From positions 1-32,819 of the forward strand of contig JAAXXS010000011.1 of NCBI GenBank assembly GCA_013334395.1: DNA of 32,819 bases, in the 5' to 3' direction. Below, in pieces: positions 1 to 32,819 of this stretch. Position numbers and translations under genes: made by a program. This DNA is from Holophagaceae bacterium. GTDB taxonomy: Bacteria > Acidobacteriota > Holophagae > Holophagales > Holophagaceae. Within the stretch, counting starts at the first letter, position 1; every line of letters begins with the position of its first letter. The notes under the pieces are model-generated. The model was not told where the DNA came from, made no database searches, and saw nothing but the letters and a program-made list of their open reading frames with translations.

Positions 1-4
1 ACCC

Positions 5-123
5 TTCGTCGTGGCTTTTCCCCAGGGGTCACACCCGTTCCCATCCCGAACACGGCCGTTAAGACCTGGAGGGCCGATGATACTGCTCTGAACAGGAGTG
101 GAAAAGTAGGTCGCTGCGACGTT
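5..123 (+). rRNA. rrf: 5S ribosomal RNA
   Basis: The core matches bacterial 5S rRNA: the loop-B/C block around 36-70 with CCGAACACGG, and the 3' half with GATGATACTGCTCTGAAC and AAAGTAGGTCGCTG. Lining up CCGAAC (46-51) with the E. coli molecule puts the 5' end near position 5. Bases 7-11 can pair with 117-121 as the terminal helix. The gene is the promoter-distal end of an rRNA operon whose 23S gene lies outside the window. The ends are accurate to a few bases only. Confidence 0.95.
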
Positions 124-131
124 AAATCAAG

Positions 132-163
132 ACGGGTCACCCCGAAATGGGTGGCCCGTTTTT
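132..163 (+). terminator. Rho-independent terminator of the rRNA operon
   Basis: Bases 132-142 pair with 149-159 (11 bp, one G-U pair) around a 6-nt loop, followed directly by a run of five T. It lies 9 nt after the 5S 3' end, as expected for an rRNA operon terminator. Confidence 0.9.
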
Positions 164-250
164 GTGTACCCAGTCCCCGAATTCCCGGGGGCTTTTCCAT
201 TCGTGATCCGCATGTCATGGATATACTGATCCTTCCGTGTGGAGGATTTG

Positions 251-2965
<2,715 letters not shown>

Positions 2966-2980
2966 GCTCCAACCCGGCAG

Positions 2981-3013
2981 CAGGCCCCGCGCTGCTCAGG
3001 TAGCCGGGGCCTG
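2981..3013. terminator. hairpin between convergent genes, probable terminator
   Basis: CAGGCCCCG (2981-2989) and CGGGGCCTG (3005-3013) form a perfect 9-bp stem with a 15-nt loop, between the stop of ppdK and the stop of the convergent gene that ends at 3025. There is no long T tract on either strand, so it may work with Rho or as a 3' end stabiliser. Confidence 0.55.
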
Positions 3014-3024
3014 GGCTTGTATGG

Positions 3025-3423
3025 CTAGAGGCAGCGGACCGCCTTGGCGGCGGCGGCCACCACATAGCAGCGCTCGTTGTTGGAGAGCGGATCCGCCGGC
3101 ACCACAAAGAACCCTGGCCGACTCGGCTGGTAGCCCTGGGTGGTGCCCAGCAGCACCTCCCCGTCCCGGAAGGTGACCTCCACCTTGCGGCCTGCCGCGG
3201 GAGTGATGGGCGGAAACTCGTTGGTCTTGTGGTGCTGGGGGTCGCCCTCCAGGCTCCGCACGAAGCAGAGGGCTTTGAGCTCGGCGACCTTCACTTCAAT
3301 TGGTTTGGCGCTGACCGTGGTTCCCGCCGGGGAGATGTGGAAGGCCTCTTTGGCCGGGAAGAAATCATTGGTCAGGCCCTTGAGGGTCTGGCCGTTCTGG
3401 AAGCGTGCCACCACCTGGTTCAC
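3025..3423 (-). CDS. small conserved protein, DUF6982-like
   Basis: This soluble protein of 132 residues has no signal peptide or membrane segment. It appears to contain two related beta-rich halves, each beginning with a stretch of the type 'V-F-x-(N/D)-G-(Q/E)-x-L-x-G-x-T': QNGQTLKGLTNDFFP near the N-terminus and RDGEVLLGTTQGYQP near residue 90. This pattern resembles small DUF6982-type proteins common in Acidobacteriota and deltaproteobacteria, whose role is unknown; the match is from memory. The start is GTG at 3423 with GGAGG six bases upstream. It is monocistronic and convergent with ppdK. Confidence 0.7.
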   Translation of the reverse strand: MNQVVARFQNGQTLKGLTNDFFPAKEAFHISPAGTTVSAKPIEVKVAELKALCFVRSLEGDPQHHKTNEFPPITPAAGRKVEVTFRDGEVLLGTTQGYQPSRPGFFVVPADPLSNNERCYVVAAAAKAVRCL

Positions 3424-3623
3424 GGATGCCTCCGATTTCGTCGGGTCGGGCAGATGAAGGATGGTCCACCTCAGGGATGGAACACCTCAAAATTACAAAT
3501 GGAGACCATAGACCGCAAGGGCCACGGATGAATTAATTGGTATCCGACCAGGGCTAACCGGGGGCAAAGGTGGGCGACCCGCACGGGGAAGCGCGATAGA
3601 ATCACCCTTTTCGGGCAAAACAC

Positions 3624-5321
3624 ATGGCGAAGCCTTCCTCCCGTCCGGCCACCGAGCAGCCCGAGATCATCTACTCGATGATGCGGGTCAGCAAGATCTA
3701 CAACAACAAGCCGGTCATCAAGGACATCTCCCTCAGCTACTTCTACGGTGCCAAGATCGGCGTCCTGGGCCTCAATGGCTCGGGCAAGAGCACCGTGCTG
3801 CGGATCATGGCGGGCGTGGACCAGGACTTCAATGGCGAGGCCGTGCTCAGCAAGGGCTACACCACGGGCATCCTCGACCAGGAACCGCAGCTCGACCCCG
3901 ACAAGACCGTGCTGGAAATCGTCGAGGAGGGCGCCGCCGAGCAGGTAGGCTGGCTGAAGGCCTACAACGCCATCAGCGAGCAGTTCGCCGATCCCGACGC
4001 GGACATGGATGCCCTGCTGGCGAAGCAGGGCGAGCTCCAGGAGAAGATCGACGCCCACGACTGCTGGGACCTGGACTCTCGCCTGGACCAGGCCATGGAC
4101 GCCCTGCGCTGCCCCGATCCCGACACCAAGATCGCCGTGCTCTCCGGTGGCGAGCGGCGCCGCGTGGCCCTGTGCCGGCTCCTGCTCCAGCAGCCGGACA
4201 TCCTGCTGCTGGACGAGCCCACAAACCACCTGGACGCGGAGACCGTCGCCTGGCTGGAGAAGCACCTCCAGGAGTACAAGGGCACCGTCATCGCCGTCAC
4301 CCATGACCGCTACTTCCTGGACCATGTGGCCGAGTGGATCCTCGAGCTGGACCGGGGCGAGGGCATCCCCTGGAAGGGCAACTACTCGAGCTGGCTGGAG
4401 CAGAAGCAGGGCCGCCTGGCGCGGGAGGAGAAGTCCGATCAGCGGCGCCAGAAGACCCTGGAGCGCGAGCTGGAGTGGATCCGAATGTCGCCCAAGGGCC
4501 AGCACACCAAGAGCAAGGCGCGCATCGCCAACTTCGAGAGCCTGGCTGGCGAGGAAGGCCGCCTGAAGGAGCAGGAGCTGGAGATCTACATTCCCAGCGG
4601 CCCGCGCCTGGGCGACCTGGTGGCCGAGCTGGAAGGGGTCACCAAGGCCTACGGCGACCGGGTGCTCTTCGAGAACCTGACCTTCGCCATCCCCCGCGGC
4701 GGCATCCTCGGCGTCATCGGCCCCAACGGCGCCGGCAAGTCCACGCTGCTGCGCCTGCTCACGGGCCAGGAGGGGCCGGACGCGGGCAGCATCCGCATCG
4801 GCGAGACCGTGCACATGGCCTACGTCGACCAGCTCCGCTCGAACCTGAATCCCGAGAAGAGTGTCTTCGAGGCCGTCAGCGGCGGCTACGAGCAGATCGA
4901 GCTGGGCGGCAAGCTCATCAACGCCCGGGCCTGGCTAAGCCGCTTCGGCTTCTCCGGCGACTCCCAGCAGAAGAAGATCTCCGAGCTGAGCGGGGGCCAG
5001 CAGAACCGCCTGAACCTGGCGCTCACACTCAAGAGCGAAGCCAACCTGCTGTTTTTCGATGAGCCCACCAACGACCTGGATGTGAACACCATGCGGGCCC
5101 TGGAGGAAGCCATCGAGGCCTTCGCCGGCAGCGCCGTCCTGGTGAGTCACGACCGCTGGTTTCTGGACCGCCTGGCCACGCACATCCTGGCCTTCGAGGG
5201 CGATTCCCAGGTGCAGTTCTTCGACGGGAACTACAGCGAGTACGAGGCCTACCGCAAGGACGTGCTGGGCCTCAAGCCCTTCGACCCGCACCGCATCAAG
5301 TACCGGAAGCTGACCCGGTGA
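3624..5321 (+). CDS. ettA: energy-dependent translational throttle protein EttA (ABC-F ATPase)
   Basis: The protein has 565 residues and two ABC ATPase domains with no membrane domain, the ABC-F layout. Walker A motifs are GLNGSGKST (about 49-57) and GPNGAGKST (about 366-374). Signatures LSGGERRRVALC and LSGGQQNRLNLAL and Walker B motifs LLLDEPTNHLD and LFFDEPTNDLD are intact. The start IIYSMMRVSKIY and the overall length fit the EttA subgroup (E. coli 555 residues) better than Uup or YheS. EttA binds the ribosomal E site and controls early elongation according to energy charge; in E. coli it also relieves pausing on acidic codons. The stop overlaps the next gene (GTGA), so the downstream genes are translationally coupled. 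No clear Shine-Dalgarno was found. Confidence 0.95.
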   Translation: MAKPSSRPATEQPEIIYSMMRVSKIYNNKPVIKDISLSYFYGAKIGVLGLNGSGKSTVLRIMAGVDQDFNGEAVLSKGYTTGILDQEPQLDPDKTVLEIVEEGAAEQVGWLKAYNAISEQFADPDADMDALLAKQGELQEKIDAHDCWDLDSRLDQAMDALRCPDPDTKIAVLSGGERRRVALCRLLLQQPDILLLDEPTNHLDAETVAWLEKHLQEYKGTVIAVTHDRYFLDHVAEWILELDRGEGIPWKGNYSSWLEQKQGRLAREEKSDQRRQKTLERELEWIRMSPKGQHTKSKARIANFESLAGEEGRLKEQELEIYIPSGPRLGDLVAELEGVTKAYGDRVLFENLTFAIPRGGILGVIGPNGAGKSTLLRLLTGQEGPDAGSIRIGETVHMAYVDQLRSNLNPEKSVFEAVSGGYEQIELGGKLINARAWLSRFGFSGDSQQKKISELSGGQQNRLNLALTLKSEANLLFFDEPTNDLDVNTMRALEEAIEAFAGSAVLVSHDRWFLDRLATHILAFEGDSQVQFFDGNYSEYEAYRKDVLGLKPFDPHRIKYRKLTR

Positions 5322-5935
5322 CGGCGGACCTCACCCGCTCCCTCCGGCTGACTCGAGTCACCGTTCTGGCCGCGCTGCTCCTCGGGAGCGCCGCGCTTTG
5401 GCTGGGCTGGTCCCAGGGCGCCCTCGCCCTCGGGGGCTTCGGCGTGGCGTGCCTTCTGCAGGTCGCACCCGCCCTCAGCCTGGGGGCCCGCATCGGGGGC
5501 GGGCTCGGCAACGAGGGCCTCGAGCGGGATCGGGTGACCCTGCGGGCCACCGCCCACCTGCTGCGTCTCCTGGCGCTGGGCCTGGCCGGCGTGGGCCTGC
5601 TGGCCCTGCGGGGCGAGTGGATGCCCTCGGCGGATGCCGCCACGCGGGGGCTGGCCCTGGCGGCCTTGGTGCTGCTGGGGTTCCTCTGGGTCGCCAAGCG
5701 CGGCCTGGCGGGCCTGCATCCCGCGTTGGAACTTGACGCCGCCCGGTCCCGGGTCCTGCTGGAGCTGGCGGTGCTGCTGGCGGCGGGCACGCTGCTGGGG
5801 CTCTGGGTGCCCTGGGCCGATGCGCTGACGGCGCTGGCGCTGGCGCTCCGGCTCTTCTTCGCGGGCCAGGGCCTGGCCAAGGCCACCACCCTGCAGGCGG
5901 CCTGCGGAGGGTGTGGCACCGGCTGCGGCTGCTGA
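5318..5935 (+). CDS. small multi-spanning membrane protein with four-cysteine C-terminal tail
   Basis: The protein has 205 residues, is very hydrophobic (Leu/Ala/Gly-rich), and has roughly four to six predicted membrane segments: about 13-55 (one or two), 78-97, 108-125 and 143-185. The last two hydrophobic stretches, with PWADALTALALALR, loosely recall the ADP-L-A-L-hydrophobic segments of cation diffusion facilitators, but the His/Asp metal sites of that family are not evident. It ends in CGGCGTGCGC, four cysteines in ten residues, which suggests a metal or thiol site. The GTG start overlaps the ettA stop, and its TGA overlaps the ATG of the methyltransferase, so all three should be co-translated. 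The function is not recognised; a degenerate CDF-like protein is one possibility. Confidence 0.7.
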   Translation: MTADLTRSLRLTRVTVLAALLLGSAALWLGWSQGALALGGFGVACLLQVAPALSLGARIGGGLGNEGLERDRVTLRATAHLLRLLALGLAGVGLLALRGEWMPSADAATRGLALAALVLLGFLWVAKRGLAGLHPALELDAARSRVLLELAVLLAAGTLLGLWVPWADALTALALALRLFFAGQGLAKATTLQAACGGCGTGCGC

Positions 5936-6795
5936 TGCGCGTGCTCGAGCTGTTCTCGGGGCTGGGCGGCTGGCGCTGCGCCCTCGGGGACCGCGGCCGG
6001 GTGGTGGCGGCCTACGACGTGAGCGAGGCCGCCAACGCCACCTACCGGCTGAACCACGGAGACCTTCCTCGGCCCCAGGAGCTGGCCGCTGTGTCTCGGG
6101 CGGCGCTGGCCGCCCATGGCGCCGACACCTGGCTGCTCAGCCCACCCTGCCAGCCCTTCTGCCGCATGGGGAACCACCAGGGCCTGGAGGATCGCCGCTC
6201 GCGGGCCTTCCGCCACCTGATGGACGTGTTCCGCGAGGCGCCGCCGGAACACCTGGTGCTCGAGAACGTGACCGGCTTCCTGGGTTCCGACGCCCATGCG
6301 CTGCTCTCGGATCGCGTCCGCGCGCACGGGATGCACCAGCTGGATCTGCAGGCCTGCCCCAGCCAGCTCCCCTGGCCCAACCAGCGGTCCCGCGTCTATG
6401 TGGTGGCCTCGCGGAAGCCGCTGCAGGCCCTGCCGCTGCCGATTCTGGCGCCGCGCGCCGTGGCGGAGTTCCTGGATGCAGTGGAGGACGAGCGGCTCTA
6501 CCTGCCGCCGGAGGTGCTGGCCCGCCACTACGAGGGCCTAGATCTTGTCGGGCCTGGGGACTGCCGCACCGCGTGCTTCATCGGCGGCTACGGCCGGCGC
6601 TATGTGGGCAGCGGGTCCTTCCTGCGCACGGCGCGCGGCGTGCGCCGCTTCTCGCCCCGGGAGGTGGCGCGCCTGCTGGGCCTGCCCGAGGGGTTCAGCT
6701 TTCCCGAGGCGCTGTCCCTGGAGGTCCGCTACCGGCTGCTGGGCAATGGGCTCTCCATCCCCGTCGCCGCCTGGGCGCTGCGGCATCTCGCGTAG
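5935..6795 (+). CDS. Dnmt2/TRDMT1-type C5-cytosine methyltransferase (probable tRNA C38 methylase)
   Basis: This 286-residue SAM-dependent enzyme carries the C5-methyltransferase motifs in order: I (LELFSGLGGW), IV (SPPCQPF, catalytic Cys72), VI (LENVTGF), VIII (NQRSRVYVVA) and X (RYRLLGNGL). Several features are specific to Dnmt2 rather than DNA methylases: VVAAYDV after motif I, the 'SPPCQPF-x-R-x-G' arrangement with downstream 'D-x-R-x-x-x-F', the CFx-GYG block (CFIGGYG, Cys214, replacing the Dnmt2 CFT signature), and the close of the protein, F-(S/T)-P-(R/K)-E-(V/I)-A-(R/N)-LLG with RYRLLGN. Eukaryotic Dnmt2 and the Geobacter homologue methylate C38 of tRNA-Asp or tRNA-Glu. It is shorter than human TRDMT1 (391) because the central insert is absent. 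I chose the ATG at 5935, which overlaps the preceding TGA. Confidence 0.88.
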   Translation: MRVLELFSGLGGWRCALGDRGRVVAAYDVSEAANATYRLNHGDLPRPQELAAVSRAALAAHGADTWLLSPPCQPFCRMGNHQGLEDRRSRAFRHLMDVFREAPPEHLVLENVTGFLGSDAHALLSDRVRAHGMHQLDLQACPSQLPWPNQRSRVYVVASRKPLQALPLPILAPRAVAEFLDAVEDERLYLPPEVLARHYEGLDLVGPGDCRTACFIGGYGRRYVGSGSFLRTARGVRRFSPREVARLLGLPEGFSFPEALSLEVRYRLLGNGLSIPVAAWALRHLA

Positions 6796-6804
6796 AATCT
6801 CCCC

Positions 6805-7386
6805 ATGCGCCTCCTCCTGTCCGCCTTCGCCCCCGAGCTGGGGCCCCTCGCCGCCGCACCCCCCGCGGGCTGGACCGTGGCCACCGTGGGCGTCGGCGCG
6901 GTGACGGCCGCGGCGACGACCGCGCGGCTGCTGGCCGAGCAGCGGCCTGAGGCGGTGCTCTTCCTGGGCACCTGCGGCCGCTATGACAAGCGGCTGGCGC
7001 TCTTCGAGTGCCTCTGGGCGGGCGAGGCCATCGCCACCTCGGTGGAGGAACTCCGGGGCGGCGCCTACCGGCCGCGGCTCGAACCAACCCGCTGGGCTTC
7101 GACCCTGAGCGGCCCCTGGCCCGCAAAGGCCGTGGCCGTGCCTCCAGCCATCACCTCAACCCTGGAGGGCGCGGCCCTGCTGGGCGCGGTGGCGCCGGCG
7201 GAGCACCTGGAGCTCACGGGGGTCTTCGCCGCCTGTCAGGCTGCGGGCGCGCCCTGCGGCGCGGCCCTGGTGGTCGTGAACGACGTGGGACCCGCCGCCC
7301 CGGCCCAGTGGCAGGCCAACCACGCCCGGGGCAGCCAGCTGCTGGTGGCGGCCCTCAAGGCAGCGGGCTGGTTCGGAGTGGCGTGA
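6805..7386 (+). CDS. nucleoside phosphorylase-superfamily hydrolase (MTA/SAH nucleosidase or futalosine hydrolase-like)
   Basis: The protein has 193 residues. The N-terminal pattern VGVGAVTAAATTARLL and then VLFLGTCGRYD match the first strands of the purine-nucleoside phosphorylase/MTA-SAH nucleosidase fold. The later block ELTGVFAAC corresponds to the usual 'EMEGAA' ribose-binding region, followed by VVVNDVG with the candidate catalytic Asp. The family cleaves or phosphorolyses nucleosides such as MTA, SAH, 6-amino-6-deoxyfutalosine or futalosine; the substrate cannot be told here. It begins 9 bp after the methyltransferase, so SAH recycling is an attractive but unproven idea. Its 3' end overlaps the convergent comEC by 32 bp. 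Confidence 0.72.
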   Translation: MRLLLSAFAPELGPLAAAPPAGWTVATVGVGAVTAAATTARLLAEQRPEAVLFLGTCGRYDKRLALFECLWAGEAIATSVEELRGGAYRPRLEPTRWASTLSGPWPAKAVAVPPAITSTLEGAALLGAVAPAEHLELTGVFAACQAAGAPCGAALVVVNDVGPAAPAQWQANHARGSQLLVAALKAAGWFGVA

Positions 7387-9685
7387 AGGCTTCGGCGCCC
7401 GCGCCGGTCCGGATCTGCCAGCCACTGGATACCGCCGCCACCTGCACTCCGCAGGATGGCCCCGTGATCCAGGGCGTGAGGCCGTGGCGGCGGAAGGTCT
7501 CTCGGGTCTCGGCGTGGGGGTGCTCGAAGCGGTTGCGGAACCCTGCCGGGATGATGACGAGCTCGGGCTGGAGCGCCGCGACCCAGACCGGATCCGAGGC
7601 GTTGCGGCTGCCATGGTGGCCCGCCTTGAGCAGGCGGTGGCGGCCGGGGCCGGGCTCCCCCAGGTCCAGCAGGTCCCGCTCCTGCACGGCCAGGGCGTCG
7701 CCCATGAGCCAGAGCTCCCGGTCCTGCCAGGCCACCCGCAGCACGATGGACACCATGTTGGCGTCGGGCAGGGCGAAGGCGCCGGGGGGCCACCGGACGC
7801 TGAAGGCCGCCGGTCCGCGGGACCAGGCATCACTGCGCAGGAGTCCTGCGAGCTCGCTCCCGGCACTGGGACGGTAGGGCGCCCAGGGGTCCTCATCGTC
7901 GGCGGTGACCGGCACGCTCGTGGAGGCCAGGGGCCAGATCCGGGCGAGGGTGGCCCAGCCGCCCGCGTGATCCCCGTGCGCGTGGGTCAGCAGCAGGTGC
8001 ACGGGCTCGCGGACGCCCCGCCGGCTGAGCACCCGCGCGAGGCGGCGGCCGGTCCAGGGCCCCGGCCCCGTGTCGATGAGCGTGGCCTCGCCGCCCGGCA
8101 CCCGCAGCAGCAGCGCGTCACCTTGGCCGATGTCCACGGACTCCAGCGTGAGGGTGGCCGGGGCCTGACCCGTGCCACGGCTGGCGAGCAGCCCCAGGGA
8201 ACAGGCCACCAGGCTCACGGTCAGGAACCGGGTGCGGCGCAGCCGCCCCTGCAGGTGGGCCAGGGCCAGCCAGCCGAGGGCCAGCAGCAGCCAGGGCCAG
8301 AGGATCCCGGTGGCCAGCGGCGCGATCCCCGTGAGGGCGGGCACCAGCTGATTCCCCATCCAGTCCAGGAGGGCCCCCGCCCCCTGGGTGAGCCCCGGCA
8401 GGGGCAGCAGGATCAGGGCGAGGCAGACGGGGGTCAGAAAGGCCACCAGGGGCAGCACCAGGAGGTTGGCCAGGACGCCCCACCAGGGCGCGCCGCCGTG
8501 CAGCAGGGCCAGGAGGGGCAGGGTGGAGAGCCAGGGCGCGGTCAGGCGGGCCAGGGGCAGGGCCAGGGGGCCCAGCAGCGGGGCCAGGAGGCCCGCCAGG
8601 GGTTCCGCCCCCCACAGGAGGCCGAGCAGGGCCCACCAGGCCAGCAGGAAGCCGGGCTCGACCCCTGCGGCCGGGTGCCCCAGCAGCCAGAGCAGCAGGG
8701 CCAGGTGCAGGCCCACAACGGGCGGCAGCTTCCAGCCCGTGCCGCGCCCGATGGCCCAGGCGAAGCCCATGAAGAGACCCCGCCACACCGGGGCAGAGAA
8801 GCCCACCAGGGCCGCGTAGAGCAGGCCCCCGGCCATGGCTGCGGCGGTGGCGCCGCGCAGGCGGAGGCGGCGCAGCAGGGCCTCCAGGGCCGCCAGCACC
8901 AGGGTGACCTGCAGGCCCGAGACCACCAGGATGTGGATGGTGCCGCTCTCCGCGAAGACGCTAAAGTGGGCCTCGTCCGCCGGGGGGATGCCCAGGGCCA
9001 GCGCCCCCCACAGGTCCTTGGCCGTCGGGCCCAGGGGCAGCGCGTCAAAGCGGCGCCGGATGAAGGTCTGCAGGCGCAGCAGGGGGCCGGGCGCCGCAGG
9101 TCCGGTGGCCTCCAGCAGCTGGGCGGAGGCCAGGTGGATGCGGCGCGGAGCCTCGTCGCTCCGCGCGCGCCACAAGGGCCGCTCCGCCAGGAAGACGGGA
9201 CCGGGCTGGACGGGCCGCAGCTCGGCCCGGACGCGGACCGGCGTGCCGGGCGCGGGCGGGGGCTGCTCACCCTCGGCGGGCACTGTGAGGGGCAGCGACA
9301 GGCCCTTCAGCGCTGGCGGCGCGGTCAGCTCCAGCTGGCTCCGCAGCCGGTCGCCCTGCAGGGTCCAGGGCCGGCCGATCCTGCCCTCCAGGGCCTGGAA
9401 GCCACTGGGCAGATTCGTCTCCCACCGGGCCTTCTGGGCCAGGCCCAGGAAGGTTCCGCCCACCAGGCTCAGGGTCAGGGGCACCAGGAGCCAGCGGCGG
9501 CGACCGAGCAGCGGCAGCGAGAGCGCCCAGGCCAGGACTCCCAGGGCCACCCAGCCCGGCGCCACCTGGCCGTTCCAGCGTTCGGGAACCAGCCAGGGCA
9601 CCGCGCAGGCCGCGGCCAGAGCCCAGGCCAGGGGCCAGAGGGGAGCTCCGGAAAGGCGCTGCCAGAGGGTGGACCTGGAGAGCAT
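7355..9685 (-). CDS. comEC: ComEC/Rec2 family DNA-uptake channel
   Basis: The protein has 776 residues. It has N-terminal membrane segments and a DUF4131-like periplasmic domain, then a competence domain with SGTIHILVVSGLQVTLVL and many membrane helices (about 220-500). The C-terminal metallo-beta-lactamase-like domain has LIDTGPG and the metal motif LLTHAHGDHAGG, then GHHGSRNA. ComEC proteins carry single-stranded DNA across the inner membrane during natural transformation, and the C-terminal domain is thought to degrade the other strand. A TTG at 9691 is possible; I chose the ATG at 9685. There is no good Shine-Dalgarno. It is divergent from the response regulator gene and lies alone on its strand. 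Confidence 0.93.
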   Translation of the reverse strand: MLSRSTLWQRLSGAPLWPLAWALAAACAVPWLVPERWNGQVAPGWVALGVLAWALSLPLLGRRRWLLVPLTLSLVGGTFLGLAQKARWETNLPSGFQALEGRIGRPWTLQGDRLRSQLELTAPPALKGLSLPLTVPAEGEQPPPAPGTPVRVRAELRPVQPGPVFLAERPLWRARSDEAPRRIHLASAQLLEATGPAAPGPLLRLQTFIRRRFDALPLGPTAKDLWGALALGIPPADEAHFSVFAESGTIHILVVSGLQVTLVLAALEALLRRLRLRGATAAAMAGGLLYAALVGFSAPVWRGLFMGFAWAIGRGTGWKLPPVVGLHLALLLWLLGHPAAGVEPGFLLAWWALLGLLWGAEPLAGLLAPLLGPLALPLARLTAPWLSTLPLLALLHGGAPWWGVLANLLVLPLVAFLTPVCLALILLPLPGLTQGAGALLDWMGNQLVPALTGIAPLATGILWPWLLLALGWLALAHLQGRLRRTRFLTVSLVACSLGLLASRGTGQAPATLTLESVDIGQGDALLLRVPGGEATLIDTGPGPWTGRRLARVLSRRGVREPVHLLLTHAHGDHAGGWATLARIWPLASTSVPVTADDEDPWAPYRPSAGSELAGLLRSDAWSRGPAAFSVRWPPGAFALPDANMVSIVLRVAWQDRELWLMGDALAVQERDLLDLGEPGPGRHRLLKAGHHGSRNASDPVWVAALQPELVIIPAGFRNRFEHPHAETRETFRRHGLTPWITGPSCGVQVAAVSSGWQIRTGAGAEAFTPLRTSPLP

Positions 9686-9704
9686 GGGCAAAGTTTACCA
9701 AAGT

Positions 9705-9733
9705 GTCCAACTCTTGACAGGTTCGAGTTGGAC
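9705..9733. promoter_or_regulatory. 9-bp inverted repeat overlapping a TTGACA box in the comEC / regulator divergent region
   Basis: GTCCAACTC (9705-9713) and GAGTTGGAC (9725-9733) are perfect inverted repeats separated by 11 bases. The spacer contains a perfect -35 consensus TTGACA (9714-9719) reading toward the regulator, although no good -10 follows 17 bp later. The site lies in the 63 bp between two divergent start codons, so a repressor or activator operator controlling one or both is plausible. A transcribed hairpin is the alternative. Confidence 0.5.
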
Positions 9734-9748
9734 TGGAACCCTGAGGGC

Positions 9749-11164
9749 ATGCACACAGCTAGGGCGCTTCTGGTGGATGACGATCCCACCATCCTTGAGG
9801 TGGTTGGCACGCTGCTGTCCCGGCATGGCCACGAGGTGGTCGGCACGGGCTCGGGCCTGCGGGCCGCCCAGTTCCTGCGAACTGAGCACTTCGACCTCGC
9901 GGTGGTGGACCTCATGCTGCCGGACCTGAGCGGCCTGGAGCTGGCCCGCCAGGGCGTCGCCAAGCCTGACACCGTGGTGGTGGTGCTGTCGGGTACCACC
10001 TCGGTGGAGACGGCCCTGCAGGCCATGAAGATGGGCATCTACGACTACGTGCCCAAGCCCTTCCGCGTCGAGGAGCTGGAGCACACGCTGCTGCGCGCCA
10101 TCGAGAAGTCCCAGCTGAACCAGGAGAACAAGCGCCTGCGCGAGCAGATCCAGGGCAAGCTGACCGGGCCCCAGATGGTGGGCCGCTCCGAGACCTGGCA
10201 CAACCTGCAGTCCCTGCTCCGCCGGGTGGCGCCCTCGCCCTCCACGGTGCTGATCACCGGCCCCTCCGGCACCGGCAAGGAGCTGGCGGCCCGGGCCATC
10301 CACCAGTGGAGCCCGCGCGCCCAGGGGCCCTTCGTGCCCATCCACTGCGGCGCCATTCCCGAGACACTGCTGGAGGACGAACTCTTCGGCCATGTGCGCG
10401 GGGCCTACACCGACGCGCGCACCGACCGGCCCGGCCGGTTCCAGCAGGCCGAGGGAGGCACCCTCTTCCTCGACGAGATCGGCACCATGCCCATGAGCCT
10501 GCAGGTGAAGCTGCTGCGGGTCATCCAGGAGCGGGAGTTCACGCCGCTGGGGTCCACGCGCACGGTGAAGTCGGACTTCCGCCTGCTGGCGGCGACCAAT
10601 GAGGACCTGGGCTCCCTGGTGGAGCAGAAACGCTTCCGCGAGGACCTCTTCTACCGGCTCAATGTGATCCCCGTGCAGCTGCACCCGCTCCGCGAGCACC
10701 CCCAGGACATCCCGGTGCTGGTGGCGCACTTCACCCGGAAGTTCGCCCGGGAGCTCGGGCTGCCCCTGAAGCAGGTGGAGCCCACGGCCCTGCAGGCCAT
10801 GGAGGCCTATGGCTGGCCGGGCAATGTGCGCGAGCTGGAGAACGCGGTGGAGCGGGCCATGGCCCTGGGCTCAGATCCCGAGCGCCTGCTGCTCCAGGAC
10901 CTGCCCGCCTCCATCGCCGGCGTGCTGCCCTCGGTGGCCTTCCCGTCCCTCTCCCAGAACCAGGACCTGGGCCAGTTCCTGGCGGACCTCGAGCGCCACC
11001 TCATCCTCGAGTCGCTCCAGGCCACGGGCTGGAACAAGAGCGAGACCGCCCGCCGCCTGGGCATGCGCCGGACCACCCTCCTGCACCGGCTCCGGGCCCT
11101 GGGCATCCCCATGGACCCCATGGCCGAGGCCGAGTCCACCCTGGCTCGGGAGGCCAACCCATGA
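9749..11164 (+). CDS. NtrC-family sigma-54-dependent response regulator
   Basis: The protein has 471 residues. The receiver domain (about 1-120) has the acidic cluster DDD at 10-12, phosphoacceptor Asp54 ([11 protein letters not shown]) and the conserved Lys103 (YVPKPF). The AAA+ domain (about 142-370) has Walker A GPSGTGKE (171-178), the sigma-54 contact loop GAYTDA (218-223, a variant of GAFTGA) and Walker [10 protein letters not shown] Fis-type helix-turn-helix ends the protein ([20 protein letters not shown]). It activates sigma-54 promoters after phosphorylation; no partner kinase is visible. A much longer open frame extends upstream through comEC, but only the part from the ATG at 9749 has protein character. 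ATGA overlap couples it to the next gene. Confidence 0.95.
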
Positions 11165-11832
11165 AGCGGTTCGGCCGTCCGCTCCTGACGCTGCTGCTGG
11201 CCTGCGGGCCGCTGGGCGCCTGGTCGCCCAAGGTGCATGAGGCCCAGACCGCCAAGGCCATCCGCCTCGTGCCGCGACCCATGGCGGCCCTGCTCCGGGC
11301 CCACCCGCAGATCCTGCTGGAGAGCGCCCGGGGCGTGGCGAACGACCAGCCGCCCACCGTGGAGCAGGTGGAGGCCCAGTTCCGCACGGTCCTGCGCCTG
11401 AGCGAGGAAGGCCGCCGCCCCGAGGAGCTCGTCCGGGATCTGGGGGCCCTCGCCCATCAGGTCCAGCTGCTGCTGGATCCCTCGGCCACCGAGGGCCTGA
11501 GCCCGCTCCGGGAGTCCTTCGAGGCCTACGCGGACCAGCACCTGCCGCACCTGCTGGTGACCCAGGAAGCCTACTGGGCCGCCCAGGGCAGCCTTGATCC
11601 CGGTCCGCCCCTGCGCCGCTTCCTGGCGCTCAAGCAGGACCGCCACAAGCGCCTCCAGGAGCACTTCGATGGATCGGCGGGTCGCCGCATCGGTCCCTGG
11701 GACGAGCTCTCCCTGCCTTTCGCCCAGCTCCAGCTGGCCTTCTCCAACGGGGTCTACGCCACCGCCAACCTGTGGATCCTGCTCTGGCGGGCCGCGGGAG
11801 ATCAGTGGGAGCTTCCCCCGGGTGGCCCCTGA
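11161..11832 (+). CDS. exported protein, possible zinc-dependent phospholipase C/P1 nuclease-like
   Basis: The protein has 223 residues. An N-terminal signal peptide (KR, then LLTLLLACGPLGA) is followed by Trp-Ser at the likely cleavage point, then WSPKVHEAQTAKAI. In the zinc phospholipase C/P1 nuclease fold the mature N-terminal Trp is itself a zinc ligand, followed by His residues; here later LAHQVQLLLDP and DQHLPHLL could supply further ligands. The overall similarity is weak and not all ligands can be placed, so this is a fold-level guess. It starts inside the stop codon of the sigma-54 regulator (ATGA), which suggests co-expression with it. Otherwise it is an uncharacterised periplasmic protein. 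Confidence 0.6.
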   Translation: MKRFGRPLLTLLLACGPLGAWSPKVHEAQTAKAIRLVPRPMAALLRAHPQILLESARGVANDQPPTVEQVEAQFRTVLRLSEEGRRPEELVRDLGALAHQVQLLLDPSATEGLSPLRESFEAYADQHLPHLLVTQEAYWAAQGSLDPGPPLRRFLALKQDRHKRLQEHFDGSAGRRIGPWDELSLPFAQLQLAFSNGVYATANLWILLWRAAGDQWELPPGGP

Positions 11833-11912
11833 TCATTTCGCCTCCCGCCTGACCGCCAGCCGCACCGCTTTCCCTTCACCACCCTCAACCTCAATTCGTT
11901 CCGGAGATGGAC

Positions 11913-13712
11913 ATGGGTACCTATTCCCGCCTCGGGTCCTACCTGCTCGCCTCCGAGCTGACCAGTGATCCCTTCGGCGCCATCCACCGGGCCGTGCTCA
12001 TCTCCGGGAACGGGTTCGACCGGCACGTCCTGGCCCGCACCTTCTCGGAAGAGCTCTTCCAGGCGGGGCTGGACACCCGGCTGGCCGAGGCCGGGCGGGT
12101 GGTGCCCCTGCTGGGTGGGGCGCGGATCTTCGGTCTGGGCTACCAGATCGAGGACGGGAAGACGCCGCACCTGGCCTGGGACCATGTGGCCGGGCGGAGC
12201 CTGGCCCAGCTCATCGACCGGGCGCGCCAGGAGCAGGTTCCCTTCGGGGTCGATCACGCCCTGACGGTGATCCAGGGGGTGGCCCAGGGCCTCGTGCAGC
12301 TTCATGCCAAGGGGCTCAGCCATGGCGTCCTCAGTCCGCACAGCGTCTGGGTGAGCCTCGAAGGCTCCACCCAGATCCTGGATGCGCCCTACGCCCCCTT
12401 GGTGAAGAGCCTGCTGCCCAAGGCGCCGACCCTCCGGCAGAAGCTGGCCCCCTACCTCCAGGCTGAGGAGACGACCCCGCTCCAGCGGGACTTCTTCGCC
12501 CTGGGTGCGGTGCTCTACGAGCTGCTGACCTTCGAGCCCATTCCTGTGGGTGCCGACCTCCAGACGGTCCTCGAGCAGGCCACCTTGAAGGCCGCCCAGG
12601 AGGATGCGCCCTTGCCGGCGGAGCTCCGGGCCTTCCTTGGACGGCTGCTGCTGGGCCGCCAGCCCTTTGCCACGGTAGAGGCCTTCAGCGCGGAGCTGGA
12701 ACGGGTCCTCTACGACGGTGACTACAGCCCCACCACCTTCAACATGGCCTTCTTCATGCACACGCTGTTCCGGGAGGAGAACGACCGGGACGCCCTGGCC
12801 ATGAAGGCGGAGCAGGGGGACAACTACCTGGCCTACACCGCTGCGGGCGAGTCCCTGCGGAGCGGGGCCGCGCGCGTGCTGCCCAGCGAAGGCCAGCCCG
12901 AGTCCCCGGCTGGTTCGAAGCACACTCCGCTGCTCATCGGGGGCGGCCTTGTCGCGGTGGTGATCCTGGGCCTGGGCGCCATGTTCCTGCTCCGCCCCCG
13001 GACGGACCCAGCGGTACAGAAGCAGCTGGCGGAGCTGTCGGAGCTGTCCCTCCTGAAGAAGCAGCTGGAGCAGCAGAAGGCCGACCTCGATGCCAGGGCC
13101 AGGGCCGAGTCCGAGAAGACAGCCCAGCTTCAGAAGCAGCTGGGCGAGACCCGGTCGGTGGAGGACCGGGCGCGGATCCAGAAGCAGTTGGAGGAGGCCC
13201 GCCAGCGCAGCCAGGATGTGGAGCGCCAGCAGAAGCTGGCGGCGCAGCGTCTGGACGAGCAGCGGGCGGCCGAAGCCAAGACCACCGCGCTTCCTCCAGC
13301 CTCAGTCCCTGCACCCCCAGGCCCAACGCCGGAGGCCGCGCCGCCCCAACAGGAGGCTGCTAAGACCCAGGCCAGCCCCGCCCCGCCTCCGCCGGCTCCG
13401 GCCCCAGCCGCGCCGACTGTCAGCGAGCCGGCCCGCCTCATGAGCCAGGTGGCCCCGGTCTTCCCACCGCGCGCGCTGCAGACGCGCTGGGAGCTGAACC
13501 AGGACCATCTGGTCCGGCTGAAGGTCTACGTCAACGAGCAGGGGCAGCCCATGAAGGTGACCGTGATCGAAGGCGTGCCTGGCACCTACGGTTTTGACGA
13601 GGCCGCTGTCGAGGCCGCCAACAAGTCCACCTTCAGCCCCGCCACACGGGACGGCAAGCCGGTGCGCGGGTGGACCCCGGATATCGTCTACCGGTTCCAG
13701 AAGCGGCGCTAA
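11913..13712 (+). CDS. pseudokinase - transmembrane - coiled-coil - TonB C-terminal domain fusion
   Basis: The protein has 599 residues. Residues about 5-270 look like a Ser/Thr kinase fold: the catalytic-loop position reads LSHGVLSPHSVWV instead of HRD-x-K-x-x-N, and no DFG follows (ILDAPYA), so it should not phosphorylate. Then come a conserved-looking stretch SPTTFNMAFFMH, one membrane helix (about 339-361), a Gln/Lys/Glu-rich coiled coil (366-455), a Pro/Ala-rich linker (460-510) and a TonB-type C-terminal domain ('VAPVFPP…V-x-V-x-E-x-G…F…A…A'). The topology implies a cytosolic pseudokinase sensing something and a periplasmic TonB-like end. GGAG at 11903-11906 fits the ATG at 11913, not the ATG at 11907. 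It stands alone, 8 bp from the convergent rnhA. Confidence 0.85.
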   Translation: MGTYSRLGSYLLASELTSDPFGAIHRAVLISGNGFDRHVLARTFSEELFQAGLDTRLAEAGRVVPLLGGARIFGLGYQIEDGKTPHLAWDHVAGRSLAQLIDRARQEQVPFGVDHALTVIQGVAQGLVQLHAKGLSHGVLSPHSVWVSLEGSTQILDAPYAPLVKSLLPKAPTLRQKLAPYLQAEETTPLQRDFFALGAVLYELLTFEPIPVGADLQTVLEQATLKAAQEDAPLPAELRAFLGRLLLGRQPFATVEAFSAELERVLYDGDYSPTTFNMAFFMHTLFREENDRDALAMKAEQGDNYLAYTAAGESLRSGAARVLPSEGQPESPAGSKHTPLLIGGGLVAVVILGLGAMFLLRPRTDPAVQKQLAELSELSLLKKQLEQQKADLDARARAESEKTAQLQKQLGETRSVEDRARIQKQLEEARQRSQDVERQQKLAAQRLDEQRAAEAKTTALPPASVPAPPGPTPEAAPPQQEAAKTQASPAPPPPAPAPAAPTVSEPARLMSQVAPVFPPRALQTRWELNQDHLVRLKVYVNEQGQPMKVTVIEGVPGTYGFDEAAVEAANKSTFSPATRDGKPVRGWTPDIVYRFQKRR

Positions 13713-13720
13713 GGACGGAC

Positions 13721-14164
13721 CTATCTGAGGGTCTGGGCCGCCTCGGTGGCGAGGCGGTCCACCCGCTCATTTTCAGCGTGGCCCGCATGGCCCTTGACCC
13801 AGCGGGCCTCCACCTGGTGGCGCGCCAGCTGGGCGTCGAGGGCCTGCCAGAGGTCCGCGTTCAGGACGGGCTTGCCGTCCGCTTTCTTCCAACCCCTGCG
13901 CTTCCAGTCCTTCAGCCAGGACTGGATTCCCTTCACCACGTACTGGCTGTCGCTCTGGAGCAGCACCTCGCAGGGCTTGGTGAGCGCCTCCAGGCCCCGG
14001 ATGGCCGCGGTCAGCTCCATGCGGTTGTTGGTGGTGTCCGGTTCCGCCTCGGCGGCTTCCTTCTCCTGGACGCCCGAGGCCAGGCGCACCCGGAGCAGGT
14101 AGCCCCAGCCGCCGGGGCCGGGATTGCCAAGACATGCGCCGTCGCAGTACAGCTCGATCTTCAT
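13721..14164 (-). CDS. rnhA: ribonuclease HI
   Basis: The protein has 147 residues (E. coli 155) and degrades the RNA strand of RNA-DNA hybrids. The catalytic carboxylates are all present: Asp8 ([11 protein letters not shown]), Glu50 ([10 protein letters not shown]), Asp72 ([11 protein letters not shown]) and Asp136 (ERVDRLA), plus His126 (VKGHAGH). The basic handle region [15 protein letters not shown] is also there. The ATG overlaps the stop of the upstream lysine aminotransferase (ATGA), so the two genes form one transcript. The same frame stays open upstream of the ATG but has no protein-like content there. Confidence 0.96.
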
Positions 14165-15501
14165 CCCACCAGAGTAGGCGCAGTGGCCGCGACTGCGGCA
14201 ACAGCCTTGCGGAGCAGCTCCACGCCCAGGTCCAGGTCCTCGGTTCGGAGGTTCATGGCGGGGCGGAAGCGCAGGCCCTGGACGCCCGTGGAGAGGATCA
14301 TCATGCCCTGGTCGCGGCCCTTGGCCACCACGGCGTTCCGCAGCTCGGGCGAGGCGATGTCCAGGGCGCAGAAGAGGCCCCGGCCGCGCGGGTTCGAGGT
14401 GAGCTCCGGGAAGTCCCGGTGGATCTCCTGGAGGCCCTTGAGCAGGCGCTCGCCCTGCTTCACGCCATGCGCCAGCAGGTTCTCTTCGCGGATGACGTCG
14501 ATGATGCGCGTGCCGCGCACCATGTCCACCAGGTTGCCCCCCCAGGTGCTGTTGATGCGGCTGGGCACCTGGAACACGCTCTCCACCTCGTCGAGGCGGC
14601 GGCCCGCGGCGATGCCGCAGGTCTGGGACTTCTTGCCGAAGGCGAGGATGTCCGGCTGCACGTCGAACCACTGGTGCGCCCACCACTTGCCCGTGGCACC
14701 GAAGCCGGTTTGCACTTCGTCGAAGATCAGCAGGAACTCGTGACGGTCTGCCAGCACGCGCAGCTGCCGCAGGAACTCGCCGCGGAAGTGGTTGTCCCCG
14801 CCCTCGCCCTGGATGGGCTCGACGATCAGGCAGGCGATGTCATCGGGGTTCTGCGCCACGGCAGCCTCGATGGCGGCGATGGCCTCCGCCTCCGCGGCCT
14901 CGGTCTTCGCGAGGTCCATGGGGAAGGTCAGCTTGGGGTTCGGCACCCGGGGCCAGGGGAACTTGGGGAAGTACTGGTGCTTCCGGGGATCCGCCGTGTT
15001 CGTGAGGCTCAGGGTGTAACCGGAGCGGCCATGGAAGGCCTCGCGGAAGTGGATCACCTGGGAGCCCTTCTCCCCCTTGCCCGCGGCCAGGTTCTTGCGA
15101 ACCTTCCAGTCGAAGGCGGCCTTCAGGGCGTTCTCCACGGCCAGGGCGCCGCCGTCGATCCAGAACAGGTGGGGCAGATAGTCCGGCGCCGCGTGGGTGC
15201 CGAAGGCCTCCACCCACTCCGCGTAGGCCGTGGTGTAGATGTCCGAGTTGGCGGGCTTGTGGACTGCGATCTCGCCCAGGCGCTGGATGAAGGCGGCCTC
15301 CCGCAGGCGCGGGTGGTTGTGCCCCAGGGGTGCCGTGGCGAAGAAGGTGTAGAAATCGAGGTATTTACGCCCGTCGCGAGCATCCACGATCCAGGAGCCG
15401 TGGGACTTGTCGAGGTCCATGACCAGGTGGAAGCCGTCCATCAGCATGTGGCGGCCCAGGCTCTCCAAGACGGCGTTCGGGGCGATGTGCAGGCTGGGCA
15501 T
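14161..15501 (-). CDS. lat: L-lysine 6-transaminase (PLP-dependent)
   Basis: The protein has 446 residues and is a class-III aminotransferase that moves the epsilon-amino group of lysine to 2-oxoglutarate, giving 2-aminoadipate semialdehyde. The PLP Asp sits in FDEVQTGFG (about residue 262) and the Schiff-base Lys in AFGKKSQ (about 290). Distinctive lysine-aminotransferase features are [19 protein letters not shown] and [12 protein letters not shown]. An upstream in-frame start would add 17 residues, but GAGG six bases before the ATG at 15501 fixes the start. It overlaps rnhA and is divergent from moaE. Confidence 0.92.
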
Positions 15502-15554
15502 GGCGAACCTCGGTGTCGGTTCAGTGTATGGTTGGGGCTGCAGCGGAGACACGC

Positions 15555-15989
15555 ATGATCCCCTGGATAGCGGTTCAGGAAGCGCCTCTCGACGGGATGG
15601 CTTTACGAAGTGTCATGGAAGATCCCCATGCGGGCGCCCTGGTCCTCTTCGAGGGTCGGGCCCGGGATCACCACGAGGGTCGGCCGGTGTTGGAACTGGC
15701 CTACGAGGCCTATGTCCCCATGGCTGAGAAGGAGCTGGGCCTCCTGCGGGAGAAGGCCATCGAGCGCTTCGGCCTCACCCGCTGCGCCATCCACCACCGC
15801 ATCGGCGTAGTGCCCCTCACTGAGGCGGCCGTCATCGTCGCCACCAGCAGCGCCCACCGCGCCGAGAGCTACCAGGCCTCCGCCTGGATCATGGACGAGA
15901 TCAAGCAGCGCGTGCCCATCTGGAAGCGGGAGCGATACCGGGACGGCTCCGAGAGCTGGGTGGAGTGCACGCATCGGTTCCAGATGTAG
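15555..15989 (+). CDS. moaE: molybdopterin synthase catalytic subunit MoaE
   Basis: The protein has 144 residues (E. coli 150). MoaE with thiocarboxylated MoaD inserts the dithiolene sulfurs into precursor Z during molybdenum cofactor synthesis. Typical motifs are ALVLFEGRARDHHEG near 28-42, HRIGVVPLTEAAVIV (81-95), SSAHR and EIKQRVPIWKRE, with Lys117 and Lys124 matching the conserved active-site lysines. An in-frame start at 15513 exists, but GGAG at 15545-15548 points to the ATG at 15555. No moaD or other Mo-cofactor gene is in the window. Confidence 0.95.
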   Translation: MIPWIAVQEAPLDGMALRSVMEDPHAGALVLFEGRARDHHEGRPVLELAYEAYVPMAEKELGLLREKAIERFGLTRCAIHHRIGVVPLTEAAVIVATSSAHRAESYQASAWIMDEIKQRVPIWKRERYRDGSESWVECTHRFQM

Positions 15990-16080
15990 CGCTGCCTTCA
16001 GCCTAAGGCCGGAAGACGCAAGTTCCGTCCTGAATCATTTCATGAGAAAAGGGAGGCGAGTCTTCTCGCGGGAGCCATGG

Positions 16081-17529
16081 GTGAGCCCGAAACATCACAA
16101 GCTGCTCCAGCGTGCCCGGGAGCTTGACCGCTCCGGAAACCACCTGAAGGCTGCGATGGCCTATAAGGCGTTCCTGGACCAGCAACCGGGAGATGCGGGC
16201 ACCTGGTCCGACTACGCCGGGAAGCTGCTCACGCTAGGCAAACTGAAAGAGGCGGAAGGAGCCTGCTCCACCGCGCTCCGGCTCGATCCAAGCAACTTCA
16301 GGGCGAAGGCCCATCTCGGTTCCATCCAGATGACGCAGGGGAACCTGGTCGAAGCCGAAGGCCATTTCCGGAAGCTGGTGGCGGACCACCCCAACGACGA
16401 GAAGGCCCGGCTGCTGTGGATCACCTGCCTAACCTGGATGGGAGATGCGGCTTCGGCCAGCCGGGAGATTGCCGCGGTGCTTCGGCAGGAACCCGAGAGC
16501 TTTCTCGTGCACAAGAGCGTCATGGGCCCGTGCTACTCCCTGGGGCTCTGGGCGGAATACCGGGCCGAGATTGAGCGTTTTCGAAAGGTGGATCCCACCT
16601 CGGCATACGTGGACTACGAGGAAAGCTTTGTGGATCTGCTCCAAGGCAATATGCGCCAGGGCTGGGAACGGTTCGAGGCACGGATGAAGGTGCCGAGCTC
16701 CCTGAGGCCGCAGCGAAGCTTCGCTCAGCCCACCTGGAACGGCGAATCCTTCACCGGGAAGACCCTCCTGGTTTGGGCCGAGCAGGGCCTCGGTGACACC
16801 TTCATGTTCGTGCGGTATCTCCCGCTGGTGAAGGCCCTGGGGGGCAGGGTGCTCCTCGAGACCCAGCCTGCCCTGACGGCGGTTGCGGCCACCTGCAGGG
16901 GCGTGGACCTCGTTATCTCCCAGGGGGTCGTTCTGCCGCCCTTTGACCTTCAGATCTCCCTCATGTCTTTGCCCTGGGTCTTCCAGACGGACCTCGACTC
17001 GATCCCTTCCGAGGTTCCCTACCTGGGCGTTCCGAAGACCGTCGCCCCTCGGCACGAGCTTCTGGAAAGGCTGGGGGCAGGGCAGGGCGGGACCAGGATC
17101 GGGCTGGTGTGGGCCGGCGGATCCAGCCACGCCCGGGACCTTGAACGCTCGCTTTCGGGTGCAGCCCTGGGACCCCTGGCGGCCCTGCCGGGCGTGTCCT
17201 GGTTCAGCCTGCAGGTGGGCCGACAGGACATCCCTCCCCTGCCAGGCCTGGTGTCACTGGAGCCCCTGCTGCAGTCTTTCTCGGACACAGCCCTGGCACT
17301 GGACAGCATGGATCTGCTGATCACGGTGGACACCTCCGTGGCCCATCTGGCCGGAGCCATGGGCATTCCCACCCTGCTCCTCCTGGCCTGGCAGCCGGAT
17401 TACCGATGGATGCTGGATCGGCTCGACAGTCCCTGGTACCCGACGCTGCGGCTCTACCGGCAGCCAGCCTACGGGGATTGGGGATCCGTGATTCAGCAGG
17501 TGGTCACAGACCTGGCGCAGGACGCGTAG
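16081..17529 (+). CDS. TPR-repeat glycosyltransferase (GT9/heptosyltransferase-like C-terminal domain)
   Basis: The protein has 482 residues. The N-terminal third (about 5-150) contains TPR repeats: LLQRARELDRSGNHLKAAMAY, then GKLKEAEGACSTALRLDPSN and GNLVEAEGHFRKLVADHPND. The C-terminal part is the GT9-like module found after TPRs in many bacteria: AEQGLGDTFMFVRYLPLVKA, IGLVWAGG, the nucleotide-site TVDTSVAHLAGAMGIPTLLLL and DSPWYPTLRLYRQ. GTG at 16081 is chosen because GGAG at 16071-16074 fits it; an ATG at 16042 has no ribosome binding site. It faces the flagellar cluster with a 13-bp gap between stops, so it could glycosylate flagellin, but polysaccharide work is equally possible. Confidence 0.85.
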   Translation: MSPKHHKLLQRARELDRSGNHLKAAMAYKAFLDQQPGDAGTWSDYAGKLLTLGKLKEAEGACSTALRLDPSNFRAKAHLGSIQMTQGNLVEAEGHFRKLVADHPNDEKARLLWITCLTWMGDAASASREIAAVLRQEPESFLVHKSVMGPCYSLGLWAEYRAEIERFRKVDPTSAYVDYEESFVDLLQGNMRQGWERFEARMKVPSSLRPQRSFAQPTWNGESFTGKTLLVWAEQGLGDTFMFVRYLPLVKALGGRVLLETQPALTAVAATCRGVDLVISQGVVLPPFDLQISLMSLPWVFQTDLDSIPSEVPYLGVPKTVAPRHELLERLGAGQGGTRIGLVWAGGSSHARDLERSLSGAALGPLAALPGVSWFSLQVGRQDIPPLPGLVSLEPLLQSFSDTALALDSMDLLITVDTSVAHLAGAMGIPTLLLLAWQPDYRWMLDRLDSPWYPTLRLYRQPAYGDWGSVIQQVVTDLAQDA

Positions 17530-17542
17530 CCCGCAACAGGCG

Positions 17543-17842
17543 TCAGCGGGTGCTCGCCCCATAGCCTTTGAGCGCCCGGACCCCGCGCTCCTGGACCTCA
17601 AGCTCTCGCCTTACCTGATCCAGTGCAGCGGCCAGCACCACTCGCCGTGCCTCCAGCTGGTGGCCTGCTGCATGCGCTCGGTCCCTGAGTTCTGGCCATC
17701 CTGAAGCCTTCTCGGCCTCCGCGAGAGCTGCCTGGAACTCGGTGTCCCACTGGGCCAGCGTGTCAGCGTTGGGTTCCCAACTCGCGTCGGCCAGCCAGGC
17801 TTCCATCTGTTCGATGGCCGCACGGACCCGGGTGTCGTTCAT
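17543..17842 (-). CDS. small flagellar-operon protein, FliT-position
   Basis: The protein has 99 residues and is mostly alpha-helical and acidic at the N-terminus (RAAIEQMEAWLADASWEP), with a second amphipathic helix rich in Arg/Glu (DQVRRELEVQERGVRALKG). No motif clearly identifies it. It is the last gene of the flagellin operon; its ATG overlaps the fliS stop (ATGA). Its place, size and helical make-up suggest a FliT-like chaperone for FliD, but similarity cannot be shown by eye. A longer frame to 18004 is just fliS read out of frame. Confidence 0.75.
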   Translation of the reverse strand: MNDTRVRAAIEQMEAWLADASWEPNADTLAQWDTEFQAALAEAEKASGWPELRDRAHAAGHQLEARRVVLAAALDQVRRELEVQERGVRALKGYGASTR

Positions 17843-18264
17843 CCGACCCGGTTTCCAAGCTGGAAGGTCGGAACCTCGCTGGTTTCGAGCTTCTTCTTGT
17901 GGAACTGTTCCCAGGCCTGGCGGATCTCGCCCATGCCATGGGCCACGGCGGCCAGCCGATGGGTATCCCTGGTCCGAGCGGCGGCCATGGTCTCCCGGGT
18001 CCACCAGTCGTACAACTTCGCGAGGTTGTGGGCCAGCTCGCCGCCACCCTCAAGGTTCAGACGGATGGTGGCTTCCTGGATGACTTCCGAGACACGGATG
18101 TAGCTCCGGGTTGCGGCAGCGAGATTGTCCTGGTTCAAGGCCTGGATGGCCCTGCCCAGGTGGAGCTGCCCCGCTTCCATGATGAGGGCCGCCTGCTGTT
18201 CGGGGCTGGTCCCGAGGATGCGCTGGCTGAGGTAGGCATCAGCAGATCTGGCGTAAGCATTCAT
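17839..18264 (-). CDS. fliS: flagellar export chaperone FliS
   Basis: The protein has 141 residues (usual 125-145). FliS binds the C-terminal disordered part of flagellin in the cytosol and prevents polymerisation before export. The N-terminal NAYARSADAYLSQRILGTSPEQ matches the conserved 'Y-x-x-x-x-v-x-t-aspeqL' start, followed by LIMEAGQLHLGRAIQAL and the helix ending in LYDWW. AGAGG lies about seven bases before the ATG. It sits directly after fliD, as in most flagellar operons, and overlaps the next gene. Confidence 0.9.
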   Translation of the reverse strand: MNAYARSADAYLSQRILGTSPEQQAALIMEAGQLHLGRAIQALNQDNLAAATRSYIRVSEVIQEATIRLNLEGGGELAHNLAKLYDWWTRETMAAARTRDTHRLAAVAHGMGEIRQAWEQFHKKKLETSEVPTFQLGNRVG

Positions 18265-18323
18265 GGTCAGCCTCTACCGGATTCTTTCGACAGATCCCCG
18301 CCGGACATGAGAACCAGGGCCCG

Positions 18324-20069
18324 CTAGGCCCCGAAGAGCGAGCCCGAGGTCATCTTCATCTGGCCCACGACGGCTTCCATCTGGGCAAATTTCTGCTTCA
18401 GGCTCAGCGACTCCCGGTCCAGCAGCGACTGGGCCCGAGCGATCTGGGGGGCAAGGTTGGTGTTCTGGGCGGTGATGGTGTTGATCAGGTTCGCGATGTT
18501 TCCAGTCGCGCCTGTATACGTATTTATGAAATCCCAGGCCGCCTGCCCGGCGCCCCGGCTGAGGCTGAGCGTGCCTGTGCCAGTACCGGTGACGGCTAGG
18601 CTCAGCCCGGCATAGCTGCCCGTGCCCACGAGGACCCCACTGATGACAGGGATGGGATCGGAGGTCACGCCGTTCTGGGTGAGGGTGCCCACCAGGGCTC
18701 CCCCGCCGGTGTCCGTGATGACGAAGTCCACGCTGCCCGTGGTGGTGGCGGAGCCCCCGCTCTTGACCGTTACGGCCGGACTGGTGGAGGTGCCCGAGAA
18801 GGTGAAGAGACTCTGCACCGAGGCCGGGTCCGCGTTCAAGGCCTGCTGGAAGGCGTAGCTGTTCAGGTACAGGGTGCCATCGGCCTGGCTGGTGACCCCC
18901 ACGCTGGCCAGGGACTTGTAGGTGGCACCGCTGGAGAGGCCGGCGGAGGCCCCCACCAGGGCGGCCTTGAGGTTGGCCATCATGGACCGGGTGGTCAGAT
19001 CATTGGACAGGGGCGCCTGGGCGATGCTGCCATCCGCATTCTTGGTGGCCGTGGAAGCCGTCTTGTAGTCCTTCACCAGTTGGTTGTACTTGGTGATGAA
19101 ATCCTGCAGAGACGCCGCAGTGCCGGTCGCATCCTGGGCGACAGTCAGGGTAGAAATGCCGGCCTGACCACCCTGCTTGAGGGTGAAGGTCATGCCATCC
19201 ACTGCATCCGTGACCTTGTTGGTGCTGCGGGTGAGGGTGACGCCGTTGACGGTGAAGTTCGCATCCGTGGCCGCGGCGCCGTTGCCGGCGGCGGCCGCCA
19301 GCCCGCCGGCGAGCGTCGTGGGCGTGCTGAGGCTATCCACCGTGCCCGCCGAGATCCCCAGGTTGTTGGCCACCGTCGTGCCATCGTTGCTGGTGACGTC
19401 GGCCAGGGTCACGTTGCCGCTGGTGCTGCCGGCGCCCGTGTCCTTGGCGGTGATCACCAGCTGGTAGGGCTTGGCGCCCTTGCCCGTGTTCACCACCGAG
19501 GCCGTGACGCTGGAACCGGCCACCGCGTTGATCTTGTCCCGCAGACCGTTCAAGGTGTTGGAGCTGCTGTCCAGGGTGATGGTGTAGATTTTTCCATCCG
19601 TGCCCTGGAGTGCAAATGTGGCCGGGGTCCCCGCCGTGAAGACGCTGGACCCGGTGGAATCAGATGGGTTGGCCACGGACAGATTGGTGGTGTAACCACT
19701 TCCATCGAGCTTCGCCGAGAGCCGACCCTTGGTAGCCACCGTGTTGACCTGGATGTCGAAGCTTCCCGAGGAGACCCCGGTAGCCGTGGCGGTGACATAG
19801 GCGTTGCTGCTGTCAGAGCTTGTCACTGTGCGGGAGTTGAACTTGTCTTGCAGCACCGCCAGGCTGGTGTTGAGGGCCGTCAGCTGAGTCGTGAGGGAAG
19901 CGAGGGCGGTGTTCTTCTGGGTGTTGAGTGTCTGCTGGGCTTTGAGGCGGTTAACGTTGGTCGACTTCTGGGCCATGATGGCCTTGATGAGGGCCGTGGT
20001 GTCGATGCCCGTGCTCAGGCCGTTCAAGCTCGCCGAGCTCGAATCCGTGCTTGTCGTGAATGTGACCAT
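18324..20069 (-). CDS. fliD: flagellar hook-associated protein 2 (filament cap) FliD
   Basis: The protein has 581 residues, within the FliD range (about 440-690). FliD forms the cap that folds flagellin at the filament tip. The N-terminal region has SSASLNGLSTGIDTTALIKA and then a coiled coil, matching the FliD_N domain. The middle is Thr/Ser/Gly-rich beta structure with a flagellin-hook IN-like part. The C-terminal domain has DFITKYNQLVKDYKTAS and ends in a coiled coil (LLDRESLSLKQKFAQMEAVVGQM). GAGGTG sits five bases upstream. It is followed by fliS after 59 bp. Confidence 0.95.
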   Translation of the reverse strand: MVTFTTSTDSSSASLNGLSTGIDTTALIKAIMAQKSTNVNRLKAQQTLNTQKNTALASLTTQLTALNTSLAVLQDKFNSRTVTSSDSSNAYVTATATGVSSGSFDIQVNTVATKGRLSAKLDGSGYTTNLSVANPSDSTGSSVFTAGTPATFALQGTDGKIYTITLDSSSNTLNGLRDKINAVAGSSVTASVVNTGKGAKPYQLVITAKDTGAGSTSGNVTLADVTSNDGTTVANNLGISAGTVDSLSTPTTLAGGLAAAAGNGAAATDANFTVNGVTLTRSTNKVTDAVDGMTFTLKQGGQAGISTLTVAQDATGTAASLQDFITKYNQLVKDYKTASTATKNADGSIAQAPLSNDLTTRSMMANLKAALVGASAGLSSGATYKSLASVGVTSQADGTLYLNSYAFQQALNADPASVQSLFTFSGTSTSPAVTVKSGGSATTTGSVDFVITDTGGGALVGTLTQNGVTSDPIPVISGVLVGTGSYAGLSLAVTGTGTGTLSLSRGAGQAAWDFINTYTGATGNIANLINTITAQNTNLAPQIARAQSLLDRESLSLKQKFAQMEAVVGQMKMTSGSLFGA

Positions 20070-20112
20070 TCTGCACCTCGAAGCTCAGGTTGACCTTAGG
20101 GCGGTTAGACCG

Positions 20113-20484
20113 TTAACCCTGCTGGTCCACCAAGCCTCCCGATTTCATCGCTGTATTCTGCAATTCGCGTACCCGCCGGGACATGCCCAGCACCTCGACC
20201 GAGGGCACCTGGAACAGCACCTGCCCTGTGCCCTGCTGGATGACCTGGAACACCGTCTTGCCCGAATCGTGATCCACCATGAGCTTGAGGTCGGTCTGGC
20301 CCTGGGCCAGGTGCTGATTGACCTGAGCCACGGCGGCCTCCTGCGAGCCGGATCCCGTCGCTGGGGCCGGGCTCGTGGCTTGGGATGGCGCTGAGACAAC
20401 CGGGGCCGGACGGGAGACGACCGGCTGGGGCGCACCACTCGATAGCATGGCACCGCCACTGGCGAACGTGACTTGATTGACCAT
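20113..20484 (-). CDS. flaG: FlaG family protein
   Basis: The protein has 123 residues. The first half is low-complexity Pro/Ala/Ser; the second half carries the FlaG core: VNQHLAQGQTDLKLMVDHDSG, then VFQVIQQGTGQVLFQVP and a C-terminal helix. FlaG proteins sit with fliD and affect filament length; the mechanism is unclear. GAGGAGG precedes the ATG by about five bases. It lies between flagellin and fliD. Confidence 0.92.
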   Translation of the reverse strand: MVNQVTFASGGAMLSSGAPQPVVSRPAPVVSAPSQATSPAPATGSGSQEAAVAQVNQHLAQGQTDLKLMVDHDSGKTVFQVIQQGTGQVLFQVPSVEVLGMSRRVRELQNTAMKSGGLVDQQG

Positions 20485-20511
20485 GGTACCTCCTCTCCGG
20501 AATGCAGATAA

Positions 20512-20542
20512 CCGGGGGAGGGCAGATTCCGCCCCCCCCCGG
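20512..20542. terminator. strong hairpin between flagellin and flaG
   Basis: Bases 20512-20523 pair with 20531-20542 (12 positions, 11 Watson-Crick pairs, one A-C mismatch) around a 7-nt loop. It lies 18 bp after the flagellin stop on the transcribed minus strand. There is no U tract, so it is more likely a partial terminator or 3' stabiliser that makes flagellin mRNA more abundant than the downstream genes. Confidence 0.65.
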
Positions 20543-20560
20543 AGATTAGGTTCCTAAACT

Positions 20561-21163
20561 CTAGCGGAAGAGGCCCATGATCGTCTGGGCGGACGAGTTC
20601 GCGCTGCTCAAGGCGCTGGTGCCCGCCTGCATGAGGATCTGATACTTGGTCAGGTTGGCCATCTCGGCACCCATGTCCGCGCCCAGGTAGGCGTCGGCGA
20701 TTCCCTGCTGGGTCTCCGCCGTGATCCCATGAGTCTGAGCGTTGGCGAGGGCCGAGGACATGGCCGCAGCCTGTGTGGCCGAGTTGGTAGCGACGGTGCT
20801 CAGGACATTCGCAGAGCTGCTACCGCCCGTGGCGGTCTTGAGGGCAGTGTATTCCGCGCCCCCTGAGTTGCCAGACCCTTCCAGCTCGGCCATGCGGTAG
20901 GCCTGCTGGGTCAGGTTCGCGTTGTTGCCGTCCGCAGCCAGAGCCGTGAAGTAGGCGGCCTGATCCGTGACAACGGAAGCAGCGGCCGACCGTGAAGCGG
21001 CCTGGGCAGTGTTGCCGGCAACCTGGCTGGCTGCGTCGTCGTAGGAGCTGTTGACGCGCCGACCGGTGGTGAGCCGCGTGATGGCCTGGGTCAGGCCAAG
21101 CTTGCTGACGCCCAGCTGGCGGCTAGCGGCGAGCGCACTGACGTTACTAAGAATGGTAACCAT
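20561..21163 (-). CDS. very short flagellin
   Basis: The protein has only 200 residues. The N-terminal D0/D1 part (about 1-100) shows the flagellin signature ITRLTTGRRVNSSYDDAAS and the C-terminal part shows EMANLTKYQILMQAGTSALSSAN. The middle (about 95-130) is a short Gly/Ser/Thr-rich linker, so the outer D2/D3 domains are missing entirely. There are just three lysines (21, 109, 173). Flagellins are exported through the flagellar channel and polymerise into the filament. GGAGG five bases before the ATG gives strong translation. It lies directly downstream of fliB and upstream of flaG-fliD-fliS. Confidence 0.93.
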   Translation of the reverse strand: MVTILSNVSALAASRQLGVSKLGLTQAITRLTTGRRVNSSYDDAASQVAGNTAQAASRSAAASVVTDQAAYFTALAADGNNANLTQQAYRMAELEGSGNSGGAEYTALKTATGGSSSANVLSTVATNSATQAAAMSSALANAQTHGITAETQQGIADAYLGADMGAEMANLTKYQILMQAGTSALSSANSSAQTIMGLFR

Positions 21164-21187
21164 AACATCCTCCGTGATGTAGGTTTG

Positions 21188-21202
21188 GCAGCATCCGTGC
21201 TA
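21188..21202 (-). promoter_or_regulatory. candidate sigma-54 promoter of flagellin
   Basis: Read on the minus strand this is TAGCACGGATGCTGC, matching the -24/-12 consensus TGGCACG-N4-TTGC at 9 of 11 fixed positions with exact spacing. The -24 GG is AG, which weakens the case. Transcription would start about 12 bases downstream, leaving a leader of about 14 nt with the Shine-Dalgarno. Confidence 0.35.
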
Positions 21203-21213
21203 CCGGGTTGTGG

Positions 21214-21228
21214 GGGAGGGAACCTCCC
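21214..21228. promoter_or_regulatory. small hairpin upstream of flagellin
   Basis: GGGAGG (21214-21219) and CCTCCC (21223-21228) form a perfect 6-bp stem with a 3-nt loop. If transcription starts at the upstream sigma-28-like site, this hairpin lies in the flagellin leader and holds a Shine-Dalgarno-like GGGAGG in its stem. A regulatory role is a guess. Confidence 0.35.
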
Positions 21229-21238
21229 GACACCCCTT

Positions 21239-21265
21239 CTTCGGGTTCATGTGGAAAAACCTTTA
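21239..21265 (-). promoter_or_regulatory. candidate sigma-28 (FliA) promoter of flagellin
   Basis: On the minus strand TAAA (21265-21262) is followed after 17 bases by CCGAAG (21244-21239), close to the FliA pattern TAAA-N16-CCGATA. The spacing is one base long and the -10 is incomplete. The leader would be about 70 nt. Confidence 0.3.
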
Positions 21266-21292
21266 ATTAATTTTTTGGGGGGCACGCAGATT

Positions 21293-21315
21293 CCCCGGTC
21301 TGGACCTTACCGGGG
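21293..21315. terminator. hairpin downstream of fliB
   Basis: CCCCGGT (21293-21299) pairs perfectly with ACCGGGG (21309-21315) around a 9-nt loop, 8 bp after the fliB stop on the minus strand. There is no T tract directly after it; it could end or stabilise the fliB transcript. Confidence 0.45.
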
Positions 21316-21322
21316 CCCACAC

Positions 21323-22549
21323 CTAGAGCAGTGCCTGGAGCCGCTCCAGAGAATCCCACCCGCTGCGGGCGAGGCTCTGGAGGGCGTACTTGGTGAAGTT
21401 CACATCATGCTGATAGCGTCGGCAGGCCACCTGGATGGTTTCGGCCAACTCGGCGGGCGTGAGGGGCGTCTCCCTGGCCGCGGCCCGGCCAGCCAGCAGG
21501 AGCCGGATGAGGGCGAAGCGGATGACGAGGGACGCGAAGTGCTGCCGAGGGCTCTCCTGCCCCCAGGGGAAGACCTCCCGCAGGGCCTCGTTCAAGAAGT
21601 AGTGTTCCAACAGCCAGGGCACGGTCTCCAGGGCGGGCCCCAGGCGGCGCAGGCCCTCCTGGTAGGCGCGGACCAGGGCGTGATCATCCACCGGCTCCCC
21701 TTCCCGGATCCCCAGGCCCAGGGCCGCCTCCCCGAGGACTTGCCGGACATGGGGCAATTCCGTGGCCTTCCAGGCCGCCAGAAAAAGACCGGCGGCCACC
21801 TCGGCCTGAAGGTTCGTATGTTCCCCCTGGACCGCCAGGGGGGCCATGGCCGCCCCGGAGTCCAGATCCGCTTCGATGCTGAGTAGCAGTGCCGGAAGCT
21901 CCCCGGTCCGACGCTGCGAGATCAGGTCCGTGAGCCGGTCGCAGCTGCGCCCGATCAGCTTCAGGCGGTCGGAAAGCGTCGCATCCGGGCTGCGCAGGAT
22001 CTGGAACAGCAGGGTTCGGACGTCCTCCATGGCCTCGACGCTGAGCCCCCCGGAGGGTTTGACCTCAGTGATGTAGTCCAGGGGCGCGGTGCGTTCCTCT
22101 CCCTGTAGATCGAAGGCGTCCTCCGTGAGGAGCGCCAGGCGCGCCGCCTCCGGGCAGGAAAGTGAGAGGACCATCTGGTGCAGGTCCCCGAAGCGGTGGA
22201 TGGTCCGCGGGTAGTAGGCGCAGGTGTTCGAAAGCGCCGCTTCGCCGAGACGCTCCTGGATTCGGCACAGCTTGGTTTCGCTGAGCATGCTGCAGCTCTG
22301 GCAGACATCCCCCTGGAGCTCGATGTGCCCGTAGTCCAGGTCGGACTTGGACGCAGCATAGCGTTTCACGTATCTGGAGAACAGTGGCCGCAGCACCGGG
22401 TCGAAGCTGGACTGGTATTGCAGGAAGCTCTCCTTGTCCAGGGTGACGCCCCAACCAGCACAGCAGGTGTCTTCGCAGTCCCCGCCGATGCAGGAGAACC
22501 GGCTCACATAGGTCGGCATCAGCATGGTGTCGGTAACGAATTTCTTCAT
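21323..22549 (-). CDS. fliB: flagellin lysine-N-methylase FliB
   Basis: The protein has 408 residues. FliB methylates lysine side chains of flagellin. The N-terminal cysteine cluster (Cys20, 25, 29, 30 in FSCIGGDCEDTCCAGWGV) followed by VCQSCSML, KLC and SNTCAYYPR is the family hallmark and probably binds an iron-sulfur cluster. The C-terminal half is helical (DDHALVRAYQEGL, VPWLLEHYFLNEALRE). The open frame extends 74 codons upstream, but AGAGG six bases before the ATG at 22549 fixes the start. It lies directly upstream of flagellin on the same strand, so the likely substrate is next door. Confidence 0.92.
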   Translation of the reverse strand: MKKFVTDTMLMPTYVSRFSCIGGDCEDTCCAGWGVTLDKESFLQYQSSFDPVLRPLFSRYVKRYAASKSDLDYGHIELQGDVCQSCSMLSETKLCRIQERLGEAALSNTCAYYPRTIHRFGDLHQMVLSLSCPEAARLALLTEDAFDLQGEERTAPLDYITEVKPSGGLSVEAMEDVRTLLFQILRSPDATLSDRLKLIGRSCDRLTDLISQRRTGELPALLLSIEADLDSGAAMAPLAVQGEHTNLQAEVAAGLFLAAWKATELPHVRQVLGEAALGLGIREGEPVDDHALVRAYQEGLRRLGPALETVPWLLEHYFLNEALREVFPWGQESPRQHFASLVIRFALIRLLLAGRAAARETPLTPAELAETIQVACRRYQHDVNFTKYALQSLARSGWDSLERLQALL

Positions 22550-22590
22550 TTCGATCCTCTGGTGAAGGATGGAGTGGATCCAAAGATGGT

Positions 22591-22614
22591 GCGCTTCAGG
22601 TCCCCCTGAAGCGC
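22591..22614. promoter_or_regulatory. 10-bp perfect inverted repeat between divergent fliB and rfbA
   Basis: GCGCTTCAGG (22591-22600) and CCTGAAGCGC (22605-22614) are perfect inverted repeats with a 4-nt loop. It lies 42 bp upstream of the fliB start and 75 bp upstream of rfbA. There is no T tract on either side, so an operator or a 5' leader hairpin of fliB fits better than a terminator. Confidence 0.6.
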
Positions 22615-22688
22615 CAGAGCCCCCACCCGCAAGGCTAGATTGCCTGATTCGGGCTACTATATGACTGTTTCTTCCAGGGAGGCCATCC

Positions 22689-23570
22689 ATGAAGGGGATT
22701 GTGTTGGCGGGTGGGGCCGGCACGCGACTGCACCCGGCCACCTTGGCGATCTCAAAGCAGATGCTCCCCATCTACGACAAGCCGATGATCTACTATCCGT
22801 TGTCAACCCTCATGCTGGCGGGGATCAGGGACATCTTGATCATCTCCACGGCCATCGATGTCCCCCTCTTCCAGAACTTGTTGGGGGATGGCTCTGCCTG
22901 GGGTCTTCACCTCGAATATGCTGTCCAGGCAAGGCCGGAGGGACTGGCTCAGGCCTTCCTCATTGGAGAGTCCTTCATTGGGGGCGACACCTGCTGCTTG
23001 GTCCTGGGAGACAATCTGTTTTTCGGGCAGGGTTTCACCCCGCTGCTCCAGCAAGCCGCCCAACTGACCGAAGGCGCCCGGGTCTTTGCCCATCAGGTGA
23101 AGGATCCTGAGCGATTTGGTGTCGTCGAAGTGGACCCATCCTTCAGGGCCCTTTCCATCGAAGAGAAACCAACCGCCCCGAGATCCAACTGGGCGGTGAC
23201 GGGCCTGTATTTCTATGACTGTCATGTTGTGGCGCATGCCAAGTCTCTCAAACCCTCCAAGCGGGGCGAGCTGGAGATCACGGACTTGAATCAGATCTAC
23301 CTTGATCAAGGGGTGTTACAGGTCACGCCTCTCCGCCGTGGGTTTGCCTGGTTGGACACGGGAACCCACGAAAGCCTGCTGGAGGCCAGCGGGTTTGTGA
23401 GCACCATCCAGAAGCGCCAAGGCCTGATGGTCGCGTGTCCCGAAGAGATTGCCTTCAGCAATGGGTGGATCCCTGCTTCCCAGGTCGCGACCCTCGCCGA
23501 GAAGCACAGGAAAACGGAATACGGTAACTACTTGAAGAGGCTAATTCAGGATGAAGACTCGCGCTGTTGA
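22689..23570 (+). CDS. rfbA: glucose-1-phosphate thymidylyltransferase
   Basis: The protein has 293 residues (usual about 290). It makes dTDP-glucose from dTTP and glucose-1-phosphate, the first step of dTDP-6-deoxysugar synthesis. The nucleotide loop [11 protein letters not shown] (about 8-18), [26 protein letters not shown] with the metal-binding Asp, VTGLYFYD and [10 protein letters not shown] are all present. GGGAGG six bases before the ATG gives a clear start. Downstream the partner dehydratase (rfbB) is absent; an insertion-element remnant follows instead. The dTDP-sugar enzymes fdtA and fdtB lie about 6 kb away on the other strand. Confidence 0.96.
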
Positions 23571-23632
23571 AGTCATTAGGGCCAAAGCTGTTTACCGCGA
23601 GTCACGAGTGCGAGCAGGTATACCAACAACGG

Positions 23633-23755
23633 ACCGGCCTCGCGCTCTTTCAAGGCCAAGATGATCTGCTCCTCAGTGTATCTGCTCTTTTTCAAGGGGC
23701 CCCCCCAGAGGGGGAGGACTCACACTATCCTTGGTCTAGTTTTTTTTGGGGGGAC
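23633..23755 (-). mobile_element. remnant of an IS3-family insertion sequence (left end and start of orfA)
   Basis: On the minus strand from 23695 the reading is KKSRYTEEQIILALKEREAG, the N-terminus of IS3-family OrfA transposases, with TTG at the position normally ATG. Homology stops near 23633, where the frame continues as unrelated residues. Upstream of it GTCCCCCCAAAAAAAA (23755-23740) looks like an IS3-type terminal repeat followed by a non-coding leader. Only about 120 bp survive; the rest of orfA, all of orfB and the other end are missing. Confidence 0.75.
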
Positions 23756-23760
23756 GTCAA

Positions 23761-24121
23761 TACACCTCGGAATATGCCACTCTGTTACTATCCTGGACCA
23801 TCTTCTCTGGCGCGGTCATTTCCAATAGTGCTCATTTCGGCGAGGACTTGTTTGCCCGGTTCAATGCGGTTGCTGGTCACGACATCCGTATTGGGCGGCA
23901 CATGGAGATACCCGGGATGTAATACTCGGAGGCAAGATTCATATCTAAGATGAATTATTCGTAGGCATGGATGTGACAGTTAAGGAGAATACCACAATCG
24001 TTGATTGATGAATCCTCGGCAGGGGGTGGCGTTGTTCGAGGGCCTCCATGTTAAATTAATTGCTTTGGGGAATCCCACTCGTACCCTCAAGAAGCAAGAA
24101 TGGCATAGAGTATTTGAATGA
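23761..24121 (+). pseudogene. decayed hexapeptide-repeat sugar O/N-acyltransferase (NeuD/FdtC-like)
   Basis: Three frames carry pieces in the order of one left-handed beta-helix acyltransferase. From 23818: ISNSAHFGEDLFARFNAVAG then HDIRIGRHMEIPG. After a frame change at about 23916: DVILGGKIHI, an in-frame TAA, then DELFVGMDVTVKENTTIVD and a stop (24006-24008). After another frame change, 24032-24121 gives LFEGLHVKLIALGNPTRTLKK and ends at TGA, the typical 'GNPAR-x-x-K' tail of the family. With two frameshifts and at least one internal stop it cannot be functional. It lies between the IS remnant and an intact LpxA-like gene, in the dTDP-amino-sugar region where such an acetyltransferase would belong. 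Confidence 0.75.
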
Positions 24122-24145
24122 ATCTATCTAACCACTATGGGCCTA

Positions 24146-24165
24146 TATTATAAATTTCCATAATA
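24146..24165. promoter_or_regulatory. AT-rich inverted repeat upstream of the LpxA-like gene
   Basis: TATTAT (24146-24151) and ATAATA (24160-24165) are perfect 6-bp inverted repeats. The AT-rich stretch also offers -10-like sequences for the gene starting at 24220, but no -35 is convincing. Confidence 0.25.
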
Positions 24166-24219
24166 GTTCGTCCACGGATAGTTCTCTTCCGGCAGCGGTA
24201 GACTAGTTGAAGGGATGCG

Positions 24220-24900
24220 ATGAGTAACTCCATACACCCGACAGTAATTATTCAGGGCAAGGTTGAGTTAGGTGATAACAACGAAATAGGGCCATATTCT
24301 GTCATCTATGGTCCTATGACGTTAGGAGATGGGAACTGGATTGGCCCCCATGTGACGATTGGAACTCCTGGACAAGACACGAGAAACCCTAGGTATGATT
24401 GTTCTGAATCACGCATTGAAATAGGAAATGATAATATAATTCGAGAGTACACGGCCATACAAAAACCTTGTTATAGGGATATAACGCGGATCTGCAATAG
24501 GGTATTTCTAATGCAGAGTGTTCATGTGCCACACGATGCAATAATCGATGATGATGTAGTAATCACTCCAATGGTGGTCATGGGTGGAATCGTTAGACTA
24601 CTGAGAGGCGCTAATCTATCGGTAGGATGTTCTGTGCACCAATATTCGGTGATAGGTCATTTCTCAATCGTAGCAATGGGCGCTGCCTTGACAAAAAATT
24701 TAAAACCTTTTTCAAAATATATTCCCGGTAAAGATATTTCTGTTAATGATTATGCAATTAAGAAACATGGTTTTTCTGATGTGCGCGACCAAATAGTTGC
24801 CTATCTCCAAGAAGGGGCAAGGCCATCAGATCAGCGGTTGCAAGAAATGATTGAAGAATTTGAGCAACTCAGTGCCAAGTCTGGGAGAAAGGTCTATTAA
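24220..24900 (+). CDS. LpxA-like acyltransferase (left-handed beta-helix)
   Basis: The protein has 226 residues. The N-terminal two thirds are hexapeptide repeats (IHPTVIIQGKVELGDNNEIG, IGPHVTIGTPGQD). IREYTAI, LMQSVHVPHD and GCSVHQYSVIG follow the LpxA order, with His105 at the place of the LpxA catalytic His125. The C-terminal helices (DYAIKKHGFSDVRDQI) also match, but the protein is shorter than LpxA (262). It probably transfers an acyl group to a nucleotide-linked sugar for a surface glycan rather than serving as the housekeeping lipid A enzyme. Base composition is far more AT-rich than the flanking chromosome, indicating transfer. AAGGGA precedes the ATG by a few bases. Confidence 0.8.
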   Translation: MSNSIHPTVIIQGKVELGDNNEIGPYSVIYGPMTLGDGNWIGPHVTIGTPGQDTRNPRYDCSESRIEIGNDNIIREYTAIQKPCYRDITRICNRVFLMQSVHVPHDAIIDDDVVITPMVVMGGIVRLLRGANLSVGCSVHQYSVIGHFSIVAMGAALTKNLKPFSKYIPGKDISVNDYAIKKHGFSDVRDQIVAYLQEGARPSDQRLQEMIEEFEQLSAKSGRKVY

Positions 24901-24910
24901 ACATCACCTT

Positions 24911-24955
24911 TCACCGCGATGGTATTCCCTTGCAGGGGTGCAGTAGTGAGTTGAG
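24911..24955. repeat. shorter copy of a duplicated non-coding segment
   Basis: TCACCGC-(2)-TGGTATTCCCTT at 24911-24931 matches 25085-25105 at 19 of 21 positions. It is followed directly by GCAGGGGTGC (24932-24941) and TGAGTTGAG (24947-24955), which in the other copy lie about 90 bp further on. Confidence 0.5.
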
Positions 24956-25084
24956 ACTAGGGATAGTGGCAGCAAGTATTCAAAGGCAAATTATAGTTTA
25001 TAATGTTGGCCTGTAAATAACAATGGTATTGTGTGATTTATGCCACTACTTATAATTTTGTTGATGAATTGTTTTTCTGCCCCA

Positions 25085-25222
25085 TCACCGCCCTGGTATT
25101 CCCTTTGACACCCAATTGGAGTTCCTCGCTGTTTCAGGTGGATAGCGGGGTAAGGGCGCCCAGCGGCGACCCCCAATGGGGTGGTGCGTTTCCAGCAAGG
25201 GTGCGTGACTGTATGAGTTGAG
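25085..25222. repeat. longer copy of a duplicated non-coding segment
   Basis: It begins with TCACCGC-(2)-TGGTATTCCCTT (25085-25105) and ends with GCAAGGGTGC (25195-25204) and TGAGTTGAG (25214-25222). The order is the same as in the 24911-24955 copy but with an extra block of about 90 bp in between, as if the first copy had suffered an internal deletion. Confidence 0.5.
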
Positions 25223-25408
25223 CGCTGGTGAGGCTTGTGGGTCGCTTGAACTCAACGTAGGTAGCGGAGCGTGAAATTTCAAGACATCAGGGAAGCGCCA
25301 AACAGAACACATAAGCGATAATATAATAGGGCGCGCTCAATATCCCAGTTCAAATTTCTTCAGAAAGAATGAATGCATAGTTAATCTATCAACCTCGGAA
25401 CATTTGCA

Positions 25409-27289
25409 TTACATCTTAGGGGGCCCTGGGGCCAGAATTGGTTGGAGACCATCAATGGGCTTCATATCGCTGGGCAGGGCCAAAATGTTGAGTGATACCA
25501 TCCCAGGGAATATATTTTCTGGGCTTTCCTTGAAGTTCTCGGAAACAAAAAACGGAGATATGTGCCACCAGAGGCGGTAACCCATATCCATCACCTGCCT
25601 AATGAGCTCGGAAACATTTTCTGTTTGCTCATTTTCGATGTACATAATGGGCCGGCACCGCTCGATGGTATTTTTGGAACCCTCAAGGACCTTAGATATA
25701 AATCCTTCCACATGCAACCTGAGAAAATTCAGGCGCTCTAACTGAAAGTCATCTAGTTTCACAAATGGAACTGGGTCCACATCCTCGGTTGCATCAGTCC
25801 TGATTTTCGATTGAGGATAGGGTTGGGATGGATCTGGATGGGAGGTCCAGAATTCACCCTCGCTGTTTCCAAGTGCCATGGCATAAGTGAGGACATTAGG
25901 GATACTGTTAATTACGAGATTTGCATTTAGTATTTTGTAAAGGCGAGATTGGGGTTCAAAGGCGACTACGACGCCTCCAGGCTCCACCAATTGCGCGAAG
26001 GCCACGGTGTGAGAACCTATGTGGGCACCTGCATCAATAACGACATCTCCAGGAGTGATAACTTGTTTGAAAAGTTCCAACTCCTTCTGGCGGAACTCAC
26101 CATATTCCCTTAATGATGGTCCCGCGTACTCATCTTGAATTGAATAAAGCAAATGGCCTACCCGGCTACGAGTCAGTTCGACATCCGATGGAAAAGGCTT
26201 GAAGGATATGGGTTGGGTAACTGCCCCGTGTGTAGTAATGAGTCCAACTATTGCGGAGTCATTAGTGCAGGAAGTTTGCTGATTTGTGGGTTCTAATTTG
26301 ATTATCTGAGTGTATTTCTTGAGACGCGCAAGTTCTTGGCAGAAGGTGGCTGTTCGTAACAAGTTTTGTCTGGATTGATCGCGCGTCGTTCGTCGAAATA
26401 TTTCTGCGGGATGGTTTGGGGTCCATGATCGTGGAGTTCTGTGTCGAAACAGACATTGCCAATTGTTGGGAATATTCCATGAACCTTGAAATTTGTAGTC
26501 TCTTGAATTAACCAAATAGATCAATCCATCCGTTCGCACTTTTCGTTCAAAATACCCCAGGTAGCTGTCGACTAACTCCTGGTTCATCTCCTGCATGCTC
26601 TCTATGTTGATCCCTAGATCAAAGTTCGATAATTGCAATTGATCTAGATGCCAGGCTGGCACCACTAGAAAATCACAATCGCTATCTATGTCTCTGTCTG
26701 GCGAAAACAGCATGACTTTGCGGTCCGGAAATCGGTGTTTGAGATACTGATGGCAATACATCAGCGAGGCGGGCACAGCGTCAATGTTCACGTATTGCAT
26801 GTGGGGTCCACCGGTTAGTGTAAGAAATTCGGCTAAACGCCCAAACCCGCCACCCACCTCAAGAATTTTTAAATTGTCTTGAGAAATATCCAGAAAGGCA
26901 GAAAGCAAGAGATAGTCCATTAGGCTGCCAAGATCCATTACCCGCCAGTTCGCATCCCCCAACTCACCCAACGAAAGGCCCTGCAGCAATTGCTGGTGGT
27001 CTATCGATCTCAAGTACGTTTCATAACCGGAGATCATGCTGTGGGAGCCCGAAACTGATGTTATTTTGCTAACATCGGATAGGGAAAGTTCTCCAACACT
27101 ACCGCACCAATCTTTCATTAGATCCGACATGGAGCCTCTGGCCTGTTCCTTCGATAGCATCCAAGACGATGCCGGCCTACCCAAGGAGCTCAAACTATTT
27201 TCCATGTCATCCGTTAGGCTGTGGAGTAGATCCATATCTGCATCCACATCAAACCTGTCTGGTCCCCATTTAGGAAGTTCAATTTGCAT
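25409..27289 (-). CDS. two-domain methyltransferase: putative sugar O-methyltransferase fused to FkbM family
   Basis: The protein has 626 residues and two separate SAM-binding Rossmann domains. The first (about 110-340) has ILEVGGGFGRLAE at 143-155 and resembles 'putative sugar O-methyltransferase' proteins of polysaccharide clusters (NIESMQEM, LVNSRDYKFQGSW). The second (about 375-610) has DVVIDAGAHIGSHTVAF (415-431), VVAFEPQSRLYKILNANL and LHVEGFISKVLEGS, the FkbM pattern where the usual D-V-E-G reads H-V-E-G. It probably methylates two positions of a surface glycan. GAGGAGG sits about eight bases upstream of the ATG. Its composition is AT-richer than the backbone. Confidence 0.85.
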   Translation of the reverse strand: MQIELPKWGPDRFDVDADMDLLHSLTDDMENSLSSLGRPASSWMLSKEQARGSMSDLMKDWCGSVGELSLSDVSKITSVSGSHSMISGYETYLRSIDHQQLLQGLSLGELGDANWRVMDLGSLMDYLLLSAFLDISQDNLKILEVGGGFGRLAEFLTLTGGPHMQYVNIDAVPASLMYCHQYLKHRFPDRKVMLFSPDRDIDSDCDFLVVPAWHLDQLQLSNFDLGINIESMQEMNQELVDSYLGYFERKVRTDGLIYLVNSRDYKFQGSWNIPNNWQCLFRHRTPRSWTPNHPAEIFRRTTRDQSRQNLLRTATFCQELARLKKYTQIIKLEPTNQQTSCTNDSAIVGLITTHGAVTQPISFKPFPSDVELTRSRVGHLLYSIQDEYAGPSLREYGEFRQKELELFKQVITPGDVVIDAGAHIGSHTVAFAQLVEPGGVVVAFEPQSRLYKILNANLVINSIPNVLTYAMALGNSEGEFWTSHPDPSQPYPQSKIRTDATEDVDPVPFVKLDDFQLERLNFLRLHVEGFISKVLEGSKNTIERCRPIMYIENEQTENVSELIRQVMDMGYRLWWHISPFFVSENFKESPENIFPGMVSLNILALPSDMKPIDGLQPILAPGPPKM

Positions 27290-27445
27290 TGGTCTACCTC
27301 CTCTCTTGGATAGAGTCTTATCAATATCATTTGAATTACATCATACGAAGTAATCCGCCTAGATACCTAGTAGATGTGTGCCACCCCGGGTTCCACCCAC
27401 CATGACGACACTTGAAGGCATGTGTTTGGATGTAGTCAACAACAC

Positions 27446-28978
27446 CTAGAGAAGCACTCGTAACCGGTCCAGACTCTCCATTCCCACCTCGAAATCAATG
27501 TGAAGGTCGGCTGTGGGTGGACCAAAGGCTATGTAGTCCATCTCGTGGCCCAGAGCCCGAGCCAAGTTGGGGAAGTAGCTGTGAGGCCCCGGATCCTCCG
27601 GGTTTCCGGAAAGGACGATAATGTTGGCCCCCTTTGGGGCGAACAGCATATTGGCCAGTCCCGCCCCCGTTTGCCCCACGATAACCGAAGCTTTCGAAAA
27701 GAGATCTATCTGATCGTTGAGCGGGATTTGCTCTGGCTGTGTTATCACATAGCCTGCATCCGAGAAATAAGCAACCACTGCATCGCGGTTGGTCACCCGC
27801 CTTCGAGCAGAGTTGCGATCAACGAACACCTTCACCCGTTTATCCTCCGTACTTCCGATGCCCAAGCTCGCAATTCTCGCCCTCAGCGAGGCAAGGGCTC
27901 CTGGCGAAAAGAGGAGGTCGGAGGGGGAATAATGGACCGGTTTCCCGCACCTTGATTTCAAGTATTCGAAGGGGACGGTCGTGGTGGGCGTAAACCAGAT
28001 GGCCTCGTCCACCAGCGTCTTAGATGAAATGATTTCGATGGGTCGCCCGGGTGACTTCACTAGATTAAGAAACTGAATCGTCTGCTCGGCGAACGGCTTG
28101 CTGATGAGAAGAGGCACGTGGGTCGGAATCATCAGCTCTTCCACCAAACTGACAATGGGCATGATTTCGGTCAGGAAGTGTGCCCAGTTGCTGATGGCGT
28201 AGGATGTCAAAATGACACCTGTCTTTAAGTGCCCGAGAACAACATCCTTCGAGACAAGAAGCAAGTCGCCGCCAGCCATGGGGATCGATCGCCTGGTGAA
28301 CGTGTCGTAGAATAGGTGTTCCTCAAGATTGAAATAATCAGGGATGATTCCTTTATCGCCCATGATTACCGTGTCTGAATAGGGACTGACGACGGCCCCG
28401 CTCACATTGAACATGGAGAGAGCGGGGAAAAATGTGGCCGGAGCAGCCGGGGCTTCCATATTGAAATACTGGACCCTGGTAGGTTGGATTTCTTCCCTTG
28501 GCGTGATTTGGACCTGTTGTGGAAGAACACTTTGTCTCATTAGCTGGCAAAATTCTGGGTATTCAATTTTCGGTCCTCCAACTCTTGACTTGAAGAAATC
28601 CTCGGCCCGTTTCGAAGGTTCTGTCATTCCCGAAAGGAACTCCATAAACGCCTCAAGGACATTTGGAGCATGAGGTCCAGAAAGTTTGTTCTTCCAAATA
28701 TCCAGGGCCTCCGAGTAGTTGCCCATCATCATTAAAAGATTGGTCAAGTCCAGAGTGGATACAAAGGTAATTTTTTCCTTCCGTGCAGCCATCCTAAAGA
28801 ACCCAAGCGCCGTTTTGTAGTCGTTATTGTAAAAAGAAAATATAGCCGCCTCGTAATAGGGCTCCCATAGAGAAGTGCCTTTCAGGATTAGATCCAGTAC
28901 CATCTGATAGGCTTCTTGTGCCTTTCCCTCTTTGACGAACTGCCGCGATTCAGCGTATTTCTCTACATCATCACGCAT
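27446..28978 (-). CDS. TPR-containing glycosyltransferase family 61-like protein
   Basis: The protein has 510 residues. Residues 1-120 form TPR-like helices (AQEAYQMVLDLILKG, NDYKTALGFFRMAARKEK, GNYSEALDIWKNKL). The C-terminal part (about 220-500) fits the GT61/DUF563 family: ISNWAHFLTEIMPIVSLVEE, then VFVDRNSARRRVTNRDAVVA and SVIVGQTGAGLANMLFAPKG, the donor-binding half. GT61 enzymes add pentoses, GlcNAc or related sugars. GGGAG five bases before the ATG fixes the start. It is upstream of the double methyltransferase on the same strand (156 bp apart), probably one transcript. Confidence 0.82.
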   Translation of the reverse strand: MRDDVEKYAESRQFVKEGKAQEAYQMVLDLILKGTSLWEPYYEAAIFSFYNNDYKTALGFFRMAARKEKITFVSTLDLTNLLMMMGNYSEALDIWKNKLSGPHAPNVLEAFMEFLSGMTEPSKRAEDFFKSRVGGPKIEYPEFCQLMRQSVLPQQVQITPREEIQPTRVQYFNMEAPAAPATFFPALSMFNVSGAVVSPYSDTVIMGDKGIIPDYFNLEEHLFYDTFTRRSIPMAGGDLLLVSKDVVLGHLKTGVILTSYAISNWAHFLTEIMPIVSLVEELMIPTHVPLLISKPFAEQTIQFLNLVKSPGRPIEIISSKTLVDEAIWFTPTTTVPFEYLKSRCGKPVHYSPSDLLFSPGALASLRARIASLGIGSTEDKRVKVFVDRNSARRRVTNRDAVVAYFSDAGYVITQPEQIPLNDQIDLFSKASVIVGQTGAGLANMLFAPKGANIIVLSGNPEDPGPHSYFPNLARALGHEMDYIAFGPPTADLHIDFEVGMESLDRLRVLL

Positions 28979-29043
28979 GGATACTCCCAGAGGACCGAAC
29001 CTTCAGATGGCAGGATGAACAAGAAAGGCCGCGCCGGTAGGAA

Positions 29044-30171
29044 TCACAAACTTGAAAGAGCCCTCAGAACGCTCTCCGTTACCCGAGCGACTGCCTCAGC
29101 CGATAGATGAGGCCCCATGGGCAGACTCAGGTGGGTCTGAGCCGCCTGCTCTGCAATCGAAAACTCGCCCCAGGCCTGGTCGTGGGCAAAGGCCTCGCTC
29201 AGGTGAGGCGGGACCGGGTAGTGGATGAGGGTCTCGACGCCCCTCGCCTCAAGCGCGGCCCGAAGGGGGTCCCTGGATGGAACATCGATCACAAAGAGGT
29301 GCCAGGCGGGGGCAACCCCGGCAATCACCTTGGGTAGCCCAATGGCGGCATGGCCCGCGAAGCCCTCCAGGTAACGCTTGGCAATCGAAACTCTCCGCCC
29401 ATTCCAGGTATCCAGGTGCTTGAGCTTCACCCGGAGGACGGCGGCCTGGAGCTCATCCAGCCGGGAGTTGTGCCCCTTGATGTCGTTTTGATACTTCACC
29501 CGGCTTCCGTAATTCCGCAGGGTTCGGATTCGGTCCACCAGGACCGGATCATCTGTGGTCACCGCACCACCATCCCCAAAACACCCCAGGTTCTTCCCCG
29601 GGTAAAAGCTCCAGGACACAAGGTCTCCGTGGGCTCCGATGCGTTTGCCCCCATAGCGGGCGCCGTGGGCCTGGGCGGCATCCTCCAGCACCCGGAGCCC
29701 GTGCTTTCGGGCCAGGCCCAGGATGGGTGCGAGGTCGGCGGGCTGGCCATAGAGGTGCACCGGCAGGATCACCTTGGTCCTGGGCGTCAGGGCCGCTTCG
29801 ATGCGATCCGGGTCCAGGTTCCACACCCCCGGGATGGGTTCCACGGGGACCGGGGTGGCCCCGGCCTGGGACACGGCCAGCCAGGTTGCGATATAGGTGT
29901 TGGAGGGCACAATCACCTCATCACCGGGCCCCACCCCAAGCGCTTTCAGCGAGAGGACCAGGCCCTCAAGACCATTGGCAACCCCGGCGCAGTGCCGAGA
30001 CTCGGTATAGGCGGCGAACTCACACTCGAAGGCTTCCAGCTCTTTGCCTAGGAGGTACCAGCCGCTCTGGAGGACGCGGGCCACAGCCTCATCGATCTCC
30101 TCTTTGAGTTCGAGGTAGCTCGCACGCAGGTCGAGGAATCGGATCGTCCCTGAGCCTGATGGTTCACTCAT
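29044..30171 (-). CDS. fdtB: DegT/DnrJ/EryC1/StrS-family sugar aminotransferase (FdtB/QdtB-like)
   Basis: The protein has 375 residues and is PLP-dependent. It opens with [18 protein letters not shown], the usual family start, and has [17 protein letters not shown] with the PLP Asp164, and [19 protein letters not shown] with the Schiff-base Lys193. The partner gene fdtA just upstream indicates that it aminates C3 of a dTDP-3-oxo-6-deoxyhexose to give dTDP-Fuc3N or dTDP-Qui3N. The frame is open to 30366 but the ATG at 30171, 79 bp after fdtA ends, begins the conserved part. GGAG lies about ten bases upstream, a rather long spacing. Confidence 0.88.
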
Positions 30172-30250
30172 GGCCTGACGGCTCCCCCCATGACTGCCTC
30201 CGGAAAGGTCCAGCATCCCGCATCTGGATGGTCCCAGCTGGGATTTCAGG

Positions 30251-30664
30251 TTATCTCTTGGTGTTGATGGCCTGGATGAACTGCTGATGATCCCGGAAAT
30301 AGTCGTTCTCGTCGAAGTGCTCAGAAGCCAAGACGAGGCAGACCGATCCTGAGGAAAAATTGTCAATCTCCCGCCACATCATGGGTGGTATATAAAGGCC
30401 ATAATAAGAGCGGTTAAGGTGGTACTTGAACTTGGTGTGGCCGTCGTCCAGCAGCATGTCGAAGCTGCCCGACATGGCGATTACGAACTGGTGCAGGTTC
30501 TTGTGGGCGTGCCCACCGCGCTCGGCCCCGCCGGGGACGTCATAGAGGTAATAGACCCTTTTGATATCGAAGGGAATGTGGTTGTTGCCTTCAACAAAGG
30601 TGAGATTGCCTCTTCGGTCTTCCACTTTGGGAAGATCGATTATTTTACAATCCCGCAAGGTCAT
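30251..30664 (-). CDS. fdtA: dTDP-4-oxo-6-deoxyglucose 3,4-ketoisomerase (FdtA/QdtA-like)
   Basis: The protein has 137 residues and is a cupin of the WxcM-like C-terminal family. It turns dTDP-4-oxo-6-deoxyglucose into a 3-oxo isomer. Key blocks are [24 protein letters not shown], the catalytic RGGHAHK (HAHK at 52-55), [10 protein letters not shown] and [15 protein letters not shown]. Whether the product has galacto (FdtA) or gluco (QdtA) form cannot be read by eye. The start at 30664 has the perfect Shine-Dalgarno AAGGAGG six bases upstream; a longer frame to 30751 is not coding. fdtB follows on the same strand. Confidence 0.92.
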
Positions 30665-30756
30665 GAGAGCACCTCCTTGAATGGTTAGTATCGGCTTCTC
30701 CTTCGTTTTTATGATTATCCATCCCCGGACCTCCCTTGGTGGTGAGTCCATGATTA

Positions 30757-30792
30757 CCCACGGAATACCTGGTCCAATCGTTTGACCGTGGG
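30757..30792. promoter_or_regulatory. 7-bp inverted repeat in the fdtA / glycosyltransferase divergent region
   Basis: CCCACGG (30757-30763) and CCGTGGG (30786-30792) are perfect inverted repeats with a 22-bp spacer. The right arm overlaps the TTGACC -35-like box (30782-30787) and abuts the next inverted repeat. Confidence 0.4.
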
Positions 30793-30817
30793 GATTTTCA
30801 TGGAGAATATGAAAATC
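30793..30817. promoter_or_regulatory. 9-bp inverted repeat over the putative -10 of the rightward promoter
   Basis: GATTTTCAT (30793-30801) and ATGAAAATC (30809-30817) are perfect inverted repeats with a 7-bp spacer. A TTGACC box at 30782-30787 is followed after 17 bp by GAATAT (30805-30810), so this palindrome would cover the -10 of the gene at 30868, a classic operator position. Confidence 0.5.
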
Positions 30818-30867
30818 AGCACTTTCTTTGTTACAGAATGCCGAGAGGGTATCGGGGAGTTGCCTGC

Positions 30868-32121
30868 ATGGAAAATACCAGGAATACCGTCGCAGTTCTC
30901 ACTGGCAGAGGGGAAAATGATGCCATTACGGGCCTGATGACCTCCCTTGCGCACCTCTGCGAGTTGTCTGATCTGAAGGTTGAGATCTTTAACGTATCCG
31001 ATTTCAATCCTAAGGAGTCTCAGCGTTTTTTTAATACCATCTCGTCGGGGCATGTTCTCTTCGGCCTGACCTATCTTGGCATTGGGCAAAGCCTGGAGGT
31101 CGCTACCCGCAAGGGCGGCAATCAGAACGCATGGGAATTCTTCAATATTCCTCTGCTCAAGCTGCAGGGAGATATTCCCGCCTATTTCCTTGAACGTCAT
31201 GGAGACCTGCCCAGGACTTCCGTGAATCTATATGGTTGCGAGGAGTTCCTAGCCTTCCATCAATCCGTGCTCCCCAAGAGCACTTCGGTATCCATGCTGA
31301 TCCACCCGTGGCTCATCTCGGACACCCCGGAGGCTGAGATCGACTTCTCCCTGCGAGAGAAGGGGACGCTGCATTTCATCAAGAATGGCGGGAACCCTGC
31401 GGACCTCGAGACCCTCTGGAGGGAGCGACTGGCTCCCGAAGTGGCCAACCAGCTTCTGGAGCTATCCCGGGAGGTCCGAGCCACCGGCCTCAAGGTCGGC
31501 AAGCTTGATCTACATGGTCTGGTCCACTCCTACCTGGCAAGCCAGCGAATCGACATTCGAGCGAATGCCCCCTTGCTGTGTTTCTTTGCGGCCCAGATGG
31601 ATGACTACCTCCGACGCACAAAGTCCACCCTGCTCGCACAGGCCCTGCTCGCGTGCCCGGTGGTCATCCAAGGGAACCGCTGGGATCACCTGGATACGGC
31701 GGGTGCTGTCGCCACACTGTTGCCCGCGCAGACCTTCCAGGCCACGGAAGCCATCTACCAGACCCAACTGGGGGTCATCGATATGTCTCCGAACCTCGAC
31801 ACGTCCTGCCATGACCGGATGATGCGGTCAGCAGGAAGCTACTCTTTCGCCTTGACCAATCAAAGTTCCTGGCTGGAGGGGCTCCTCCCTGAGTTGAACG
31901 ATGCGGCCTTCTGTTTCCACCCAGACCAGATCCAGAGCGCCGTGCAGGCCGCCCTGAAGGATCCCGCCGCCTGTGTGGAACTTGGCCGAACCTACGGGAG
32001 GGCCTTCCGGGCCGCCTACCCATCCGACAGGTTTGTCGCAAGGCTCACCACCGTGGCCGAGCTGACGCGGTTACGGCACGCCTCTCCCAAACCTCCGTTG
32101 CAGCCATACATGATGTGGTAG
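30868..32121 (+). CDS. glycosyltransferase-like protein (CgeB-like C-terminal part)
   Basis: The protein has 417 residues, is soluble and has no signal peptide. The C-terminal part has LGVIDMSPNLDTSCHDRMMR followed by SAGSYSFALTNQSSW and later FHPDQIQSAVQAALKDP; this resembles the CgeB/Glyco_trans_1_2 pattern ('N…g…hdR…e…aa.G'). The N-terminal half (VAVLTGRGENDAITGLMTSL) could be the acceptor-binding Rossmann domain, but it is not recognisable by motif. GGGGAG at 30854-30859 supports the ATG at 30868 over the one at 30838. It is divergent from fdtA, shares a palindrome-rich promoter region with it, and probably adds a sugar to the same glycan. Confidence 0.68.
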   Translation: MENTRNTVAVLTGRGENDAITGLMTSLAHLCELSDLKVEIFNVSDFNPKESQRFFNTISSGHVLFGLTYLGIGQSLEVATRKGGNQNAWEFFNIPLLKLQGDIPAYFLERHGDLPRTSVNLYGCEEFLAFHQSVLPKSTSVSMLIHPWLISDTPEAEIDFSLREKGTLHFIKNGGNPADLETLWRERLAPEVANQLLELSREVRATGLKVGKLDLHGLVHSYLASQRIDIRANAPLLCFFAAQMDDYLRRTKSTLLAQALLACPVVIQGNRWDHLDTAGAVATLLPAQTFQATEAIYQTQLGVIDMSPNLDTSCHDRMMRSAGSYSFALTNQSSWLEGLLPELNDAAFCFHPDQIQSAVQAALKDPAACVELGRTYGRAFRAAYPSDRFVARLTTVAELTRLRHASPKPPLQPYMMW

Positions 32122-32201
32122 GAATGGACTTGGGATCCGGGCAGACCAGGGCAGGTCCTACCCCTTCCTCCCTCGCCCGAACCCGCGGATCATCAACGCA
32201 G

Positions 32202-32819
32202 ATGATCCCCTACCTTCGTGCTGTTTCCTCGGACCTGCGTGGGCTGGCGCGGCTGGCGGTGGAGGGGACTGTCGGCGTGACGGATCTGGTGGAGGCCATG
32301 CACCAGGGCATCCAGCATCCGCTGACGGGGGGCAAGCCCCGCCATGCGGTCGGGGGCCGGGGCCTCAGCGGGCTGGTCTACGGGACCATCCGTGCCCTGA
32401 CGCGGACCGTGGGGCTCGGCGTGGAGGCCGCCCTGGCCCCCCTCGGCCCGCCGGAGGGGGAACTGGATCCTTCGCCCCAGCGGGAGGCCCTGCGGGCGGT
32501 CCTGAATGGCGTGCTGGGGGACCACCTGGCCGCCACGGGCAATCCTCTGGCCACGCCCATGAGCCTGATCCACGAAGGCCAACCCCTGGTCCTGGAGACC
32601 GCCGCCCTCGCCGCGGCGATCCCGCGGTCCGGCGCCCGCCTGCTGGTCCTGATCCATGGGCTGTGCCACAACGAGCGGCAGTGGGGCCTGAATGGGCCGG
32701 ATCACGGCGCGGCCCTGGCCCGGGACCTGGGCTGCACCACCCTCTACCTGCGCTACAACACGGGCCTGCACATCTCCACCAACGGCAAGGCCCTGGCCGA
32801 GCTGCTGGAGACCCTGGTC
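32202..32819 (+). CDS. alpha/beta hydrolase (lipase/esterase-like), cut by window end
   Basis: The first 206 codons are present and the frame runs open to the window edge. The N-terminal part reads DLRGLARLAVEGTVGVTDLV then EAMHQGI, typical of a bacterial lipase-like family. LLVLIHGLCHNERQW holds the oxyanion HG after a beta strand, followed by ALARDLGCTTLYLRYNTG, a common alpha/beta-hydrolase layout. The nucleophile Ser region would be beyond the edge. No good Shine-Dalgarno was found before the ATG at 32202, so the start is tentative. High GC and normal codon use show a return to backbone sequence. Confidence 0.8.
   Translation, partial: MIPYLRAVSSDLRGLARLAVEGTVGVTDLVEAMHQGIQHPLTGGKPRHAVGGRGLSGLVYGTIRALTRTVGLGVEAALAPLGPPEGELDPSPQREALRAVLNGVLGDHLAATGNPLATPMSLIHEGQPLVLETAALAAAIPRSGARLLVLIHGLCHNERQWGLNGPDHGAALARDLGCTTLYLRYNTGLHISTNGKALAELLETLV

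Follow-up and report, generated by a model that had tools for sequence, protein, structure and literature searches.

An ancient pseudokinase-TonB_C protein family of Acidobacteriota and its relatedness to a receiver-linked Ser/Thr kinase

In the Agl-Glt gliding machinery of Myxococcus, GltG (PglI, MXAN_4867) consists of a cytosolic FHA domain (PF00498), an internal membrane helix, a proline-rich periplasmic arm and a terminal TonB C-terminal domain (TonB_C); it binds AglR, a TolR-like motor subunit, and is encoded in a gene cluster with the AglRQS motor (PMC3169522). A model in which GltG and GltJ pull is discussed in PMC9389320. Two further TonB-like proteins that are not devoted to siderophore uptake, GltJ/AgmX and SjdR, likewise carry an internal transmembrane helix behind a cytosolic N-terminal part; SjdR, which lacks a complete TonB domain, acts in septum structure rather than in transport (PMC8262864). 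In canonical TonB the membrane anchor is short and N-terminal, and its gene often accompanies exbB and exbD. The defining features of GltJ/AgmX are a zinc ribbon and a GYF domain. Bacterial pseudokinases (ActPs1-3, GLW, DLHK, CP1, DYD, and EssB/YukC, which is a known membrane scaffold) keep the kinase fold with the catalytic motifs lost, and in GLW and ActPs2 the membrane attachment is C-terminal to the kinase; in the GLW pseudokinases GLW replaces HRD and LLLL/W replaces the beta3 Lys, and none of the families in that review is reported there to carry TonB_C or to come from Acidobacteriota (PMC12599244). Outside a few model phyla, it is not settled how cells coordinate the inner with the outer membrane.

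The window considered here, that is, the whole stretch of 32,819 nucleotides that was analysed, comes from a Holophagaceae bacterium and contains a gene (11907..13712, on the + strand, like all parts of the protein and the two upstream genes located below) for a protein of 601 amino acids in which a pseudokinase, a transmembrane helix, a coiled coil and TonB_C follow one another. Position 11913, the start in the initial annotation, is the second in-frame ATG and the one used by most relatives (MGTYTRLG...), and either start is possible. The AlphaFold2 model, with 78 relatives as input, has a mean pLDDT of 85.6 (mostly >90 at both ends) and shows in order a kinase fold (residues 7-270, 11925..12716), a helix (277-303), a low-confidence stretch that includes the membrane helix, coiled-coil helices (368-460), disorder and a compact domain (510-597). 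The initial annotation had placed a kinase fold in residues 5-270 and a TonB-type domain at the C-terminus, and structure prediction bears out both: the kinase part matches solved kinases with Z 22.4 over 259 residues (rmsd 3.1), and the C-terminal domain (13434..13697), folded separately with pLDDT 89.8, matches TonB C-terminal domains with Z up to 10.6 over 85 residues (rmsd 2.3), the top 14 rows of this fold search all being TonB or TonB homologues, followed by TolA. Pfam TonB_C passes its cut-off (residues 517-596, E 2e-9) and is present in 72 of the 78 relatives. The separate folding and the fold search also ruled out an AgmX/adhesion-type end, and since the kinase fold is there and such an end is not, the original observation stands. 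An NCBIfam match to the MADS6 defence kinase (E 3e-12) reaches 45.6 against a curated cut-off of 460 bits and reflects only the shared kinase fold.

Between the two folded ends, a single transmembrane helix, LLIGGGLVAVVILGLGAMF, is predicted at residues 342-360 (12930..12986, Kyte-Doolittle 2.47), within which the model shows a helix at 349-360. It is followed by the long coiled-coil helices 368-414 and 418-460 (13008..13286), predicted to be periplasmic, and by a Pro/Ala-rich disordered linker (461-505, 13287..13421, pLDDT <50), which is the least conserved region. This agrees with the single internal membrane anchor of the initial annotation and would place the kinase fold in the cytosol and the TonB end in the periplasm; the charges flanking the helix favour neither orientation. 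The same annotation treated such an anchor, preceded by a kinase-like part, as unusual for TonB-like proteins; the arrangement itself is supported, but it has a precedent in GltG, which is built as FHA-TM-TonB_C (PMC3169522).

The kinase fold is kept and its catalytic motifs are lost. In the window protein HRD is changed to HGV within the degenerate catalytic loop LSHGVLSPHSVWV (residues 137-149, 12315..12353), where the HRD Asp, the Lys and the Asn have all disappeared, DFG is changed to DAP (residues 159-161, 12381..12389) and the beta3 lysine to Arg44. The survey of homologues extends the HRD/DFG loss to all 78 aligned relatives, none of which has HRD, or DFG at its position; neither motif was found in further members from other families. 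The replacement of HRD, HG(V/F/L), is itself conserved (H139 in 74, G140 in 77 and P144 in 77 of the 78), the DFG position is mostly DAP in the Geothrix group and GFG/GFA elsewhere, the beta3 position is mostly Arg, and the structural alpha-F Asp195 is retained in 77/78. Judged from these motifs, the catalytic loss is ancient and complete across the pseudokinase family.

How, then, does the protein compare with the systems described above? With GltG it shares a cytosolic signalling-type domain, the internal helix, the proline-rich arm and the terminal TonB_C, but it has a pseudokinase in place of FHA, with no Pfam match to FHA, and no cluster with a motor was seen. Unlike GltJ/AgmX and SjdR it has a kinase fold, and no zinc ribbon or GYF match was obtained in Pfam at E 0.1. 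The C-terminal fold and the proline-rich arm are those of the E. coli, Pseudomonas and Neisseria TonB proteins, whereas the anchor lies behind the kinase fold and linkage to exb genes is missing. As in GLW and ActPs2, its membrane attachment lies C-terminal to the kinase part. Among the pseudokinase families of PMC12599244 the comparison of motifs was made with GLW, from which the window family differs in having HG(V/F/L) at HRD and mostly Arg at beta3. The protein is thus neither a canonical TonB, nor GltG, nor an active kinase, nor a GLW pseudokinase; by analogy, it could work like GltG and possibly like kinase/pseudokinase receptor pairs. The initial annotation called such a device little described, and our literature searches, which most subscription papers lay outside, likewise returned no account of the pseudokinase and TonB combination or of the signature motif described below. 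The pseudokinase-TonB_C protein is real and conserved and apparently undescribed; it adds to the trans-envelope TonB-like proteins, extends pseudokinase biology to them, and may carry signals or force across the envelope by a route that we have not found described.

The family is ancient and usually single-copy in Acidobacteriota. Of 80 sampled families, about 24 have the full architecture, normally with one copy per genome (a profile search of 297 Acidobacteriota genomes, after which sequences from a sample of the full-length matches were inspected); nearly all genomes of the same genus, Geothrix, contain it, as do two further families of the class. A single genome, G227, has two family copies in tandem (L095, 1543-3639 and 3648-5600), the second with the diverged signature SPSPFDLACF. 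The best-conserved stretch of the whole protein is neither of the folded ends, but the helix immediately C-terminal to the kinase fold, GDYSPTTFNMAFFMHTLFR (residues 271-289, 12717..12773), which defines a new signature, G-[ED]-YSPTTFN-[LM]-AFFMH-x-LFR. Mean identity is 65% in the signature, 21% and 29% in the kinase lobes, 19% in the coiled coil and 29% in TonB_C; these values were recomputed from 23 divergent members found by profile, because the set found by the pattern is biased toward the motif. The codons of the signature vary, which indicates that selection acts on the protein. Its DNA pattern was detected in 32/297 genomes, never more than once per genome. When 84,980 species were scanned for the signature, 168 stretches matched, of which 159 belong to relatives. 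The 80 best that were kept seem all to come from Acidobacteriota, although two of them bear other labels, probably in error: L190 (labelled Bacillota) and L183 (labelled Deltaproteobacteria, but 41% identical to the protein of the window) are most likely mislabelled metagenome-assembled genomes.

Related to the pseudokinase is a second protein of the same phylum, hereafter the sister, which combines a receiver domain (REC) with a Ser/Thr kinase carrying HRDVSPQN and DFG and, in many families, ends in TonB_C. Its intact motifs suggest that it is active. The sister was found in 90/297 Acidobacteriota genomes, one copy each; with TonB_C it is 930-1300 residues long (for example L195, 2373-5333; L196, 2860-6015; L197, 2296-6207; L198, 953-4378; L206, 709-3699), and its kinase domain is highly conserved (65% mean column identity). 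It differs from the window protein in the receiver domain, the intact motifs and the absence of the TFNxA signature. In a tree of kinase domains all pseudokinases form one clade (100/100 support), and a branch with 100/100 support separates pseudokinases and REC-kinases together from 26 other kinases, although those 26 were drawn from no more than four genomes and the branches of the pseudokinases are long. By eye, the pseudokinase helix, YSPTTFNLAFFMHxLFRE, can be aligned with the REC-kinase sequence PTPxxxDLAxYMxxLFxE, and the other kinases are without it. In a TonB_C tree that has few columns, the domains from the two proteins intermingle according to lineage, and families f5 and f31 form a joint clade (100/99); in genome G043 they are 58% identical to each other, compared with 30% on average to others. 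Counted by family, 22 have both proteins, two the pseudokinase only, six the sister only and 50 neither (Fisher p 3e-12, for families that are not independent and were checked to uneven depth). A reduced relative with a genome of 1.2 Mb (G211) has neither protein.

Relatedness and co-occurrence are shown by computation, as are the architecture, the folds, the loss of the catalytic motifs and the conserved helix. In addition, among the live kinases sampled, those of Holophagaceae stop at their own membrane helix (in the same genome as the Geothrix pseudokinase the sister is a 659-aa frame on contig C20), and those of f3 (genome G026) and f39 are without TonB_C; in each of these families the pseudokinase keeps that domain. 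Together with the co-occurrence and the relatedness, its presence in the dead member where the live one lacks it suggests that the two form a pair, the periplasmic arm of which can come from the dead member. We tentatively prefer the reading, itself held at somewhat less than even confidence, that the protein is a catalytically dead, envelope-spanning partner of the active sister. In this reading the protein is a dead paralogue of the sister; its pseudokinase would transfer no phosphate and would act as a cytosolic protein-binding module, whose likeliest partner is the sister; the two proteins would bind each other by way of the conserved juxta-kinase helix. One helix would anchor the protein, an arm of 130-230 residues of coiled coil and proline-rich linker would span the periplasm, and the TonB domain at its tip would bind a periplasmic or outer-membrane ligand, so that information would flow inward and the state of the envelope would be reported to the sister. 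The keeping of the kinase fold with catalysis lost in every member counts in favour of the dead partner. On the other hand, in six families the REC-kinase occurs with no pseudokinase detected and in two families the reverse holds; the two genes were not neighbours in any locus inspected.

A more specific form, which we consider possible but doubtful, is that of a kinase/pseudokinase receptor pair with TonB sensor ends, in which the pseudokinase extends to the outer membrane, recognises the TonB-box-type ligands that the import machinery also reads, and controls the receiver-linked Ser/Thr kinase. If this were true, the TonB domain would be a signal receptor instead of, or besides, a force arm. 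Either way, a phylum-wide conserved and usually single-copy protein joins a kinase-like domain in the cytosol physically to a TonB domain, in cells that also hold its live sister kinase; this questions whether TonB_C proteins should by default be annotated as energy transducers, and as Geothrix species are cultured, named targets for experiments are available.

Alternatively, the arm could transmit force rather than information: a TonB/GltG-like arm would be driven by an ExbB/ExbD motor (TolQR, AglRQS-like), with the pseudokinase in a regulatory role, replacing the FHA domain of GltG. The C-terminal domain has a true TonB fold, GltG has the same layout of cytosolic domain, membrane helix, linker and TonB_C and binds AglR (PMC3169522), and the pulling model of GltG and GltJ (PMC9389320) offers a parallel; moreover, each of the 26 genomes tested (26/26) has 3-6 ExbD/TolR genes, and in three families exbD-exbD-tonB is found a few kb or less from the sister, on one contig with it. 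However, the initial annotation reported that no exbB, exbD or receptor gene adjoins the pseudokinase gene, which holds for the window, and no exb gene occurs in any pseudokinase neighbourhood inspected. The source genome has its own tonB-exbB-exbD-exbD cluster, separately on contig C261, so that its own TonB, unlike the pseudokinase, is encoded with exb genes, and the TonB proteins of exb operons form a clade of their own in the TonB_C tree. The predicted membrane helix lacks the Ser/His pair that the helix of E. coli TonB has, but this does not discriminate, because the genome's own TonB helix seems to be without it too. We consider a force transducer possible but less likely than the partner of the sister.

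The neighbourhood of the gene bears on a further explanation, namely that the protein serves envelope assembly (peptidoglycan, lipopolysaccharide export) as a structural tether or scaffold, has no signalling role, and binds synthesis enzymes in the cytosol and a partner in the envelope. The pseudokinase gene adjoins mltG/yceG in seven other families, mostly together with ruvX and in several also with lptD; in f8 it is close to lptB/lptC-like genes and in f3 close to ddl and murF-like genes. These neighbours, the single-copy, housekeeping-like conservation and the precedent of the pseudokinase EssB/YukC (PMC12599244) speak for a scaffold. In Holophagaceae, by contrast, the neighbour is a response regulator: in the window an NtrC-type regulator (REC-AAA-Fis, 9749..11164) overlaps by 4 bases the gene for a 223-aa predicted secreted protein (11161..11832), which gave no Pfam or NCBIfam match, is a neighbour only in Holophagaceae and ends 74 bases upstream of the pseudokinase gene, and this order recurs in the Holophagaceae loci inspected. 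In f39 the gene lies by groEL, and in f2 by the ATP synthase genes. As neighbours differ by family, there is no fixed operon partner and hence no fixed functional one, and a pure tether would leave the co-occurrence and shared descent with the receiver-kinase unexplained. We hold the scaffold to be about as likely as the force transducer. Finally, that this is an ordinary decayed kinase gene or an unimportant chance joining of domains is highly improbable: Pfam Pkinase does fall below its cut-off in the window protein (E 4e-4), but the architecture is kept across the phylum, which excludes a chance reading frame, and the motif is conserved with varied codons in single-copy genes with intact frames.

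Some further observations concern the surroundings of the gene. In f2 (L102, L103, L104) it directly precedes the ATP synthase genes (atpF onward) in the same orientation, and in the window rnhA is convergent to it. A region of the window at 23000-29000 resembles a polysaccharide locus that was acquired: G+C falls there from about 0.65 to 0.42-0.51, and the genes are methyltransferase-like, TPR and of surface-sugar type. The contig starts with a 5S rRNA (window 7-122), which is probably why the pseudokinase gene sits about 12 kb from a contig end in many Geothrix assemblies.
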